From Enterococcus florum (GTDB lineage: Bacteria; Bacillota; Bacilli; Lactobacillales; Enterococcaceae), in NCBI RefSeq assembly GCF_004309355.1, contig NZ_BJCC01000009.1, positions 124,001-188,000 of the forward strand: a stretch of DNA of 64,000 bases, in the 5' to 3' direction. The position numbers and the translations under genes are program-made. Positions 1 through 64,000 of this stretch are shown piece by piece. The notes under the pieces were generated by a model. That model was given only the letters and a program-made list of their open reading frames with translations, was not told where the DNA came from and did no database searches. The stretch's first letter is position 1; each line of letters starts with the position of its first letter.

Positions 1-2
1 TC

Positions 3-833
3 GTTCTTGACCCTGTGTTTATTTACTTGTTGGATATGGGAATGGCCGGGGCAGCTCTGGCAACAATCCTATCGCAATTTATTTCAATGGTCTGGATCTT
101 GGCCTATTTTTTCGGCAAACGAAGCCGCCACAAGATCCACCTGAAAAATATGCGTTTGCATTGGAAGACTGCCAGTCGTTTAACGGCATTGGGCTTACCG
201 TCCTTCTTTATCCAATTGGCCAATAGTTTTTTGAATGTTGTGTTGAATGTCCGCTTGACAGCCTTTGGCGGGGACGTTGCTGTTTCTGGCATGGGAATCG
301 TCAACAGTATCCAAACCATTTTACTGATGCCGATCACTGGGTTGGTTCAAGGAACACAGCCGATCATCAGCTTTAACTACGGGGCAAAGAAGATGTACCG
401 GGTTTGGCAAGCGCAAAAGTTGGCGATCCTGACTGCCACCGTGATCGTTTTGATCGGCTGGATCGTTACTCGTGTGGCTCCGGAATTGCTGGTCTCTCTG
501 TTCAACCGAGACCCAGAATTAATGACCTTCAGTTCGTTTGCTTTAAAGGCCTGGTTTACCTGTTTGCCCGTGATCGGCTTTCAAATCGTAGCCGCAAACT
601 TCTTTCAAGCGACTGGGAAGACGAAGATAGCGATCTTTTTGACCTTGACGCGCCAAATTTTATTACTGCTGCCAGCGATTTTTATCTTTTCCAATGTGTG
701 GGGATTAGAAGGGATCCTCTATGCTGCTCCTTTTTCGGATGCCGTTTCTGCCTTATTGACCGCGACACTTTATGTGTTCGCGATCAAAAAGCTGACGAAA
801 GAACAGCCAGCTTTGGATCATCTTGAGTATTAG
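3..833 (+). CDS. MATE family multidrug/Na+ exporter, 5' end outside window
   Basis: C-terminal part of a MATE (multidrug and toxic compound extrusion) membrane exporter, which would expel organic cations in exchange for Na+ or H+. The open frame runs into the window edge: the codons for VLDP lie before the first possible in-window GTG at 15, and the phrase VLDPVFIYLLDMGMAGAALA is a typical mid-MATE repeat, so the true start is upstream. About 276 residues are visible, against a usual 440-460, covering roughly six membrane helices. The second MATE signature GLVQGTQPIISFNYGA is present about residue 110 of the fragment. The gene ends at a TAG followed at once by a two-way terminator shared with the convergent neighbour. 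Substrate cannot be inferred. Confidence 0.9.
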   Translation, partial: VLDPVFIYLLDMGMAGAALATILSQFISMVWILAYFFGKRSRHKIHLKNMRLHWKTASRLTALGLPSFFIQLANSFLNVVLNVRLTAFGGDVAVSGMGIVNSIQTILLMPITGLVQGTQPIISFNYGAKKMYRVWQAQKLAILTATVIVLIGWIVTRVAPELLVSLFNRDPELMTFSSFALKAWFTCLPVIGFQIVAANFFQATGKTKIAIFLTLTRQILLLLPAIFIFSNVWGLEGILYAAPFSDAVSALLTATLYVFAIKKLTKEQPALDHLEY

Positions 834-839
834 ACAGCA

Positions 840-877
840 AAAGAGGTCGAAAGCTAGCGCTTTCGCCTCTTTATTTT
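840..877. terminator. bidirectional terminator
   Basis: Stem with arms at 840-854 and 859-872 (core CGAAAGC/GCTTTCG), one bulged base, T-run after it and A-run before it. It sits between two convergent genes and contains the stop codon of the minus-strand gene. Confidence 0.75.
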
Positions 878-1477
878 GGGCTGTTTTACAGCCGTATTGA
901 AATCTGGTGTTTGCTTGAATTTCCGGCTGAAGCGTTTTGGCAGCACCAAAATCAATAATTCAAAGGGTGTAGCTAAAATCGTCCATACCACTTGTCTGGC
1001 GCTAGGATAGAACGTATAGACCTTGGTCAAGGAAAGATGCAAAATCAGCAAACCAGGCAGCAGCAAAAGAGCCGTTTGCCATGTGGCGGTCCAGTCAGTA
1101 AAATAGCGCAGCCCACTTAATCCCAGAGGATAAAGATAAACGAGCGTACTAATCAGATTGACACGCCAGCTATGGGTCAGCAGGCGAATATTCAGTAGAA
1201 AGAAAATTGCGGATAGCAAAATTCCGATGGGTGGAAAGAGACTTACTAAAAAAGAATAAGCAATTCCCCAGATGATCATGCCAGGACCTTTGACTAGAGC
1301 GGCTAAAAGCAGCATGCCGCCGATCAGCAACAGCTGATTTTGGAGCGAGGCTACGGCCAATAAGCTGAAGAACCCCAGCAGCAGCCAGTGCCAAAGACTG
1401 GATAGCGGCGCTTTTTCAGGAAATCGCTGCCTTAAGGATTTTGCGGTATTGGGAAACTCTCGTTGGAAATCGTTCAT
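854..1477 (-). CDS. multi-pass membrane protein of unknown function
   Basis: A 207-residue protein that I do not recognise. It starts with a short polar N-terminus (about 28 residues), then five or six hydrophobic segments between residues 30 and 180, and finishes in a strongly basic tail (KIKRRKR), which suggests a positive-inside cytosolic C-terminus. The start at 1477 is preceded on the minus strand by an AGGAGGGA-type ribosome binding site, so the start looks sound. It stands alone, convergent with the MATE gene and divergent from tatD. No catalytic or binding motif is visible, so no role is proposed. Confidence 0.7.
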   Translation of the reverse strand: MNDFQREFPNTAKSLRQRFPEKAPLSSLWHWLLLGFFSLLAVASLQNQLLLIGGMLLLAALVKGPGMIIWGIAYSFLVSLFPPIGILLSAIFFLLNIRLLTHSWRVNLISTLVYLYPLGLSGLRYFTDWTATWQTALLLLPGLLILHLSLTKVYTFYPSARQVVWTILATPFELLILVLPKRFSRKFKQTPDFNTAVKQPKIKRRKR

Positions 1478-1517
1478 ACGATCCCTCCTAATCGATCACA
1501 AGGATCAGTCTTTTCTG

Positions 1518-1537
1518 TGTACAGCAGGTGCTGTACA
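1518..1537. promoter_or_regulatory. perfect inverted repeat in divergent intergenic region
   Basis: Arms TGTACAGCA (1518-1526) and TGCTGTACA (1529-1537) are perfect inverted repeats separated by two bases. It lies 40 bp upstream of the minus-strand membrane gene and 130 bp upstream of tatD, so it may be an operator or an RNA hairpin in the 5' region of either. There is no T-run, so it is not a terminator. Confidence 0.4.
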
Positions 1538-1667
1538 GAGGACCATTATAAAAAGTTTTTCGAAAGGTTGCATCAGACTAAAGATGGAGAACTGGAAAAT
1601 TCATTGTTTTATGCTATGGTAGTAAAGAAGAAAGTAGACAGGTACCGACCTGCAAGGAGGAAGCTTC

Positions 1668-2436
1668 ATGATTTTTGATTCCCATACCCATTTGAATGCA
1701 GAACAATTTAACGAAGAGATTCCCGAGACCGTTGAACGGGCGAAAGAATTAGGTGTAACCGAAATGGCTGTCGTCGGCTTCGATACACCAACGATCAACA
1801 AAAGTTTGGAGTTAAACCAAGCATACGAAGGAATTTACTCGATCATCGGCTGGCACCCCACTGAAGCGGGCAGCTATACAACCGAAATCGAAAAAAAGTT
1901 GGTCAAACAATTGACTCTACCCAAAGTGGTCGCACTAGGAGAAATCGGCTTGGATTATTATTGGATGGAAGACCCAAAGGAAGTCCAGGAAAAAGTGTTT
2001 CGCCGGCAAATTGCGATCGCCAAAGAAATGAATCTGCCCATCAGTATCCACACCCGTGATGCAATCGAGGACACCTACACTGTTTTGAAGGATGCAGACA
2101 TTCGTGAGATTGGCGGGATCATGCACAGCTTCAGCGGGGACGATGAATGGGCCAAACGCTTTTTGGATCTAGGCATGCATGTCTCTTTTTCTGGGGTTGT
2201 GACCTTCAAAAATGCCCCCGATGTCCAGGCAGCAGCAACGGTCGTGCCGATGGATAAATTACTGGTAGAAACAGATGCTCCTTATTTAGCGCCGATGCCT
2301 TATCGCGGCAAGCGAAATGAACCCGGCTACACACGTTATGTAGTGGAAAAAATCGCTGAATTGCGTAACCTGCCCTTTGAAGAGGTGGCCGAACAAACCA
2401 CAAAAAATGCGCACCAACTGTTTAGGATCACGAATC

Positions 2437-2444
<8 letters not shown>
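1668..2444 (+). CDS. tatD: TatD family metal-dependent 3'-5' deoxyribonuclease
   Basis: TatD/YcfH-type TIM-barrel hydrolase of 258 residues, the normal family length, expected to be a cytosolic divalent-metal nuclease or phosphoesterase. Metal ligands of the amidohydrolase fold are visible: HTH at residues 6-8, Glu92 in GEIGLDYYW, His in SIHTRDA near 130, His in GIMHSFSG near 154 and Asp in ETDAPYLAP near 203. The start has an AAGGAGG site seven bases upstream. It is the first gene of a tight three-gene run with rnmV and rsmA; the next gene starts inside its last eight bases, so the three are surely co-transcribed. This order is conserved in Firmicutes and ties the protein to rRNA maturation only by neighbourhood. 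Confidence 0.93.
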
Positions 2445-3887
<1,443 letters not shown>

Positions 3888-3973
3888 GTTTTTTGTGCCT
3901 TTGAAAGGCAGAGTACCGTTTTACAAGTAAGCATCTGGAACATAGATGCAGCGAAGTTTACGAGGAGGATCTC

Positions 3974-5074
3974 ATGAAAAAAATAATGATCGGATCGATC
4001 ATCGGTCTGTTTGTGCTAAGTCTCTTAGGTGCTTGCTCACAAAAAGAAAAATCGAAAGAAACGAAGCGTTCGGCTTCGCTGGAACAACCAGCCAAAGCAG
4101 GCGATGAGATCGAAGCCGCTGATTACCACGATGTGGACAACTGGATCGAGAAAACCACTGACCCAACCGAACCCGCGGATGTCTTTATGTTGTATCCAAC
4201 CGCCTATCAGAGAAAAAAAGAGCAATCTCCGGTCTCCACGATGGACAATATTAATGTGCGGGCAGGTGCTCAAGTCTTTCTTGCGAATCAGGGCTCTGCA
4301 TTTGAGAGCAGCGGCAATGTTTTTATGCCGATGTATCGTCAATTCGATGCCAATTGGCTTTTGTCACAGCCGAAAGAGCAGCAGGCGGAATACACGAATG
4401 GCATACCTAAAGCAGATGTGTTGGCAGCTTTTGATTATTACATTCAAAATTACAACGAAGGACGTCCCTTCATTTTAGTGGGGCATTCTCAAGGAGCAGC
4501 ATTGATCAAAGAAATTTTGTTTGATTACTTAAAGGAGCATCCTGAGGTCAATCAACGAATGATCGCAGCTTATGTCATCGGTCAGGCGGTGACCCGACCT
4601 GAGCTTGCAGCGAATCCGCATACAAAATTTGCAACGGGGCCGGATGACACAGGCGTAATCATCTCTTATAATACAGTCTCGCCAGACTTCAATGGAGAGC
4701 TGGTCACGAATGCGCCAGAAGCAATGGCGATCAATCCGATCTCCTGGACCACGGACGAAACAACAGCACCAGCGGAAACCAATCTAGGCTCCTATGTGCG
4801 AAATGAGGGCGGCACCTATGGGAAGGTTATGGGATTAGCGGATGCCCGGATAGATGCGGCGCGTGGATTAGTGATTTGTTCGACGGCCGAACCGGCTAAA
4901 TACGCCATGCCAGAGAGTACACGAAAAATTTTCCCAGAGGGTTCCTTCCACAATAATGATATCAGTTTTTATTATTACAACCTGCAGCAAAATGCTGAAA
5001 ATCGAGTGTTCCGTTACTTAGCGGAGCATACAGAAGTACCCGTTGAAAATACACCTGAGACACCACAACCATAA
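3974..5074 (+). CDS. DUF3089-type alpha/beta-hydrolase lipoprotein
   Basis: Secreted, lipid-anchored protein of 366 residues. The N-terminus is a lipoprotein signal peptide with lipobox LLGAC, Cys21 being the predicted acylation site; a charged linker follows. The body carries an alpha/beta-hydrolase nucleophile elbow GHSQG at residues 170-174 (Ser172) and the family feature [10 protein letters not shown] near 70, which match DUF3089 proteins. Natural substrate unknown; esterase or lipase activity on the outer face of the membrane is an inference. The AGGAGGATCTC site upstream supports the start. It sits 86 bp after rsmA and has its own terminator. Confidence 0.8.
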
Positions 5075-5081
5075 CGAAATG

Positions 5082-5117
5082 AGGGACTGTGACCGCAATG
5101 TCACAGTCCCTTTGTTT
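5082..5117 (+). terminator. intrinsic terminator after DUF3089 gene
   Basis: Perfect 12-bp stem, arms AGGGACTGTGAC (5082-5093) and GTCACAGTCCCT (5100-5111), followed by TTGTTT. Confidence 0.85.
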
Positions 5118-5189
5118 AGGTGCGAACAAGCAAAGAGTTCGTCAATTTTGACTCCTTTTCGTATAGTAGGTGAGAAGGAGGAGTCATTC

Positions 5190-6134
5190 ATGGATTATCG
5201 CGTTTTATTGTACTATTTATATACACCCATCGAAGATCCTGAGGCCTTTGCGAAGGAGCATCTGACTTTCTGTGCCTCTTTGGATTTAAGAGGACGGATA
5301 CTGGTAGCTACAGAAGGGATCAACGGCACGTTATCTGGGACCATAGAAGCCACCGAACGTTACATGGAACAGATGCGTCAGGATCCTCGATTTAAAGATA
5401 TCTATTTTAAATTTGATGAGAGTCAGGGACATGCATTTAAGAAATTGTTTGTCCGACCAAGAAAAGAGCTGGTTTCATTAAACCTGGAAGATGACATCGA
5501 TCCTTTAAAAACAACTGGCGAGTACTTATCTCCTGAGGCTTTTCGAACGGCTTTATTGGATGAAGAGACTGTAGTGATCGATGCTAGAAATGATTATGAA
5601 TACGATTTGGGGCATTTTCGGGGAGCAATTCGTCCGGAGATCCACAGCTTTCGAGAATTGCCTGCTTGGATTCGGGAAAACAAGGAGCGATTGATGGCTA
5701 AAAAAATCGTGACCTATTGTACCGGAGGCATCCGCTGCGAGAAATTCTCCGGCTGGTTGATTCGTGAAGGGTTTGAAGGGGTCGGACAATTGCATGGGGG
5801 AATCACGGCCTATGGAAAAGATCCAGAAACTCAAGGGGAGCTATGGGACGGAAAAATGTATGTTTTTGATGAACGGATCAGTGTGGAAATCAATCAAGTC
5901 GACAAACAGGTCATTGGGAAAGAATGGTTTGATGGAAGTCCTTGCGAACGCTATATCAATTGCAGCAACCCAGAATGCAATCGTCAAATGCTGGTTTCAG
6001 AAGAAAATGAAGCAAGATATCTTGGCGCTTGTTCGGTAGAATGTGCTGGACACGCTAAGAATCGTTACGTAATGGCTCAAGGTATGATAGAGGAAGAGAA
6101 GCAGCAGCGTTTGGCTGAACTAGAACCAAGATAA
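5190..6134 (+). CDS. trhO: tRNA uridine(34) hydroxylase, rhodanese family
   Basis: TrhO (YceA family) makes 5-hydroxyuridine at the wobble position of certain tRNAs, feeding methoxy- or carboxymethoxyuridine formation. I place the start at 5190, where GAAGGAGGAG lies eight bases upstream; the same frame is open further upstream but without a site. The 314-residue protein has the N-terminal acylphosphatase-like domain (EGINGTLSG near 42-50), a rhodanese domain with active-site loop CTGGIRCEK at 177-185 (Cys177), and a C-terminal Cys-rich segment ([10 protein letters not shown]). All fit the family. Monocistronic, between two strong terminators. Confidence 0.93.
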
Positions 6135-6140
6135 AATGGA

Positions 6141-6176
6141 AAGAGGTTATGACACACTGTCATAGCCTCTTTAAAA
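6141..6176 (+). terminator. intrinsic terminator after trhO
   Basis: Arms AAGAGGTTATGACA (6141-6154) and TGTCATAGCCTCTT (6159-6172), with A/T run. The stem sequence recurs, nearly identical, after RNase J2 at 48301-48330. Confidence 0.85.
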
Positions 6177-6690
6177 ACTTAAAAAACCTTTTGCAAGATC
6201 CTTTTCAGGTCCTTTGAACGAATCGCATTTTCCTGAGAAAAAGCAAAAACACTGAAACAGTGTAAGCTGAAGGCGCGTATGTTGTCTGCAAGGTCATTCC
6301 CATGAAAAAGGGTCGTTCGTTTTCAACCTCGATCACCGAAAAGAGGCCTCGTTGAGAGAATAAATTAAGTCAACGAAGCAGTTGCGCGCGACAAACGGAT
6401 CGTCAATACTATAAATCCGCAAATGAATCCCCTCCTCTCCCAATAATAAGCTATAAATAGTATTCAAAATAATAAGGAAAATGTGAAATTTTAAATAAAA
6501 TTAATGCTAAAAAACTTTTGGTCGCAGATTTGATGCTATACTTTTCAATAAGTGACAACTTTTACATTTATTTGCATATCTAGTAAGAAAATCAGCATCT
6601 AGCATCTAATCGTAGTTTCTTGGTAAAAATAGTTAAAAGCCCTTTTTTAGTCGAAAAATCCGCAAAAAATCGATCGGAGGTAGTTATCAA
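6173..6690. other. long non-coding stretch upstream of broken regulator
   Basis: About 520 bases without a credible gene. The first half is of average composition with no recognisable coding remnant (a small CACTG/CAGTG hairpin near 6253-6265 is the only structure seen). The second half, from about 6440, is very AT-rich and ends in an extended -10 promoter (6534-6542). It looks like a regulatory upstream region rather than coding DNA. Confidence 0.5.
6534..6542 (+). promoter_or_regulatory. extended -10 promoter element
   Basis: TGCTATACT is a good TGnTATAAT-type extended -10; upstream TTTTGG is a weak -35. It would give a leader of about 210 bases before the regulator at 6761, containing the small ORF at 6691. 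Confidence 0.45.
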
Positions 6691-6741
6691 ATGATAACAA
6701 CCGTTATAAAATGCGGAAACACTCAAAAATCAGCTATCTAA
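6691..6741 (+). CDS. possible 16-residue leader peptide
   Basis: A short frame with its own CGGAGG site ten bases upstream encodes MITTVIKCGNTQKSAI and stops 19 bases before the ATG of the next gene, which has another GGAGG. Position and spacing resemble a leader ORF of the regulator at 6761, but the sequence has no known stalling or attenuation signature and the downstream gene is itself broken. Treated as tentative. Confidence 0.3.
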   Translation: MITTVIKCGNTQKSAI

Positions 6742-6760
6742 AAAAATCGGAGGGACCGCC

Positions 6761-7443
6761 ATGACACGTATTTTAGTACTAACAAAAAATATTCTTTTTG
6801 AAGAAGCCTTTATCCGAAAGCTGCAATCGTTGGATTATGAGGTACTATGTTCGGCAAGCGTGACTCAGGAAATCAGCGACTTGAACAGTGAATCTGGCAT
6901 TTTGGCATTATTCTCGATCGTGTTCATTAGTGAAAGTTTCTCAAGTGAAGAGACCAAGCGAATTCTTTCCGCTCCTAGTTTGCAGGACAAGATCCTCTTT
7001 CGTAAAGTGGATGCTTCATTGGCGGATGATGAAAAGCAACTGTTCTCGAATGATGATATCTATGATTGGGTGTTTAGAGAAATCTCAATCGAGGAGCTGC
7101 GCGAGAAATTGTCAAGAGCTGTACTGCGCAAGACAGAAAAAAGTGAAAAGCATTTCTCTAGCTATTCAAATTTTCCAATCGGCAATCAGCTGGGGATCAA
7201 ACAGATTTAGTATGCCTTAACGAAAAGGAATTGCTGCTCCATTTTCAATGGAGAGAAACGATGGACGAGGTGATTTCATACGAAGTCCTTTGCCAGTCTC
7301 TTTAAAAAGAGGTCACGCCATCAAGAAAGTCGCAATTGTCAGTGATTTTGCGGAATTTGCACCTAAAAGTAATTGCCGAAAGCGATGAAAAAGAGACCGT
7401 CGAGACTGCCGGGCACAAAGGATGTGAGCAGGTGAAGGTCTAA
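6761..7443 (+). pseudogene. broken response-regulator-like gene (receiver plus winged helix)
   Basis: Paralogue of the intact regulator at 8410-9087. The intact reading frame covers 6761-7210 (149 codons): TRILVLTKNILFEEAFIRKL aligns with NRLLLLTKNILAEQEIVHRL, and the shared ISIEELREKL lies near residue 110. This part lacks a DNA-binding domain. Yet in another frame, from about 7201 to 7443, the lost winged helix is still readable: LNEKELLL, YEVLCQSL, then TPSRKSQLSVILRNLHLK, collinear without gaps with LSNNEFKV, REELCELIW, TQSRMVQLSSIVKNIRLK of the paralogue and ending at the same place. Two lesions separate them: a frameshift near 7205-7212 and a TAA (7303-7305) where the paralogue has Trp. 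The receiver-only product could still be made, as ATCGGAGG precedes the ATG. Confidence 0.75.
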
Positions 7444-7456
7444 AAAAACGGTCAAG

Positions 7457-7514
7457 TGTCTTGACAGGAAGACAGACTTCTACTACACTTAATGCTATTC
7501 AACGTGTCTTGACA
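7457..7514 (+). promoter_or_regulatory. promoter with two NiaR-like operator palindromes
   Basis: Two exact copies of TGTCTTGACA, at 7457-7466 and 7505-7514, 48 bp apart. The first contains the -35 TTGACA (7461-7466), followed after 17 bases by -10 TACACT (7484-7489); the second lies just after the expected start point near 7496. This is a textbook repressor layout. The TGTC-N2-GACA core matches my memory of the NiaR (YrxA) operator that controls niacin uptake and NAD synthesis in Firmicutes; identity of the regulator is inference. Confidence 0.7.
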
Positions 7515-7563
7515 GGTTAGGGGGAACCTGTTTAGTCATGAGTGGATGATGAAGGAGGATATT

Positions 7564-8175
7564 ATGAAAAACAATTCTGTCAAACATTTGACGATCTCTG
7601 CTTTGCTTATTGGCTTGGGTGTGCTGATTCCAATGATCATGCCGAGAGTCACTATCCCACCGGCTTCCTTTACCTTAGCGAGCCATGTACCCGTTTTTAT
7701 CGCTATGTTTTTCTCACCGGCAATGGCGATCGCTGTTGTTTTGGGGACTGCATTTGGATTTTTTATTTCTACTTCACCAATCATTGCATTACGGGCACTG
7801 TCGCATATCGTCTTTGCTGTCGTTGGGGCCAGCTATTTGCAAAAGCACCCCGAGATCGTTTTCAAAAATGGACAATTTACATTGGCAAATGGCCGTTTCC
7901 AATTGTTCAACGTGTTGATCGGCGTGCTGCACTCTGCACTCGAAATGATCGTTGTCAGTGTGTTCTATTTTATGGGGAATATGCCAGAGACTTATTATTC
8001 GCAGGGCTATCTGTATACGGTCTTCATTTTGATGGGGATCGGCGGCCTGATTCATAGCATCGTTGACTACAACATTGCTTATTTTGTTGCAGGATCGCTT
8101 TACAAACACTTCAATCTGCCAATTTTTGACAAAGCCAAACAACAGGTAAAAGCTTTGAAGAAAATGATGGTTTAG
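7564..8175 (+). CDS. ECF transporter S component, probably niacin (NiaX-like)
   Basis: A 203-residue, five- to six-helix membrane protein with the look of an S (substrate-binding) component of an energy-coupling factor vitamin transporter; it would dock to the shared EcfA-A'-T module encoded elsewhere. Visible features are an N-terminal first helix LTISALLIGLGVLIPMIMP, the conserved ASFTLASHVPVFIAMFFSP, and a basic C-terminal tail. The ATG at 7564 follows AAGGAGG by six bases. The two TGTCTTGACA palindromes in its promoter suggest control by NiaR and therefore niacin as substrate. Other vitamins or thiamine-like compounds are not excluded. Single-gene unit ended by a terminator. Confidence 0.65.
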   Translation: MKNNSVKHLTISALLIGLGVLIPMIMPRVTIPPASFTLASHVPVFIAMFFSPAMAIAVVLGTAFGFFISTSPIIALRALSHIVFAVVGASYLQKHPEIVFKNGQFTLANGRFQLFNVLIGVLHSALEMIVVSVFYFMGNMPETYYSQGYLYTVFILMGIGGLIHSIVDYNIAYFVAGSLYKHFNLPIFDKAKQQVKALKKMMV

Positions 8176-8180
8176 ACACG

Positions 8181-8206
8181 GACACGCTTCGTGTCTTTTT
8201 TTTTTG
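8181..8206 (+). terminator. intrinsic terminator after ECF S component
   Basis: Stem GACACG (8181-8186), loop CTT, CGTGTC (8190-8195), followed by about ten T. Confidence 0.8.
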
Positions 8207-8409
8207 AAAAAAATCAAAATTTGTTTCTATTTTATTAGAAAAAAATTAAAAAACGTTGAAGAATCAAAAGATGAGCCCGTGGTAATAATTATTCTAAAAG
8301 GGGCGTTATTTTTCTAATATCAAAGGTTCTATCGATTAATATTTATTTTATATGTATAGTGAAAGAAACGAATAGCTGTATAAAAAGTAAAATAATTGAG
8401 GTGAGAATA

Positions 8410-9087
8410 ATGAACAGATTGTTACTTTTAACAAAAAATATTTTAGCTGAGCAAGAAATCGTCCATCGTTTACAATGTCTGAATTACGAAGTGTTTTGTT
8501 CTGCCACGACGTTGGAATTGATCAATCATGTGGAATCAACAAAAGAGGTACTGCAGCTTTTCCCAATGATCATTTTCAGTGAGACTATCTCTTCTGCGGA
8601 AGTGAATCAAATCCTGCCAAAATTGATCCAAGATGAAAAGATCATCTTCCGAAAAGTTGACACCGTTCTTTCGGAAAACGAACAATGCGGTATGGAAGGC
8701 GCTGGAATCTTGGATTGGTTCCATTCCAATGCGTCCATCGAAGAACTAAGAGAGAAGATTCCGACAACAGTCGAGAAGTATCCATACATTTTTTCTGCGG
8801 ATGAGGGTGTTTATGATATTCACTCTGAAAAGGCCAAAATCGAAAGCATGATCGCCTCTTTATCGAATAATGAATTTAAAGTTTTCCAGAAGCTGAGACA
8901 GGAATATGGAACAATCGTTTCCCGTGAAGAATTGTGCGAGCTGATTTGGGGAGAATTGACCCAATCACGAATGGTGCAGTTGTCATCGATCGTAAAAAAT
9001 ATTCGTCTGAAGTTGGAAGTCGCTGGAAATGAAGGAGAAGTCATTAAGACTGTTTGGCGCAGAGGATACAAGTTAAGGGGATTATAA
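8410..9087 (+). CDS. atypical response regulator with winged-helix DNA-binding domain
   Basis: A 225-residue transcription factor. Residues 1-125 look like a receiver domain that has lost its phosphorylation site: the acidic pair after strand 1 is replaced by LLLLTKN, and strand 3 reads FPMIIFSET with no Asp. Residues 145-225 are an OmpR/PhoB-type winged helix (LSNNEFKVFQKL, REELCELIW, SIVKNIRLKLE, VWRRGYKL). It should bind DNA without classical phosphorylation. I chose the ATG at 8410 because GAGGTGAG lies six bases upstream; no nearby histidine kinase exists. Its closest relative in the window is the broken copy at 6761. Targets unknown. Confidence 0.75.
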   Translation: MNRLLLLTKNILAEQEIVHRLQCLNYEVFCSATTLELINHVESTKEVLQLFPMIIFSETISSAEVNQILPKLIQDEKIIFRKVDTVLSENEQCGMEGAGILDWFHSNASIEELREKIPTTVEKYPYIFSADEGVYDIHSEKAKIESMIASLSNNEFKVFQKLRQEYGTIVSREELCELIWGELTQSRMVQLSSIVKNIRLKLEVAGNEGEVIKTVWRRGYKLRGL

Positions 9088-9105
9088 GTTCAATAAGCGA
9101 TGAAG

Positions 9106-9139
9106 AAGACAGCTGATTATTAGAGGCTGTCTTTTTTTT
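9106..9139 (+). terminator. intrinsic terminator
   Basis: Arms AAGACAGC (9106-9113) and GCTGTCTT (9126-9133), then a run of T. Confidence 0.8.
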
Positions 9140-9153
9140 CGTGGACATGTTCA

Positions 9154-9162
9154 TGCTATAAT
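9154..9162 (+). promoter_or_regulatory. extended -10 promoter of GH3 lipoprotein gene
   Basis: TGCTATAAT is a perfect extended -10. Transcription would begin near 9169, leaving a very short leader and supporting a start codon at 9182 or 9188. Confidence 0.6.
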
Positions 9163-9187
9163 CGAATTGGGGAAAGAAGGGATGAAC

Positions 9188-10336
9188 GTGAAAAAACGAA
9201 TACTTGGCTTGCTGATTATCGGCGTCCTGTTGCTGTTGGGAGGCTGCAGCGGGAATCAACCAGAACAAACGACGGAGGAAAGCAGCAAGACGAAAGCAAG
9301 TACCACAGAATCTAACAAAGATGAGAGATCCGAGATGGAAAAAAGAATAGAAGATATCATGCAAAGCATGTCGCTGGAAGAAAAGGTCGGGCAGTTGTTT
9401 TTAGTTCGCGTGCCTTTGAAAAATCAAGTAACCGATATTCAGAACTATCATTTAGGCGGCTATCTGCTGTTTGATCGCGACATGCAAGGGGAGAATCGGG
9501 ATAGCTTGAAGGCTAAGATCGAGAACTATCAGGAAGCTAGTAAAATCCCACTATTGATTGGATCTGATGAGGAAGGCGGAACAGTCTCTCGTTTGAGTCG
9601 TAATCAATTGGTCTCACCGCCTTTTGCCAGTCCTCAACAGGTCTATCAGGCGGGCGGTTGGGCAGCGATCACTGAGGATATTGATCATAAGGCCGCCACT
9701 TTTCATGAGCTGGGGATTCAGCTGGGGATGTTTCCAGACGCAGATGTTTCGACGGATCCTGCCTCGTTCATCCACGATCGTACGATCGGAATGGATGCGA
9801 AGGGAACGAGTAAGTTTGTGCAGCGCAGTGTGACAGAAATGAAGAAACAAAAAATCGGCTCGACTTTAAAACATTTTCCTGGCTACGGAGACAACCGTGA
9901 TTCACATGTTGAGATCGTAACGGATGATCGGCCGTTGGCGAAGCTTCAACAGAATGATTTCTTGCCTTTCAAAGCAGGAATCAAAGCAGGAGCGGATAGT
10001 GTCATGGTGTCTCATAACATAATTTCTGCCATCGATGATCAAAATCCTGCGTCGATCTCACCAGCCGTTCATAAAGTGCTCCGCAAGGATTTAGGCTTTG
10101 ACGGAGTCGTGATGACGGATGATATGGATATGGCAGGATTGGCAGATTTTATTTCTCAGCAGAAGGCTGGTCTGCAGGCATTGAAAGCAGGCAATGATCT
10201 GATTCTATCGTCCAGCTATGCGCAGCAAATCCCTTATATTCTGCAGGCGATCCAACAAGGAGACTATTCAGAAAAACAAGTCGATCGTTCTGTTGAACGC
10301 GTATTGCGCTGGAAGATCGAATTAGGTTTACTATAA
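9188..10336 (+). CDS. GH3 beta-N-acetylhexosaminidase (NagZ-like) lipoprotein
   Basis: Surface lipoprotein predicted to remove N-acetylglucosamine from muropeptides or other glycans. From the GTG at 9188 (AGAAGG seven bases upstream; the ATG at 9182 is too close to it) the product has 382 residues: signal peptide with lipobox LLGGC (Cys20), a Glu/Lys/Thr-rich linker, then the GH3 barrel with GSDEEGGTVSR near 125, the NagZ signature KHFPGYGDNRDSH near 228-240 (its His is the usual acid/base), and nucleophile Asp in MTDDMDM near 309-315. NagZ of Gram-negatives is cytosolic; Gram-positive members are exported, as here. Alone between a promoter and a terminator. Confidence 0.88.
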   Translation: MKKRILGLLIIGVLLLLGGCSGNQPEQTTEESSKTKASTTESNKDERSEMEKRIEDIMQSMSLEEKVGQLFLVRVPLKNQVTDIQNYHLGGYLLFDRDMQGENRDSLKAKIENYQEASKIPLLIGSDEEGGTVSRLSRNQLVSPPFASPQQVYQAGGWAAITEDIDHKAATFHELGIQLGMFPDADVSTDPASFIHDRTIGMDAKGTSKFVQRSVTEMKKQKIGSTLKHFPGYGDNRDSHVEIVTDDRPLAKLQQNDFLPFKAGIKAGADSVMVSHNIISAIDDQNPASISPAVHKVLRKDLGFDGVVMTDDMDMAGLADFISQQKAGLQALKAGNDLILSSSYAQQIPYILQAIQQGDYSEKQVDRSVERVLRWKIELGLL

Positions 10337-10341
10337 GCGTT

Positions 10342-10375
10342 AGGACGGCTCGAAGGTGAGCTGTTCTTTTTTTTA
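10342..10375 (+). terminator. intrinsic terminator after GH3 gene
   Basis: Ten-pair stem, AGGACGGCTC (10342-10351) with GAGCTGTTCT (10358-10367), then T8. Confidence 0.75.
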
Positions 10376-10454
10376 AAAGGCTGGCCTAATCGAAGGAAAT
10401 AGCTTACAATTTAGGGAAGAAAATCGGAGCATCGGCTTCCTGGAGGTGAATTTG

Positions 10455-10502
10455 ATGAGTGCGTCAATGCGATTGAAGCAAGTAGAAAAACAAACAGATT
10501 AA
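10455..10502 (+). CDS. MRLK leader peptide of Mef-like pump
   Basis: A 15-residue frame, MSASMRLKQVEKQTD, with TGGAGGTG nine bases upstream, ending 49 bases before the pump gene. MSASMRLK closely resembles the leader peptides I recall for mef(A) (MTASMRLR or MTASMRLK), and R-L-K fits the Arg/Lys-x-Arg/Lys arrest motif at which macrolide-bound ribosomes stall. The relevant codons are 10470-10478. With the alternative hairpins that follow, this looks like a translational or transcriptional attenuator. Confidence 0.75.
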   Translation: MSASMRLKQVEKQTD

Positions 10503-10505
10503 TGT

Positions 10506-10547
10506 TGACAGAACTTCTTGTTTTGTCAGCAAGACAAAATCAGGAGG
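10506..10547 (+). promoter_or_regulatory. alternative hairpins controlling Mef-like gene
   Basis: Two mutually exclusive stems share one arm. Hairpin A pairs TGACAGAAC (10506-10514) with GTTTTGTCA (10520-10528). Hairpin B pairs TTTTGTC (10521-10527) with GACAAAA (10533-10539) and ends two bases before the AGGAGG site (10542-10547) of the pump gene. Formation of A would free the site. No T-run follows B, so control of translation is more likely than termination. Confidence 0.6.
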
Positions 10548-10551
10548 CTTT

Positions 10552-11766
10552 ATGGAAAAACAACAATGGAGAAAAAAATACTTAACGATATTATCTGGGC
10601 AGACCGTTTCGCTGATCGGGAGCTCAGCTGTTCAATTTTCACTGATCTGGTGGTTGACCAGCGAATCTAAATCGGCGATCATGTTGTCGATCGCAGGCTT
10701 GTTCAGCTTTTTACCTCAGATGTTCTTAGGCCCCTTCGTCGGTGTTTGGCTGGATCGATTGAACCGCAAATGGGTTGTGATCGCTGCGGATTTGTTTATG
10801 GGGATCGTAGCACTGGTTTTATCTCTCTGGTTCTTATGGGGAAGTCCTTCTTTCATGATCGTGATCCTGGCCTTATTTTTACGGGCGTTGGCAAATGTCT
10901 TTCATACTCCTTCGATTCAGGCGATCGTGCCGCTTTTGGTGCCGGAAGAAGAACTGGTCAAAGCCAACAGCTGGAACCAATTTTTGCAATCTGGGGCTTT
11001 TATGCTGGGACCTGTTTTAGGAGCAGCGATGTTTGCGGCGATGCCTTTGTGGGTGATTCTTTTGAGTGACCTGGTAGGTGCACTGGCGGCTTCGTTCACA
11101 TTATGGATCGTAGCAGTGCCTGTCATCGAACGAACAAAGGAAAGTATGTCTCACTACGTGACTGAATTAAAAGAAGGATTTGCGGTATTCTGGCAGGATC
11201 GACCAATGTTCGTTGTTCTATGCAGTTCTTTTTTCATCATGATTTTTTACTTGCCGTTAGGCTCTTTGTTCCCGTTGATGACCAACGTCCACTTTGAACG
11301 GAGTGCTTGGTTTGCTGGCGTCGTCGAATTGTCGTATGCTGCAGGGATGATGGTAAGTGCTTTTCTCATCGGAATGAAAAAGCACTGGCGCAATAAATTG
11401 CTGGCGGCACAGATTTCATGTATCGGATTAGGGATAACGTTTGTATTGAGTGGACTGACTCCCACCAGCTTGGCTGGCTATTGGGTCTTTGTTCTAATGT
11501 GCTTTTTCATGGGTGGTATAGGAAATTTGTACAACATTCCTTTTACAGCTTATTTGCAGGAAACAGTGGCTCCAGAGAAATTAGGTCGAGTCTTTTCACT
11601 ATTGAGCAGTGTATTATCAGCCGCAATGCCGGTAGGATTGATTTTAGCTGGTCCGATCTCAGAGAAAATCGGGATCGCAGCTTGGTTTGCAGCCTCAGGC
11701 GGATTTACTTTGCTCTTTGCAGGCATGGGACTAGCGGTATTTTTCCGAGTGTCCAAACATAGATAA
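10552..11766 (+). CDS. MFS macrolide efflux protein, Mef-like
   Basis: Twelve-helix major facilitator pump of 404 residues, the length of Mef(A) (405). From memory it follows Mef(A) along its length: MEK at the start, GQTVSLIGSSAVQFSLIWWL against GQAVSLITSAILQMAIIFYL, FGPxxGVWLDRLNRK in the loop 2-3 region, FHTPSIQAIVPLLVPEEEL against FHTPALNAVTPLLVPEEQL, and EKLGRVFSLLSSVLSAAMPVGLIL near 350. It probably exports 14- and 15-membered macrolides, although natural substrate and resistance level cannot be read from sequence. Preceded by an MRLK leader peptide and competing hairpins, so probably macrolide-inducible. No ABC-F msr(D) gene follows, unlike mobile mef-msr operons, and flanking genes look chromosomal. 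Confidence 0.8.
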   Translation: MEKQQWRKKYLTILSGQTVSLIGSSAVQFSLIWWLTSESKSAIMLSIAGLFSFLPQMFLGPFVGVWLDRLNRKWVVIAADLFMGIVALVLSLWFLWGSPSFMIVILALFLRALANVFHTPSIQAIVPLLVPEEELVKANSWNQFLQSGAFMLGPVLGAAMFAAMPLWVILLSDLVGALAASFTLWIVAVPVIERTKESMSHYVTELKEGFAVFWQDRPMFVVLCSSFFIMIFYLPLGSLFPLMTNVHFERSAWFAGVVELSYAAGMMVSAFLIGMKKHWRNKLLAAQISCIGLGITFVLSGLTPTSLAGYWVFVLMCFFMGGIGNLYNIPFTAYLQETVAPEKLGRVFSLLSSVLSAAMPVGLILAGPISEKIGIAAWFAASGGFTLLFAGMGLAVFFRVSKHR

Positions 11767-11836
11767 AAAAAATCGTTGAAAGAATTGTCGAGCTCAGCTA
11801 AGGGGAGCGTCGCTTGTTTCTTTCAACGATTTTTTA
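11766..11836. terminator. long-loop bidirectional terminator
   Basis: Perfect stem AAAAATCGTTGAAAG (11768-11782) with CTTTCAACGATTTTT (11820-11834), loop of 37 bases. It separates the convergent Mef-like and ABC exporter genes and covers the latter's stop codon. Confidence 0.75.
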
Positions 11837-13597
11837 GATTTCTTGTTGGGAAAATTGTGCTTGGTACAGGCGATGGTAATAGCCGTCTTTTTTCAGCAAT
11901 TCCGCATGACTGCCGATCTCTACCACATGGCCTTGGTCCAAGACTAAGATCTTGTCGGCATTTTTGATTGTTGATAACCGATGGGCGATCACAAAACTAG
12001 TATGTCCCTCCATCATGTTTAAAAAGGCTTGTTGAATGTTTTGCTCAGTCAACGTATCGACGGAGCTAGTCGCCTCATCTAAAATCAACATGGGCGGTCG
12101 ACTGATCATAGTACGAGCGATCGTCAACAACTGCCGTTGTCCATCGGAAAGCTTCAAGCCTGCTTCACCAACGACCGTGTCTAATTTTTTCGGCAGGCGC
12201 AGTACAAATTCATACATGTAAGCATCCTTCAACGCAGCAAAAATCTCCTCGTCGGAGGCTTCTTTTCGTCCATAGCGCAGGTTGGCACGTAAACTGCTGT
12301 CCATCAGCCAAGTTTCCTGCAGCACCATCCCAAAGTTTTTTCGCAAACTATCGCGAGTGATCTGACGAATATCGGTGCCGTCGATCCGGATCTGTCCCTG
12401 ATCGACCTCGTAAAAACGCATCAGCAGGTTGACCAAAGTTGATTTTCCAGCACCGGTTTTTCCGACGATCGCAATCGTTTCTCCCGGCTGGACCGTCAAA
12501 TTGAAGTCTTCGATCAGTTTTTGATTCGGACGATAGCTGAAATACACTTGGTCAAAAACGACTTCGCCTTTCACCTTCGTCAGCTGTTCAGCATCGGCTG
12601 CATCGGGTTTTTCAATCGGCTGATCCAGCAGCTCGAAGGATCGGTCCAACCCAGCAACAGCTGTTTGCAATTGAATCGTAATGCCCGATAATTCGATAAA
12701 GGGCTTGGTGAATTGACTCGAATAGATCGTGAAGCTGGAAATGATCCCGATCGTAATGCCATGACCGCCCTGCAGCGCCAATAACCCACCGACAAAGCCG
12801 ACCATCAGATAAGCCAGATGATCCACAAAGCGAGAAGACGGATTGGTTAAGGAAGAAGCGAATTGGGCTTTTTGACCACGAACATACAATTCCTGGTTGA
12901 TTGTCTCAAAATTGTGCTGGTTGACTGCTTCCCGCTGAAAGGCTTTGACGATTTTTTGATTGCCGACCATCTCCGTCACGAACCCAGAGATCTGACCTAC
13001 GATTTTTTGCTGACTGGTAAAATATTTTTGCGATGTTCGAGCCACAATATACGTCAGCAGAAAAATGATCGGTGTTGCGACCAAGACCACCAATGTCAAC
13101 AGCGGACTCAGGTAAAGCATAAACACAAGCGCAACCAAAACCACGGTCATCCCTGAGAATACTTGATTGAATACAGCGGAAACAGCAGTAGAAATATTAT
13201 CCATGTCATTTGTAAACCGACTGACGATGTCTCCTTGTGAAGATTGATCGTAATAGTTCAACGGCAGCTGGTTCAAATGAGTAAAGGTCTCATCTCGCAG
13301 CTTGGCTACCGATTCATAAGCAACGCGATTCCCGATTCGCTGGATCAAATACTGACTGAGGACAGTGACCAAAAACAAACCAGCAAACAAGCGCAGAATC
13401 GCAAACAGATGTGGAAAGTCGACTTGTCCTTGATCAGCCATTTGATCGACTGCGACACCAATGTAATAGGTCATCATGACCGAAGTCACCCCACTAGCCA
13501 GTCCTAAAAGCACAGCAGAAATCAGCTCTTTAGGATAAGCCATCAAATAAGGCACGAAGGATTTCAAGGAGCGAAAGAAGTTTTTTCGTTTATTCAT
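11834..13597 (-). CDS. heterodimeric ABC exporter, consensus-site half
   Basis: ABC half-transporter of 587 residues: six-helix membrane domain (about 25-310) fused to a nucleotide-binding domain. Walker A GKTGAGKST at 379-387, Walker B with catalytic Glu508 in LILDEAT, H-loop His539 in VIAHRL; the signature is the altered LSDGQ (483-487). Together with its partner, translated just before it and overlapping by eight bases, it forms the standard asymmetric exporter with one good and one degenerate ATP site, as in LmrCD, BmrCD and the enterococcal Efr pumps. Likely multidrug or lipid/peptide export; no specific substrate can be assigned. Confidence 0.9.
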   Translation of the reverse strand: MNKRKNFFRSLKSFVPYLMAYPKELISAVLLGLASGVTSVMMTYYIGVAVDQMADQGQVDFPHLFAILRLFAGLFLVTVLSQYLIQRIGNRVAYESVAKLRDETFTHLNQLPLNYYDQSSQGDIVSRFTNDMDNISTAVSAVFNQVFSGMTVVLVALVFMLYLSPLLTLVVLVATPIIFLLTYIVARTSQKYFTSQQKIVGQISGFVTEMVGNQKIVKAFQREAVNQHNFETINQELYVRGQKAQFASSLTNPSSRFVDHLAYLMVGFVGGLLALQGGHGITIGIISSFTIYSSQFTKPFIELSGITIQLQTAVAGLDRSFELLDQPIEKPDAADAEQLTKVKGEVVFDQVYFSYRPNQKLIEDFNLTVQPGETIAIVGKTGAGKSTLVNLLMRFYEVDQGQIRIDGTDIRQITRDSLRKNFGMVLQETWLMDSSLRANLRYGRKEASDEEIFAALKDAYMYEFVLRLPKKLDTVVGEAGLKLSDGQRQLLTIARTMISRPPMLILDEATSSVDTLTEQNIQQAFLNMMEGHTSFVIAHRLSTIKNADKILVLDQGHVVEIGSHAELLKKDGYYHRLYQAQFSQQEI

Positions 13598-15317
13598 GGG
13601 CTTCGCCTCCTTCGTCCTGTGATGCAGCCAAGCGTTGGTACATTGACGAATCGTTCATTAATTCATCATGGGTCCCTTTTCCGATCAGTTTTCCATTGTC
13701 CAATAACAAAATCGTCGGTGCGTCTTGGATCGAACGCAGCCGTTGAGAAATGATGATCACAGCAGAATCAAGGTCTCTTCTTAAAGCCCTTCGGAGATCA
13801 AGGTCTGTTTGATAATCCAGAGCAGAGAGAGAGTCATCCAAGATCAATACTTTCGGCTTGCGGATCAATCCGCGAGCGATCGTCAAACGCTGACGCTGTC
13901 CTCCGGAAAAGTTTTTGCCGTTTTCAAAGATCCGGGTGTCTAATCCTTCAGGAAGATTTTTCACGAATTCGCTGGCTTGAGCAGTATCCAGTGCTTGCCA
14001 GCATTCTTCATCTGTCGCATCGGATTTGCCCCACTGAAGATTTTCACGGATCGTTCCAGTGAACAAGACAGCCGTTTGCGGGACCATGGCAATCTCGTGG
14101 CGCAGCTGCTTCAAAGGCCATTCCTTCACATCGACCCCTTCAACAGAAATCCTGCCAGCAGAAGCATCATAAAAGCGCGGGATCAGCTGGATCAGCGTTG
14201 ATTTCCCGCTGCCAGTAGCACCAGTGATGCCTAAGATTTGTTTCTCCGGCAGCTCGAAGGAAATACCCTCCAAAGCCAAACCGGAGTCCTCTGTGTAGCG
14301 GAAATCGACCTGATCAAATTGGATCAATGGTGCTTGTTCGTTTGGTTGAATCATTGTTTTTGGATCAGTCAAAGAAGGTTTGGCATCGAAGACTTCGTTG
14401 ATCCGATTCGCTGAGGCCGCTGCTCGTGTAAAGAGGACCACTAAGTTGGAAACTACGATCAAGGCCAAAAGCATTTGATTCATGTAATTGATCAAGGCCA
14501 AGACCTGCCCTTGTTCCAGATGACCAACGTTGACTTTGATTCCACCGAAATACAGCAAACCTACCACACCCATATTCATGATCAGTGTCGTGCTGGGCGT
14601 CAACAGTGCCGAAATATTGGCGACTCGCTGATTCACCTTGGAAAGATCGAAGGCTTCCTCTTTAAAATGAGCCGTTTCCGTGTTCGTTCGGGCAAACGCA
14701 CGAATTACACGGACACCGCTAAGATTTTGTGTGACCAGCTGATTCAATTGGTCCAATTGATGCTGGACTTTTTTGTATAACGGCACAGAATAATGAATGA
14801 TCAAATAGAGGATCAGACAGAAAAAGGGCAGTAGAACTAAGAAAATCAACCCCATTTGCCAATCGATATAAAAGGCCATGATCACCGATCCAATACTAAG
14901 AAAAGGCGCACGAACCACCAGGCGGATCAACATAGCTAGCGCCTGTTGCATTTGATTGATATCATTTGTCATCCGTGTGATCAAGGTATCTGTACCGAAG
15001 CGGTTCAATTCATGATGAGAAAAACGATTGATGTGCTTCATCATTTGATCTCGCAAAACCGTCCCAAAGCCCTGCGAAGCGATCGAAGCATAATATTGAC
15101 AGACCAGTGCACAAAGCAAGCCAACGATCGAAAGACCCAGCATCCACAGAGCCATCTCAATGACCTTGGCCGAATTGTTTCTAGCGATGCCTTCATCGAC
15201 TAAACGAGCCATAAATAAAGGGAGGACCAATTCGAAGACGGCTTCTAAAAATTTGAAAAAGGGTCCTAAAATGATTTGTTTGCGGTATTCTTTGGCATAG
15301 CGTAAAAGCCGAATCAT
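13590..15317 (-). CDS. heterodimeric ABC exporter, degenerate-site half
   Basis: Partner ABC half-transporter, 575 residues from the ATG at 15317, which has AAGGAGG six bases upstream; the frame continues further but without a site. Walker A GATGSGKST at 366-374 and a perfect signature FSGGQ (470-474), but Walker B reads ILDDS (Asp495 instead of catalytic Glu) and the H-loop has Gln525 in ISQRL. These changes mark the non-hydrolysing site of heterodimeric exporters and complement the LSDGQ defect of the downstream half. First gene of the two-gene operon; the pair resembles EfrAB/EfrCD-type pumps but I cannot tell which. Confidence 0.9.
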   Translation of the reverse strand: MIRLLRYAKEYRKQIILGPFFKFLEAVFELVLPLFMARLVDEGIARNNSAKVIEMALWMLGLSIVGLLCALVCQYYASIASQGFGTVLRDQMMKHINRFSHHELNRFGTDTLITRMTNDINQMQQALAMLIRLVVRAPFLSIGSVIMAFYIDWQMGLIFLVLLPFFCLILYLIIHYSVPLYKKVQHQLDQLNQLVTQNLSGVRVIRAFARTNTETAHFKEEAFDLSKVNQRVANISALLTPSTTLIMNMGVVGLLYFGGIKVNVGHLEQGQVLALINYMNQMLLALIVVSNLVVLFTRAAASANRINEVFDAKPSLTDPKTMIQPNEQAPLIQFDQVDFRYTEDSGLALEGISFELPEKQILGITGATGSGKSTLIQLIPRFYDASAGRISVEGVDVKEWPLKQLRHEIAMVPQTAVLFTGTIRENLQWGKSDATDEECWQALDTAQASEFVKNLPEGLDTRIFENGKNFSGGQRQRLTIARGLIRKPKVLILDDSLSALDYQTDLDLRRALRRDLDSAVIIISQRLRSIQDAPTILLLDNGKLIGKGTHDELMNDSSMYQRLAASQDEGGEAHE

Positions 15318-15522
15318 ACATTTCCTCCTTTCGTGTTCATTTTTTATGCTTAAAAAGCAGTCAAAAAATGAGTGCACCTTCATTGTAGCGCACTTCCCTT
15401 GAAATCCCCTACTAATTTACACAGTTTTTCAGGGTTTTCTGGTAGAATCGTAAAAGAAGACAAACAAGAAAATCAGTTAGTAACTAGTTGTATTTGCACT
15501 ATTCAACAAAAAGGAGAAATCT

Positions 15523-16317
15523 ATGGAACGAATCGTTAGTTCAGTTGTGCTCTTATTCTTTTGTTATTCCTTTATTGGATGGCTCTGGGAGACCATTTAC
15601 TGCTCCATTAAAGCCAAGCATTTCGTTTATCGCGGCTTTTTATTAGGACCAATCACCCCAATCTATGGATTTGGGATCTTGGGGGTGCTGTACCTGATTG
15701 CACCCTACCAGCAAAACTTGCTGGTGGTATTTCTGCTGGCCTTTGTATTAGTCACTTTGTTGGAATATGTCACCAGCTATTTGCTGGAAAAATTATTTCA
15801 TGCCAGCTTATGGGATTACAAAGAAGTCCCTTTGAATATCAACGGCAGAGTTGCCGTCCCAGTTTCAATCTTTTGGGGAGTGTGTTGCTTGTTCATTGTG
15901 GAAATTTTAAATCCAGAATTAATGACTCTGGTCAGCGGCTGGGTCGATCGCTTTGGCATTTTCCTGCCGATCCTTTTATTGATGCTGATCAGTTTTGATT
16001 TAGGCTTTACGCTAAGCAGTGTTCAATCTTTGCGTCGTGGATTGAAGGAACTTAGCGAGGCGATTCAAGACAAGAAAGAGCAATTGCAGCAAACCGCTGA
16101 GGAAAAAAAGGCCCTTTACGACGAACGAGTTTCAGCCTTAAGAGAAGATGGCAAGGATTGGCTGGAAGAGCTGCGGCAGCAAAAGGGCCGACGATTGCCG
16201 CGTCTGAATCTGCAAGAACGCCGCTTGTTATCTGGCTTTCCCAATATGAAATCCAAGGAAGGCATCAGCTCACTAGATGAGGTTCGCAAGCTCGTGAAAG
16301 AATTGCGGAAAAAGTAA
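15523..16317 (+). CDS. CmpB-family (putative ABC type IV) membrane protein
   Basis: A 264-residue protein with five to six N-terminal membrane segments (residues 5-165) and a charged, probably coiled-coil C-terminal region (about 170-264). The opening FFCYSFIGWLWETIYCS and the motif RGFLLGPITPIYGFG match the family annotated as putative ABC-transporter type IV or CmpB, whose real function is unknown. AAAGGAG precedes the ATG by six bases, and a TGGTAGAAT extended -10 lies near 15440. It is divergent from the ABC exporter but shares no obvious function with it. Confidence 0.75.
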   Translation: MERIVSSVVLLFFCYSFIGWLWETIYCSIKAKHFVYRGFLLGPITPIYGFGILGVLYLIAPYQQNLLVVFLLAFVLVTLLEYVTSYLLEKLFHASLWDYKEVPLNINGRVAVPVSIFWGVCCLFIVEILNPELMTLVSGWVDRFGIFLPILLLMLISFDLGFTLSSVQSLRRGLKELSEAIQDKKEQLQQTAEEKKALYDERVSALREDGKDWLEELRQQKGRRLPRLNLQERRLLSGFPNMKSKEGISSLDEVRKLVKELRKK

Positions 16318-16322
16318 GTACC

Positions 16323-16352
16323 AGCACCTTTCTTAGTGAAGGGTGTTTTTTC
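16323..16352 (+). terminator. intrinsic terminator
   Basis: Stem of nine pairs between AGCACCTTT (16323-16331) and AAGGGTGTT (16339-16347), then T-run. Confidence 0.7.
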
Positions 16353-16458
16353 GTTCAAGACTGTTAAATTTCTGATACTAAATTGTAACCTGACCGCAAT
16401 AAACCTGTTTTCTCGTTTTCGTATAATGAGTGGGAGAAATGTGAAAGGTGTGGAATGA

Positions 16459-17628
16459 GTGAAAGGGAAAACGGCTGGTATTTTTGCCGCAGTGCTAGTA
16501 ACGACCAACCTGCTTTTGCCTGTCTTGGCACAGGCAGAATCGATCAGTGAACTCGATAAGCAAGCTTCTGCTGTAGCACGTCAAAGCGACAAGATCAGCG
16601 CGGAACTGCAGATTGCGTTGAACGATGTAAATACGAAATATCAAGAAGTCAATACGATTCGCAGTAAAATCAGCGAGAATGAGCAGACATTGCAGACCAC
16701 GAAAAAGGAAATCGAAGAAACCACTCAGATCATTGAAAAGCGTACAGAGATCGTTGGGGAACGATTAAAAGAAGCGCAGTTGAGCGGGATGGCTGAACGA
16801 ACATTCATGACTTTGTTAGACTCAAAAAATCTAACGGAATTTTTGAGCCGGGCCTATGCCATGTCTACGATTCAAAAAGCCGAAAAAGAGAAAATCCTCG
16901 GCTTGAATGAAGCCAAAGAAAAATTAGTGTCCTTAAAGGCTACGCAAGAAACGACGCAAGCCAATTTAAAGAAAAACGAAGCCAGTTTAGAAAAGCAATC
17001 TGCCTCCTTGGATGAGCGAATGACGAATCTAAAAGCAGAGCTTTCTGATAACAAAACCAGTTTAGAAAAAATCAGCCAAGCCAAAGAGGTTGAAAAAGCA
17101 CGACAAGCAGCCGAAGAGGCGAAGAAACAAAAAGCCGCCAAGGCAGAAGAAGAAGCCAAGCAAAAAGAAGCCGCTAAACAGGCGGAGAACGCAAGCCAGG
17201 CCGAAGCAGCCAAAGCCGCTGAACAAAAGGCTTCGCAGGAACAAGCTGCTCCACAAGAATCTAAGGAGACAGCTCAAACAGAGCCAACGCAGCCTGCACC
17301 CGCTCCAGCACCTGTACCAGCACCAAGTACACCAACGACAAACGGCAAAACGATGCAGATGCAATCGACGGCCTACTCGTGTGCAGAATCCGCCAACACC
17401 TTTTGGACAGCCATGGGGATCGATCTGCGCCAAAATCCTCAGGTCGTAGCAGTCGATCCAAATGTGATTCCCTTAGGATCGATGGTAGAAGTCTCTGGCT
17501 ACGGCATAGCCATTGCAGGAGATACCGGAGGAGCGATCAAGGGAAACATTGTGGATGTTCATTTTCCGACGGTCGAGCAATGCAGACAGTGGGGCAGACG
17601 GTCTGTGACCGTGACGATCATCAGCTAA
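16459..17628 (+). CDS. secreted coiled-coil protein with C-terminal 3D domain
   Basis: Exported protein of 389 residues. A signal peptide ends near AQAES (about residue 26). Residues 30-235 form a long charged coiled coil like the N-terminal regions of CwlO and PcsB, including the LDSKNLTEFLSRAYAMSTI segment typical of those proteins. An Ala/Lys/Glu-rich part and a Pro/Ala-rich linker (about 270-300) lead to a 3D domain (about 305-389) with STAYSC, DPNVIPLGS, AGDTGGAIKG and DVHF, which holds the three conserved Asp. 3D domains occur in MltA-like lytic transglycosylases, so a cell-wall-cleaving or wall-remodelling role is likely. GTG start with AAAGGTG upstream and TATAAT near 16420. Monocistronic. 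Confidence 0.82.
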   Translation: MKGKTAGIFAAVLVTTNLLLPVLAQAESISELDKQASAVARQSDKISAELQIALNDVNTKYQEVNTIRSKISENEQTLQTTKKEIEETTQIIEKRTEIVGERLKEAQLSGMAERTFMTLLDSKNLTEFLSRAYAMSTIQKAEKEKILGLNEAKEKLVSLKATQETTQANLKKNEASLEKQSASLDERMTNLKAELSDNKTSLEKISQAKEVEKARQAAEEAKKQKAAKAEEEAKQKEAAKQAENASQAEAAKAAEQKASQEQAAPQESKETAQTEPTQPAPAPAPVPAPSTPTTNGKTMQMQSTAYSCAESANTFWTAMGIDLRQNPQVVAVDPNVIPLGSMVEVSGYGIAIAGDTGGAIKGNIVDVHFPTVEQCRQWGRRSVTVTIIS

Positions 17629-17633
17629 GAAGC

Positions 17634-17673
17634 AAGACTGAAGACAAAGAAACTTTGTTTTCAGTCTTTTTTT
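17634..17673 (+). terminator. intrinsic terminator
   Basis: Arms AAGACTGAAGACAAAG (17634-17649) and CTTTGTTTTCAGTCTT (17653-17668), then T-run. Confidence 0.85.
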
Positions 17674-18066
17674 TGAAGAATTTAAGAAATGGCCTATTTT
17701 TTGCTGAATCACCGATAAAAAAGTCGGAAAACAAGAATCGCTTCTAAAAAAAATGATTCGGTTATTTTTAGGATTTTGAATAAACGATTTCCAAAATTAG
17801 TTTATTTTATTTTTTCGGAAAAAAATGGTTTTTGCAATGAGAAATTAGTTGTTTTCACTTCTTTTATGGGGGGTGAACGCCCTGATCTATTATTTTTGAT
17901 TGTTTTTGCAGCAAGTCTTTTTAAATGTAAAATCATCGGTTTTTCTTTATGAGTTTTTTTAAAAATATTGTTATGGTATTTCAAGTTTTTTACTTTATAA
18001 TAAAAAGTATTGTATAGATTTTGATAAAAAAATAAATAGCAACGCTAAAGTATGAGGGGGATTACT
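17674..18066. other. AT-rich upstream region of capsule locus
   Basis: About 390 bases without a credible gene, very AT-rich. It probably holds the main promoter of the polysaccharide operon. A candidate is TTTACT (near 17988) with TATAGA 18 bases later and a TG before it; a second TATAAT lies at about 17996. No JUMPstart-like or other known anti-termination element was recognised. Confidence 0.45.
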
Positions 18067-18843
18067 TTGGAAGAGACCATCAGTATCGGCCAAATCATCG
18101 ATATTTTAAAGAAACGAATCAAATGGATCATTTCCGGCTTCATTGTGGGTATTTTGTTGGCGGGAACGATTTCTTTTTTCTTTTTGACACCGCGTTACAG
18201 CTCTGCTTCGCAATTGATCGTACAGGTCACCAAACAGTCAGAGGGGAATGTCAATCTGCAAAATGACATCAACGGCAATCTGTTGCTGATCAATACCTAT
18301 AAAGATATGATCATGGGCGACCTTGTGATCGAAAAAGTTAGAGAAGAATTGAAAAAGGACCATGGCTACCATTTTACCAATGAAGAGTTGAAAAACATGA
18401 TCGAGGTCCAACAATCGCAAAACTCGCAAATGTTCCAAATCATTACCAAAGCCGCCAGACCAAGAGAGGCTGCCCATGTTTCCAACAAGGTCTCAGAGGT
18501 TTTTCAAAGCAAGGCTCAAGAGGTACTGGATATCAACAAGGTGACGATCACTTCAAATGCCTTGGCGCCTCACAAACCATTCTGGCCGAATCACAAGCTC
18601 AATCTGTTGATCGGTACTGCGATCGGGTTGATCAGTGGACTTGCCTTGGCCTTTGGATTGGAGCTTTTCGACAAAACGGTCAACGACGAAGCTTTCATTG
18701 CGGACAAGCTGGAGCTGCCTGTCTTAGGCCAAGTCTCTGAAATGACCCGACGTGAAGTCACAGAAGGCAAGAAAACCCTTCAAACCAAGAGTGAACGAAA
18801 AAAATCTAGTGCTACCGTCCGCACATTGAGGGAACGAATGTAA
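18067..18843 (+). CDS. Wzz-family BY-kinase modulator, copy 1
   Basis: Membrane adaptor of the CpsC/CapA type, 258 residues, that sets polysaccharide chain length and activates the partner tyrosine kinase. Two membrane helices (about 22-45 and 175-200) flank an extracellular domain, with the Wzz proline-containing LTPRYSSASQL near 46. I prefer the TTG at 18067, because GAGGGGG lies six bases upstream and the second copy starts with the same MEET; an ATG at 18052 in frame has no site. The basic C-terminal tail (RKKSSATVRTLRERM) is cytosolic and should contact the kinase encoded 48 bases downstream. Confidence 0.85.
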   Translation: MEETISIGQIIDILKKRIKWIISGFIVGILLAGTISFFFLTPRYSSASQLIVQVTKQSEGNVNLQNDINGNLLLINTYKDMIMGDLVIEKVREELKKDHGYHFTNEELKNMIEVQQSQNSQMFQIITKAARPREAAHVSNKVSEVFQSKAQEVLDINKVTITSNALAPHKPFWPNHKLNLLIGTAIGLISGLALAFGLELFDKTVNDEAFIADKLELPVLGQVSEMTRREVTEGKKTLQTKSERKKSSATVRTLRERM

Positions 18844-18891
18844 CAGAACGATTCGTTCCAGAAAACAACTACATATGAGGAGCAGAAAACC

Positions 18892-19584
18892 ATGGTGAAA
18901 AAGAAAAGACGAAAAACCACGCCCGTTGCGCTAGTGGCAGCGACTTCTGAAGATTTTTCTATCGCAGCAGAACAATATCGAAGCATCCGCAGCAATATCA
19001 ATTTCGCTTCGGTGGACAAAGACATTCGAACATTAGTGATCACTTCGTCAGGTCCTGCAGAAGGCAAATCCACTACTGCAGCCAATCTGGCGATCGTATT
19101 CGCCAATGCTGGCAGCAGAGTATTACTAGTAGATGCCGATATGAGGAAACCAAGTGTGGCTCTGAGCTTTAAGCTGAAAAATAATCGCGGGCTCAGTGAC
19201 CTGTTGACGAGCCGTGAAGCCTCGGTTGACGACTATTGTCAAAAGACCATGATCCAGAATCTTTTTGTCTTAACCAGCGGATCAAAGCCGCCAAATCCTT
19301 CTGAATTGTTGGGCTCAAAACGAATGGCTGAATTGATGAAGACCATGCAGAAAAAATTTGATCTCGTTGTTTTCGACATGCCGCCATTGGCAGCGGTGAC
19401 GGATGCACAAATCATGGCCGCCCGTACAGACGGGACTATTCTGGTGGTTCGTGAAGGAAAAACTAGGAAGCAGGAAGTACTTCAAACCAAAGAAATGCTC
19501 GTTCACGCCCGCGCCAACATCTTGGGCGTTGTTTACAATGGAAAGAAAAAACGAGAATCTGGAAGTTATTACTATTACAACTAG
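18892..19584 (+). CDS. capsular BY-type tyrosine kinase, copy 1
   Basis: Bacterial tyrosine autokinase of the CpsD/Wze type, 230 residues. It phosphorylates its own Tyr-rich tail and, with its Wzz-like partner, governs polysaccharide assembly. Walker A GPAEGKST at 54-61, Walker A' LLVDADM at 78-84, Walker B VVFDMPP at 159-165, and a C-terminal tyrosine cluster SYYYYN at the very end. GAGGAG precedes the ATG. It has a strong paralogue at 20695. Followed by a non-coding gap, so copies 1 and 2 may be expressed separately. Confidence 0.92.
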   Translation: MVKKKRRKTTPVALVAATSEDFSIAAEQYRSIRSNINFASVDKDIRTLVITSSGPAEGKSTTAANLAIVFANAGSRVLLVDADMRKPSVALSFKLKNNRGLSDLLTSREASVDDYCQKTMIQNLFVLTSGSKPPNPSELLGSKRMAELMKTMQKKFDLVVFDMPPLAAVTDAQIMAARTDGTILVVREGKTRKQEVLQTKEMLVHARANILGVVYNGKKKRESGSYYYYN

Positions 19585-19898
19585 CTGAAATACCTCGAAA
19601 TAACCTTTTTCTTTTATCATTTTTGTTATCTTTTGGTTTTTTAAGAATGAATTTATTTGATATGAAAATAAATTATAAAAATGGCTTTACAAAGAGAGCG
19701 CTTGCTATTATCAGACCCGACCGCTTGATAAAAAATAATAATTTGAAAGTATTTCTTTTATTTTACAATTTCATTTCCCTGCAAATTGTTATGGAAGTTG
19801 ATGCGGAATTCCGCTATAATGGAATCTGATGTATTCACATTTTTTTCATAAAAATGATTCATTAATTTCAAAAACGCAAGTAGGAAAGATGAGGGTCT
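19585..19898. other. non-coding gap between duplicated Wzz/kinase pairs
   Basis: About 310 AT-rich bases. A 68-codon frame within it has no ribosome site and unlikely composition. Near its end TATAAT (19815-19820) is directly preceded by the perfect 12-bp palindrome GCGGAATTCCGC (19803-19814), which suggests a second, regulated promoter for copy 2. Confidence 0.5.
19803..19820 (+). promoter_or_regulatory. candidate promoter with palindromic spacer
   Basis: Perfect palindrome GCGGAATTCCGC (19803-19814) abuts a consensus TATAAT (19815-19820). No good -35 lies 17 bases upstream (TGGAAG). The palindrome occupies the spacer, where an activator or repressor could act. The Wzz copy 2 start codon is about 78 bases downstream. 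Confidence 0.4.
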
Positions 19899-20684
19899 AT
19901 GGAAGAAACAGTTAGTGTGCAACAATTATTAGAGGTGTTACGTAAACGATTGCGATTTATCATTATAGGTGGCGTGCTGGGAATTCTGATTGCAGGAGTC
20001 CTCGCTTTTTTCGTGTTGACACCGAAATACAGTTCTCAGGCACAGTTAGTCGTCACTTTACCGCAAACAGAAACCACCAATGCCAATGATGTCAATACCA
20101 ATCTGCAAATGATCAATACGTATAAGGATATCATTACAGGTGATTTAGTAACCAAGGAAGTGGCTGAACGTTTGGAGACTGATTCTGGTCTAGCACTTAA
20201 ACCGGAAGAGTTAAAAGAAATGATCCATGTCGAACAAAATCAAAATTCTCAAATGTTTTCGATTATTGCGACCAGCACCAAGCCAAGAGAAGCAGCAACG
20301 ATTGCAAATGTCACTGCTGAAACCTTTCAAGCTAATGCCAAGAATGTGTTGAACGTTGACCGTATTTCCATTATCTCCAATGCAGTTGCTGACAATGATC
20401 CAATTTTTCCAAATAAGAAGCTGATGCTATTGATTGGTTTAGTTGGCGGGGTAATGGCAGGTGTTGTATTGGCAATCGTTCGTGAGTTGCTGGACCGTAC
20501 CATCAAAGACAGCAAAACATTGACAGAAGATTATGGCTTCACAGTCTTGGGAAATATTCCAGCAATGACCAACAAAGAATTGAATGCGAAGTTGCGTCGT
20601 CCAGCAGAAGCTGTTTCACAACCTCGTCCAGAGAAAAAAGATCGTTCGACAGGTGAAGCTCGCCGTCGTCGTACTCGAGTTTAG
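19899..20684 (+). CDS. Wzz-family BY-kinase modulator, copy 2
   Basis: Second CpsC/CapA-like membrane adaptor, 261 residues, with the same layout as the gene at 18067: short cytosolic N-terminus MEETVSVQQLLEVLRKRLRF, helix near 21-43, FVLTPKYSSQAQL, extracellular domain containing NQNSQMFSI, second helix near 170-190, and a basic C-terminal tail. ATGAGGG lies about eight bases before the ATG. It is followed ten bases later by its kinase. The two copies are clearly homologous along their length, indicating an ancient tandem duplication of the two-gene unit. Confidence 0.9.
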   Translation: MEETVSVQQLLEVLRKRLRFIIIGGVLGILIAGVLAFFVLTPKYSSQAQLVVTLPQTETTNANDVNTNLQMINTYKDIITGDLVTKEVAERLETDSGLALKPEELKEMIHVEQNQNSQMFSIIATSTKPREAATIANVTAETFQANAKNVLNVDRISIISNAVADNDPIFPNKKLMLLIGLVGGVMAGVVLAIVRELLDRTIKDSKTLTEDYGFTVLGNIPAMTNKELNAKLRRPAEAVSQPRPEKKDRSTGEARRRRTRV

Positions 20685-20694
20685 GGAGGCACCC

Positions 20695-21396
20695 ATGGCT
20701 AGACAAAAAAACAATGAAACCACCGAAGCAGTAAGCTTAATCACATTAATCGATAAATCATCGCCCGTTGCAGAACGATACAGGACGATACGGACCAATA
20801 TCCAATTCGCATCTTCAGCGGATCAGCAGCTAAAAACACTAGTTATCACATCTTCTGGTCCTGGAGAAGGAAAGTCTACTACAGCAGCAAATCTAGCAGT
20901 GGTATTTGCCAATTCAGGACAAAAAGTCTTGCTGGTCGATGCAGATATGCGTAAACCAACTGTTCATAAAACATTTCAATTAACCAATTCAAATGGATTG
21001 AGCAATGTATTAAGTACAAATACAGATGTCCATCAATCTATTCAATCGACCGTTGTACCAAATCTATCCATTTTAACAAGTGGACAAAAATCACCGAACC
21101 CTTCTGAATTATTGGGTTCTTTAAAGATGGATCAGATTATTCGGGATCTAAAAGGTGAGTATGATTTCATCATTTTCGACATGCCGCCAGTTGTTGCAGT
21201 AACCGATGCGCAAATCATGGCATCAAAGGCAGATGCCACGATGGTAGTTGTCCGTGAGAATGTGACTCGCAAGGATTCATTACAAAAGGCTCGTGAACTA
21301 TTAGCGATGGTGAATGCGAATGTTTTAGGGGCAATATATAACGGAAGTACAGATGAATCAGATCAAGGCTATTATTATTACGGAACAGAGAACTAA
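20695..21396 (+). CDS. capsular BY-type tyrosine kinase, copy 2
   Basis: Tyrosine autokinase of 233 residues, paralogue of the gene at 18892. Walker A GPGEGKST at 55-62, A' LLVDADM at 79-85, Walker B IIFDMPP, tail DQGYYYYGTEN with the tyrosine cluster. The start at 20695 has GGGAGG seven bases upstream; the frame is open further upstream inside the previous gene but that part is only a shadow. The PHP phosphatase that should reverse its phosphorylation follows 23 bases downstream, so adaptor, kinase and phosphatase form one control unit. Confidence 0.92.
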   Translation: MARQKNNETTEAVSLITLIDKSSPVAERYRTIRTNIQFASSADQQLKTLVITSSGPGEGKSTTAANLAVVFANSGQKVLLVDADMRKPTVHKTFQLTNSNGLSNVLSTNTDVHQSIQSTVVPNLSILTSGQKSPNPSELLGSLKMDQIIRDLKGEYDFIIFDMPPVVAVTDAQIMASKADATMVVVRENVTRKDSLQKARELLAMVNANVLGAIYNGSTDESDQGYYYYGTEN

Positions 21397-21419
21397 AAAC
21401 AAAACTAGAAGGTGAGAAC

Positions 21420-22187
21420 ATGATCGATCTGCATTGTCATATTTTACCTGGCGTAGACGATGGGGCACAAACAATGGAAGACAGTTTAGCAATGGCTGAA
21501 AAAGCTGTTAGCCAAGGAATCACCCATATTTTATGTACGCCGCATCATAATAACGGAAAATACGATAATCCAGCAAATGAAGTCATTGAAAAGGTTGATC
21601 AATTGCAATCAGAGCTTGATCGGCATCACATAACGCTCACTGTTTTAGAAGGTCAGGAAGTACGGATTTCAGGATCTCTCTTGGAGGATATTCAACACCA
21701 AGAGATCCTGTTTACCGACCTTGACGATACATATCTCCTGATCGAATTTCCTACAGGAGAGGTTCCTGCTTATTCAGAGGTACTGTTTTACAATTTGTTG
21801 AAAGAAGGACACATCCCAGTGATCGTCCATCCGGAGCGAAATGCTGTTTTTCGCAAGGACCCTAATCAATTGATCCCATTTTTGGAAATGGGCGTACTAA
21901 CGCAGTTAACGGCACCAAGCATTGTTGGTATTTTTGGGAAAGACATTCAAAAGACAGCAAAAGACATGTTAACACACAATATGCTGCATATGGTAGCATC
22001 AGATGCTCATAATTTGAAGCATCGGAGTTTTTATATGAAGGAAGCTTACGAAGAAATTGAAAAAGAGTGTGGGAAAGCAAAAGTAACAGAGATGAAGCAA
22101 ATTGCAAAGGCACTGTTAAATGGTGATGGAATTCAAGCGCCATCTTTTGAGCGATTTAAAGAAAAACGATTTAGATTTTTTAAATAA
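21420..22187 (+). CDS. PHP-family protein-tyrosine phosphatase (CpsB/Wzh/YwqE)
   Basis: Metal-dependent phosphatase of 255 residues that removes phosphate from the tail of the BY-kinase, thereby tuning capsule synthesis. The PHP metal-binding opening IDLHCHILPGVDDGA is at residues 2-16; further ligands are in CTPHHNNGKY near 40-49, HPERN near 139 and ASDAHN near 195. Length and motifs match CpsB of streptococci and YwqE of Bacillus. AAGGTGAG lies six bases before the ATG. Last gene of the regulatory block before the synthesis genes. Confidence 0.93.
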   Translation: MIDLHCHILPGVDDGAQTMEDSLAMAEKAVSQGITHILCTPHHNNGKYDNPANEVIEKVDQLQSELDRHHITLTVLEGQEVRISGSLLEDIQHQEILFTDLDDTYLLIEFPTGEVPAYSEVLFYNLLKEGHIPVIVHPERNAVFRKDPNQLIPFLEMGVLTQLTAPSIVGIFGKDIQKTAKDMLTHNMLHMVASDAHNLKHRSFYMKEAYEEIEKECGKAKVTEMKQIAKALLNGDGIQAPSFERFKEKRFRFFK

Positions 22188-22216
22188 TGGTTAAGTTTAG
22201 TTAGGGGACTTTCTGA

Positions 22217-24043
22217 GTGTTAAAATTTGATTTTACAAGAAAACGTAAGATTGCAATATTGGTTATGTTAGATAGTTTTCTAATTATCTCTGCCAACATT
22301 GCAGCATTTCTTTTTATGAACCCTTTTGTTTTGATAACAACAAATTTCTTTCTGTTAAACACAGTAATATCTGTATTCCTTTATTTGTTATTTGGCAGCT
22401 TTTTTAAGGTTTTTACTCGTATTAATCGGTATACAAATCTGAAAGAAATGATTGCTATTTTTTTTACTGCTACATGTCAGTTTTTTGTTGATGCTATAAT
22501 CATGAGTTTTTTATTGGATTATGTATATAGCTTGCGCTTCGAAGTGTTAACTTACTTTTTATCTGTTTTCCTTATCATTGCAAGTAGACTAATCTGGCGG
22601 ATTTGTGTTGAGAAACAAAATGAGAAAGGTCCTAAAGATCGTAAACAGACAAGAACTTTAATCGTTGGAGCAGGAACGGGTGGTAAAATTCTTTACAATA
22701 GTTTTTTGGGCTCCAAAACTGCTGGGAATATCTGTGTTATCGGTTTTATTGATGATGATCCAAACAAGTTATTTACATATCTTTCAGGTGTTAAGGTTTT
22801 AGGGACTACAGATGACTTATCTTGTTTAGTTGAGGAAAATAAAATTGACATGGTTACGATTGCAATTCCTTCTCTTTCTAAAAAACGTTTAAGAGAAATA
22901 TTCAATCAAATAGAACCACTAAAGGTGAAGGTTAATACCATGCCATCGATAGAGGAAATCGCTTCCGGGAAAGTAAACATGACTCGATTAAGAGAAATCG
23001 ATGTTGTAGACCTTTTAGGAAGAGAAGAAGTGAAACTAGATATTGATTCAATCAAGGATCAATTAACAGCGCAAGTTATTTTGGTAACGGGTGCTGGAGG
23101 ATCGATTGGGTCAGAAATTTGTCGGCAAGTAATTAAGTTTAATCCGTCTAAATTGATTCTGCTCGGCCATGGTGAAAACTCTATTTACCAGATTGAGAGG
23201 GAACTTAAAAGCAAACATATCAATAAGGTAACTCAAATTATTCCAGTAATAGCAGATATTCAGGATCGAGAAAAAATATTTGAAACAATGGATAGATATA
23301 AACCAACAATTGTTTATCATGCTGCAGCGCATAAACATGTACCATTAATGGAATACAATCCTCGAGAAGCAGTAAAAAACAATATTTTTGGAACAAAGAA
23401 TGTTGCAGAGGCGTCTAAAAGTTTTTGTGTCGAGAATTTTGTCATGGTTTCCACCGACAAGGCAAATAATCCTCCAAATGTTATGGGATCAACAAAACGT
23501 ATTGCGGAAATGATAATTACTTCTTTGAATGAAGAAGGAAAAACTAAGTTTTCTGCGGTACGTTTCGGTAATGTCTTAGGTTCAAGAGGAAGTGTCATTC
23601 CCTTATTTCGTGAACAGATCGCTAAGGGTGGGCCAGTAACTGTTACTGATTTCAGAATGACTAGGTATTTTATGACAATTCCTGAAGCTAGCCGACTAGT
23701 CATACAATCTGGTGCGTTAGCGAATGGTGGAGAAATTTTTATTTTGGATATGGGAGAACCTGTAAAGATTGTAGATCTTGCAAAAAACATGGTACGTCTG
23801 AGTGGTTATCAAGAGGATGAAATTGAAATAATAGAAACCGGAATCCGCCCAGGAGAAAAACTATATGAGGAACTTCTTTTAGACAAAGAACGAAATGATG
23901 AGGCCGTATTCGAAAAAATTTTTGTAGGACATATTGAGGGATATTCTTTAGAAAAGGTAATGGATTTTGTTGAGCAATTACCCGAAAATGATTTGGAACT
24001 GGCGAAGAATATCGTAGCATTTGCAAATGCATCAAATAGGTAA
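22217..24043 (+). CDS. membrane-bound nucleotide-sugar 4,6-dehydratase (CapD/FlaA1-like)
   Basis: Large polysaccharide-biosynthesis protein of 608 residues. Four membrane helices occupy about residues 12-125, followed by a CoA/NAD-binding-like domain (LIVGAGTGGKILY near 150) and a second Rossmann domain of the SDR type (VTGAGGSIGSEICR near 292). The active-site segment STDKANNPPNVMGSTKR near 410 is that of the FlaA1/CapD dehydratases, which have Met where other SDRs have Tyr. It should act on UDP-GlcNAc to give a 4-keto-6-deoxy sugar, or related intermediates such as the bacillosamine/QuiNAc precursors. GTG start with AGGGG upstream. AT content rises from here on, marking the strain-specific part of the locus. 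Confidence 0.88.
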   Translation: MLKFDFTRKRKIAILVMLDSFLIISANIAAFLFMNPFVLITTNFFLLNTVISVFLYLLFGSFFKVFTRINRYTNLKEMIAIFFTATCQFFVDAIIMSFLLDYVYSLRFEVLTYFLSVFLIIASRLIWRICVEKQNEKGPKDRKQTRTLIVGAGTGGKILYNSFLGSKTAGNICVIGFIDDDPNKLFTYLSGVKVLGTTDDLSCLVEENKIDMVTIAIPSLSKKRLREIFNQIEPLKVKVNTMPSIEEIASGKVNMTRLREIDVVDLLGREEVKLDIDSIKDQLTAQVILVTGAGGSIGSEICRQVIKFNPSKLILLGHGENSIYQIERELKSKHINKVTQIIPVIADIQDREKIFETMDRYKPTIVYHAAAHKHVPLMEYNPREAVKNNIFGTKNVAEASKSFCVENFVMVSTDKANNPPNVMGSTKRIAEMIITSLNEEGKTKFSAVRFGNVLGSRGSVIPLFREQIAKGGPVTVTDFRMTRYFMTIPEASRLVIQSGALANGGEIFILDMGEPVKIVDLAKNMVRLSGYQEDEIEIIETGIRPGEKLYEELLLDKERNDEAVFEKIFVGHIEGYSLEKVMDFVEQLPENDLELAKNIVAFANASNR

Positions 24044-24060
24044 AGGTGGATTTATTATTA

Positions 24061-24675
24061 ATGTATGCAAGTATAGTAAAGCGCGTAATTGATTTTTTTA
24101 TTTCTTTATTTAGTATCGTCTTATTGTCTCCAATTTTTTTGATTTTATGCATTTCTATAAAAATCGATTCTAGAGGGCCAATTATTTTTAAACAAAAAAG
24201 AGTCGGAAAAGATAAGAAATATTTTGACATCTACAAATTCCGTACGATGAAGATTGAAACGCCAAAAGAAATGCCTACACACTTGTTAGAAAACCCAGAT
24301 TACTATATCACGAGAGTAGGTAGGTTCTTACGAAAAACGAGTTTAGATGAATTACCTCAGTTAATAAATATTCTCAAAGGTGACATGGCGATTATTGGCC
24401 CGAGACCTGCTTTATGGAATCAGTATGATCTAATTGAAGAGAGAGATAAATATGGTGCAAACAATATTCGTCCAGGGCTTACTGGGTTAGCTCAAATAAA
24501 TGGCAGAGATGAATTAGAGATTTCAGTAAAATCTATTCTAGATGGAAGATACACAAGCAATATTTCTCCCATTATGGATTTAAAATGTTTTATAGGAACA
24601 TTTTCTGTGGTGTTTAGGAGTCAAGGTGTCGTCGAAGGCGGGACAGGCTTGCTGAACAAGGAGGAAAAAGAATGA
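24061..24675 (+). CDS. initiating undecaprenyl-phosphate sugar phosphotransferase
   Basis: Bacterial sugar transferase (WbaP/WcaJ C-terminal family, short form), 204 residues, that loads the first sugar-phosphate onto undecaprenyl phosphate at the membrane and starts repeat-unit assembly. One N-terminal membrane segment (about 8-32), then the family signatures FKQKRVGKDKKYFDIYKFRT, RTSLDELPQL (seen here as KTSLDELPQLINILKGDM) and GPRPAL, and GLTGLAQINGR. I prefer ATG 24061 (GGTGG upstream) to the GTG at 24046, because MYASIVKR matches the usual beginning. The next gene starts within its stop codon (ATGA). Confidence 0.9.
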   Translation: MYASIVKRVIDFFISLFSIVLLSPIFLILCISIKIDSRGPIIFKQKRVGKDKKYFDIYKFRTMKIETPKEMPTHLLENPDYYITRVGRFLRKTSLDELPQLINILKGDMAIIGPRPALWNQYDLIEERDKYGANNIRPGLTGLAQINGRDELEISVKSILDGRYTSNISPIMDLKCFIGTFSVVFRSQGVVEGGTGLLNKEEKE

Positions 24676-25568
24676 AAAGAATCTTAATAACAGGTGCCAA
24701 TAGTTACATAGGGACATCGTTTGAAAAGTGGATGAGACAGTTCGGTAGAGAGTACCAAATAGATACTATTGATATGAAAGATAATTCATGGAAAAGCAGA
24801 AAATTTGATTTATATGATTCAGTTTTTCATGTTGCAGGAATTGCTCATGCGGATGTTGAAAAAGTTGACGAAGAAACAAAGCGTTTATATTATCAGGTCA
24901 ATTGTGATTTAGCAGTTGAAACGGCGAAAAAATATAAAGCGGATTTAGGAAATAAAACTGGTCAGTTCATTTATATGAGTTCAATCATAGTCTACGGAGA
25001 AGGATCTAATATTAATAAAAAGCGGGTAATCACGCCTGAAACCAGGCCTAACCCCTCAAATTTCTATGGAGATAGTAAGTTGCAGGCTGAACTAAAGTTA
25101 TGTCCATTAGAAACTCAAACATTTAAAATAGCAATTTTAAGACCACCAATGATTTATGGATACAAAAGTAAAGGGAATTTCCCTCAGCTTATAAAAATTG
25201 CTGATAAAAGCCCAATCTTTCCTAATATAAAAAACGAACGTTCAATGCTTTTTATAGGGAATTTATGTATATATTTAAAAAGATTGATTGATAATGGCGA
25301 ACGAGGAGTATTTTTTCCGCAAAACAAAGATTATGTAAGAACTAGTGGAATGGTCAAATCAATTGCTTCAATAAGAGGAAAAAAAATTATTTTAACAGTG
25401 CTTTTTAATTGGGGAATAAAACTATTGGGATATTTTCCTGGTAAAATAGGTAAATTGGTAAATAAAGCATTTGGTAGTATAACTTATGTTCAAAATTGTG
25501 ATAATCAAGACTTTCTGGATTTTGAAGAAACAATTAAACAAAGTATGGGAATGATAACTAATGAGTAA
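24672..25568 (+). CDS. NAD-dependent nucleotide-sugar epimerase/dehydratase
   Basis: Extended SDR protein of 298 residues. Rossmann glycine motif TGANSYIGTSF at residues 7-17, and active-site Ser/Tyr/Lys: SSIIVYGEG near 105 and the YGDSK motif near 134. The family includes UDP-glucose or UDP-GlcNAc 4-epimerases and reductases of 4-keto sugars (such as WbpV or Gne types); with the CapD-like dehydratase upstream, a 4-keto reductase giving UDP-QuiNAc or UDP-FucNAc-like sugars is plausible but not proven. Starts inside the stop codon of the sugar transferase and overlaps the next gene by eight bases. Confidence 0.75.
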   Translation: MKRILITGANSYIGTSFEKWMRQFGREYQIDTIDMKDNSWKSRKFDLYDSVFHVAGIAHADVEKVDEETKRLYYQVNCDLAVETAKKYKADLGNKTGQFIYMSSIIVYGEGSNINKKRVITPETRPNPSNFYGDSKLQAELKLCPLETQTFKIAILRPPMIYGYKSKGNFPQLIKIADKSPIFPNIKNERSMLFIGNLCIYLKRLIDNGERGVFFPQNKDYVRTSGMVKSIASIRGKKIILTVLFNWGIKLLGYFPGKIGKLVNKAFGSITYVQNCDNQDFLDFEETIKQSMGMITNE

Positions 25569-26769
25569 GAGGTTACTAGTTGTATCTCAATACTTTTATC
25601 CAGAACAATTCCGAATAAATGATATTTGTGAAACATGGGTGTCAAAGGGGTATGATGTTACTGTTTTAACGGGAATTCCCAATTACCCTAAAGGTAATTT
25701 CTATGACGGTTATGGTATAAGGAAAAAAAGAAATGAAAATTACAATGGTATTGAGATTATTAGAATCCCAATTATACCCAGAAAAAAAAGTGGTTTCATG
25801 ATGGGGTTAAATTATTTATCCTTTGTTTTTTCAGGAATTTTATGGGGGTTGTTTAATAAAAAACAATTTGATGCTGTATTTATCTATGAGGTTTCTCCAA
25901 TGACTCAAGCTATACCGGCTATTAAAATAGCTAAAAGACTTAATGTTCCTTGTTACATCTATGTCATGGATTTATGGCCAGAGAATTTTGAGATTATTAC
26001 TGGAATAACGAGTCCATTTATGATTAAACCGTTAGAAAAAATGGTCGATTATATTTATAAAAATTGTAAAAAAATATTTACCGCATCTAAAAGTTTTAAA
26101 GAAAATATTCAGCAGAGGGGAATACCTGCAAATAAAGTTTTTTATTGGCCTCAGTATGCAGAAGAATTCTATCGTCCAGTTGATAGAAAAAGTTCGGAAA
26201 TTTTTCAGGATGAAAAAAAGAATATCATATTTGCTGGGAACATCGGAGTAGCTCAAGGACTTGATATTCTACCCGAAGTGGGTAAGTTTTTAAAATCAGA
26301 GAACCTAAATATCAGATTTAACATTGTGGGAGATGGAAGAAGTAAAGAAAAATTGATCTCTGAAATTACAAAAGAAAAACTGAATGAATTTTTCACCTTT
26401 TTAGACCCTGTTCCTGCAAGTGATATTCCGTATATATTTAGCGCAGGGGATTTTTCATTTGTGTCTTTAAAGAAGAGTGAAATTTTCTCAATGACTATAC
26501 CAGCAAAGCTCCAATCAAGTATGGCGTGCGGAATGCCTATTCTGCTTTCCGCGGATGGCGAGGTTCAAGATATTATTAAAAATTCACAAGCTGGCTTTGT
26601 TAGCGACTCAGGTGATGTCAAAGGTCTTTTAGAAAATCTAAAAAAAATTGATAGATTGAGTAAAAAAGAAATACAAGAAATGGGTAGAAACTCAAAAAAT
26701 TATTATGAAAAGAATTTTGAAAAAAAGAAACTTATGTCTATTATGGATGACTTTTTATTGAGGGAGTAA
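25561..26769 (+). CDS. GT4 glycosyltransferase, WbuB-like (L-FucNAc transferase)
   Basis: GT-B fold glycosyltransferase of 402 residues. The N-terminal phrases LVVSQYFYPEQFRINDI and TGIPNYPKGNFYDGYG are typical of WbuB-type enzymes, which transfer N-acetyl-L-fucosamine in several O-antigens and capsules. The C-terminal nucleotide-binding half has FAGNIGVAQGLDILPE near 223 and the GT4 Glu-rich region near PAKLQSSMACGMPI. Three genes for making UDP-L-FucNAc follow directly, which supports this donor. It overlaps the preceding gene by eight bases and ends two bases before capE, so translation is coupled. Confidence 0.82.
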   Translation: MSKRLLVVSQYFYPEQFRINDICETWVSKGYDVTVLTGIPNYPKGNFYDGYGIRKKRNENYNGIEIIRIPIIPRKKSGFMMGLNYLSFVFSGILWGLFNKKQFDAVFIYEVSPMTQAIPAIKIAKRLNVPCYIYVMDLWPENFEIITGITSPFMIKPLEKMVDYIYKNCKKIFTASKSFKENIQQRGIPANKVFYWPQYAEEFYRPVDRKSSEIFQDEKKNIIFAGNIGVAQGLDILPEVGKFLKSENLNIRFNIVGDGRSKEKLISEITKEKLNEFFTFLDPVPASDIPYIFSAGDFSFVSLKKSEIFSMTIPAKLQSSMACGMPILLSADGEVQDIIKNSQAGFVSDSGDVKGLLENLKKIDRLSKKEIQEMGRNSKNYYEKNFEKKKLMSIMDDFLLRE

Positions 26770-26771
26770 TT

Positions 26772-27794
26772 ATGTTTAAAAATAAAACATTATTGATTAC
26801 TGGCGGAACAGGTTCTTTTGGAAATGCAGTTATGAATCGCTTTTTAGATTCTGATATAAAAGAAATTCGAATTTTTTCTCGAGATGAAAAAAAGCAGGAT
26901 GATATGAGGAAAAAATACAGTGATGATAAATTGAAATTTTACATTGGTGATGTTAGAGACATCAACAGTGTAAAGAATGCGATGTACGGTGTAGATTATG
27001 TTTTTCATGCAGCAGCATTGAAACAAGTCCCTTCTTGTGAATTTTTCCCAATGGAAGCTGTTAAAACAAACGTTATTGGTACAGACAACGTAGTGACTGC
27101 TGCTGTAGAAATGGGTATTCAGAAAGTTATCTGCCTGTCAACAGATAAAGCAGCTTATCCAATTAATGCTATGGGTATTTCAAAAGCGATGATGGAAAAA
27201 GTTTTTGTTGCAAAAGCCAAGACAGTTTCTGAAGAAAAGACCACAATTTGTGGAACCCGTTATGGAAATGTTATGGCTTCCAGAGGATCAGTAATTCCTT
27301 TGTTTATTGAACAAATAAAATCTGGAAAACCACTTACTATTACAGATCCTGATATGACTCGCTTTTTAATGAGCTTAGAAGAAGCTGTAGAATTAGTAGT
27401 TTTTGCGTTTAAAAATGCTGTAGCTGGAGATATTATGGTCCAAAAATCTCCAGCATCTACTGTAGGTAATTTGGCTCAGGCAGTAAAAGAACTTTTTGAT
27501 GTCAAAAATGAAATCCAAATTATTGGAACTCGTCACGGAGAAAAACGCTATGAAACGCTTTTAACTAAAGAAGAGTACCATGTTGCTACGGATATGGGAG
27601 ATTTTTATCGAGTTCCTGCGGATACCCGGGATCTGAATTATGATAAATATTTTTCGGAGGGAAGTAAAGAATTAACTCAAGAGGGAGAGTACAACTCTGA
27701 TAACACTGAGCGGTTAACAGTACAACAAATCAAGGATAAGTTATTAAGTTTAGAGTATGTACAAAGTGAATTGAAAGCGTGGAGAAGCGAATGA
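26772..27794 (+). CDS. capE: UDP-GlcNAc 4,6-dehydratase/5-epimerase (CapE/FnlA)
   Basis: First enzyme of UDP-N-acetyl-L-fucosamine synthesis, converting UDP-GlcNAc to a 2-acetamido-2,6-dideoxy-4-keto-L-sugar. The 340-residue SDR has TGGTGSFGNAV at 10-20, HAAALKQVPSCE near 84, and the catalytic segment STDKAAYPINAMGISKAMME near 125 with Met in the usual Tyr position, as in CapE. RYGNVMASRGSVIPLF follows. Length and order fit CapE of Staphylococcus aureus. Overlaps the next gene slightly. Confidence 0.93.
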   Translation: MFKNKTLLITGGTGSFGNAVMNRFLDSDIKEIRIFSRDEKKQDDMRKKYSDDKLKFYIGDVRDINSVKNAMYGVDYVFHAAALKQVPSCEFFPMEAVKTNVIGTDNVVTAAVEMGIQKVICLSTDKAAYPINAMGISKAMMEKVFVAKAKTVSEEKTTICGTRYGNVMASRGSVIPLFIEQIKSGKPLTITDPDMTRFLMSLEEAVELVVFAFKNAVAGDIMVQKSPASTVGNLAQAVKELFDVKNEIQIIGTRHGEKRYETLLTKEEYHVATDMGDFYRVPADTRDLNYDKYFSEGSKELTQEGEYNSDNTERLTVQQIKDKLLSLEYVQSELKAWRSE

Positions 27795-28900
27795 GGATTC
27801 TTGTTACTGGATCTCAAGGATTTGTAGGAAAAAACTTGATTGCAGAACTGAAAAATCAAGGTTATGAAACTATTTTTGAATATGATGTAGACACTCCAGA
27901 TTATTTATTGGAAGAATATTGTTATCAAGCGAATTTTGTTTTTCACTTAGCAGGAGTCAATCGTCCAAGTAATGAGTCGGAGTTCATGGATGGAAATTTT
28001 GGATTTACCTCCAAATTGTTATCTTATTTGAAAGACAATAATAACACTTGCCCTATTATGATTTCCTCATCAATTCAGGCTTCATTAGATAACCCATATG
28101 GGAAAAGTAAAAAAGCTGGGGAAGAATTATTACAACAATATCAAAATGATACAGGGGCTCAAATTTATATCTACCGTTTTTCCAATTTGTATGGGAAATG
28201 GTCACGCCCCAATTACAATACTGTAGTTGCCACCTTTTGCTATAAAATTGCTAGAAATCAGGAAGTATTGGTCAATGATCCCAACGCTACAATGACTTTA
28301 TGCTATATAGACGATGTTGTCCAAGAGTTGATAAGATGTCTACAAGGGCACCCGACAAGAGGAGACGATCATTATATTGTTCAGGAATCTGACACAATTA
28401 CTGTAGGCCAATTAAAAGAGATTATAATGTCTTTTAAGGAAAGTCGAAAGAATCTTAGCGTTCCGCAATTGAATCAAAGGATCGAAAAAAACTTATACAG
28501 TACTTATTTAAGTTTTTTACCTGAAGATGAGTTTGCTTATCCACTCAAAATGAATCAAGATAACAGAGGTTCTTTTACAGAATTTATTCGCACCCCGGAC
28601 AGAGGTCAAATCTCCATAAACATATCAAAACCCGGAATAACTAAAGGAAACCATTGGCATCACACTAAAAATGAAAAATTTTTAGTGGTCAGTGGAGAGG
28701 GTGTGATACGTTTTAGGCATATTGATTCGGAAGAAGTTTTGGAATATTTTGTTTCAGATAAAAAATTAGAAGTTGTTGATATCCCGGTTGGGTACACACA
28801 CAATATCGAAAATCTTGGTGAAAAAGAAATGGTTACTATTATGTGGGTAAATGAACCCTTTGATTCTGATCATCCAGATACTTACTTTATGGAGGTTTAA
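27791..28900 (+). CDS. capF: bifunctional epimerase/reductase with cupin domain (CapF/FnlB)
   Basis: Second enzyme of the UDP-L-FucNAc pathway. The 369-residue product has exactly the length I recall for S. aureus CapF: an N-terminal SDR domain (GSQGFVGKNL at 7-16; SSSIQASLDNPYGKSK near 97-112) that reduces the keto sugar with NADPH, and a C-terminal cupin domain (about 245-369; KGNHWHHTKNEKFLVVSGEG near 285) that carries out the epimerisation and binds zinc. I use ATG 27791 (GGAG six bases upstream). It overlaps the capE end by four bases. Confidence 0.93.
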   Translation: MRILVTGSQGFVGKNLIAELKNQGYETIFEYDVDTPDYLLEEYCYQANFVFHLAGVNRPSNESEFMDGNFGFTSKLLSYLKDNNNTCPIMISSSIQASLDNPYGKSKKAGEELLQQYQNDTGAQIYIYRFSNLYGKWSRPNYNTVVATFCYKIARNQEVLVNDPNATMTLCYIDDVVQELIRCLQGHPTRGDDHYIVQESDTITVGQLKEIIMSFKESRKNLSVPQLNQRIEKNLYSTYLSFLPEDEFAYPLKMNQDNRGSFTEFIRTPDRGQISINISKPGITKGNHWHHTKNEKFLVVSGEGVIRFRHIDSEEVLEYFVSDKKLEVVDIPVGYTHNIENLGEKEMVTIMWVNEPFDSDHPDTYFMEV

Positions 28901-28902
28901 TT

Positions 28903-30030
28903 GTGAAAAAGCTAAAAGTAATGACAGTTGTGGGTACGAGACCAGAAATTATTCGTTTATCTGCAGTTATCAATTGTCTGAGTAATTCGGAAGCGATTGA
29001 TCATATTTTAGTTCATACTGGTCAAAATTATGACTATGAGCTGAATGAAGTCTTTTTCAAAGATTTTAAATTAGAAAAACCTGATTATTTTCTCAATGCT
29101 GCTGTAGGTACTGCAATTGAAACAGTTGGAAATATTTTAATTAAAATTGATCCGATTTTGGAAGAGGTTAAGCCGGATGCTTTTCTTGTTTTAGGGGACA
29201 CTAACAGCTGTTTATGTGCGATTGCAGCAAAACGACGACACATTCCAATTTTTCACATGGAAGCTGGAAATCGATGCTTCGATCAAAGAGTTCCAGAAGA
29301 AACGAATCGTAAAATTGTTGATCATACAGCGGATATTAATTTAACTTACAGTGACATAGCGCGCGAGTATTTGCTTCGTGAGGGATTACCAGCTGATCGT
29401 ATAATTAAAACCGGTAGTCCAATGTTTGAAGTATTGAATTCAAGAAAAGAAGATATTGATAAATCGAATATTTTAGAACGATTATTACTAAAAAAGAACA
29501 AATACTTTCTTGTATCTGCTCACAGAGAAGAGAATGTTAGTTCGGAAGAAAACTTTCTCGATTTAGTAGAAACAATTAATACGATTGCAGAGAAATATCA
29601 ATATCCAATCATCATAAGTACTCACCCTCGCACTATGAATATGATCAAAGAGAAAAAGATCAAATTTCATGATTTAGTTAAAACCATGAAACCTATGGGG
29701 TTCAATGATTACAATAAACTACAGATTAATGCTACAGCTGTTTTGAGTGATAGTGGTACGATTAGCGAAGAATCATCGATTTTAAACTTTAAAGCATTAA
29801 ATATTCGTCAAGCTCATGAAAGACCAGAGGCTATGGAAGAAGCTAGTGTGATGATGGTGGGTTTAAAGAAGGAAAGAATTTTAGAAGGATTAACTATTTT
29901 AGAGACCCAAAAAAAAGATACCTTGAGAACGGTTCTTGACTATTCTATGTTTAATGTATCAGAGAAGGTTTTAAGAATTATTTTGTCTTACACTGATTAT
30001 GTGAATCGGGTGGTGTGGAGAAAATGTTAG
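28903..30030 (+). CDS. capG: UDP-N-acetyl-L-fucosamine synthase, 2-epimerase (CapG/FnlC)
   Basis: Third pathway enzyme, a UDP-GlcNAc 2-epimerase-like protein of 375 residues that inverts C2 to give UDP-L-FucNAc. Family motifs: VGTRPEIIRLSAV near 10-22, HTGQNYDYELNEVFF near 45, LVLGDTNSCL near 92, HMEAGNRCFDQRVPEE near 112, and SDSGTISEESS near 281. The GTG start lies two bases after the capF stop with GGAGG upstream. Completes the capE-capF-capG set next to a WbuB-like transferase. Confidence 0.93.
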   Translation: MKKLKVMTVVGTRPEIIRLSAVINCLSNSEAIDHILVHTGQNYDYELNEVFFKDFKLEKPDYFLNAAVGTAIETVGNILIKIDPILEEVKPDAFLVLGDTNSCLCAIAAKRRHIPIFHMEAGNRCFDQRVPEETNRKIVDHTADINLTYSDIAREYLLREGLPADRIIKTGSPMFEVLNSRKEDIDKSNILERLLLKKNKYFLVSAHREENVSSEENFLDLVETINTIAEKYQYPIIISTHPRTMNMIKEKKIKFHDLVKTMKPMGFNDYNKLQINATAVLSDSGTISEESSILNFKALNIRQAHERPEAMEEASVMMVGLKKERILEGLTILETQKKDTLRTVLDYSMFNVSEKVLRIILSYTDYVNRVVWRKC

Positions 30031-30845
30031 ATACTACCGCTATAGCAATATGTATAATATATTATGATAATTATTCTGAGATTAATTCCTTTCTTGAGGA
30101 ATTAGAAAAGCAAGTGAAAAAGAACTTTGTTGTTGGAATTACGATTAATAAAGATTCTAACAATGAAGCTGCCAATTTATTAATTGACAACGAGGATAAG
30201 AACTACCAAATATATGCTTTTTACCCTGAAAAGAATTTGGGTTACTTAAATGGGTTGTTCTATTCTTATGAGCATATTATTGAAAGATATAAGACGCTTG
30301 AATGGGTTGTATTTTGTAATACAGATATTGAGATAAGAGATACTTTTTTCTTTGAGACGCTGAATAACAGGCAATACTCTTCCGAAATCTATTGTGTCGC
30401 GCCGTCTGTCTATGAGAAAAATCGAGGTGTTTATGAGAACCCACAGTACGAAAAAAGATACAATTTGAAATCTTTGAATAAGAGAATCTTTATTTTTAAA
30501 AGACCTTTTCTCTCAAAATTATATATACAATTATCTCAGATAAAAGCACAAAGAAACAGGAAAGTCAAAAGAGCCAGTCAGTATGTTTACTCAGCGCATG
30601 GATCATTTTTTATGTTAAGAAACAAATTTCTACAGAATATTAACAGAAAGTATTTTTCTTTAATGTACAGCGAGGAAGCGTTTATTGCTGAGGAAGTAAA
30701 TAATTTGAATAAGAAAATATATTATGATAGTGAATTAGAAGTTATTCATGATGAAAGTCAAAGTACTGGTAAACTCGATTTTCATAAGAAAAGTAAATAC
30801 ATTTCTGATTCACTGATAAAAATCCGAGATAGATACTTCATTTAG
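30024..30845 (+). CDS. family 2-like glycosyltransferase
   Basis: Predicted GT-A fold glycosyltransferase, 273 residues. It shows a GT2-like N-terminus (IAICIIYYDNYSEINSFL) and acidic donor-binding motifs (FCNTDIEIRD near 97 and the YSEEAFIAEE segment near 216, which resembles the rhamnosyltransferase ED region). The AT-rich codon use is strong. I chose ATG 30024, which overlaps the capG stop; a GTG at 30015 is also possible. It likely adds one sugar of the repeat unit; donor and linkage cannot be read. Confidence 0.7.
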   Translation: MLDTTAIAICIIYYDNYSEINSFLEELEKQVKKNFVVGITINKDSNNEAANLLIDNEDKNYQIYAFYPEKNLGYLNGLFYSYEHIIERYKTLEWVVFCNTDIEIRDTFFFETLNNRQYSSEIYCVAPSVYEKNRGVYENPQYEKRYNLKSLNKRIFIFKRPFLSKLYIQLSQIKAQRNRKVKRASQYVYSAHGSFFMLRNKFLQNINRKYFSLMYSEEAFIAEEVNNLNKKIYYDSELEVIHDESQSTGKLDFHKKSKYISDSLIKIRDRYFI

Positions 30846-30859
30846 GGAGGAGGGATTTG

Positions 30860-31990
30860 GTGAATGAAATATTATTTGTTACAAATATCGAAATGAAGAA
30901 GACCAGCGGAATATATAAGAAGATTGTAAGTCAATGTAAAGCATTGTCTAGAATGAAAAAATGTACTTTAATTTGTAAAAAAGATGGTAAGATTTTTAAT
31001 GTTATTTTTTATAAGGGACAATGGTTTAAGGAAATATCTACTAATAAACCTGGGAATATTAGGGAACTTTTAAAACACTCGAAAGAAATGATAGAGAGTT
31101 TGCCTATCGAGATACTTTATTTTAGATTAACACTTAAACCTACGTTTAGACAGGTAAAACTATTCAAATTTGCAAGAGAGAATGGAATTAAAGTTATATA
31201 TGAAATTCCTACATTCCCATTTTTTTTTGAGCAAGTAAATTCGTCAAACAGAAAATTGCTTACTCTTTTGAAAATGATTTTTGATAAAATAATATTTTTA
31301 CAATCAAAAAGGTATATAGATTGCATTCCAGTAATCCTAAGTAATAGTGAAATAAAGAAAGAGAAAAAATTTTTTGAAATCACAAATGGGGTTTGTTCTA
31401 ACAATCTACCTATTAATTACAAAAGAAATTCTTTAAATGATTCCATCAATTTTTTAGGTGTTGGAACTTTGATTTCGTATCATGGTTACGACAAATTAAT
31501 AAAGTCAATATACCAATATAAGCAAAAGGAAAATAAGATAAAAATAATTTTTCATATTGTTGGGGATGGACCAGAAATAGGTATGTTGAAAAGACTTGCT
31601 CTAAGTTTAGACTTGACAAATGAGATTAAATTTTATGGACCCTTACATGGAGAGGAATTAAACAAGGTTTTTGAGATAGCGGATGCGGGTATAGGAGCAT
31701 TATCACTCTATAAAAGACATGCTGATATTGATACAACCTTGAAGGTTGTTGAATACTTAGTTCGAGGAATACCCGTTATAACCTCAGGACATTTAAATGA
31801 AAAAGTAAATAAGGATTTTTATATAGAAGTAGAAAATGACAGTTCAGTGTTTGATTTGAGAAAGGTTTTAGAATTCTTGAGAGAATTTCGTAGTAAGGAT
31901 AGAGATTGTGAAATTACTTTTTTAAGGGATTTATACAATTGGGATAATATTATGGAGAAGATAGTTAATGGAAATGAGTTTAATCAATAA
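30860..31990 (+). CDS. GT4-like glycosyltransferase
   Basis: GT-B glycosyltransferase of 376 residues. Start at GTG 30860, with GGAGGAGGG five bases upstream; a TTG just before it is too close. The N-terminal half is poorly conserved (LFVTNIEMKKTSGIYKKIVS); the C-terminal half has the GT4 layout FLGVGTLISYHGYDKLI near 193, FHIVGDGPEIGMLKRL near 231, and DAGIGALSLYK near 275 followed by LKVVEYLVRGIPVI. Donor unknown. The wzy-like gene starts inside its 3' end (23-base overlap). Confidence 0.78.
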   Translation: MNEILFVTNIEMKKTSGIYKKIVSQCKALSRMKKCTLICKKDGKIFNVIFYKGQWFKEISTNKPGNIRELLKHSKEMIESLPIEILYFRLTLKPTFRQVKLFKFARENGIKVIYEIPTFPFFFEQVNSSNRKLLTLLKMIFDKIIFLQSKRYIDCIPVILSNSEIKKEKKFFEITNGVCSNNLPINYKRNSLNDSINFLGVGTLISYHGYDKLIKSIYQYKQKENKIKIIFHIVGDGPEIGMLKRLALSLDLTNEIKFYGPLHGEELNKVFEIADAGIGALSLYKRHADIDTTLKVVEYLVRGIPVITSGHLNEKVNKDFYIEVENDSSVFDLRKVLEFLREFRSKDRDCEITFLRDLYNWDNIMEKIVNGNEFNQ

Positions 31991-33176
31991 AAATGAGAAA
32001 TACGAAATACGTTCTATTGAGTTGTTCTGTTTCATTTTTAGTATGATTTTTTTAGGAGAAATCAAGGGAATCGATATTAGAATAATAGTTTATATCTTTT
32101 GGATAATCTACTCATTAATTAAAAGAATAAATGGAAAGATTTTTTTCACAAAGAGACAGCTAATAGTTATTATCTTGTTAAGCGTTGTTCTATTATATTC
32201 ATCTTTAGTATTTTTGTTTAGTCTATCCAATGACTTCTTTTTCCTACTAAAAACTATTCGGAGTATAGTCTCCGCATTAGTCATATTCCTATTTTTTAAC
32301 AACAGTAACGTTAGCTATATAAAGCTAACAAAAATTTACTTGCTTGCTATAAGCATCCATGCACTTTCAATAATTTTGAGTATACTTTCACCTAGTATTA
32401 GGGAATCCTTGTACATTTTTAGCGGATATTCAAAAAAATTATTACCCTTCCGGTCTAGCGGTCTTTTTTCTGGTTATGATTTTGCTGGATATTTTATAAA
32501 TATTGCGATCTTCTTTTTTGGTTTATTAATCATTTGGAAAAAAACTAGAAATAGCTTGTTTGTTTATTGCTATTTCATTTTTCTGATTTTGGCAGTGATT
32601 TTAACATCAAGGTTCAATGTTTTTGTATTAGCAATGAATGTATTATTTCTCTTATTTATCTCCTATAGAAATAATAATTTAAGTGCAAGAATTTTCTTTA
32701 CCATAATAAATGGGTTTTTGGCGTTTTTTTTGGCAATATTCTCTGTATTGTCAATGAATATTGCTCCAAACTTAAGATTCTTTTTAGCAACTAGATATCC
32801 TCTTTTAAATAATATAAGTACAACAATTACTGATAGCTATGCAAATTACGATGTTTCTAGTACCATTAGTAGTCAATTTGTTTTTCCTAGTAGTCCTAGG
32901 TTCTTTTTTGGATTAAATGAAAGAGCACCGGTTGATCCAGGATACATAAATATCATTTATTATGCAGGGCTTATTGGATTAATTTTGATTATATTAATTT
33001 ATGTCTTTTTAATAAAATCTAGTTTGAAAGAGGCGGATAATAGGCTTCGTATTTTTTTAATGCTATTATTGTTAATGAATTTAGTATTTGAAATAAAATT
33101 GTCATTTTTATTATCATCAGGTGCTTTTGAATTGTTAGTTATCTTTACGTGTGCTAAAAACGAAATAGTAACATGA
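31968..33176 (+). CDS. Wzy-like polysaccharide polymerase
   Basis: Integral membrane protein of 402 residues with about ten to eleven hydrophobic segments and a large loop around residues 280-320, the architecture of Wzy polymerases that join repeat units outside the membrane. Sequence similarity between Wzy proteins is always low, so the call rests on topology, on the SGLFSGYDFAGYFINI segment, and on position in a Wzx/Wzy locus that otherwise lacks a polymerase. ATG 31968 has GGAG ten bases upstream. Extremely AT-rich. Confidence 0.75.
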   Translation: MEMSLINKNEKYEIRSIELFCFIFSMIFLGEIKGIDIRIIVYIFWIIYSLIKRINGKIFFTKRQLIVIILLSVVLLYSSLVFLFSLSNDFFFLLKTIRSIVSALVIFLFFNNSNVSYIKLTKIYLLAISIHALSIILSILSPSIRESLYIFSGYSKKLLPFRSSGLFSGYDFAGYFINIAIFFFGLLIIWKKTRNSLFVYCYFIFLILAVILTSRFNVFVLAMNVLFLLFISYRNNNLSARIFFTIINGFLAFFLAIFSVLSMNIAPNLRFFLATRYPLLNNISTTITDSYANYDVSSTISSQFVFPSSPRFFFGLNERAPVDPGYINIIYYAGLIGLILIILIYVFLIKSSLKEADNRLRIFLMLLLLMNLVFEIKLSFLLSSGAFELLVIFTCAKNEIVT

Positions 33177-33220
33177 GAATAGTGATACAATATATATTTT
33201 AATAAGTGAGGAACAGAAAA

Positions 33221-34387
33221 ATGAAAATATCGGTTTTTGGTCTAGGTTACGTGGGATTGGCCAATGCGTTACTACTATCACAAAAAGAACAGGTTTTAGC
33301 TTACGATATTGTAGATGAAAAAATAGAAATGTTAAAAGAAGGAATCACACCCATAGAGGATAAAGAGATAAATGAGTTTTTGACTCAGAAGAAGACTAAA
33401 ATTGAGTTTACCAAAGATTTTGCTAAAGCTGTGAATTTTGGAGATTATCTTATCATTGCAACCCCAACTGATTACGACGAAGAAAAAAATTATTTTAATA
33501 CTTCTTCTGTAGAAAGCGTGATTGAAAATGCCTTAGAAATTCGTCCGAATGCTCAATTTATTATTAAGTCTACTATACCGGTTGGATATACAAAAAAACT
33601 AAAAAGAACCTTTTCCACTGAAAATATTATTTTTTCACCAGAGTTTTTACGAGAAGGAAGAGCCTTGTTTGATAACCTTCACCCTTCTCGTATAATTGTA
33701 GGAGAGAAAACAGATAGGGGGGAAAAGATTGCTAAAATGTTTAGGAACAATTCGATGGAGAGTGAGGTTGCCGTTTTATTAACTGATTCTACCGAGGCGG
33801 AGGCAATTAAACTTTTTTCCAATACTTATCTAGCATTGCGGGTTGCTTATTTTAATGAGTTAGATACATATGCAGAGATTCGTGGACTGAATACCAAGCA
33901 GATTATTGATGGTGTCTGTTTAGATCCTCGCATTGGTAGTCACTACAACAATCCATCATTTGGATATGGTGGTTATTGTTTACCTAAGGACACTAAGCAA
34001 CTACTTTCCAATTATGAGGATGTACCAAGTAACATTATAAGAGCAATTGTGGAATCTAATACAACAAGAAAAGACTACATTGCTGAGAAAATACTTCAAA
34101 AAAAACCAGTTGTTGTGGGGATTTATCGTTTATCAATGAAGACAAATTCAGATAATTTCCGTCATTCTTCTATTCAAGGAATAATGAAAAGAATAAAGGC
34201 TAAAGGTATAGAAGTTATCATATATGAGCCAAACCTGAATCAGGAAATTTTTTTTAGTTCTCAAGTTATTGATAATTTGAAGTTGTTCAAAGAAAAATCA
34301 GATGTGATTGTTTCCAATCGCTTCGAAACCGAGTTAATGGATGTTAAACATAAAGTTTATACTAGAGATGTTTTTGGAAGAGATTAA
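33221..34387 (+). CDS. ugd: UDP-glucose/nucleotide-sugar 6-dehydrogenase
   Basis: NAD-dependent enzyme of 388 residues that oxidises UDP-glucose, or a related UDP-hexose, to its uronic acid. Rossmann motif [11 protein letters not shown] near 6, [12 protein letters not shown] near 138, [20 protein letters not shown] near 200-219 and catalytic Cys253 in [11 protein letters not shown]. The ATG at 33221 follows GTGAGG by seven bases. It implies a uronic acid in the polymer. It lies between wzy and wzx in the same direction. Confidence 0.9.
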
Positions 34388-34389
34388 AA

Positions 34390-35808
34390 ATGAAGAATGT
34401 AGCAAAAAATTTCATGTATCAAACTGTCTTTCAATTGACAAAGATAATTCTGCCAATTGTCACAATTCCTATCGTTTCTAATGCTCTTGGACCAGTAGGG
34501 ATTGGGGTATATAATTATACTTATTCAATCGCTCAGTATTTTGTTTTACTTGCAGGGCTAGGAGTTACTATATATGGGAATAGAGAAGTTGCCTTAGTAT
34601 GGAAAAAATCCAAAAAGAGCACTTCTATAGTCTTTTGTGAAATATTTGTTTTTAAAATGATAATTTCATCTATAGTATTAATTATGTACTTTGTTTTATC
34701 CTTTTTTGTCGATAATAAAGGAGTTTTCCTGTCTCAAATATTTGTCATTCTCGCAGTAATGTTTGATATTTCGTGGTTTTTTATGGGAATAGAAGATTTT
34801 AGAAAGACTAGCATGGTGAATTTAATAGTTCAATTATTTTCATTTGTTTTCATCATTTTATTAGTTAAAGATGAGAAAGATGTTGTTGTGTATACTCTTA
34901 TTCAATCATTGGGAATAATGTTATCACAGTTATTAGTTTGGGTATATATTCGAAAGCATATAAAATTTGTCAAGGTGAATATAAGAAAATGCCTTCAACA
35001 TATTAAAGGATCAATTGACTATTTTATTCCGCAGGTCGCAATAATGCTTTATACTAATTTAAATAAAACCATTCTAGGCTTTTATCTAGGTGCTGTTGCG
35101 GTGGGGTATTATGCCAATTCCCTGCAGCTCAATACAGTATTTATAACTATAATCACAACGTTGGATTTGGTTTTGTTACCTCACATGACTAGTTTATTTG
35201 CAAGTAAGGAATCATCGAAAATTGTTCGAATGATGGAAAAAACAATTAACTTGCAATTATTTATATCAATTCCTACGATGTTTGGAATGCTGATTGTTTA
35301 TGATAAACTAGTTCCTTGGTTTTTTGGAAGTAAATTTCTGTTTATAAACAAGATTATACCTCTTTTCAGCATTTTAATTGTAGTAATTCCATTAGGTATG
35401 TCTATATCTAGACAGTATTTAATGCCTGTAGGTAGGGTTAAGGAATATAATAAATCTGTCCTTTTAGGAGCAGGTATTAATATATTATTGAATGCTTTTC
35501 TTCTCCCGTTGTTTGGATTTTTCGGAGTAGTCTTTGCTAATATTTTCGCTGAATTATTTGTCACTATTGTTAGAGTTAGATCATTTTTAAAATCAACAGA
35601 TTTTAAGTTTAACGTAAAAAACATAATCTCTTACACAATGGCTGCACTAATTATGTTTTTTTTAACACGGTTATTCACACATGACATGCCTGAACTATTA
35701 TGGGTGAATATTGTTCAAGCGATAATCGCAGTATTGATATATTTTGTAATTGTTACATTCCTCCGTACAAATCCAATTATTGAATTTATTAGAAATAAAA
35801 GAATTTAG
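34390..35808 (+). CDS. Wzx flippase (polysaccharide repeat-unit exporter)
   Basis: Membrane protein of 472 residues with twelve to fourteen helices of the MOP superfamily. It should flip undecaprenyl-linked repeat units across the membrane for Wzy. Signatures: the N-terminal FMYQTVFQLTKIILPIVTIP, YNYTYSIAQYFVLLAGLGVTIYGNRE near 38-63, and GAVAVGYYANSLQL near 234. Starts two bases after the ugd stop. Last of the strain-specific synthesis genes; downstream GC content returns to the genomic level. Confidence 0.9.
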   Translation: MKNVAKNFMYQTVFQLTKIILPIVTIPIVSNALGPVGIGVYNYTYSIAQYFVLLAGLGVTIYGNREVALVWKKSKKSTSIVFCEIFVFKMIISSIVLIMYFVLSFFVDNKGVFLSQIFVILAVMFDISWFFMGIEDFRKTSMVNLIVQLFSFVFIILLVKDEKDVVVYTLIQSLGIMLSQLLVWVYIRKHIKFVKVNIRKCLQHIKGSIDYFIPQVAIMLYTNLNKTILGFYLGAVAVGYYANSLQLNTVFITIITTLDLVLLPHMTSLFASKESSKIVRMMEKTINLQLFISIPTMFGMLIVYDKLVPWFFGSKFLFINKIIPLFSILIVVIPLGMSISRQYLMPVGRVKEYNKSVLLGAGINILLNAFLLPLFGFFGVVFANIFAELFVTIVRVRSFLKSTDFKFNVKNIISYTMAALIMFFLTRLFTHDMPELLWVNIVQAIIAVLIYFVIVTFLRTNPIIEFIRNKRI

Positions 35809-35809
35809 C

Positions 35810-35876
35810 CTAGGATTGCATTTCATCATAAGCAATGAACTCTTTTCGTTAATTTTCTACTAAATCCTAGTTTTTA
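35810..35876 (+). terminator. probable terminator of polysaccharide operon
   Basis: Arms CTAGGATT (35810-35817) and AATCCTAG (35863-35870) are perfect complements with a 45-base loop, followed by TTTTT. Confidence 0.5.
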
Positions 35877-35934
35877 AAATCACTTTCCCCTACCATTAAC
35901 ACTGTGAAAAAATCGAAAAAAGCGAGTTGAAATC

Positions 35935-36894
35935 ATGTCTGAAAAGAAAAAACGAAAACGCAAAGGTGTCAAACGTACGAGTACAGCCAAAAAAGTTCTT
36001 TTTACTTTGCTAGGTATCCTATTAACGATCCTCGTTGTTGTTGGAGTGGTCGGGGCGAAGATGTACAGCGATGTGAAACGGACCGCGGATGGCACTCATG
36101 AGAAGGTGGAGCGTCAGGATGGGAACAGTCGAACGGTCAGCCTAGAAGACAAAGAACCGTTTAGTGTTCTTCTGCTAGGAGTTGATACGGGAGCGCTTGG
36201 TCGGAACGAGCAAGGGCGTTCGGATACGATGATGGTGGCGACGGTGAATCCGGCGGACAATCAAACGACGATCGTGAGCTTGCCGCGGGACACGTATGCG
36301 GAGATCGTCGGGCATAACACGGAGGATAAGATCAACCACGCGTATGCGTTTGGTGGGGCAGCGATGTCGATGGATACAGTGGAAAAGTTGATGGATATTC
36401 CGATCAATCATTACATTACCATCAATATGCAGGGGATCGAGAGTTTAGTGGATGCTGTGGATGGGATTGAGGTCAACAATCCGTTTGAGTTTACCTATGA
36501 GGGAACGACTTTTCCTGAAGGACGTCAGCAGCTGGATGGCGATTTGGCTTTGAAGTATTCGCGGATGCGGTATGATGATCCGAATGGCGACTATGGGCGC
36601 CAGGAGCGTCAGCGTCAGATCATTACTGGGGTGGCGAAAAAGATCATGACCTTGGATGGTGTGACCAGCTACCAGCAAATTTTGACGGCGATGGGTGAAA
36701 ACGTGAAGACGGACCTGACCTTTGGTGAGATGCGGACGTTGGCATCAAAATATCGTTCGGCGTTTGATACGTTTAAAACGGATCAGTTGAAGGGTGAGGG
36801 CTTCATGCAAAACGAGGTTTCATATCAACGAGTTGCGCCGGAAGAATTGACACGGGTCCAAAATGAATTGAAGCAGCAGCTTCATCTAAATTAA
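35935..36894 (+). CDS. LytR-CpsA-Psr family glycopolymer ligase
   Basis: LCP protein of 319 residues that attaches lipid-linked glycopolymers (capsule, teichoic or other wall polymers) to peptidoglycan. Very basic N-terminus, one membrane helix (about 21-43), then an extracellular LCP domain: FSVLLLGVDTGALG near 81, GRSDTMMVATVN near 98, SLPRDTYAEI near 119, and YSRMRYDDPNGDYGRQERQRQ near 207 with the catalytic/pyrophosphate-binding Arg residues. Adjacent to the capsule locus but with its own upstream region, and in the more GC-rich codon style of the core genome. Confidence 0.93.
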   Translation: MSEKKKRKRKGVKRTSTAKKVLFTLLGILLTILVVVGVVGAKMYSDVKRTADGTHEKVERQDGNSRTVSLEDKEPFSVLLLGVDTGALGRNEQGRSDTMMVATVNPADNQTTIVSLPRDTYAEIVGHNTEDKINHAYAFGGAAMSMDTVEKLMDIPINHYITINMQGIESLVDAVDGIEVNNPFEFTYEGTTFPEGRQQLDGDLALKYSRMRYDDPNGDYGRQERQRQIITGVAKKIMTLDGVTSYQQILTAMGENVKTDLTFGEMRTLASKYRSAFDTFKTDQLKGEGFMQNEVSYQRVAPEELTRVQNELKQQLHLN

Positions 36895-36903
36895 TCTTAA
36901 GGT

Positions 36904-36950
36904 GGCAAGGGATCGGAAGAAGATGACTTCTTTCCCTTGTCGCTTTTTGC
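36904..36950 (+). terminator. intrinsic terminator after LCP gene
   Basis: Outer arms GCAAGGG (36905-36911) and CCCTTGT (36934-36940), inner GAAGAA/TTCTTT pairing, followed by CGCTTTTTG. Confidence 0.65.
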
Positions 36951-36990
36951 TATAATGAGCTATTCATTACCGGATCAAGGGGGCGGCTGC

Positions 36991-37572
36991 ATGAGAAAAT
37001 TGATATCGGCGATCGTATCTGGGATCGCAAGCTATGTTGTGATCTACTTCTTGGCTTTGCCGACATTGACGCGCTATCCGCGGTTAGCGGGAGTGATGGA
37101 GCGGTTTGCGTTTACCGATGAGGCCTTGTGGTTGTTTCTTTTTTTGAGCTTGTGGTTGTTTTATGTGCAGTGGGAGCGACGACGGCTGTCGGTGGTTTAT
37201 CTGTACTTGTTTTATAGTGTGTACGGGTTGCTGCTGTTTATTGTGCTGTTTACAAAGGCGCAGCAATATCATTCGCTGAATGTGAATCCTTTTGAAATGC
37301 CGTTGCGGACGGGGACACAAGCGGCAGAATTCTTATTAAATGTGGTCTATTTTATTCCGTTAGGTATTTTGTATGGGATTCGGGCGAGTTGGAAAGAAGC
37401 AGTGTTTCTGTCCATAGCGACGATTTTGGGAGTGGAAACACTGCAGTATGTGTTTTATTTGGGAACCTTTGATATTTGGGATATTTTCACAAATTTGGCG
37501 GGCTGTGGGCTTGGCTATCTGATGTGTGCTAAAATGAAGGTGCGATTTGTAGAGGAGCAAAAGGGTATGTGA
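36991..37572 (+). CDS. VanZ-like membrane protein
   Basis: Membrane protein of 193 residues with five helices and the VanZ-like signature: NPFEMPLRTGTQAAEFLLNV, YFIPLGILYGI near 128, and VETLQYVFYLGTFDIWDIFTNLAGCGLGY near 150-180. The family affects teicoplanin susceptibility in some strains, but no vanHAX genes are here and most members are of unknown role. Start at 36991 with AAGGGGG seven bases upstream. The following small gene begins 17 bases after the stop, so the two form a small operon. Confidence 0.88.
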   Translation: MRKLISAIVSGIASYVVIYFLALPTLTRYPRLAGVMERFAFTDEALWLFLFLSLWLFYVQWERRRLSVVYLYLFYSVYGLLLFIVLFTKAQQYHSLNVNPFEMPLRTGTQAAEFLLNVVYFIPLGILYGIRASWKEAVFLSIATILGVETLQYVFYLGTFDIWDIFTNLAGCGLGYLMCAKMKVRFVEEQKGM

Positions 37573-37589
37573 AGTGGGGGGATCAAGCG

Positions 37590-37907
37590 ATGGAGTCATT
37601 TTCGTATCGGGGACTGAAGATCACACCGGTTCAAACGAAGTGGATGCTAAAGGAGTTAGCTTCATATATGACGTTTGAAGGGGCGATCACGTATGAGCGT
37701 TTGAAGGAAGATGAGTTTAATTATTATTTGATGCCTAAGCGGGATTTGCTGCAGCTGTTGGAAAGGGTGGCTCCTTCGAATCAGGAGCCGGTGATCGTCT
37801 ATCGTGTTGAAGGCACATTGGTGACCAATCACCTAAAGAATGAAGAGATTCGTGGAGAATATTTGGCAACACGCTGGGGGTTCCTGCAGCTGGTTTGTAA
37901 GGAATGA
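37590..37907 (+). CDS. small protein of unknown function
   Basis: A 105-residue soluble protein not recognised by me. Start at ATG 37590 with GGGGG eight bases upstream; a GTG at 37569 overlaps the stop of the VanZ-like gene and is less likely. It has no signal peptide or membrane helix; sequence such as SYRGLKITPVQTKWMLKELA and VIVYRVEGTLVTNHLKNEEI looks like a mixed alpha/beta fold. Possibly co-transcribed with the VanZ-like gene, then closed by a strong terminator. Confidence 0.65.
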   Translation: MESFSYRGLKITPVQTKWMLKELASYMTFEGAITYERLKEDEFNYYLMPKRDLLQLLERVAPSNQEPVIVYRVEGTLVTNHLKNEEIRGEYLATRWGFLQLVCKE

Positions 37908-37943
37908 AACAGAGATGCTGTTGGGGCATCTCTGTTTCTTTTG
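37907..37943 (+). terminator. intrinsic terminator
   Basis: Arms AAACAGAGATGC (37907-37918) and GCATCTCTGTTT (37926-37937), then CTTTTG. Confidence 0.85.
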
Positions 37944-37985
37944 TATGTGCAAGATTTCTGTTCTCTGGATGAGAGTTATTCGGAT

Positions 37986-38879
37986 TTAACGGAAGCTTCC
38001 CCAACTTGGAGCGGTACGTGTTTGTCCGTTCGTAGGACCTGTAGCAAGGTAAGCACAGCTGCCGTCTTGCCTAGGTTGGCGAATCCAGACGTACCCGTTT
38101 TGATGGGCAAAGGCATCGTAATGAACCTCTGCTCCAGACGGTAAGACGGCAAGACTCGCGGCTGTCCGGTCTGGGGCAGTTCGTAGATGAATGGCTGTGT
38201 TCAATGTAAAAATTCCTTTTTCTGCGTGTCCCCAGCTGGTCTCAGGAGCTGGGGCTTTTTGTGTGCCCTCCGTAAAATAGCTGAGGGATTTGTTGCTGGC
38301 CAGACGGCTGAGATCAAGTGGACCGGAGTACCCTACCAAACAGCCTTGGGAAGTGTATTGATGCAGATCGTAGGCTTGACTGGCTGTTGGATCGGCACCC
38401 TGATAAATGCCTGTGTTGGCTCCATAGGTCGGCAGCCAAAGACCATCGAAGGATTCAATGGCTAGGTTAAGTTGTCGGAACAGGTGGTTGGCGACATAGG
38501 CGCCAACTTTTGCGTTTGAAAGCTCTTTCAATTTTTGGCGGTAAGCTTCAACGCCGCGTCTCATGTCGGGCATGGAGAATTCTTCTACATCCAGCCAGTA
38601 GAAGCTTGGTTTGAATTGTTTGGCACGTTCGTAAAACACACGGGCTTCGTCCTGCATATCTGCAATACTGGTTCCGCGGACCCAAGCGTAGACGGCTACG
38701 GGAATTCCCAATGCTTGAAATTGCGGGATATGCGTTTTGTAGTGCTTGTCTTCGTAAGCTGAACCATATTGGACACGGACGATCACGTGGTCGATTTGTT
38801 TAGCAAGTTGAGCATAATGGAGTGTTTGTGGTGGTTGCCATTCACTGATATCTAAAATTAATGGAGAGGGGTGAGTCAT
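37986..38879 (-). CDS. GH25 lysozyme with SH3b domain, no signal peptide
   Basis: Muramidase of 297 residues, cutting the MurNAc-GlcNAc bond of peptidoglycan. GH25 barrel: Asp10 in LILDISEW and Asp97/Glu99 in FYWLDVEEF are the catalytic acids. The C-terminal part (about 225-297) is a phage-type SH3 wall-binding domain (HLRTAPDRTAASLAVLPSGA, YVWIRQPRQ, YLATGP). There is no signal peptide, as in phage endolysins and some lytic competence effectors. I use ATG 38879 (AAGGA six bases upstream); ATG 38885 touches the site. It lies 16 bases after the ComK-like gene on the same strand, with no phage genes nearby. Confidence 0.88.
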   Translation of the reverse strand: MTHPSPLILDISEWQPPQTLHYAQLAKQIDHVIVRVQYGSAYEDKHYKTHIPQFQALGIPVAVYAWVRGTSIADMQDEARVFYERAKQFKPSFYWLDVEEFSMPDMRRGVEAYRQKLKELSNAKVGAYVANHLFRQLNLAIESFDGLWLPTYGANTGIYQGADPTASQAYDLHQYTSQGCLVGYSGPLDLSRLASNKSLSYFTEGTQKAPAPETSWGHAEKGIFTLNTAIHLRTAPDRTAASLAVLPSGAEVHYDAFAHQNGYVWIRQPRQDGSCAYLATGPTNGQTRTAPSWGSFR

Positions 38880-38895
38880 ATGCATTCCTTCTTTC

Positions 38896-39621
38896 TTAAA
38901 TTGCGTTTGAATCGAGCTTGTTGTACAGGTCCATCAGTTTCAATTTTTCATAGCGTTCACGAAATGCTCCTGGTTGGATCGGCCATTTTTCCAGCATGGT
39001 TGATTTGCTGAGCTGACGCCCCATCGGAGTATCCGGCAAATCGAGAAAGTCTAATGGATGTGTGCCTTTGCGTAGTTCAAAGCGGTGCTCACAACGATAA
39101 AGCGCCAGAAAAAGAGCGGCTTTTTCCAGATTTGTGAGAGCACTGCGGTACAAGACGGGCAGTTCGATGATCGATCCGTCAATCATTTCGCAATAGGCTC
39201 GTTTATTTTTGGAGAATAAGCGATAGACTTCTAAGGTGTTTAGCCAAATACAATGCCTTGGGGCTTCCATCGGAACAAGTGAAAAATAGAGATTGGAGAC
39301 AGGTACTTTGTAAGAGGGCAGCAAACGAAACTGGCGAAAGGTACGAATCAAAATCTGATAGTTGCTAAAACTGTTGGCTTGGTTGAAGCGATCGAGGGTG
39401 GCTCGGGTGGTTCCTTCTGAAATGAACGGTTTTCCATCCCGCAGAACCAGTGTTTCATTTCGTCCGTAAATCGGAACCAGAGCAGAAATCTTGCTGCAGT
39501 CATAATGATTGAAAACCGTCGCTTTTTCAAGCAGCGAAATCCAATAAGGGTCTTGAATATTGCTTTTTAAGATCTTTTCCTGAGGTTCAGATTGAAATGG
39601 TAAAATGAGTGCTTCTGACAT
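38896..39621 (-). CDS. ComK-family transcription factor
   Basis: A 241-residue soluble protein that I read as a ComK homologue, the master activator of DNA-uptake genes in Bacillus. The central region follows ComK: the segment VPVSNLYFSLVPMEAPRHCI corresponds to its DPSNQIFLFPTLS-STRPQCGWIS region, and CEMIDGSIIELPVLYRSAL to VTFSNGKTMELPISYNSFE. N- and C-terminal extensions make it longer than Bacillus ComK (192). I prefer the start at 39621 (AAAGGA nine bases upstream) to two nearer ATGs. Probable operon with the lysozyme gene; divergent from the sigma factor across a 167-base AT-rich region. Identification by eye only. Confidence 0.7.
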   Translation of the reverse strand: MSEALILPFQSEPQEKILKSNIQDPYWISLLEKATVFNHYDCSKISALVPIYGRNETLVLRDGKPFISEGTTRATLDRFNQANSFSNYQILIRTFRQFRLLPSYKVPVSNLYFSLVPMEAPRHCIWLNTLEVYRLFSKNKRAYCEMIDGSIIELPVLYRSALTNLEKAALFLALYRCEHRFELRKGTHPLDFLDLPDTPMGRQLSKSTMLEKWPIQPGAFRERYEKLKLMDLYNKLDSNAI

Positions 39622-39710
39622 TGACATCATCCTTTCTGATAGTATTTGTTCTTTTATTATATATAATCTTAAGGGGTTGTGCGTACTCGTAATTTTTTAT
39701 TTATATTTAC

Positions 39711-39765
39711 AAAATTGCAATTTTACATGTTTTCCAATGTTTTGTATGGTTTTTATGCCGGCCGG
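39711..39765. promoter_or_regulatory. palindromes in comK-like/sigma divergent promoter region
   Basis: Perfect 14-bp palindrome AAAATTGCAATTTT (39711-39724), which resembles the A4-Nx-T4 half-boxes bound by ComK, and a GC-rich 8-bp palindrome CCGGCCGG (39758-39765) in an otherwise AT-rich stretch. TATAAT sequences for the minus-strand gene lie near 39661. Both could be shared operators. Confidence 0.4.
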
Positions 39766-39788
39766 ACAAAAAAATAAGGAGAATTTGT

Positions 39789-40304
39789 ATGTCTGAAATG
39801 GAAAAAGAAAAATTGCTGGAAAAATATCAAATGTTATTTTATAAAGTGTTGCACCATTGTCAGGTGAAGAGCAGTGATCCGAATTACGAGGATTATCTTC
39901 AGACGTTGCGTATCCTTTTGCTGCAAACAGCCGAACAGAAGGATCTAACGATGCCAGATCGCTCTTTGATCGCGTATCTTTTTCAATTGTTTGCTTGGCG
40001 TGTGAGAGACCTGCAGCGAAAAGAATGGCGTTCGCAAGCGCTTTTTGAACGTGCCTGTGAAGAATATCGATCGGCAGAACATGGACCTTCGGTGGAACGG
40101 CTGGAATACAGCGATTTGATCGAACGAATATGGGAAGATCTGTCAATCGGAGAAAAACGCTATATCGTGCTGCACTGCTATCGTGGGTTCACTATTTCAG
40201 AAATCGCGGATTATTATCGGGTCAGTGTTCAAGCGGTATACCGTTGGCGGGATCGTTTGAGGAAGCGTTGTCGGGCGATCGATTTTTTTGCGGAGAAGGG
40301 GTGA
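39789..40304 (+). CDS. small sigma-70 family factor (SigH/ComX-like)
   Basis: A 171-residue alternative sigma factor with a region-2-like N-terminal half (FYKVLHHCQVKSSDPNYEDYLQ, then LIAYLFQLFAWRVRDLQRKEW near 58-80) and a region-4 helix-turn-helix (LSIGEKRYIVLHCYRGFTISEIADYYRVSVQAVYRWRDRLRKR, described here by its ends LSIGEKR at about 118 and RDRLRKR at about 160). Size and layout are like ComX/SigH-type factors rather than ECF factors with anti-sigma partners; no anti-sigma gene is adjacent. GGAG precedes the ATG. It is divergent from a ComK-like gene and precedes DUF1659/DUF2922 genes, an association seen in other Firmicutes. Confidence 0.75.
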   Translation: MSEMEKEKLLEKYQMLFYKVLHHCQVKSSDPNYEDYLQTLRILLLQTAEQKDLTMPDRSLIAYLFQLFAWRVRDLQRKEWRSQALFERACEEYRSAEHGPSVERLEYSDLIERIWEDLSIGEKRYIVLHCYRGFTISEIADYYRVSVQAVYRWRDRLRKRCRAIDFFAEKG

Positions 40305-40332
40305 AAAAACGTGTTGTTCCTCGTTTATAGGG

Positions 40333-40358
40333 GTGTAAGGCAATCGCGATACTTACAC
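40333..40358 (+). promoter_or_regulatory. inverted repeat upstream of DUF1659 gene
   Basis: Arms GTGTAAG (40333-40339) and CTTACAC (40352-40358), 12-base loop, directly before the AAGGAGG site. No T-run; either an operator or a leader hairpin. Confidence 0.35.
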
Positions 40359-40378
40359 TAACTATCAAGGAGGAATCG

Positions 40379-40588
40379 ATGATGCAGCAAAGATTGAGTA
40401 CCAAATTACAGGTTCAATTGGAACAAGCGGGTGCTGACAAGCTGAACAAGATCAACTTTTCGAATGTCGTAGCTGACCCTGCTGAGGAAAAGGTGATTGA
40501 ATTAGCAGAGATTATGGAACGCATGGCTGTCGCAGGAAACAGCTTGGACGGTGTGATCGTAACGAGTCAATCTCGGATCACAAAATAA
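40379..40588 (+). CDS. DUF1659 small protein
   Basis: A 69-residue protein (or 68 from the second ATG at 40382) of the DUF1659 type. It has the QRLSTKLQVQLEQ opening and the RITKLxF-like strand SFSNVVADPAEEKV (here INFSNVVADPAEEKV), with a C-terminal helix. Function unknown. AAGGAGG lies five bases before the first ATG. DUF1659 and DUF2922 genes usually occur as a pair, often after a sigma factor; all three are present here in one direction, so they are probably one expression unit controlled by the sigma factor. Confidence 0.75.
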   Translation: MMQQRLSTKLQVQLEQAGADKLNKINFSNVVADPAEEKVIELAEIMERMAVAGNSLDGVIVTSQSRITK

Positions 40589-40633
40589 CTGACCGAGGAG
40601 AAACTAGAAAATACTACCGAAGGAGGAAACACC

Positions 40634-40846
40634 ATGTTAAAGTTATCCGTAGCATTTGAAACCAGCGAGGGAAAGGTCCATCGTTGGAATTACAAGGAAC
40701 CCAATCAAGAGCTGACGTCAGAAGAAATCAAGACGGAGATGGACAAGCTCTGCGGTCTAGGCATTTTTGAAAAAAACGGGGTACGATTGTACGAACGGGC
40801 GTCTAGCGCCAAATATGTTGAGACCATCGAAACACCGGTCTTTTAA
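40634..40846 (+). CDS. DUF2922 small protein
   Basis: A 70-residue protein of the DUF2922 type: LKLSVAFETSEGKVHRWNY, LTSEEIKTEMDKL and the end GVRLYERASSAKYVETIETPVF. The usual features are a beta hairpin followed by a helix and another hairpin; role unknown. GGAGG precedes the ATG by seven bases. Second half of the DUF1659/DUF2922 pair, 45 bases downstream of it. Confidence 0.78.
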   Translation: MLKLSVAFETSEGKVHRWNYKEPNQELTSEEIKTEMDKLCGLGIFEKNGVRLYERASSAKYVETIETPVF

Positions 40847-40854
40847 ATAAAAAA

Positions 40855-40889
40855 GTGAACACTGATCCAGCGTCAGTGTTCACAATTCT
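40855..40889. terminator. hairpin after DUF2922 gene
   Basis: Perfect arms GTGAACACTGA (40855-40865) and TCAGTGTTCAC (40873-40883). The following T content is weak (AATTCTT), while an A-run precedes it, so termination may be partial on the plus strand. Confidence 0.6.
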
Positions 40890-40910
40890 TGAACGAGGGA
40901 GGGAAGGACG

Positions 40911-41291
40911 ATGCAGGAGCAACCATTTACGATGGAGCAGCTGTTCCGACTAAAACGACAAACATTGGAAAAACGGATCTTTGCTTACTATGACCAAACC
41001 AAAAATGAGGCGAACACGCTTAAACTCCTAGTGGTCCTCCAAGTGAGAGATCGTATTGGTTTTGAAGATTTTTCTTGGTTCCTGTGTGAGTTGGTCCGTT
41101 CCCTCTATCGTTTGCGTGTCACGCATGCAATGAAACGCTATCTCTTTTATTTCCAGCATTATTTTTCACCAGCAGAGTGGCAGCAGCTTTTGCAGCGTTT
41201 ATTTCCTGAAAAACGCCGCTTGACACCAAATGTGTTTAAGCTGTTGACCTGGCTGCTGTCAAATCAGCCACCGCTGGTTTATCGATGTTGA
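40911..41291 (+). CDS. unknown protein in sigma/ComK-like island
   Basis: A 126-residue, highly helical, basic and aromatic-rich protein that I do not recognise. No signal peptide or membrane helix is obvious. It has repeated amphipathic helices (FTMEQLFRLKRQTLEKRIFAY, LKLLVVLQVRDRIGFEDF, AMKRYLFYFQHYFSPAEW). GAGGGAGG lies upstream of the ATG. Its stop is four bases from the stop of the convergent Rgg-like gene. It may belong to the same island, possibly as a sigma-controlled or peptide-sensor-controlled gene; this is only positional. Confidence 0.6.
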   Translation: MQEQPFTMEQLFRLKRQTLEKRIFAYYDQTKNEANTLKLLVVLQVRDRIGFEDFSWFLCELVRSLYRLRVTHAMKRYLFYFQHYFSPAEWQQLLQRLFPEKRRLTPNVFKLLTWLLSNQPPLVYRC

Positions 41292-41295
41292 TTCA

Positions 41296-42111
41296 TTACA
41301 GCCAATATTTTAACAGGTTGATCAAATAAAAATTTCGATTGATCCGCGCATACTGATCGGCCTTTTCCAATAGATCCACACGCATTTTTTCTTTAGTAGA
41401 TTGCTGCAGGGCTTTCTCAAAATAAAGCAGATCCAAGCCTTCTGTCAGCTTATGCTCTTGGATCAGTTGAATCCCTTCATCACACAGCTTCATTGCTTTT
41501 TGGGCCTCGCCAATGCAGGCGTAAAATTGGGACGATTTATAGTACAAAGACGCTAACTTTTTTGTATTCGGGGCTCTGTTTTTCATGGTCAAGGCATAGT
41601 CAAAGTAATGCTTTGCACGATGCCATTCATTATTTTGCTGGTAATAATAGGCGATGCCTTTCAACACCAGCAATTCATACAGTGGATCATCTTGCACCAA
41701 ATTCAGTGCTCGTTGGTAAGAAAGCAGTACATGATGGATATTTTCGTTTGCGTGCAGCTCCGCATAGCCTTTTAAATACAACAGGTGACCAGCTTGAATG
41801 GTGTCTTGAACAGGCAGCAGTGGAAGATAAGACTCAAGCAGGGAAAGGACCGATTTGAATTCATGGCGTGCATTCAGAGCTTCGATGAGACGGATCAATT
41901 GTACGGGGTCAGTCAATACGCGTTTGGGAATAACGGCATCGTAAGGCAGCGCTAACTGGTGACACAATGCTAAAATCACATTTTGTTTCCCATGGTTGTG
42001 GTCTTCGATTCGGGTCAACTCGGAGACGCTGCAGTAATCGCAGGCTGCTTGTGCTTTGGTCAGTTTTAAATGAAGCCGCTGATTTTTGATCACTTTTCCG
42101 AATACCTGCAT
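41296..42111 (-). CDS. Rgg/RRNPP-like regulator (HTH plus TPR-like repeats)
   Basis: Transcription factor of 271 residues. Residues 1-62 form an XRE-type helix-turn-helix (FGKVIKNQRLHLKLTKAQAA, SVSELTRIEDHNHGKQNVI); the rest is built of helical hairpins like TPRs (LLYLKGYAELHANENIHHVL, YYQQNNEWHRAKHYFDYAL, YYKSSQFYACIGEAQKAMKL). This architecture is shared by Rgg/MutR and PlcR-type sensors of imported short peptides. No obvious pheromone gene was seen next to it. AGGGAG lies upstream of the ATG. Convergent with the unknown gene 40911. Confidence 0.78.
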   Translation of the reverse strand: MQVFGKVIKNQRLHLKLTKAQAACDYCSVSELTRIEDHNHGKQNVILALCHQLALPYDAVIPKRVLTDPVQLIRLIEALNARHEFKSVLSLLESYLPLLPVQDTIQAGHLLYLKGYAELHANENIHHVLLSYQRALNLVQDDPLYELLVLKGIAYYYQQNNEWHRAKHYFDYALTMKNRAPNTKKLASLYYKSSQFYACIGEAQKAMKLCDEGIQLIQEHKLTEGLDLLYFEKALQQSTKEKMRVDLLEKADQYARINRNFYLINLLKYWL

Positions 42112-42260
42112 CCAATCATCTCCCTATTTTTTATACATTAATTTTAAATGGCATATCCATAAAAAACAAATGATAAATAGTTCCAGAAACAGATTTTTTG
42201 ATTCTCGAAATAAAACATGATACCTTTGGCTTATAAAAAGTAAGTTATGGAGGAGCCGAT

Positions 42261-42875
42261 ATGAAAACCTTATACCAACCAGGTGAAGCAGGGGGAAAAA
42301 ATTTGCTTTTGCTTCATGGAACAGGTGGAGACGAAACCTCTCTTGTGGATATTGCCCGATTTCTTGATGGGAGCTGCCGTATCGTGTCTTTTCGCGGAGA
42401 AATCCAAGAGGACGGGATGAATCGCTTTTTCAAACGCAACGGCTTGAATCAATTTGATTTTGAGAGCCTGGAGCAGGAAAGCGATCATTTATTAGCTGCC
42501 ATTGAAAAAGAAAGTGCCGAGAAGGGCGTTGCAATGGAAGACTGGATTCTTGTGGGGTATTCAAATGGGGCGAACATCGCCGCTCATTTATTGTTAGAGA
42601 GAAAAACCCCCTTGCGTCAAGGAATCTTTTTTCACCCGATGTCTTTGGAGGTGCATACGCAACAATTTGAGCTGTCTGATAAGCGCGTTTGGCTGTCCTA
42701 TGGTGGCGAAAAGGACCCTATCGTCAGCCGAGAATCGTTTGATGAATTGGTGAAGGCCTTTCAAACTCGACAGGCGGATGTCACGATCGAGCAAACGGAG
42801 CGAGGCCATCAGCTGGATATGAGCGAACTGCAATCCGCCAAGACATGGCTAGATAGTCAATCGACAGCAAAATAA
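42261..42875 (+). CDS. alpha/beta-hydrolase (phospholipase/carboxylesterase family)
   Basis: Cytosolic esterase of 204 residues. LLLLHGTGGDETSL near 15-28 forms the oxyanion region; the nucleophile elbow is GYSNG (Ser101), with Asp152 in GGEKDPIV and His183 in ERGHQL completing the triad. This matches the YpfH/carboxylesterase-2 group, often linked to small ester or aromatic-compound hydrolysis. No glyoxalase partner is adjacent, though such pairs are common. GGAGG precedes the ATG. Single gene. Confidence 0.85.
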   Translation: MKTLYQPGEAGGKNLLLLHGTGGDETSLVDIARFLDGSCRIVSFRGEIQEDGMNRFFKRNGLNQFDFESLEQESDHLLAAIEKESAEKGVAMEDWILVGYSNGANIAAHLLLERKTPLRQGIFFHPMSLEVHTQQFELSDKRVWLSYGGEKDPIVSRESFDELVKAFQTRQADVTIEQTERGHQLDMSELQSAKTWLDSQSTAK

Positions 42876-42942
42876 GCAGATAACTTGCTTAAAACAGGAA
42901 TTGCGCCTACTCTTAGGGTATTAAAAAAAGGGGGCATCCGCT

Positions 42943-43164
42943 ATGTCAGACATCAAAAAAGATGCAAGAGACTTAAAAGACAAGACCAAAGGTGAAGCAA
43001 ATGAGACCGCTGGAAAAGTCAGAGGCGATAAAGAGCAAGAAATGAAAGGCAAAGGACAATCGTTCGGAGCTGAAGTCAAAAAGGATGCGCGTGAATTAGG
43101 CGATGACATCAAAAGAGAAGCACGCAAGCTTAAAGATAAATTTGATAAGAAGAAAGACGAATAA
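42943..43164 (+). CDS. CsbD-like stress protein
   Basis: A 73-residue, very hydrophilic and Lys/Asp-rich protein (DLKDKTKGEANETAGKVRGD) of the CsbD-like group, small general-stress proteins without known activity. GGGGGC lies near the site upstream of the ATG. The internal repetition of KKDAR-LKDK units at both ends (residues 5-15 and 46-70) suggests two similar amphipathic helices. Followed by a strong terminator. Confidence 0.8.
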   Translation: MSDIKKDARDLKDKTKGEANETAGKVRGDKEQEMKGKGQSFGAEVKKDARELGDDIKREARKLKDKFDKKKDE

Positions 43165-43165
43165 G

Positions 43166-43206
43166 AAAAAGCTGCTGGAGTGAATGCTTCAGCAGCTTTT
43201 TCTTTA
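43166..43206 (+). terminator. intrinsic terminator after CsbD-like gene
   Basis: Arms AAAAAGCTGCTG (43166-43177) and CAGCAGCTTTTT (43190-43201), then CTTT. Confidence 0.85.
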
Positions 43207-43416
43207 TTCAGTGAAGAACGTTTTGCAGGTCTAGTTGATCGCAGCATTTCAGATAAAGATGTCCCGTTACACATCCGAAAATGTCTTCAAGATTTTTCAA
43301 AAACGGACATCGTGCAGCAGAGTGATTCCATTCGTCTTGAAGGAGGACATTCTCAATTCATCGCAAAAATTTAAAAAAAGAATCGGTCTTCGAAGGACGT
43401 CTAGACGGAATGGTGG
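43202..43416. other. non-coding stretch, possible coding remnant
   Basis: Between the CsbD terminator and the asd promoter. A 55-codon open stretch (about 43207-43374, EERFAGLVDRSISDKDVPLH and onwards) has protein-like composition but no start or ribosome site and runs out of the terminator. It may be the tail of a lost gene; no family recognised. Confidence 0.35.
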
Positions 43417-43444
43417 TTGCCTTTTGGTCTATCTGTGATAGAAT
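43417..43444 (+). promoter_or_regulatory. asd promoter
   Basis: TTGCCT (43417-43422), 16 bases, TAGAAT (43439-43444) with an extended TG at 43436-43437. Confidence 0.55.
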
Positions 43445-43478
43445 ATTTAAAATACTATGAGTTGAGAGAGTGATTATC

Positions 43479-44513
43479 ATGAGAAAAGTGAACGTGGCAG
43501 TAGTTGGCGCAAGCGGCGCAGTAGGAACACAAATGATCCAAATGCTGGAAGAAACGAGTATGCCCTTGGGCGAAGTCAAATTTTTGGCTTCTTTTCGCTC
43601 TGCGGGAAAAGAATTGACTTTTAAGGGTGAGACCAAAGTTATTGAAGAGCTGGTTCCTGAATCTTTTGAGGGCGTTGATCTGGCGCTATTTTCCGCTGGT
43701 GGCGGTATCTCAGCGAAATTTGCTCCTGAAGCAGTCAAACGTGGTGCAGTCGTTGTCGACAACACGAGTCATTTCCGGATGGCCGAAGATGTACCGCTGG
43801 TAGTACCGGAAGTCAATCCCGAGGCATTGCGTCAGCACAACGGCATCATCGCCAATCCAAATTGTTCTACGATTCAAATGATGGTCGCTCTAGAGCCAGT
43901 GCGCAAGGCGTTTGGCTTAAAACGAATCATCGTGTCGACTTACCAAGCAGTCTCTGGTGCGGGGAATCAAGCGATCGAGGAATTAAAAACACAAACGCAG
44001 CAGTTTCTAAACGGTGAGGAGATGGCTGCAAACATCTTGCCTTGCGGGGGAGACAAGAAGCATTATCCATTGGCCTTCAACGCGCTTCCACAAATTGATG
44101 TCTTTGCAGAAGAAGGCTATACCTACGAAGAGTGGAAAATGGTCAATGAGACCAAAAAGATCATGGAAGACGACAGCATTCAAGTGTCCGCGACCTGTGT
44201 GCGGATTCCTGTATTGTCCGGGCATTCTGAATCGATCTATATCGAAACGGAAAAACCAGCAACTGTAGCAGAGATCCAAGCGGTGATCGCTGCAGCACCA
44301 GGCGCTGTTTTGGAAGATGATCCAAGTACTCAGCTTTATCCGCAGGCATTGAACAGTGTTGGAAAGAAAGAAACCTTTGTTGGCCGTATCCGCAAAGATA
44401 TCGACGTCGACACAGGTGTCCATATGTGGGTCGTGTCAGACAATTTGCTGAAAGGGGCCGCATGGAATTCGGTCCAAATCGCTGAAACCATGGTTGAAAT
44501 GAACTTGATATAA
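43479..44513 (+). CDS. asd: aspartate-semialdehyde dehydrogenase
   Basis: NADPH-dependent reductase of beta-aspartyl phosphate to aspartate semialdehyde, the branch point to lysine/diaminopimelate, threonine and methionine. The 344-residue product has [14 protein letters not shown] at 6-19, catalytic Cys129 in NPNCSTIQM and the substrate-binding [15 protein letters not shown] near 155. I use ATG 43479 with GAGAGAG upstream; a GTG at 43470 is inside that site. No lysine riboswitch was seen upstream. Monocistronic, and followed by a probable asd-RNA-like non-coding RNA. Confidence 0.95.
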
Positions 44514-44521
44514 CATCACAG

Positions 44522-44553
44522 AGAGCCCTTTTCTTCAAAAGGGTTCTTTTTGT
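44522..44553 (+). terminator. intrinsic terminator after asd
   Basis: Arms AGAGCCCTTTT (44522-44532) and AAAAGGGTTCT (44537-44547), then TTTT. Confidence 0.85.
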
Positions 44554-44756
44554 TTGTAGGGATAGAATTTTTTTTGAATACTAAAAAAGGTTGGTACAAA
44601 AGGCTTTTCTGCCTTTTTTTGTCTGAGATCCTCTCGATAAATCGCAATCTTTATGAAACGTTAAAATTAATAAAAAAAACTTATTTGGAAATTTGTTAAA
44701 ATAAAATCAAGTAAATGAGTAAGTTGATGGATTTTCATTGTTTTCGGAAAACTGTT

Positions 44757-44786
44757 TTGAAGAAATTGGGTATTTTAGTGTATACA
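44757..44786 (+). promoter_or_regulatory. promoter of candidate asd/6S-like RNA
   Basis: TTGAAG (44757-44762), 18-base spacer, TATACA (44781-44786) directly after TG. Start expected near 44792. Confidence 0.5.
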
Positions 44787-44791
44787 AAAAA

Positions 44792-44986
44792 AGACAGCTA
44801 CCCTTACAGTTGTTGTCAAAGTCCACTCAGGGCACTGAATCCCATCTTCGTCCCCAGCAAAGGTTAGTGGTCAATCATCCGTTGAGGGCAAGGGTGGTCA
44901 ATTTCATGGATGTGTGCCGAAAGCAATCGTTTATCAACAGGGGGACAGAGAGGCGACTTGGTCAGTCGTTGGTTCTCTGTCTTTTT
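44792..44986 (+). ncRNA. candidate asd-RNA / 6S-like non-coding RNA
   Basis: About 195 bases with a promoter in front and a terminator at the end but no credible gene. The 5' end GACAG (44793-44797) can pair with CTGTC (44977-44981) to close the molecule, and internal pairs such as GGCAC (44831-44835) with GTGCC (44914-44918) and TGTTG (44811-44815) with CAACA (44935-44939) nest inside, giving a long rod with bulges as in 6S RNA. The 3' end can instead fold as a terminator: GACAGAGA (44944-44951) with TCTCTGTC (44974-44981), then TTTTT. The place next to asd recalls the lactic-acid-bacterial asd RNA motif, which I believe is related to 6S RNA. Identity is inference. Confidence 0.55.
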
Positions 44987-45055
44987 GCGTATCATTAGAG
45001 ATTTGACGGTATTTGCGGTAAAGTAAAATTTACCAATAAAGGTGTGGGGGATTAG

Positions 45056-46360
45056 ATGAGTACAGGACAAAAAGCGTTTTTAAGTGTGCTAGCAATGATC
45101 GTTGTGCTGGCTACAGGGGCAAGTATCTTTTTAGGACTGAACCGAAGGGAAGCATGGAATGCATCGGAGCAGTCCACGAAAACAACAACGGAAGCCACAC
45201 AGCAAAAAAATCATGACGCTTCTGATACAAACAGACGATTGCAGGAGGCGAATCATTTGGCCAGTCAATATGATTTTCAAGCTGCGATTGCCAAACTGCA
45301 GGGCGATGAGAATCCGCAGCTAAAGAACAAGCGGCAGAATTATGAGAACCAGCAAAAAGAGCTGGTCCAATGGGAGGATCCTGCGGCCTATTCTCATCTA
45401 TTTGTTCATAGTTTGATCGTTGATCCAGCAATCGCTTTTCGCACATCGCAGGGACAAGGCTATAAGGATTACATGGTGACGATCCCTGAGTTCGAGAAGG
45501 CGATCGAACAAACGTATCAGCGGGGGTATGTACTGGTGAATTATGCCGACCTGCTTCATAAAAATGAGCAAGGACAGCTGGAATTCACCGGTGTCTCTTT
45601 ACCGGAAGGAAAAAAGCCTTTGATTTTGTCGCAAGACGATGTCAATTATTATGAATACATGGAAAACTCCGGGTTTGCTGAAAAGCTGATGATCGACCGG
45701 AAGCAGCAGATCAAAAATCGCTACCAATCAAATGGAGGCGAACAGGTCGGAGACTACGATATGGTGCCGATCATTGATCGGTTTGTCGCTCAGCATCCTG
45801 ATTTTTCCTATCGAGGGTCAAAGGGGATTTTAGCAGTGACTGGCTACAATGGTGTGTTGGGCTATCGCAGCTCGGTATCAAGTTATGGCGATACTCAGAA
45901 GACCAAACAAGCGATGGCTGAAGCCAAACGAGTGGCCGATCGGTTGAAGGAGACTGGCTGGACCTTTGCTTCCCATTCGTGGGGGCATATTGATTTTGCC
46001 AAATCTCCGCTGTCTGATATTCAGCAGGATACGCAACGCTTCAAAAATGAAGTAGAGCCGATCATTGGAAAAACCAATGTGCTGATCTATCCATTCGGTG
46101 CAGATATCAGTGATGCGGCGAATTATACGGCGGCGAATGCGAAATACAGCTTTTTGAAGGGGCAGGGGTATGATATATTTGCCAACGTCGATGCTTCAAA
46201 ACCTGCATGGGGTCAATTTACGCCAGCATATTACCGGAATGCTCGAATCAATGTCGATGGGCTGCGGTTCGATTCGGATGTAAAGGGAGAAAACAACGTA
46301 TTGGAGAATTTCTTCCAAGTGGATCAGGTGGTGGACCGCCAAGCACGAGCAATGCCCTGA
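45056..46360 (+). CDS. membrane-anchored polysaccharide deacetylase family protein
   Basis: Exported protein of 434 residues with one N-terminal membrane helix (about 7-28), a Thr/Gln/Asn-rich linker, a helical stretch (about 55-110) and a C-terminal NodB-like carbohydrate-esterase domain. Visible NodB elements are LILSQDDVNYY near 188 (catalytic Asp/metal Asp) and FASHSWGHIDF near 302 (metal His pair), and LIYPFGAD near 340. It may de-N-acetylate peptidoglycan or another surface glycan, giving lysozyme resistance; substrate unproven. GGGGG lies upstream of the ATG. Ends with its own terminator. Confidence 0.82.
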   Translation: MSTGQKAFLSVLAMIVVLATGASIFLGLNRREAWNASEQSTKTTTEATQQKNHDASDTNRRLQEANHLASQYDFQAAIAKLQGDENPQLKNKRQNYENQQKELVQWEDPAAYSHLFVHSLIVDPAIAFRTSQGQGYKDYMVTIPEFEKAIEQTYQRGYVLVNYADLLHKNEQGQLEFTGVSLPEGKKPLILSQDDVNYYEYMENSGFAEKLMIDRKQQIKNRYQSNGGEQVGDYDMVPIIDRFVAQHPDFSYRGSKGILAVTGYNGVLGYRSSVSSYGDTQKTKQAMAEAKRVADRLKETGWTFASHSWGHIDFAKSPLSDIQQDTQRFKNEVEPIIGKTNVLIYPFGADISDAANYTAANAKYSFLKGQGYDIFANVDASKPAWGQFTPAYYRNARINVDGLRFDSDVKGENNVLENFFQVDQVVDRQARAMP

Positions 46361-46371
46361 AAGTAAATGAG

Positions 46372-46422
46372 TGATGGTCTTTAAAAGCAGCTTTTGTGAG
46401 CTGGTTTTAAAGATCATTTTTG
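46372..46422 (+). terminator. intrinsic terminator
   Basis: TCTTTAAAA (46378-46386) pairs with TTTTAAAGA (46405-46413), extended by GAT/ATC, then TTTTTG. Confidence 0.7.
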
Positions 46423-46603
46423 CGTTTGCTGAGGAATCGTTTTATAAGAAAGACAAGCAGAAGCAGGGTTTTGCGGCGACCTGCATGGTTTTTCAGTAAA
46501 AATCATGTATAATAGCAAATGAGTATAAGCACAGACCGTACTGAGACGGGGTCTGAGGAAGCTGAAACCAATAGATAAAACGATAAATAGAGAGGTGTCT
46601 TAT

Positions 46604-48289
46604 TTGAGTACGATCAAACTTATCCCTTTCAGCGGTGTACGTGAAAATGGTAAAAACATGTACGTTGTGGAAGTGGACAATGATATTTTTGTCCTGGATT
46701 GTGGACTGAAATATCCGGAAAATGAATTACTGGGGATCGATATTGTGATTCCTGACTTTACCTATTTAATTGAAAACGCCGACCGTGTGGCAGGAGTTTT
46801 CTTGACACATGGACATGCCGATGCGATCGGTGCATTGCCATATTTGGTGTCGGAGGTTCAGGTGCCGGTTTTTGGGACTGAATTGACGATCGAATTGGCC
46901 AAGCTGAGTGTCAAAAACAATGAAGAAAGCAAGAAATTCAAGGATTTTCATATCATTGATGAGCATGCTGAGATCGATTTTGGCTCGGCAGTAATCAGCT
47001 TCTTCCGCACCACCCATACGATCCCGGATTCAGTCGGGATCAGCTTGAAAACAGATGAAGGCAATATCGTTTATACAGGAGACTTCAAATTCGATCCAAC
47101 AGCGATCCCAATGTATTCCACAAGTTATCGCCGCCTAGGCGAAATCGGAGGGGAAGGCGTATTGGCTTTGCTGAGTTCTTCCTCGAATGCGGAAAATGCT
47201 GCGCAGGTTGCAGGGGAACGCGAAATCGCTGATGAGGTTTTTGATACCATTAAATATTGGGACGGACGAATCATCGTTGCCTGTGTTGCCAGCAATCTGC
47301 AAAGGGTCCAACAAGTCTTGAATGCGGCGCAAAAGGCAGATCGAAAAGTCGTATTGACTGGGCAGGATCTGGAGCGGATCATTCGAACGGCGATGCGTTT
47401 AGACAAACTGGAAGTACCAGAGGATCTGTTCATCACCTTGAAAGAAATGAAAAAGTATAAGCCTGAAGAACTGATTGTTTTAGAAACAGGTCGGATGGGC
47501 GAACCGATCAAGTCCTTGCAAAAAATGGCCAATGGGTCTCACCGCAACGTAAAAATCGAGAACGGTGACTTGGTATACATCACGACGACACCAACGATCG
47601 CGATGGAAACAACTGTGGCTAAGACGGAAGACATGATTTACCGTGCGGGCGGAATCGTAAAAAATATTTCCGAAAACCTGCGTGTTTCTGGTCATGCGAA
47701 CCCTAAAGATCTGCAAATGATGATCGATTTCATGTCGCCTCAGTATTTCATTCCGGTGCAAGGAGAATACCGCCAATTGGCTGCTCACGCAGATTTGGCA
47801 CACGAACTGGGGATTCCTTATAAAAAAATCTTTATCACAGGTCGCGGTGATGTGCTGGAATACAAAAACAAGCACATGAGTGCGGCTGGCAGTGAGCCAG
47901 CTGACAATGTGATGATTGATGGGATCGGTGTGGGCGACATCGGCAACATCGTGTTGCGCGACCGAAAGGTTCTGTCTGAGGATGGCATATTCGTTGTTGT
48001 AGTCACTATCGATCGCAAGACGAAGAAAATCGTTTCGACACCGCAGATCACATCTCGCGGATTCGTTTATGTGAAAGCCAGCCGTGATTTAATCAAGGAA
48101 AGCGGTGATATCACGAGTGAAATCGTGGAGAAGCATTTGCATTCCGATGATTTCGAATGGAGCAAATTGAAACAAGACATTCGAGATCGGTTGAGCCGCT
48201 ATTTGTTCGAGCAAACCAAGCGTCGTCCGGTGATCCTTCCAGTTATCATGGAAGCGAATCAACGTCGCGGCCGCCGCAAATCCCAATAA
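46604..48289 (+). CDS. rnjB: ribonuclease J2
   Basis: Metallo-beta-lactamase/beta-CASP ribonuclease of about 561 residues; J2 pairs with J1 in RNA decay and 5'-3' processing. The start is most likely the TTG at 46604 (GAGAGG eight bases upstream; the GTG at 46595 lies in that site). Motif II, HxHxDH in active enzymes, reads HGHADA at about 69-74, missing the last His, as in the weakly active J2 proteins of Streptococcus and Enterococcus. SGHANPKDLQMM near 364 is the beta-CASP motif. RPVILPVIME and a basic tail finish it. Preceded by TGTATAAT near 46508. Confidence 0.9.
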   Translation: MSTIKLIPFSGVRENGKNMYVVEVDNDIFVLDCGLKYPENELLGIDIVIPDFTYLIENADRVAGVFLTHGHADAIGALPYLVSEVQVPVFGTELTIELAKLSVKNNEESKKFKDFHIIDEHAEIDFGSAVISFFRTTHTIPDSVGISLKTDEGNIVYTGDFKFDPTAIPMYSTSYRRLGEIGGEGVLALLSSSSNAENAAQVAGEREIADEVFDTIKYWDGRIIVACVASNLQRVQQVLNAAQKADRKVVLTGQDLERIIRTAMRLDKLEVPEDLFITLKEMKKYKPEELIVLETGRMGEPIKSLQKMANGSHRNVKIENGDLVYITTTPTIAMETTVAKTEDMIYRAGGIVKNISENLRVSGHANPKDLQMMIDFMSPQYFIPVQGEYRQLAAHADLAHELGIPYKKIFITGRGDVLEYKNKHMSAAGSEPADNVMIDGIGVGDIGNIVLRDRKVLSEDGIFVVVVTIDRKTKKIVSTPQITSRGFVYVKASRDLIKESGDITSEIVEKHLHSDDFEWSKLKQDIRDRLSRYLFEQTKRRPVILPVIMEANQRRGRRKSQ

Positions 48290-48300
48290 GTTTAAACAGG

Positions 48301-48332
48301 AGAGGCTATGACATAAGTCATAGCCTCTTCGT
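48301..48332 (+). terminator. intrinsic terminator after RNase J2
   Basis: Arms AGAGGCTATGAC (48301-48312) and GTCATAGCCTCT (48317-48328), then TCG. Nearly the same stem as the trhO terminator at 6141-6172. Confidence 0.8.
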
Positions 48333-48426
48333 CTGTGTAGATCTTAAAAATGCTGGACAAAAGGGGCGACTTTCTGTTTAGTATCAGTACCAAAGTAGCA
48401 AATCCTTGCCGCTTTTTTTGAAAACT

Positions 48427-48435
48427 TGCTATAAT
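48427..48435 (+). promoter_or_regulatory. extended -10 of MFS gene
   Basis: TTGCTATAAT contains a perfect extended -10 (TG at 48427-48428, TATAAT 48430-48435), about 22 bases before the ATG, so the leader is short. Confidence 0.55.
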
Positions 48436-48457
48436 CTGCAAGAAAGGAAGTCCTGTT

Positions 48458-49885
48458 ATGAAAACCTATCAAGAGGATCCGCTGGTCCAAAAAAACCGCT
48501 GGTGGATTTTAGTCTCGGTGGCGATGTTTGCGTTTATGTCTACTCTGGATTCAAGCATCGTAAATATTGCACTGCCTACTATTTCGAAGGATCTGATCGT
48601 CCCGATGAACAAGGCAGAATGGGTAGCGTCTGTTTATTTAATGGTGGTCTGTGCGTGTCTGCTGCTGTTTGGGAAAGTTGGAGACAGCTTTGGGAAGATC
48701 AAGGTCTATCGTTTGGGTACGGTTGTCTTTACCATCGGCTCTTTGCTGTGCGGCTTCAATCACTCTTTGGAATTTCTTCTCTTCGGTCGAGTGATTCAAG
48801 GAATCGGTGCAAGCATGACGATGGCGACGAATTCAGGGATCGCAACGGAGGTCTTTCCGATGCAGGAGCGAGGACGGGCGCTGGGATCGATCGGAGCCTT
48901 TGTTTCTCTCGGTGCGATCGCTGGACCGGGGATTGGCGGCTTGATCCTCTCTCATTTTTCATGGTCCTATATTTTTTGGATCAATGTACCAGTGGGATTG
49001 TTAACGATCCTGATCGGCGAGAAATTCTTGCCAAAGGATCTCACGATGTCGCATCGAAAGATCGACAGCTTAGGATTTGCGACTTTTGCGCTGACGATCC
49101 TGACTTTTTTTGGCGGGGTCTTTTTAGGACAGGAGTCGGGATATGTTAGTCCGATCCCGCTTCTATTGTTCGCAGTAGCAGTGCTGGCATTTTTACTGTT
49201 CATTCGGGTGGAAAAACGCAAGTCTGATCCATTGATCGTGTTCAGCATTTTCAAGAACAAGCTGTTCACCATGAGTTTGATTACAGCGGTCATGATTTTT
49301 GCTTCGAACTTTTTTGTGAACGTCGTGATTCCGTTTTATTTGCAGGATGCGCGTGGTTTGTCAGCCAGCTACAGCGGCCTGTTGATGATGGTACTGCCGT
49401 TCATGATGGTCATCGGTTCCCCGATCAGCGGCTATTTGACCGACAAAGTCGGCTCGCCGATTTTAGTCGTAACTGGCTTGAGTTTGTTGTCGCTCACTCA
49501 AGTGATGTATATTTTTATGAATGAACAAACCCCAATCTGGTATTATGTGGCAGCAACAGCAGTGATGGGATTTGGCAACGCGTTGTTTCAATCTCCGAAC
49601 AACACAATGGTGATGAGCAGTGTCACCAAAGAAAACTTAGGAGTTGCCGGCAGTCTGAATTCCTTTGCACGAAACTTAGGAATGGTATTGGGGATTGCGT
49701 TAGCCACAACGATTTTATACAACGGTATGAGCGCAGCTTACGGGCAGCGGGTGACTACGTATATTGCGCATCGACCAGATATTTTCGTCTTCGGGATGCG
49801 GGCAACATTTATCGCGGCCTTAGTCCTATGCGGAGGCGCACTGCTGCTGTCAGTCATTCGTTTTAAAGGAGGGAAAAAGGCATGA
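48458..49885 (+). CDS. MFS drug transporter, 14-helix DHA2 type
   Basis: Proton-driven exporter of 475 residues with fourteen predicted helices, of the EmrB/QacA/LmrB group. Signatures: FMSTLDSSIVNIALPTIS near 23 (DHA2 motif D1), GDSFGKIKVYRLG near 77 (motif A), LFGRVIQGIGASMTMATNSG near 108, and motif C in GSIGAFVSLGAIAGPGIGGLI near 145. AAAGGAAG precedes the ATG. The downstream ybaK starts inside its last codon, so the two are translationally coupled, a pairing without clear functional logic. Substrates unknown. Confidence 0.9.
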   Translation: MKTYQEDPLVQKNRWWILVSVAMFAFMSTLDSSIVNIALPTISKDLIVPMNKAEWVASVYLMVVCACLLLFGKVGDSFGKIKVYRLGTVVFTIGSLLCGFNHSLEFLLFGRVIQGIGASMTMATNSGIATEVFPMQERGRALGSIGAFVSLGAIAGPGIGGLILSHFSWSYIFWINVPVGLLTILIGEKFLPKDLTMSHRKIDSLGFATFALTILTFFGGVFLGQESGYVSPIPLLLFAVAVLAFLLFIRVEKRKSDPLIVFSIFKNKLFTMSLITAVMIFASNFFVNVVIPFYLQDARGLSASYSGLLMMVLPFMMVIGSPISGYLTDKVGSPILVVTGLSLLSLTQVMYIFMNEQTPIWYYVAATAVMGFGNALFQSPNNTMVMSSVTKENLGVAGSLNSFARNLGMVLGIALATTILYNGMSAAYGQRVTTYIAHRPDIFVFGMRATFIAALVLCGGALLLSVIRFKGGKKA

Positions 49886-50352
49886 GCAACCAAGTAGAAA
49901 CCTTTTTAGAAGAACGTGGGATTCCATTTCAAACACAGGAACTGCCAGCCGCCAGTGAAAATGGCAGAGCAGAACTGGCTAAAATGCCTGAGGTAGAGAA
50001 AAAGATTTTTAAGACGCTGGTTCTAAAAGGGGATAAAACCGGGGTGATTGTTGCATTGGTTCCATTGGAGGGCCGATTGGATTACAAAAAAGTAGCAAAG
50101 GCCACTGGCAACCGCAAAGTAGGACTGCCGCCAATGGATTTTGTGTTGGCATATACCGGCTACGAGCATGGAGCCAATACCCCGATTGGCATTCACTTGA
50201 AGCATCCAGAATATCCGCAGCTAGCGGACCAATCGATCCAATCCTTTGATACAGTCGTCGTATCCAGCGGGGAGCTTGGGCGAGCGGTGGAGCTGTCTGT
50301 TTCTGATTTAAAAAAAGTAGTACAACCTCAGCTGGTAGATCTATTAAAATAA
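49882..50352 (+). CDS. ybaK: Cys-tRNA(Pro)/Cys-tRNA(Cys) deacylase YbaK/EbsC
   Basis: Trans-editing enzyme of 156 residues that hydrolyses mischarged Cys-tRNA(Pro). Family motifs: KTLVLKGDKTGVIVALVP near 45, the catalytic Lys region, RKVGLPPMDFVLAYTGYEHG near 74, and FDTVVVSSGELGRAVELS near 118-135. The enterococcal homologue is called EbsC. Overlaps the end of the MFS gene by four bases (ATGA). Confidence 0.92.
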   Translation: MSNQVETFLEERGIPFQTQELPAASENGRAELAKMPEVEKKIFKTLVLKGDKTGVIVALVPLEGRLDYKKVAKATGNRKVGLPPMDFVLAYTGYEHGANTPIGIHLKHPEYPQLADQSIQSFDTVVVSSGELGRAVELSVSDLKKVVQPQLVDLLK

Positions 50353-50357
50353 TCGAG

Positions 50358-50400
50358 AGAAGTCAATTGTCCGGCAATCCTGACAGTTGACTTCTTTTTT
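50358..50400 (+). terminator. intrinsic terminator after ybaK
   Basis: Arms AGAAGTCAATTGTC (50358-50371) and GACAGTTGACTTCT (50382-50395), then TTTTT. Confidence 0.85.
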
Positions 50401-50487
50401 GTGCGTGGTTCTGTTATACTATAAAAAGTTGAACTGTACTAATGGAAGTGAAAATAAAATCAGGAAACAGAGGAGCAGAGGGATATT

Positions 50488-51819
50488 ATGGCGACGAAAC
50501 ATGATTTGATTTTACAGCACATCGAGAGCTTGCCAGTGGGCGAACGCATTTCCGTGCGCAGCATCGCAAAGAATTTGAGTGTCAGTGAAGGAACCGCTTA
50601 TCGTGCGATCAAGGATGCGGAAAATATCGGACTCGTCTCGACGATCCAGCGGGTAGGAACGATTCGGATCGAACGAAAGCTTAAAAAGCACATCGAGCGG
50701 TTGACCTTCAGCGAAGTCGTTCGAATCATTGAAGGCGATGTGCTGGGTGGCGCCAGTGGGTTAGATAAGGATCTGAACAAGTTTGTAATCGGTGCTATGA
50801 CCGAGGAAGCCATGCGCCGCTATATCACTCCGGGTTCATTGGTGATCGTCGGAAATCGTGTGGGTGCACAAAAGCTGGCCTTAAAAGATGGTGCAGCTGT
50901 CTTGATTACAGGTGGTTTTGATACGACAGAAGAAATCTCCGAGCTGGCAGACGAGCGGGGGCTGCCGGTTCTGCGAACGACCTATGATAGTTTTACAGTG
51001 GCCACCATGATCAATCGTGCGTTGAGCGATCAGCTGATCAAGAAGGACATTATGCAAGTCAGCGATATTTACATGCCGCTGGACAAAACCTATTATCTGA
51101 CTATTGGTGATACGATCGCTGATTATCATCGCTTGTCAGAAGAGACAGGGCATTCGCGTTTTCCTGTCGTCAACCGCCATCTTCGGGTGATCGGTATCGT
51201 GACAGCGAAGGATGTTCTAGGCAAGGTCGACAGCCAATTGATCGACCGAGTAATGACCAAGGACCCGATCATCGTCAAACAAAACATGAGTGTTGCTTCT
51301 GTCAGCCACCAAATGATCTGGGACGGATTGGAAATGATGCCTGTGGTCACTGATGATCTTTCTTTAGTAGGGATGGTCAGCCGTCAGGATGTGATGAAGG
51401 CGATGCAGCTGGTCCAACGGCAGCCGCAAATGTCTAACACGATCTCTGATCAAATCGTCGGCGACATTGTAACGATTGACACCGACCGTCAAGGAGAACC
51501 CTTGCCTTTGCCCTATTTTAAATTTGAAGTCACTCCGCAGATGGTCAATAGTGTCGGGACAATTTCGTTTGGGGTCCTCAGTGAGATCTTAGCCAATGTG
51601 GCTCAGCGCACAGTGTTGCTGGAGCAGCGGCGAAATACATTGATCGAACAAATGAATTTGCATTATTTGCGCTTGATTCAATTAGAAAGTGAAGTCGAGA
51701 TCCATTCGCGTATTTTGGAATTTGGCCGACGCTCCGCCAAGCTGGATCTGGAAGTGTTTATCGACAATGTTATCGTGGCCAAGAGTCTGGTCGTCTGCCA
51801 GGTCATGGAGCGTTCATAG
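50488..51819 (+). CDS. HTH-DRTGG-CBS-hotdog regulator (YtoI-like)
   Basis: Multi-domain cytosolic protein of 443 residues in the order helix-turn-helix (about 1-65; SVRSIAKNLSVSEGTAYRAI), DRTGG domain (about 70-180; VLGGASGLDKDLNKFVIGAM), two CBS domains (about 195-310; VNRHLRVIGIVTAKDVLG, LSLVGMVSRQDVM) and a C-terminal thioesterase-like hotdog (about 320-440). This is the YtoI arrangement; CBS domains commonly bind adenosine nucleotides or c-di-AMP. The next gene, nrnA, acts on nanoRNA and pAp and can be linked to nucleotide signalling, so a nucleotide-responsive repressor is plausible. The nrnA ATG is 14 bases downstream. Confidence 0.85.
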   Translation: MATKHDLILQHIESLPVGERISVRSIAKNLSVSEGTAYRAIKDAENIGLVSTIQRVGTIRIERKLKKHIERLTFSEVVRIIEGDVLGGASGLDKDLNKFVIGAMTEEAMRRYITPGSLVIVGNRVGAQKLALKDGAAVLITGGFDTTEEISELADERGLPVLRTTYDSFTVATMINRALSDQLIKKDIMQVSDIYMPLDKTYYLTIGDTIADYHRLSEETGHSRFPVVNRHLRVIGIVTAKDVLGKVDSQLIDRVMTKDPIIVKQNMSVASVSHQMIWDGLEMMPVVTDDLSLVGMVSRQDVMKAMQLVQRQPQMSNTISDQIVGDIVTIDTDRQGEPLPLPYFKFEVTPQMVNSVGTISFGVLSEILANVAQRTVLLEQRRNTLIEQMNLHYLRLIQLESEVEIHSRILEFGRRSAKLDLEVFIDNVIVAKSLVVCQVMERS

Positions 51820-51832
51820 AAAGAGGAAGTTT

Positions 51833-52783
51833 ATGAAAACAACTGAAAAAATCATTGCTGCTATCAAACAATACGACAGGATCATTATTCATCGCCATAA
51901 ACGGCCGGACCCGGATGCACTAGGTTCACAAGTTGGACTGGCAGAAATCCTGCGGCATAATTTTCCTGAAAAGGAAATCTATCATGTGGGCGGTCCGGTG
52001 GAGGGACTTGAATTTTTGGCAGAGATGCAGGAACTAGAGGACGAAATGTACCGAGGGGCCTTAGTCATCGTAACCGATACTGCCAACTCTCCGCGTGTCA
52101 GTGATGAACGTTATGATTTGGGCGATTATTTGATCAAGATCGACCATCACCCCAATGATGAGCCTTACGGCGACTTAGTCTGGGTCAATACTACTGCCAG
52201 CAGCTGCAGTGAAATGATCGTTGACTTTGCTTCAGAAACTGGACTTCAGCTGAATCAGCATGCGGCTCGTTTATTGTACGGCGGTATCGTGGGGGATACG
52301 GGGCGATTTCTATACCCTGCCACTACTCCGCATACCTTGCGCGTGGCTGCAGAATTATTGGATTATGGATTTGATGCAACCAAATTGAATCGCGAACTGG
52401 AGCAAGTTTCTTTGAAGGTCGCCAAATTGTCAGGGTACGTCTACCAGCATTTGGAAGTGGATAAAAATGGGGCAGGTCAGATCATTCTGGACAAAGAAAC
52501 GCTGAAAGAATATGGGATTGTGGACTCCGAAACGTCTTCATTGGTTCCTCTGCCGGGAGTGATCGATTCGGTCTTAGCTTGGGCAGTGTTTGTGGAACAA
52601 CCCGAGGGGTATTATCGCGTACGTTTGCGCAGCAAAGGACCGGTGATCAATGAGCTGGCTAAACGCTATTACGGCGGCGGGCATCCTTTGGCCAGTGGAG
52701 CCAATGCTCGCAATGCAGAGGAACGCCAAGAGATCTATCAGGAAATTCAAGCATTATGCGCAAATTATCGAAAACACACCTGA
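51833..52783 (+). CDS. nrnA: nanoRNase / pAp phosphatase, DHH family
   Basis: DHH-DHHA1 phosphoesterase of 316 residues that degrades two- to five-base RNAs and dephosphorylates 3'-phosphoadenosine 5'-phosphate. Metal-binding motifs: HRHKRPDPDALGSQ near 19-32, VTDTANSPRVSD near 80, the DHH motif in IKIDHHPND near 102, and the DHHA1 GGGH in YYGGGHPLASGA near 284-295. I take the ATG at 51833 with AGAGGAAG seven bases upstream; the frame continues upstream only as a shadow of the previous gene. Second gene of the operon. Confidence 0.93.
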   Translation: MKTTEKIIAAIKQYDRIIIHRHKRPDPDALGSQVGLAEILRHNFPEKEIYHVGGPVEGLEFLAEMQELEDEMYRGALVIVTDTANSPRVSDERYDLGDYLIKIDHHPNDEPYGDLVWVNTTASSCSEMIVDFASETGLQLNQHAARLLYGGIVGDTGRFLYPATTPHTLRVAAELLDYGFDATKLNRELEQVSLKVAKLSGYVYQHLEVDKNGAGQIILDKETLKEYGIVDSETSSLVPLPGVIDSVLAWAVFVEQPEGYYRVRLRSKGPVINELAKRYYGGGHPLASGANARNAEERQEIYQEIQALCANYRKHT

Positions 52784-52822
52784 TTTTTTAAATAAAAAGA
52801 GCATTTTGATGAAAAAAAGGCA

Positions 52823-52851
52823 TTGACAAACATTTTATTGGTCTATACAAT
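52823..52851 (+). promoter_or_regulatory. promoter of PRD antiterminator/PTS operon
   Basis: TTGACA (52823-52828), 17-base spacer, TACAAT (52846-52851). Leader of about 145 bases to the ATG at 53006. Confidence 0.7.
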
Positions 52852-52875
52852 TGGAATTGTTAACGAATACTGTTT

Positions 52876-52903
52876 CATGTGACTAGATCATACTAGGCAT
52901 GGA
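52876..52903 (+). promoter_or_regulatory. ribonucleic antiterminator (RAT)-like element
   Basis: CATGTGACTAGATCATACTAG followed by GCATGGA can form a short CTAG/CTAG hairpin and overlaps the 5' arm (from 52895) of the terminator that follows. This is the arrangement of RAT targets for GlcT-type proteins (core GTGACT...GGCATG). Binding would prevent the terminator from folding. Confidence 0.6.
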
Positions 52904-52950
52904 AAGAACGCACAAGAACGCTTCTTGTGTTTCTTTCCATGCCTTTTTAT
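52895..52950 (+). terminator. conditional terminator in PTS operon leader
   Basis: Long stem AGGCATGGAAAGAA (52895-52908) with TTCTTTCCATGCCT (52931-52944), an inner CACAAGAA/TTCTTGTG pairing, then TTTTAT. Overlaps the RAT-like element upstream. Confidence 0.8.
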
Positions 52951-53005
52951 TTGGCCAAAGGCTAGTCGAGACAGTCGAATTATTCTGCAGAATGAGGAAT
53001 GTGTT

Positions 53006-53872
53006 ATGAAAATCAAAAAGATCTTGAATCAAAATGCAGTGCTGGTAGAGGATCAAGGCGAAGAAAAGGTCGCCATCGGCAAAGGCGTCGGGTTTGGCAA
53101 GCAGCGAAATGATCTGATCCATTCTAGAGAGATCGAGCGCCTGTTCGTCATGGAACCAGAGGGGCAGCAGAAATTACAGAACTTATTGAATCAAATCAAT
53201 GAAAAGTATTTCTTTGCGGCGGAAGCGATTATTGATCACGCAGAGACTGTTCTGATGGAGAAGCTGAATGAACATATTTTCGTTGCATTGACTGATCACA
53301 TTGCCTTTGCGGCCCAGAATATTGTAAATGGTATCGTAATTCGCAATAAATTGTTGAGCGAGATTGAAGTGTTGTATGGAGAAGAGTTCGGAATCGCGCA
53401 ATGGGCCGTCGATTATCTGAATCGTACGTTGGAGATTCCGTATGGGTATGATGAAGCGGGGTATATTGCGATCCATATCCACAGCGCACGGATGGGAAAA
53501 AGCAGCAACTATGCCAGTATTCGTGAGATTACCATCATTTCAGATGTGATCCATGTGATTGAAAAAGAAGTCGCTATCGACATTCGCTCAAAGGAGCTGG
53601 CTTTGGATTACTCACGATTAGCCAATCATCTGCGTCTCCTGCTGCAGCGGTATCACAACCAGCGTTACGCGGTGTTGGATCAGGAGATCATTGAGATGGT
53701 ACGCAAAAAATATCCTGAAAGCTATCAGATCGCCAAAAAGGTTCGGGTCTTTTTGATGAAGAATTATCAGTTAGCAATCACCACAGAAGAGCTGGGCTAT
53801 TTGGCCATTCATGTGGAGCGATTGCGCGGCGTAAAAAGAGAAACAAACGATAAAGGAGAAATGAACGAATGA
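53006..53872 (+). CDS. PRD-type transcriptional antiterminator (GlcT/LicT family)
   Basis: RNA-binding antiterminator of 288 residues controlling the downstream PTS gene. The N-terminal CAT domain (MKIKKILNQNAVLVEDQGE; GKGVGFGKQRND) binds the RAT element; PRD1 (about 65-170, His in EKLNEHIFVALTDHIAF near 87 and AGYIAIHIHSAR near 156) and PRD2 (about 175-280, RLANHLRLLL near 207 and YLAIHVERL near 270) carry the phosphorylatable His. PTS enzymes would inactivate or activate it by phosphorylation according to sugar supply. ATG 53006 has GAGGA upstream. The next gene starts inside its stop codon (ATGA). Confidence 0.92.
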   Translation: MKIKKILNQNAVLVEDQGEEKVAIGKGVGFGKQRNDLIHSREIERLFVMEPEGQQKLQNLLNQINEKYFFAAEAIIDHAETVLMEKLNEHIFVALTDHIAFAAQNIVNGIVIRNKLLSEIEVLYGEEFGIAQWAVDYLNRTLEIPYGYDEAGYIAIHIHSARMGKSSNYASIREITIISDVIHVIEKEVAIDIRSKELALDYSRLANHLRLLLQRYHNQRYAVLDQEIIEMVRKKYPESYQIAKKVRVFLMKNYQLAITTEELGYLAIHVERLRGVKRETNDKGEMNE

Positions 53873-55845
53873 AAGCATATATGCAACGAATGGGCCGCTC
53901 ATTGATGCTGCCAGTGGCAGTGTTGCCGGCAGCTTCGATCTTGGTCGGGGTGGCCAACTGGATCGTCGGAATGGGTGTATCGAATGGTGCTACGACCTTT
54001 TTAATGAACAGCGGCTTGGCGATTTTAGATAATTTGGCGCTGTTGTTCTCTGTCGGGTTGGCTTTGGGAATGTCAAAGGACAAAGACGGAGCTGCAGCTT
54101 TAGCAGGTCTGGTGGCTTACTTGGTCCCAAAAACCGTATTGGCTAAAGAGTCCATCCAAGTCTTGTTCAATTTGAAGGATCTGACAGATGTCAATCCGGC
54201 TTTTAATAGTATGGGGAACAATGTATTTGTTGGGATCATTGCTGGATTGGTGGCTGCGGAAATGTACAACCGATTCAGCGGAGTCAAGCTGCCCATGGCG
54301 TTGTCGTTTTTCAGCGGCAAACGTTTAGTACCGATCATGTCTTCTTTGGGCATGTTGGTTATTTCGGCAGTCTTATTGTTTGCTTGGCCAGTTGTATATG
54401 GTGCATTGGTTGCTTTAGGGGAAGGAATCTCCGGCTTAGGCTTTATCGGAGCTGGTCTGTACGGACTGTTCAATCGATTATTGATCCCTACAGGTCTGCA
54501 TCATGCGTTGAATTCGGTATTCTGGTTTGATGTTGCTGGAATCAACGACATCGGAAACTTTTTAGCAGGTCAAAAAGCAATTGACAGCGGCTTAGCGATC
54601 GTTGGGAAAACAGGGATGTACCAAGCAGGATTCTTTCCAGTAATGATGTTTGGACTGCCGGCTGGTGCGCTGGCGATCTACCAATGCGCACGACCAGAAA
54701 AGAAAAAGGTCACCGCTTCACTGATGGTGGCGGCGGCTTTCGCTTCTTTCTTCACGGGTGTAACAGAGCCTTTAGAATTTTCGTTCATGTTCGTTGCTTG
54801 GCCAGTATACGTACTGCATGCGATTTTTACTGGGTTGTCTTTGGCAGTCAGTGCCTTTTTCCAGTGGACAGCAGGCTTTGCCTTCAGCGCAGGTTTTGTA
54901 GATTACTTCCTGTCCTTGAAAAATCCAGTGGCGAATCAGCCATTGATGCTGGTGTTGCAAGGGGTGGTCTTTGCAGCAATCTATTACTTCGGATTCCGTT
55001 TTGCGATCACGAAATTCAATTTGATGACGCCAGGACGTGAGGAAGGTGATGGAGGAGAGATGCCTGATGTGGAAACTTCTGGTGACGGCAAACATGCTGC
55101 AATGGCCCAAAAGATCTATGAAGCACTTGGAGGCGGGGACAACGTAACGGCGATCGACAATTGTACGACACGTCTGCGGTTGCAGGTTCAAGACACAAAC
55201 GCGGTCGACCAATCGAAGATTAAAGCAACAGGTGTTCCAGGACTGAAAGTGATTGATGCTAAGAACATTCAAGTAATCGTTGGCACAGAAGTTCAATTTG
55301 TAGCGGATGAAATGAGCCGGCTGCATCAAGGCGGCGGCCATCCGACAACTGCTCAAGTAGAAGTCCCTGCTACAGAGGAGGTAGTGAAAACACAAGCATT
55401 GTACGCAGTTGCTACAGGCCGTCTCGTACCGATCACCGAAGTGTCAGACGACGTTTTCTCTGAAAAAATGATGGGCGACGGGTATGCGGTGCTGCCAACC
55501 TCGGGTGAAATTTTTTCACCAGTCGCTGGGACGATCTCCAACGTTTTCCCAACCAAGCATGCAGTCGGCATCACCACTTCTTCTGGAATCGAAGTGTTGC
55601 TGCACATGGGCTTGGATACAGTTGATCTGGGCGGAGCACCTTTTGAGGTCTATGTAGAAGCCGGGCAAAAAGTCGGGAGAGGTCAATTGATTGCTGAAGC
55701 TGACTTGACTGCGATCCTTGAAGCAGGCAAGAAGACGGATATGATCGTTGCCTTGACGAACATGGATCAAGTGGCCAACTTTGAAATTACCGAAGCAAAA
55801 GAGGTTCAAAAAAATGAAGTCATCGGTGAATTGACTGGAAAATAA
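53869..55845 (+). CDS. PTS transporter EIICBA, glucose/N-acetylglucosamine family (NagE-like)
   Basis: Phosphotransferase permease of 658 residues. EIIC (about 1-395) has RLLIPTGLHHALNSVFWFDV and VTEPLEFSFMF, which resemble NagE more than PtsG; EIIB (about 405-480) carries Cys in IDNCTTRLRLQV; EIIA (about 520-650) has EIFSPVAGTIS and the phospho-His in VLLHMGLDTV. Substrate is most likely N-acetylglucosamine, with glucose as the alternative since its regulator looks GlcT-like. The presence of a fused EIIA lets it work with general HPr alone. Coupled to the antiterminator gene by overlap, so autoregulated through the RAT/terminator. Confidence 0.9.
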   Translation: MKAYMQRMGRSLMLPVAVLPAASILVGVANWIVGMGVSNGATTFLMNSGLAILDNLALLFSVGLALGMSKDKDGAAALAGLVAYLVPKTVLAKESIQVLFNLKDLTDVNPAFNSMGNNVFVGIIAGLVAAEMYNRFSGVKLPMALSFFSGKRLVPIMSSLGMLVISAVLLFAWPVVYGALVALGEGISGLGFIGAGLYGLFNRLLIPTGLHHALNSVFWFDVAGINDIGNFLAGQKAIDSGLAIVGKTGMYQAGFFPVMMFGLPAGALAIYQCARPEKKKVTASLMVAAAFASFFTGVTEPLEFSFMFVAWPVYVLHAIFTGLSLAVSAFFQWTAGFAFSAGFVDYFLSLKNPVANQPLMLVLQGVVFAAIYYFGFRFAITKFNLMTPGREEGDGGEMPDVETSGDGKHAAMAQKIYEALGGGDNVTAIDNCTTRLRLQVQDTNAVDQSKIKATGVPGLKVIDAKNIQVIVGTEVQFVADEMSRLHQGGGHPTTAQVEVPATEEVVKTQALYAVATGRLVPITEVSDDVFSEKMMGDGYAVLPTSGEIFSPVAGTISNVFPTKHAVGITTSSGIEVLLHMGLDTVDLGGAPFEVYVEAGQKVGRGQLIAEADLTAILEAGKKTDMIVALTNMDQVANFEITEAKEVQKNEVIGELTGK

Positions 55846-55852
55846 ATCGTTG

Positions 55853-55888
55853 AACACAGCAGGGATCGTTTTCCTTGCTGTGTTTTTC
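55853..55888 (+). terminator. intrinsic terminator after PTS gene
   Basis: AACACAGCA (55853-55861) pairs with TGCTGTGTT (55876-55884), then TTT. Confidence 0.8.
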
Positions 55889-55968
55889 TTCCATGCAGAC
55901 ACAAACACCCTTTTCAAATGTGGATTTATTCGCTAAAATAAGACATCACACAAAAAAGGAGAACAACA

Positions 55969-56298
55969 ATGTCATTACCTAATTGCCCGTCGTGCCAATC
56001 GGAATATACTTATGAGGACCGCAGCATGTTTGTGTGCCCAGAGTGTGGACATGAATGGAATGAAGAAACCGCTGCTGAAGAAGGATTCGTTGTCAAAGAC
56101 AGCAACGGCAACCTTTTACAAGATGGCGACAGCGTGACTGTCATCAAAGATTTGAAAGTCAAAGGAGCCTCTAACCCGATCAAACAAGGAACCAAGGTCA
56201 AGAACATTCGCTTGGTCGAAGGCGATCACAACATCGATTGCAAGGTCGACGGTTTTGGTCCTATGAAATTAAAATCAGAATTCGTCAAAAAGCTCTAG
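55969..56298 (+). CDS. PhnA/YjdM-family zinc ribbon protein
   Basis: A 109-residue cytosolic protein with an N-terminal zinc ribbon ([25 protein letters not shown]; four Cys at about 5, 8, 24 and 27) and a C-terminal barrel domain ([37 protein letters not shown]). The family is called PhnA or YjdM; despite the phosphonate-operon name its role is uncertain. AAAGGAG precedes the ATG by seven bases. Single gene. Confidence 0.92.
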
Positions 56299-56381
56299 GG
56301 AGATTCTTAGAGCGGTCTTCACACATTTTTCATTCCTTTCTGCTACACTTAAGGTAGAAAAATAAGATAGGAGAAATGTCT

Positions 56382-57089
56382 ATGTATGGCTATCCTTTTG
56401 GATTTTTTGATCCAACATTCATTCTGGTAATTGCTGGGTTAGCAATCAGCGGAATCGCTTCAGCGTATGTCAATTCAACGTTTCGCAAATACGATGAAGT
56501 CCGCAGCCGCAACAATTTGACCGGTACCCAAGCTGCTCAATACATCTTGCAGAATCAAGGGATCACGGATGTAGATGTACGACCGATTTCCGGAAATTTG
56601 ACGGATAACTACAACAGCCAAGATAAAACACTGAATTTGTCAGAAGCCACTGCTCGCTCCACATCTGTAGCGGCGATCGGTGTCGCTGCCCACGAATGCG
56701 GGCACGCTGTACAGGATGCGAAGAATTATTCCCCACTGCGTTTGCGGCATGCGATCGTTCCTGTTGCCAATTTTGGATCGACCATCGCCTTTCCAATTAT
56801 ATTGATCGGTGTTTTCATGGGCTGGAACCAAACCTTGATCAATGTCGGGATCGCAGCCTTTTCATTGGCTTTGGTCTTTCAACTGGTCACCCTGCCGGTG
56901 GAGTTCGATGCTTCACGCCGCGCTCTGGCGATCCTTGAGAATGGCAATATGCTCGAACCAGATGAGCTGCAAGCCGCACGAAAGGTTCTAAGTGCTGCTG
57001 CGTTGACCTATGTCGCTGCTGCTTTGGCGACGTTTCTTCAGCTGCTGCGCTTGATCCTGTTGTTTGGCGGCAATCGAAATCGGAATTAA
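56382..57089 (+). CDS. membrane zinc metallopeptidase (YugP family)
   Basis: Integral membrane protein of 235 residues from the ATG at 56382 (AGGAG eight bases upstream; ATG 56376 is too close). An N-terminal helix, the zinc-binding HECGH at 104-108 in AIGVAAHECGHAVQDA, two to three further helices (about 130-180 and 205-225) and a conserved FDASRRAL segment near 185 define the Zn_peptidase_2/YugP family. Physiological substrate unknown; other members of this neighbourhood suggest a role in membrane-protein quality control only by analogy. Confidence 0.9.
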   Translation: MYGYPFGFFDPTFILVIAGLAISGIASAYVNSTFRKYDEVRSRNNLTGTQAAQYILQNQGITDVDVRPISGNLTDNYNSQDKTLNLSEATARSTSVAAIGVAAHECGHAVQDAKNYSPLRLRHAIVPVANFGSTIAFPIILIGVFMGWNQTLINVGIAAFSLALVFQLVTLPVEFDASRRALAILENGNMLEPDELQAARKVLSAAALTYVAAALATFLQLLRLILLFGGNRNRN

Positions 57090-57118
57090 GAATCAGCTGA
57101 GGCTGATTCTTTTTTTTG
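57089..57118 (+). terminator. intrinsic terminator
   Basis: AGAATCAGC (57089-57097) with GCTGATTCT (57102-57110), then T7. Confidence 0.85.
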
Positions 57119-57258
57119 ATCCTTTTTTCCCGACAGTAGGTCTTTTGTTACGGTTAATCCTGGGAATGTGGTATCATTGTGGTAGAAACAAGAATAGGAA
57201 TTCTCCGGTTTTAGACAGTAGGATTTCTATTGCCAGTCAAGAAAAGGAGCTGATACCC

Positions 57259-57597
57259 ATGAAAAGATCGACCAAAGTCAAAATCGGTGCAAGTATCATC
57301 GTCGCTGCCAGTGTAGCTACCGCCGTCATCGCCTCCGGCAAGATCGTAGAAAAGGCGCGTCACGTTTCCAACCGTCACAAAGTGAAAAAATTTGTCAGCG
57401 ACAAATTTGAAGGCAGTGAAAAGCTGTTAACGATCGTCGACAAGCTTTCTGATGAGGATCTAGACAATATCATGAACATCTTGGGGAAAATCAAAGATGG
57501 AAAAAAGCGCGTATCGGTCTATGGTGATTCCATCAAAGAAACCACCGACGACTTGAAAGATAAATTAATGAATTTAGTGGAAAATGTGATCGATTAA
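57259..57597 (+). CDS. small membrane-anchored protein of unknown function
   Basis: A 112-residue protein with a basic start and a hydrophobic helix (about 9-26, KIGASIIVAASVATAVIASG), then a highly charged helical domain (KFVSDKFEGSEKLLTIVDKL, DNIMNILGKIKDG). Not recognised. ATG 57259 has AAAAGGAG ten bases upstream; the frame is open further up but without a site. Size and composition resemble small cell-envelope proteins conserved in enterococci. Followed by its own terminator. Confidence 0.65.
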   Translation: MKRSTKVKIGASIIVAASVATAVIASGKIVEKARHVSNRHKVKKFVSDKFEGSEKLLTIVDKLSDEDLDNIMNILGKIKDGKKRVSVYGDSIKETTDDLKDKLMNLVENVID

Positions 57598-57625
57598 ACC
57601 TTGCTTGCTGCAAGGTTTTTTCTTT
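57597..57625 (+). terminator. intrinsic terminator
   Basis: AACCTTG (57597-57603) with CAAGGTT (57611-57617), then TTTTCTTTT. Confidence 0.8.
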
Positions 57626-57686
57626 TGCTGAGAAAGGAGTTGTTTTTTTTTCTTGCTGCCTGTACAGTAAACCATGAGGTGGAAAA

Positions 57687-58199
57687 ATGGAAAAGACAAC
57701 TTCATTTACTGAAGAAGAAAAAATCTATTTTATGCAAGAGGCTCTCAAAGAGGCGCAAAAGGCGGAAATGATCGCAGAAGTCCCAATCGGTGCAATCATC
57801 GTACATCAAAAGAAAATTATCGGGCGCGGCCATAATTTGCGGGAGCACAGCCAAGATGCCACCAGTCATGCAGAGATATTTGCGATTCAGGAGGCGTGTA
57901 AAGGACTGGACAGCTGGCGTTTGGAGGATTGTCAATTGTTCGTTACCTTGGAGCCTTGTCCAATGTGCAGTGGCGCCATGATTTTGTCCAGACTGGAAGA
58001 AGTTTATTTCGGAGCATATGATCCCAAAGGCGGAACGGCTGGAACGCTGATGAATTTGCTGGAGGATGAGCGGTTCAATCATCAAGCCTATGTGGAAGGT
58101 GGTATTTTGGCAGAAGAATGCGGCCAACAGCTGACAAATTTCTTCCGGCAGCTGCGGGAAGAAAAAAAACGGAGCAAAAAGACTAGCCAAGCGGAATAG
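57687..58199 (+). CDS. tadA: tRNA adenosine(34) deaminase
   Basis: TadA converts the wobble adenosine of tRNA-Arg(ACG) to inosine. The 170-residue protein has the cytidine-deaminase-type zinc site: His61/Glu63 in HAEIFAIQEA and Cys91/Cys94 in PCPMCSGAM, and the C-terminal YVEGGILAEECGQQL segment. Slightly basic tail. GAGGTGG precedes the ATG. As in many Firmicutes, it lies directly upstream of the SRP RNA gene. Confidence 0.96.
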   Translation: MEKTTSFTEEEKIYFMQEALKEAQKAEMIAEVPIGAIIVHQKKIIGRGHNLREHSQDATSHAEIFAIQEACKGLDSWRLEDCQLFVTLEPCPMCSGAMILSRLEEVYFGAYDPKGGTAGTLMNLLEDERFNHQAYVEGGILAEECGQQLTNFFRQLREEKKRSKKTSQAE

Positions 58200-58203
58200 A
58201 ATT

Positions 58204-58212
58204 TGTTATACT
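58204..58212 (+). promoter_or_regulatory. promoter of SRP RNA gene
   Basis: TGTTATACT is an extended -10 (TG 58204-58205, TATACT 58207-58212), placing the 5' end near 58220. Confidence 0.55.
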
Positions 58213-58221
58213 ATTTTTTGC

Positions 58222-58316
58222 CGAAAGGCTAGGACAATGTCGGGCTTGTGAATTGTGTCAGATCTGGAAGGAAGCAGCACTAAGCAGGATCCGGCATGTG
58301 TCTGAAAATAAGAGAA
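58222..58316 (+). ncRNA. ffs: signal recognition particle RNA (4.5S-like)
   Basis: The strictly conserved SRP domain IV loop is present at about 58257-58280 (GTGTCAGATCTGGAAGG then AAGCAGCACTAAGC). Flanks pair as expected: GACAATGTCGGGC (58233-58245) with GGATCCGGCATGTGTCT (58290-58304 region). The molecule is the short form without an Alu domain. It binds Ffh and guides secretory ribosomes to FtsY. Ends are approximate; the intrinsic terminator follows at 58325-58347. Position after tadA is typical. Confidence 0.93.
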
Positions 58317-58324
58317 ACATCCCA

Positions 58325-58347
58325 ACAGGCGAAGGCCTGTTTTTTTA
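58325..58347 (+). terminator. intrinsic terminator of SRP RNA
   Basis: ACAGGC (58325-58330), loop GAAG, GCCTGT (58335-58340), then T7. Confidence 0.85.
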
Positions 58348-58451
58348 TGCTCTTTTTCCGCAAGTCTTTTCTGAAAAAGGATTGCTTTCGACTGGTTTTT
58401 TATACTATTATAGAATCAAAGAGAGTACAGGAAAAATGAAGGGGTATTCTT

Positions 58452-58961
58452 ATGGGGAAAAAACAACAGCCAAAGACGGCCAAAAAGAGTTATTCAACGA
58501 TCAAAATCATTGCTGGAATCCTGCTGATCATTTTTGCGGTACTATTTAGTGATCAGCTTGAACATCTTTCATTTCCATCTTTTTCGGCATCTCGAGAATC
58601 GGAAATCTCGTACATCGATGGAAAAGATGCGTTATGGTATATCGATGAAATTCCTGACTGGGACGAAGAGATCTATGAGGATATTCGTGAAGCCACTGTC
58701 CATTCGGAGACAGACAAGGATGGCAATTACACTGAAAGCTATTCAGATGGGGATGACTATGAGGAATTAGTCGAACTTGTAGGACCGCCAAAACACACCA
58801 GTGCGTATGAAGATGAAACGACGGGTGTACGAGTTACTGCCACCTGGCAGGCAGACCTGGATCTAGGAGAGGATGGAGAGCACGTAGCAGTGACCATCGA
58901 CTATGATCGGGAAACTGGACAGATCCTCAATAAAAACTGCTATGCATCCATTCTGCAATAA
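58452..58961 (+). CDS. secreted or membrane-anchored acidic protein, unknown
   Basis: A 169-residue protein with a basic N-terminus, one hydrophobic helix (about 17-33, IKIIAGILLIIFAVLFSD) and a very acidic extracellular part. The C-terminal region LVGPPKHTSAYEDETTGVRVTATWQAD resembles the small alpha/beta fold of DUF3862/SmpA-OmlA-like lipoproteins (a conserved GxP and an aromatic strand), but I cannot assign a family. AAGGGG lies seven bases before the ATG. Ends in a two-way terminator shared with the convergent permease. Confidence 0.65.
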   Translation: MGKKQQPKTAKKSYSTIKIIAGILLIIFAVLFSDQLEHLSFPSFSASRESEISYIDGKDALWYIDEIPDWDEEIYEDIREATVHSETDKDGNYTESYSDGDDYEELVELVGPPKHTSAYEDETTGVRVTATWQADLDLGEDGEHVAVTIDYDRETGQILNKNCYASILQ

Positions 58962-59002
58962 AAAAATCTTTGTCCAGCTTTTGGACAAAGATTTTTTTAT
59001 TG
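58957..59002. terminator. bidirectional terminator
   Basis: Nearly perfect 20-bp stem, AATAAAAAAATCTTTGTCCA (58957-58976) with TGGACAAAG plus ATTTTTTTATT (58982-59001), between convergent genes. Confidence 0.88.
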
Positions 59003-60133
59003 CAATTCATTTGGCGGCCGGGTATCGATATTCTCTTTCAGCAATTGGCTTTCTTTTCGAATGTGATAGATCTTATGGATGTTGATGATCAAAGTTTTAA
59101 TCACCGCATAGACTGGAATACAGATCAACATGCCCAAGATTCCAGCGACACTGCCAGCACCGATCAAAACGAGAATGATCGTCAATGGATGGATATTCAA
59201 GGATTTTCCAAACAACAATGGCTTGATCAAATTGCCGTCCAGCTGCTGGATGATTAAGATTGACAAGGCCATGTACAATGCTTGCAGCGGGGAAATAAAA
59301 AGTCCGACGATTACAGCAGGTACGGCACCAATAAAGGGACCCACGTAAGGGATGATATTGGTGATCCCGCAGATGATCGCCAACAGCAGGCTGTATGGCT
59401 GGCCGAAGATCGTCATAGCCAAAAAGCTTAAGATCCCAATGATAAAAGCGTCCAATACGGTACTGCTGATATAAGCAGACAAGGTTTCGTTTAATTCCCT
59501 CACGGTTTGCCTCAGCTCTTTGCGAATCGTCAAAGGGAAAAATTGTGAGACCGCATCTAAAAACTTGTGGCCGTCTTTAAACATAAAGATCAGGATAAAT
59601 GGAACTGTGAATAAAAGCACGAAAAACTTCATGGCAATCCCAAATAAACGGGATAAGCTGGAGGAGACACTCACGATCACTAGGTTGATCAAATTATTGA
59701 TCGTCAGGTTTGCCGAAGCCAGCTGCTCTTCTAAGTTAAAGCTGCGAAATTCTTTTCGTTGTGCCAGCTCATTCAACCAGCGTCCAGACTGTTCTGCATA
59801 CAACGGCAGATTTTGAGTCAGCTGAATGGTTTGCTCCATCAACTGAGGAACGACATTCATCATCGTCAGCACGATGATAAACGCGACCACGATAAAAGTC
59901 AGCAAAAATCCAATGACACGAGGCAAACCCCTTTTTTCTAAAAGCACGACGATTGGGTCGAACATATAATAAAGAAATCCAGCGGTCAATAAAGGCAGAA
60001 TGATCGCCGAAGCCATCCCTAGGATAGGCTCAAAAATATTAGGCATTTGCAGTAAGAAATAAATGCCGATGATCGTCAGAACGATCTCAACTGTCCAGAA
60101 AAACAGCTTGGAATGTTTGAAGCGTGACAGCAT
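58997..60133 (-). CDS. AI-2E family permease, copy 1
   Basis: Eight-helix membrane protein of 378 residues in the AI-2E/YdiK/PerM family, whose members are linked to autoinducer-2 export or Na+/H+ antiport, neither established here. Two helices at the start, a hydrophilic soluble segment (about 70-150), then IFGQPYSLLLAIICGITNIIPYVGPFIG (here GITNIIPYVGPFIGAVPA near 258) and HPLTIILVLIGAGSVAGILGM near 318. Start at ATG 60133 with AAGGAGG five bases upstream rather than the ATG at 60151. Paralogue of the gene at 62033, with which it shares the NIIPYxGPF/GNxI-KP signatures. Confidence 0.88.
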   Translation of the reverse strand: MLSRFKHSKLFFWTVEIVLTIIGIYFLLQMPNIFEPILGMASAIILPLLTAGFLYYMFDPIVVLLEKRGLPRVIGFLLTFIVVAFIIVLTMMNVVPQLMEQTIQLTQNLPLYAEQSGRWLNELAQRKEFRSFNLEEQLASANLTINNLINLVIVSVSSSLSRLFGIAMKFFVLLFTVPFILIFMFKDGHKFLDAVSQFFPLTIRKELRQTVRELNETLSAYISSTVLDAFIIGILSFLAMTIFGQPYSLLLAIICGITNIIPYVGPFIGAVPAVIVGLFISPLQALYMALSILIIQQLDGNLIKPLLFGKSLNIHPLTIILVLIGAGSVAGILGMLICIPVYAVIKTLIINIHKIYHIRKESQLLKENIDTRPPNELQ

Positions 60134-60517
60134 AAAAGCCTCCTTTTTCATTTTAACGGGTCAATTTAATCAAAAATTGAAAATGCTGCTACCAACCCCT
60201 ACGTTGCTAACATGCTCTTGCATATGGCTCCATCTTATCATTTATTGCGAAAGGGAAGAAACATTTTAAACAAAATAAAAGAAAAAAAGTTTGATTGTTG
60301 CAATCAGGCTTTCATTTGCGATTTGCTGCACTCGATATTGAAACCTGATTCAGTTAGGAGTACACTATATTCAATAACAACTGTTAAGTGACTAAACAGC
60401 TTGTTAGCGTAGATAGATCGGAGTTTTAAAACATATCATCGATTGAGTGTTCCAGCGTTTTCGCAAGATTCTGCTGTCCGATCTGAAAGGTGAGGGTCAA
60501 AAAATAGGAGGAAAACC
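60134..60517. other. non-coding region with a 12-bp stem
   Basis: About 380 bases between the divergent AI-2E and SPFH genes. It contains a strong imperfect hairpin: AATCAGGCTTTCA (60302-60314) with TGAAACCTGATT (60339-60350), one bulged C and a 24-base loop, not followed by a T-run. TACACT near 60362 could be a -10. No coding sequence seen. Confidence 0.5.
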
Positions 60518-61390
60518 ATGAAAGAGAAAAATGCGTTCCACGTAAATGGCTATGCTGGATTGCTCGTGCTGGTCTTGATGCTTCTGGCAGGTGTCTGGCT
60601 ATTTTACCAAGGAGCGATGGCCAATCGTACTGGTTTTTACATTGTTGCATTTTTATTATGGCTGATTGCGTTTTTGTTTATCAGCTCGTTAACGATCGTC
60701 GGACCTAATCAGGCGAAGGCAGTTTTGTTTTTTGGGAAATACTTGGGCACGATTAAAAGTAATGGGTTGTATATCACGACACCGTTGACTCGGAAAATCA
60801 ATGTGTCTTTGAAGGTGCGCAATTTCAACAGCTCACTATTAAAAGTCAACGATTCTGACGGAAATCCCGTTGAGATCTCAGCCGTGGTCGTGTTCAAAGT
60901 CGTTGATACTGCCAAGGCGTTGTTCGATGTGGATTATTACTTGGATTTTGTCGAGATCCAAAGTGAGACAGCGATCCGCCACATCGCTACTCAGTATCCT
61001 TACGACACCTTCAATGACGACGATATCTCCCTTCGCGGAAACACGACGGAAGTATCCGAAGAATTGGCTAAGGAGCTGGACGAACGGTTGTCGATCGCAG
61101 GAGTCAAGGTGATCGAGACCCGCCTGAATCACTTGGCTTATGCGACGGAGATCGCCAATGCGATGCTGCAGCGGCAACAAGCACGAGCAATTCTGTCAGC
61201 ACGGCAGACGATCGTAGAAGGGGCAGTGACTATGACTCAAATGGCCTTAGAGCAGATCGAAAGTGGTCAAGACATCCACTTTAATGATGATCGCAAGGTG
61301 CAGCTGATCAATAATCTGCTCGTCTCGATCATTACAGATAAAGGAACACAGCCGGTAATCAATACAGGCGATGTAAAGGACAGCAAGTAA
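60518..61390 (+). CDS. SPFH/band-7 domain membrane protein
   Basis: Membrane-anchored scaffold of 290 residues. Two N-terminal helices (about 14-31 and 41-61), then a band-7/SPFH domain: VGPNQAKAVLFFGKYLGT near 64, ITTPLTRKINVSLKVRNFN near 87 and DGNPVEISAVVVFKVVDTAKA near 116; a helical tail with NAMLQRQQARAILSARQTIVEGA near 222 is typical of the family. These proteins form oligomeric membrane platforms, sometimes with proteases. GGAGG precedes the ATG. The LURP-one gene 33 bases downstream is probably co-transcribed. Confidence 0.88.
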   Translation: MKEKNAFHVNGYAGLLVLVLMLLAGVWLFYQGAMANRTGFYIVAFLLWLIAFLFISSLTIVGPNQAKAVLFFGKYLGTIKSNGLYITTPLTRKINVSLKVRNFNSSLLKVNDSDGNPVEISAVVVFKVVDTAKALFDVDYYLDFVEIQSETAIRHIATQYPYDTFNDDDISLRGNTTEVSEELAKELDERLSIAGVKVIETRLNHLAYATEIANAMLQRQQARAILSARQTIVEGAVTMTQMALEQIESGQDIHFNDDRKVQLINNLLVSIITDKGTQPVINTGDVKDSK

Positions 61391-61423
61391 TCTGAATCGT
61401 TCGTAAACAAGGAGGCGAAAGCA

Positions 61424-61915
61424 ATGAAAAAGCTCTACATCAAACAAAAAGTTTTCAGTATCGGTGAAAAATTCACGGTGATGGATGAACAGCAAAACCC
61501 ACGTTATTACGTAGAGGGCAGCTTCATGAAAATCCCCAAAAGCTTCAAAGTGGAGGATGAACAAGGGCATGTGATCAGTACAATCACCAAAAAAGTCTTT
61601 AGCTTACTGCCGAAGTTTTACGTAGAGATCGATGGCAAAGACATGATCGAGATCTCTAAGGAATTGACCTTTTTGAAAGCCAAGTACACGATCGATGCTG
61701 AAGGCGTCAATGTGGAAGGCGATTGGTGGGACATGGACTTCGTCGTGGAAAAAAACGGCAAAAAGATCGCAGACATCAATAAACGCTGGATCTCCTGGGG
61801 AGACACCTACGAGGTGACGATCTTTGATGAAGCCTACGAGCACCTGATCATCTCCTTAGTAATTGCGATCGACCGCGTCAAGGACGATGAAGCAGATGCT
61901 TCAGCCAGCTCCTAA
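61424..61915 (+). CDS. LURP-one-related protein (YxjI family)
   Basis: A 163-residue cytosolic protein of the LURP-one/Tubby-like fold: KLYIKQKVFSIGEKFTVMDE, YYVEGSFMKIPKSFKVEDE, GDWWDMDFVVEKNGKKIADI near 100 and ISLVIAIDRVKDDE near the end, the last helix that fills the barrel. Biochemical role unknown; the fold can bind membrane lipids. GGAGG lies eight bases before the ATG. Second gene of the SPFH operon, closed by a terminator. Confidence 0.88.
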   Translation: MKKLYIKQKVFSIGEKFTVMDEQQNPRYYVEGSFMKIPKSFKVEDEQGHVISTITKKVFSLLPKFYVEIDGKDMIEISKELTFLKAKYTIDAEGVNVEGDWWDMDFVVEKNGKKIADINKRWISWGDTYEVTIFDEAYEHLIISLVIAIDRVKDDEADASASS

Positions 61916-61922
61916 TCAGAAA

Positions 61923-61950
61923 TGGGCCTATTGCTAGGCCTATTTTTTGT
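61923..61950 (+). terminator. intrinsic terminator
   Basis: TGGGCCTA (61923-61930) with TAGGCCTA (61935-61942), then T5. Confidence 0.8.
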
Positions 61951-62032
61951 GTCTTGATTTTTTCTTCGCTACAATGAAAGAAAGGGGATGCAGTTTTTCA
62001 TTCCTGTTGCAAGAAGAAGGGAGTAGATAGCA

Positions 62033-63223
62033 ATGGAACGACCAACGACAAAGGCGACCCGTTGGATCAAATTTATCGGTGGTCGAAACCTGATTTTCAC
62101 GTTGATTGCCGGAGTATTATTAGGGGCACTGATCTTTGTGTTTTACCATGTTCGATTTATCTTTGAACCGTTGGCGATTATTTTTAAGACAGTGTTCGCG
62201 CCGATCCTGTTAGCGTTGATCCTGTATTATTTATTAGACCCGATCGTCAATTATTTTGAAAAAAAAGGGGTCAAAAGGTTGTATTCGATTTTAGGAATCG
62301 TGGTTGTTCTGCTGGGAGTAATCGGCTTTTTCGTGGTTTGGGCGGTGCCAAAGATCTATAGTCAAACGGCAAGCCTGGTGGAAGATTTTCCGAACCATGT
62401 AGACAACTTCAATCAAACCGTCCAACGTCTGGTCTCTGGAACGATGCTGGAGGAGCCGGCGCAGGATGTTTTTGGATCGTTGGAAGATGTCGTGGGTCAG
62501 GTGATCACTACGTTGTCTGATTCGTTAGGAGATATTCAAACATTTGTGGGCAGTATTTTTTCAACAGTCAGCGGCTTTTTTGTAATTTTATTTACAGCAC
62601 CAATCATCGCCTTTTTCTTGTTGAAGGATGCGAAGGGCTTTAAAAGCTATTTCTTGAAGCTGATGCCGCCGAAATTCCGAGAGGATACCAATGAACTAGG
62701 TGGAATATTGAACAGTCAGGTCGGAAATTACTTAAAAGGGCAGTTCATTGTCGCTTTAGCAAATGGTTTGATCATTTTTATCGGCTTTATGATTATCGGC
62801 ATGCCTTATGCTGTTCCGCTGGCGTTGCTGGTGACCATCACTTCATTTATCCCTTATATTGGGCCGTTTATTGCCTTTGTACCTTGTGCTGTTATTGCTT
62901 TGCTGGAGTCATTTCAGCTGTTACTGGCTTTAATCGTTGTCTGGATCATTGAGCAGGTTTTGAACGGCAATGTAATCGAGCCAAAGGTTTTAGGCGATCA
63001 ATTAAAAGTTCACCCAGTAACGATTGTGTTGGTGTTGCTGGTAATGGGAAATCTTTTCGGATTGTTTGGCCTGGTTTTCGGTGTTCCGACGTATACGGTC
63101 TTTAAAGCCTTCGGTGTTTTCCTATTTCGCAAGTTCAAACAGCGCTACAACAAGTTTTATGGCGAAGATGAAGGGGAATATGAGCAGACAGAATTCTCAC
63201 AGGAAGAATATCCGAATAACTAA
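62033..63223 (+). CDS. AI-2E family permease, copy 2
   Basis: Membrane protein of 396 residues in the AI-2E/YdiK family, homologous to the gene at 58997. It has a longer N-terminal region, eight helices, the loop (about 95-170) and the signatures ITSFIPYIGPFIAFVP near 277, EQVLNGNVIEPKVLG near 305 and VHPVTIVLVLLVMGNLFGLFG near 324-344. The C-terminal tail is acidic (YGEDEGEYEQTEFSQEEYPNN, described by its ends). GAAGGGAG lies ahead of the ATG. The tRNA-Leu gene follows 61 bases after the stop. Confidence 0.88.
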   Translation: MERPTTKATRWIKFIGGRNLIFTLIAGVLLGALIFVFYHVRFIFEPLAIIFKTVFAPILLALILYYLLDPIVNYFEKKGVKRLYSILGIVVVLLGVIGFFVVWAVPKIYSQTASLVEDFPNHVDNFNQTVQRLVSGTMLEEPAQDVFGSLEDVVGQVITTLSDSLGDIQTFVGSIFSTVSGFFVILFTAPIIAFFLLKDAKGFKSYFLKLMPPKFREDTNELGGILNSQVGNYLKGQFIVALANGLIIFIGFMIIGMPYAVPLALLVTITSFIPYIGPFIAFVPCAVIALLESFQLLLALIVVWIIEQVLNGNVIEPKVLGDQLKVHPVTIVLVLLVMGNLFGLFGLVFGVPTYTVFKAFGVFLFRKFKQRYNKFYGEDEGEYEQTEFSQEEYPNN

Positions 63224-63284
63224 TTTCAGAAAAAAAGTAAAAAGTTTTTGCAAATTCTCGAACTTTGTTTTAATCTATATATAT

Positions 63285-63368
63285 GCGGTCGTGGCGGAAT
63301 TGGCAGACGCGCTAGCTTCAGGCGCTAGTGGTAGCAATACCGTGGAAGTTCGAGTCTTCTCGGCCGCA
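63285..63368 (+). tRNA. tRNA-Leu (anticodon CAG)
   Basis: 84-base class II tRNA. Acceptor arms GCGGTCG (63285-63291) and CGGCCGC (63361-63367) pair with one G-T; anticodon stem CTAGC/GCTAG closes the loop TTCAGGC, giving anticodon CAG; a long variable arm (TGGTAGCAATACCGT) and T loop TTCGAGT follow. The 3' CCA is not encoded. It stands alone and is a likely attachment site, as an integrase remnant lies just downstream. Confidence 0.95.
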
Positions 63369-63372
63369 TATA

Positions 63373-63422
63373 GAAACACCCAAAAAACATTGATTTAACA
63401 GTGTTTGTTGGGTGTTTTTTTG
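63373..63422 (+). terminator. intrinsic terminator after tRNA-Leu
   Basis: AAACACCCAA (63373-63382) with TTGGGTGTTT (63408-63417), inner ACATTG/CAGTGT pairing, then T-run. Confidence 0.8.
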
Positions 63423-63484
63423 TACCTCGAAAATCCCACAAGTGATTTAAAAAAGTTCTTTAGAGGATCTTATCAAAGAAGGTT

Positions 63485-63988
63485 TCAAACTTTTCTTTGT
63501 TCTTTTTCTTCGTCAATATCAGTATCTCACTTCAATGCTGCTACTTCCTGATATCTAGCTCCAGTAGATAAACAGAAGTATTTTACAGGAGCGTCTAAGA
63601 GCGTCTGTTTGAGCTTCTCTGCTAATGTTCACCTCGGTTGAGTGAATGACCTCTCTGCTCTGCCTGTCAATTTGACATTTCTAGTAGGGGTGATTTGAAG
63701 ATACCTCATATCAATTACTTTGAGAATTGCAGACTTGATAATGCTGTACTGATCTTCGACAGTTGTTTTAGACAAACCATTCTTTTTAGGGCCTTCAGGC
63801 GATGCAACTAATTCATATTTTGTAACACGGTCAGCAGAATTTTTTCCGCGGTTGAATGTTTCGACGTACTGTTCAAAAAAATCGACGAGTCCAATTGTTT
63901 TTACATTTTTACCATTCATTAGTTTGCTTAAGAAATCTGTTTCCTTCTCTTTAGCATCTGAGCGAGCGAGTTTTACAGTAAAGCTCTT
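63485..63988 (-). pseudogene. decayed tyrosine-family (phage-type) integrase
   Basis: One minus-strand frame with several stops encodes a recognisable tyrosine recombinase. Upstream of the first Met it reads KSFTVKLARSDAKEKETDFL (after a TAA at 63989-63991), then a core-binding domain (VDFFEQYVETFN, GLSKTTVEDQYSIIKSAI, DMRYLQITPTRNVKL), a TGA at 63629-63631, then LAEKLKQTLLDAPVKYF and the catalytic box I phrase CLSTGARYQEVAALK followed by another TGA (63527-63529) where Trp is normal (LKWxDxD), then DTDIDEE. The rest of the catalytic domain was not found before the tRNA terminator. It lies just beyond tRNA-Leu, so it is an integration scar of a lost element. Confidence 0.82.
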
Positions 63989-64000
63989 TTAGGCCAACTC

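Follow-up and report, generated by a model that had tools for sequence, protein, structure and literature searches.

The 64,000-nucleotide stretch of Enterococcus florum DNA analysed here (the window) raises the question of whether a regulator gene that has lost its DNA-binding domain is simply a dead duplicate or has been kept as a shorter protein. The gene, here called regT, is an intact open reading frame (ORF) of 149 codons (6761–7210; the genes, relic and promoter described lie on the forward strand) that encodes a pseudo-receiver domain, the N-domain, followed by a short tail, as judged from the ORF list, a search with its paralogue and a structure model. A ribosome-binding-like GGAGGG, picked out by eye at 6749–6754, ends 6 bases 5′ of the regT ATG. 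The intact paralogue, RegP (8410–9087), is a protein of 225 aa in which the ORF list, Pfam and an AlphaFold model together point to a pseudo-receiver joined to a winged-helix DNA-binding domain (wHTH) of the Trans_reg_C class.

The whole genome, a 4.0 Mb draft in 73 contigs, was searched with RegP. The search recovered the regT N-domain (RegP residues 1–121, 43% identity, E 2.7e-24) and, beyond the end of the ORF, a match to RegP residues 147–220 at C9 131204–131425 (window 7204–7425; 30% identity, E 9.2e-6) with one TAA inside. By homology and gap-free alignment to the wHTH of RegP, this match belongs to a relic of a Trans_reg_C-type domain that spans 7171–7443, is read in the frame of 7171 (the −1 frame relative to the N-domain ORF), and runs to a terminal TAA at 7441–7443. 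The first-pass annotation had claimed just this, namely that beyond 7210 the lost DNA-binding domain can still be read in another frame, gap-free against the paralogue at 8410 and through its natural stop, and the search bears it out. The internal TAA (7303–7305) falls on RegP codon 180, a TGG, and tryptophan occupies this position in 22/22 members in the alignment of 22 family members on which invariance was scored, so that the proposed Trp-to-stop change also stands. The ORF frame closes at TAG 7208–7210 and the relic frame is bounded upstream by TAG 7159–7161, with an unconserved linker between them; the frame change can therefore be placed only within 7162–7210. A single frame change, as originally proposed, is upheld, although its assignment to 7205–7212 is too precise, since any site in the interval would serve. 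The entire span, 6761–7443, comprises 683 bases, consistent with the suggested original gene of 227 codons. Between them, the frame change and the TAA deprive regT of a C-terminal Trans_reg_C wHTH in the same frame.

The label "receiver", which the earlier reading had given to the surviving product, agrees with the predicted fold and must be qualified on two other counts. The AlphaFold models have mean pLDDT values of 82.6 (RegP) and 82.3 (RegT; model m5f4f25aa89ef). The best Foldseek match of the modelled RegT N-domain is 3crn (E 1.7e-5), and VIA-align superposes the predicted model on 4dn6_B and 3crn_A with Z 14.2 and rmsd 2.4–2.5 over 119–124 residues, at an identity to solved receivers of only about 7–20%. 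Pfam recognises no receiver domain in RegP or RegT and returns no hit in the regT ORF; in RegP it does find the wHTH (PF00486, E 2.6e-15). NCBIfam yields for RegP response-regulator models only, all far under their cut-offs, with NblR spanning residues 5–223 weakly. Moreover, the acidic pair and the phospho-acceptor aspartate of OmpR/PhoB response regulators are missing from both proteins: residues 8–10 are T-K-N where the acidic pair is expected, and residues 57–58, after strand β3, are S-E; which residue stands exactly at the phospho-acceptor site we infer from the model. The same residues prevail among 110 family members (T in 107, K in 83, N in 102, S in 93 and E in 99). A receiver fold without the phosphorylation residues makes this domain a pseudo-receiver.

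RegT shares the characteristic N-domain positions of the family (TKN...L-N-YEV...E58...LRE), keeping 25 of 32 conserved positions. An N-domain profile, which was built with RegT included and is thus not counted as evidence for its membership, matches 43 of the 105 genomes of the taxonomic family, presumably Enterococcaceae, and leaves 62 without a match. This genome has 13 profile matches, regT among them, and the search with RegP yields 11 further full-length paralogues. Two relatives (G004 and G013) have 40 and 41 family matches; the profile count is 39 in each, equal to the 39 candidates scored per genome. Among the matches listed, all others lie in open frames of at least 216 codons (at least 225 in the profile list), and regT, with an open frame of 166 codons, is the only short one; a long open frame is by itself no proof of a wHTH in these matches. 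A limited literature search found no paper describing the RegP family by title or abstract. Seven paralogues in this genome (L003, L004, L005, L006, L007, L011 and L012) adjoin genes for surface proteins. Among ten neighbouring proteins chosen from loci L003–L012, eight have a Pfam match, among them an LPXTG anchor, a sortase with a SpaA-fold protein, pilin D1, an Ig-like domain, List_Bact_rpt and NlpC/P60, together with a weak camelysin-like match. This proximity to surface-protein genes suggests that the paralogues locally control cell-surface operons. Two short contigs, C40 and C41, carry two closely similar regulator genes (L009 and L010), each next to a large secreted-protein gene that is likewise closely similar, the result either of a duplication of recent date or of a locus split in the assembly.

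Among the genomes compared, the position of regT is peculiar to this one. Upstream of the gap in which it lies is a gene that we take to be trhO, and downstream is the gene for the substrate-binding subunit of an ECF transporter (7564–8175, alternative start 7546; assigned from the ORF list and the boxes described below), presumably NiaX-like. The transporter protein is closest to those of Enterococcus sp. 669A, Enterococcus sp. 665A and E. pallens (84–87% identity among named records). In 18 of 19 relatives in the genus trhO directly adjoins the transporter gene, with a regulator between them in none of the 18; the nineteenth (L053) has a different gene in the gap, without a regulator match. 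A RegP counterpart follows the transporter 3′ in 16 of the 19 stretches fetched; the remaining three are L050, where the stretch ends before the RegP position, and L053 and L060, which have no RegP counterpart there. A second count over 51 named loci, drawn largely from the same genomes, gives the same picture: trhO lies beside the transporter gene in 17, a regulator lies between them in 0/17, and a RegP counterpart is present in 15/17. The gap between the two genes measures 113–137 bases, including the first transporter codons, in the 13 of these 17 loci that were compared, versus about 1.4 kb here. When 6135–8400 was compared with 20 genus genomes, only the transporter region was matched in 19 relatives. 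Six peptide patterns, used to look for a regT orthologue in named genomes, matched 186 stretches, 0 of which were confirmed, in a collection from which near-identical records may be omitted; regT is known in one genome only. Some 570 bases (6187–6760) without a long ORF precede regT, and this segment has no match at E 0.001 elsewhere in its own genome or in 19 relatives (best other E 0.0045, 20 genus genomes). Rfam has no match in 6100–9200 at E up to 1.

The transporter gene has kept its own promoter. A −35/−10-like pair (7461–7489) is combined with two TGTCTTGACA boxes at 7457–7466 and 7505–7514, the whole occupying 7457–7514, and by eye the arrangement of boxes and promoter is the same in 13/13 relatives compared. 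According to PMC5343564, the nadC operator of Streptococcus pneumoniae, which is of the NiaR type, contains TGTCTTGACA. Neither Pfam nor NCBIfam has a match for the subunit encoded at 7564–8175, and niacin is its probable substrate because NiaR-type boxes precede the gene here and in the 13 relatives. With both boxes intact 3′ of the relic, regT thus sits upstream of a preserved niacin-type promoter.

A tree in which RegT was represented by its N-domain only, and from which own_L010 and five long-branch rows were omitted, groups RegT with its own RegP (support 90/82, not starred) within a transporter-linked clade (97/94, starred); in a tree of the N-domain alone that included more long-branch rows, the placement of RegT is unsupported. 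In the wHTH tree RegT again joins its own RegP (96/65). By this placement, regT seems to have arisen from the RegP gene by a lineage-specific duplication. The relic is marginally nearer to some orthologues (0.35) than to its own RegP (0.29), and recombination with a distant paralogue as the source of the wHTH was rejected, the relic being closest to the transporter-linked clade. Among plasmids, 6187–7450 has no DNA match, and the N-domain finds three records, all from E. raffinosus, at 29% identity, so that these do not represent regT carried on a plasmid.

The two halves of regT have diverged very differently from the rest of the family. Measured against 41 intact members, the relic comes last in mean wHTH identity, at 0.264 (next lowest 0.322), whereas the N-domain, at 0.347, is mid-range, with 26 of the 41 lower. 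The set was then enlarged to 110 members, with 60 stretches taken as the best-ranked among the N-domain profile matches listed; 109 were compared, L136_64 being dropped for coverage. None of the 109 intact members has a wHTH as low as the relic by identity or BLOSUM (0.74 for the relic versus 1.15 to 1.27 for the lowest intact members), and N-domains as low as or lower than that of RegT occur in 22/109 by identity and 15/109 by BLOSUM. These ranks are not independent trials, because the family members are related. In separate trees of the two domains, from which the near-duplicate own_L010 was omitted, the wHTH end branch of RegT measures 3.12 and exceeds every other in the 41 rows (next 1.96); its N-domain end branch is 1.34, with 11 rows exceeding 1.5. 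The path from RegP to its E. pallens orthologue is 2.23 for the N-domain and 0.59 for the wHTH, so that the wHTH ordinarily evolves more slowly than the N-domain, and a uniform decay should not give it the longer branch.

Direct comparison with RegP leads in the same direction. Over the wHTH, RegT shares 22/76 residues with RegP, and the orthologue from E. pallens shares 49/76 (p 2e-5); over the N-domain the figures are 51/120 and 58/120 (p 0.44). The identities of the two RegT domains to RegP, set directly against each other, differ only weakly (one-sided p 0.038). Differences between RegT and RegP at codon positions 1, 2 and 3 are 0.51, 0.31 and 0.68 in the N-domain, resembling intact pairs, and 0.54, 0.43 and 0.59 in the relic, where RegP and its E. 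pallens orthologue give 0.24, 0.20 and 0.55; the measure is weak alone, since the wHTH of an intact pair, RegP and L003, comes near the relic values (0.42, 0.38 and 0.58). GC by codon position was uninformative for regT. The losses in the relic strike the core and the wing of the domain: it keeps 15 of 26 conserved wHTH positions (the lowest other member keeps 65%) and replaces the invariant Trp180, Trp216 and Tyr220 of RegP by a stop, Gly and Cys.

The N-domain has not gone unscathed. It keeps 78% of the conserved positions, where the median member keeps 85%, it ranks within the lowest fifth when 109 members are compared, and its branch is longer than that of RegP (1.34 versus 0.88, and 1.82 versus 0.70 in the other tree); by these sequence measures its constraint is partly relaxed. 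Nevertheless, only the wHTH has fallen below the range of the intact members, and hence selection apparently still acted on the N-domain of regT after it had ceased to act on the DNA-binding domain. The first-pass annotation had offered two readings, that the gene decayed recently or that a receiver-only product was selected, which might dimerise with the intact paralogue and inhibit it; the asymmetry speaks for selection on the N-domain at some time, and the simulations described below speak against uniform decay of the whole gene.

Any account of regT has to accommodate its lesions, the relic, its relationship to the RegP clade and the asymmetric decay, all of which are observed. The account towards which we lean, on these sequence comparisons, is that regT is a kept truncated pseudo-receiver that acts by protein contact. 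The regP gene would have been duplicated, probably in this Enterococcus lineage, the copy coming to lie in the gap next to trhO, ahead of the transporter gene. The winged-helix half of the copy would then have escaped purifying selection, gained the frame change and the stop, and become the relic, while the pseudo-receiver half stayed under somewhat relaxed selection as the 149-codon ORF with its ribosome-binding-like site. Without a wHTH, the product cannot bind DNA in that manner, and protein contact is therefore its most likely mode of action: it may pair with a family member, RegP being the obvious candidate, or alternatively titrate a putative ligand or partner of the pseudo-receiver. On this account the 149-aa protein would be produced and would be under selection to the present day, with a partner and an effect that are presumed. 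Against the account stand the α4 part of the expected dimer face, which is not retained, and the family matches listed, which include no other short member and so offer no precedent for truncation. A narrower form of the account, in which regT is a stand-alone pseudo-receiver that serves as a decoy dimer partner and in this way governs RegP or further proteins of the expanded family, is a tentative and rather doubtful proposal. The dimer face as a whole has no special retention and speaks neither for nor against RegP as the partner (matches between RegT and RegP number 8/13 in α5, 3/8 in β5 and 2/15 in α4). Strand β4 of RegT matches RegP at 7/8 positions, better than in any of the 109 others.

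Possible, and clearly short of probable, is a two-step history in which the wHTH of a full-length duplicate first diverged, under relaxed or adaptive change, and a frame change and stop then left the whole gene dead, too recently for the N-domain to have decayed. The occurrence in a single genome, the mild acceleration of the N-domain and the existence of intact members with rather divergent wHTH domains all fit such a history, as does the expectation that duplicated regulators of an expanded family are often lost. Against it, the BLOSUM score of the relic is well under that of the lowest intact member, and the losses in core and wing resemble decay rather than re-specification; this history, too, requires that selection maintained the N-domain when it no longer maintained DNA binding. 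Far less credible is a uniform decay of the whole gene since one inactivating event, recent or old, even though there are two lesions and both lie at or past the linker. Neutral decay was simulated, with substitutions only, from 16 of the 41 intact members in 60 runs each: in none of the 960 runs did the N-domain remain at the RegT score once the wHTH had fallen to the RegT score, and the 120 N-domain columns stayed free of stops in 26 runs. The order of branch lengths is likewise the reverse of that expected. That the gene is truly intact and was broken by a sequencing or assembly error is most improbable, for although the genome is a draft in many contigs, two separate errors would be needed, one alone would leave the other lesion, and the degraded wHTH residues would go unexplained. 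Programmed frameshifting that joins both halves is the least believable of all: the relic does lie in the −1 frame, but a shift within 7162–7210 would add only about 31 to 47 codons before the TAA at 7303, the relic is degraded, and no convincing slippery heptamer was seen by eye in that interval.

A kept, truncated pseudo-receiver would have parallels elsewhere. As a decoy, regT would correspond in bacteria to the microProteins of eukaryotes. Among bacterial cases, trlR is a frameshifted gene, and WhiI is a regulator of the NarL/FixJ type. TrlR, from the octopine-type Ti plasmid of Agrobacterium, is, like RegT, probably a regulator duplicate without a DNA-binding domain, and regT is likewise such a duplicate of an intact regulator in the same genome. 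According to PMC3907764, TrlR is a relative of TraR without the DNA-binding domain and blocks TraR through inactive dimers. The two systems are unrelated, TrlR being of the LuxR quorum-sensing type, and the inhibition shown for TrlR is conjecture for RegT. WhiI, an atypical response regulator of Streptomyces, is reported to form no homodimers and to regulate genes as heterodimers with BldM (PMC12632262); unlike regT, it does not figure in that source as a truncated duplicate. ChxR, RitR and HP1043, pseudo-receiver or aspartate-less regulators of the OmpR/PhoB type, resemble the RegP family in combining a receiver fold that lacks the phosphorylation residues with an OmpR-type wHTH; they differ in that RegT has no working wHTH and that neither RegP nor RegT has a Pfam receiver match. 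By the accounts in PMC3960148 and PMC4395418, respectively, ChxR neither dimerises nor binds DNA in dependence on phosphorylation, being able to do both without it, and RitR, structures of which are among the structural matches of our model, dimerises through α4-β5; dimers observed for pseudo-receivers (PsR) mostly use α4-β5-α5 (PMC12632262). Single-domain response regulators such as DivK and CheY share with RegT a stand-alone receiver fold, and their structures match its model, but RegT lacks the phosphorylation residues and derives from a two-domain regulator.

Truncated duplicates of regulators are already known, and the new point here is the asymmetry between the two halves of regT. If regT is dead, the locus records an ordinary loss of a duplicate. 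If the N-domain has been kept by selection, regT would be a regulator caught in transition to a protein that works through partners only, its discarded domain being readable to this day, and, should the decoy reading be true, the direction of evolution could be read from the relic still attached to it. A kept N-domain would also provide a handle on what the pseudo-receiver does without DNA binding in a large enterococcal family of regulators.
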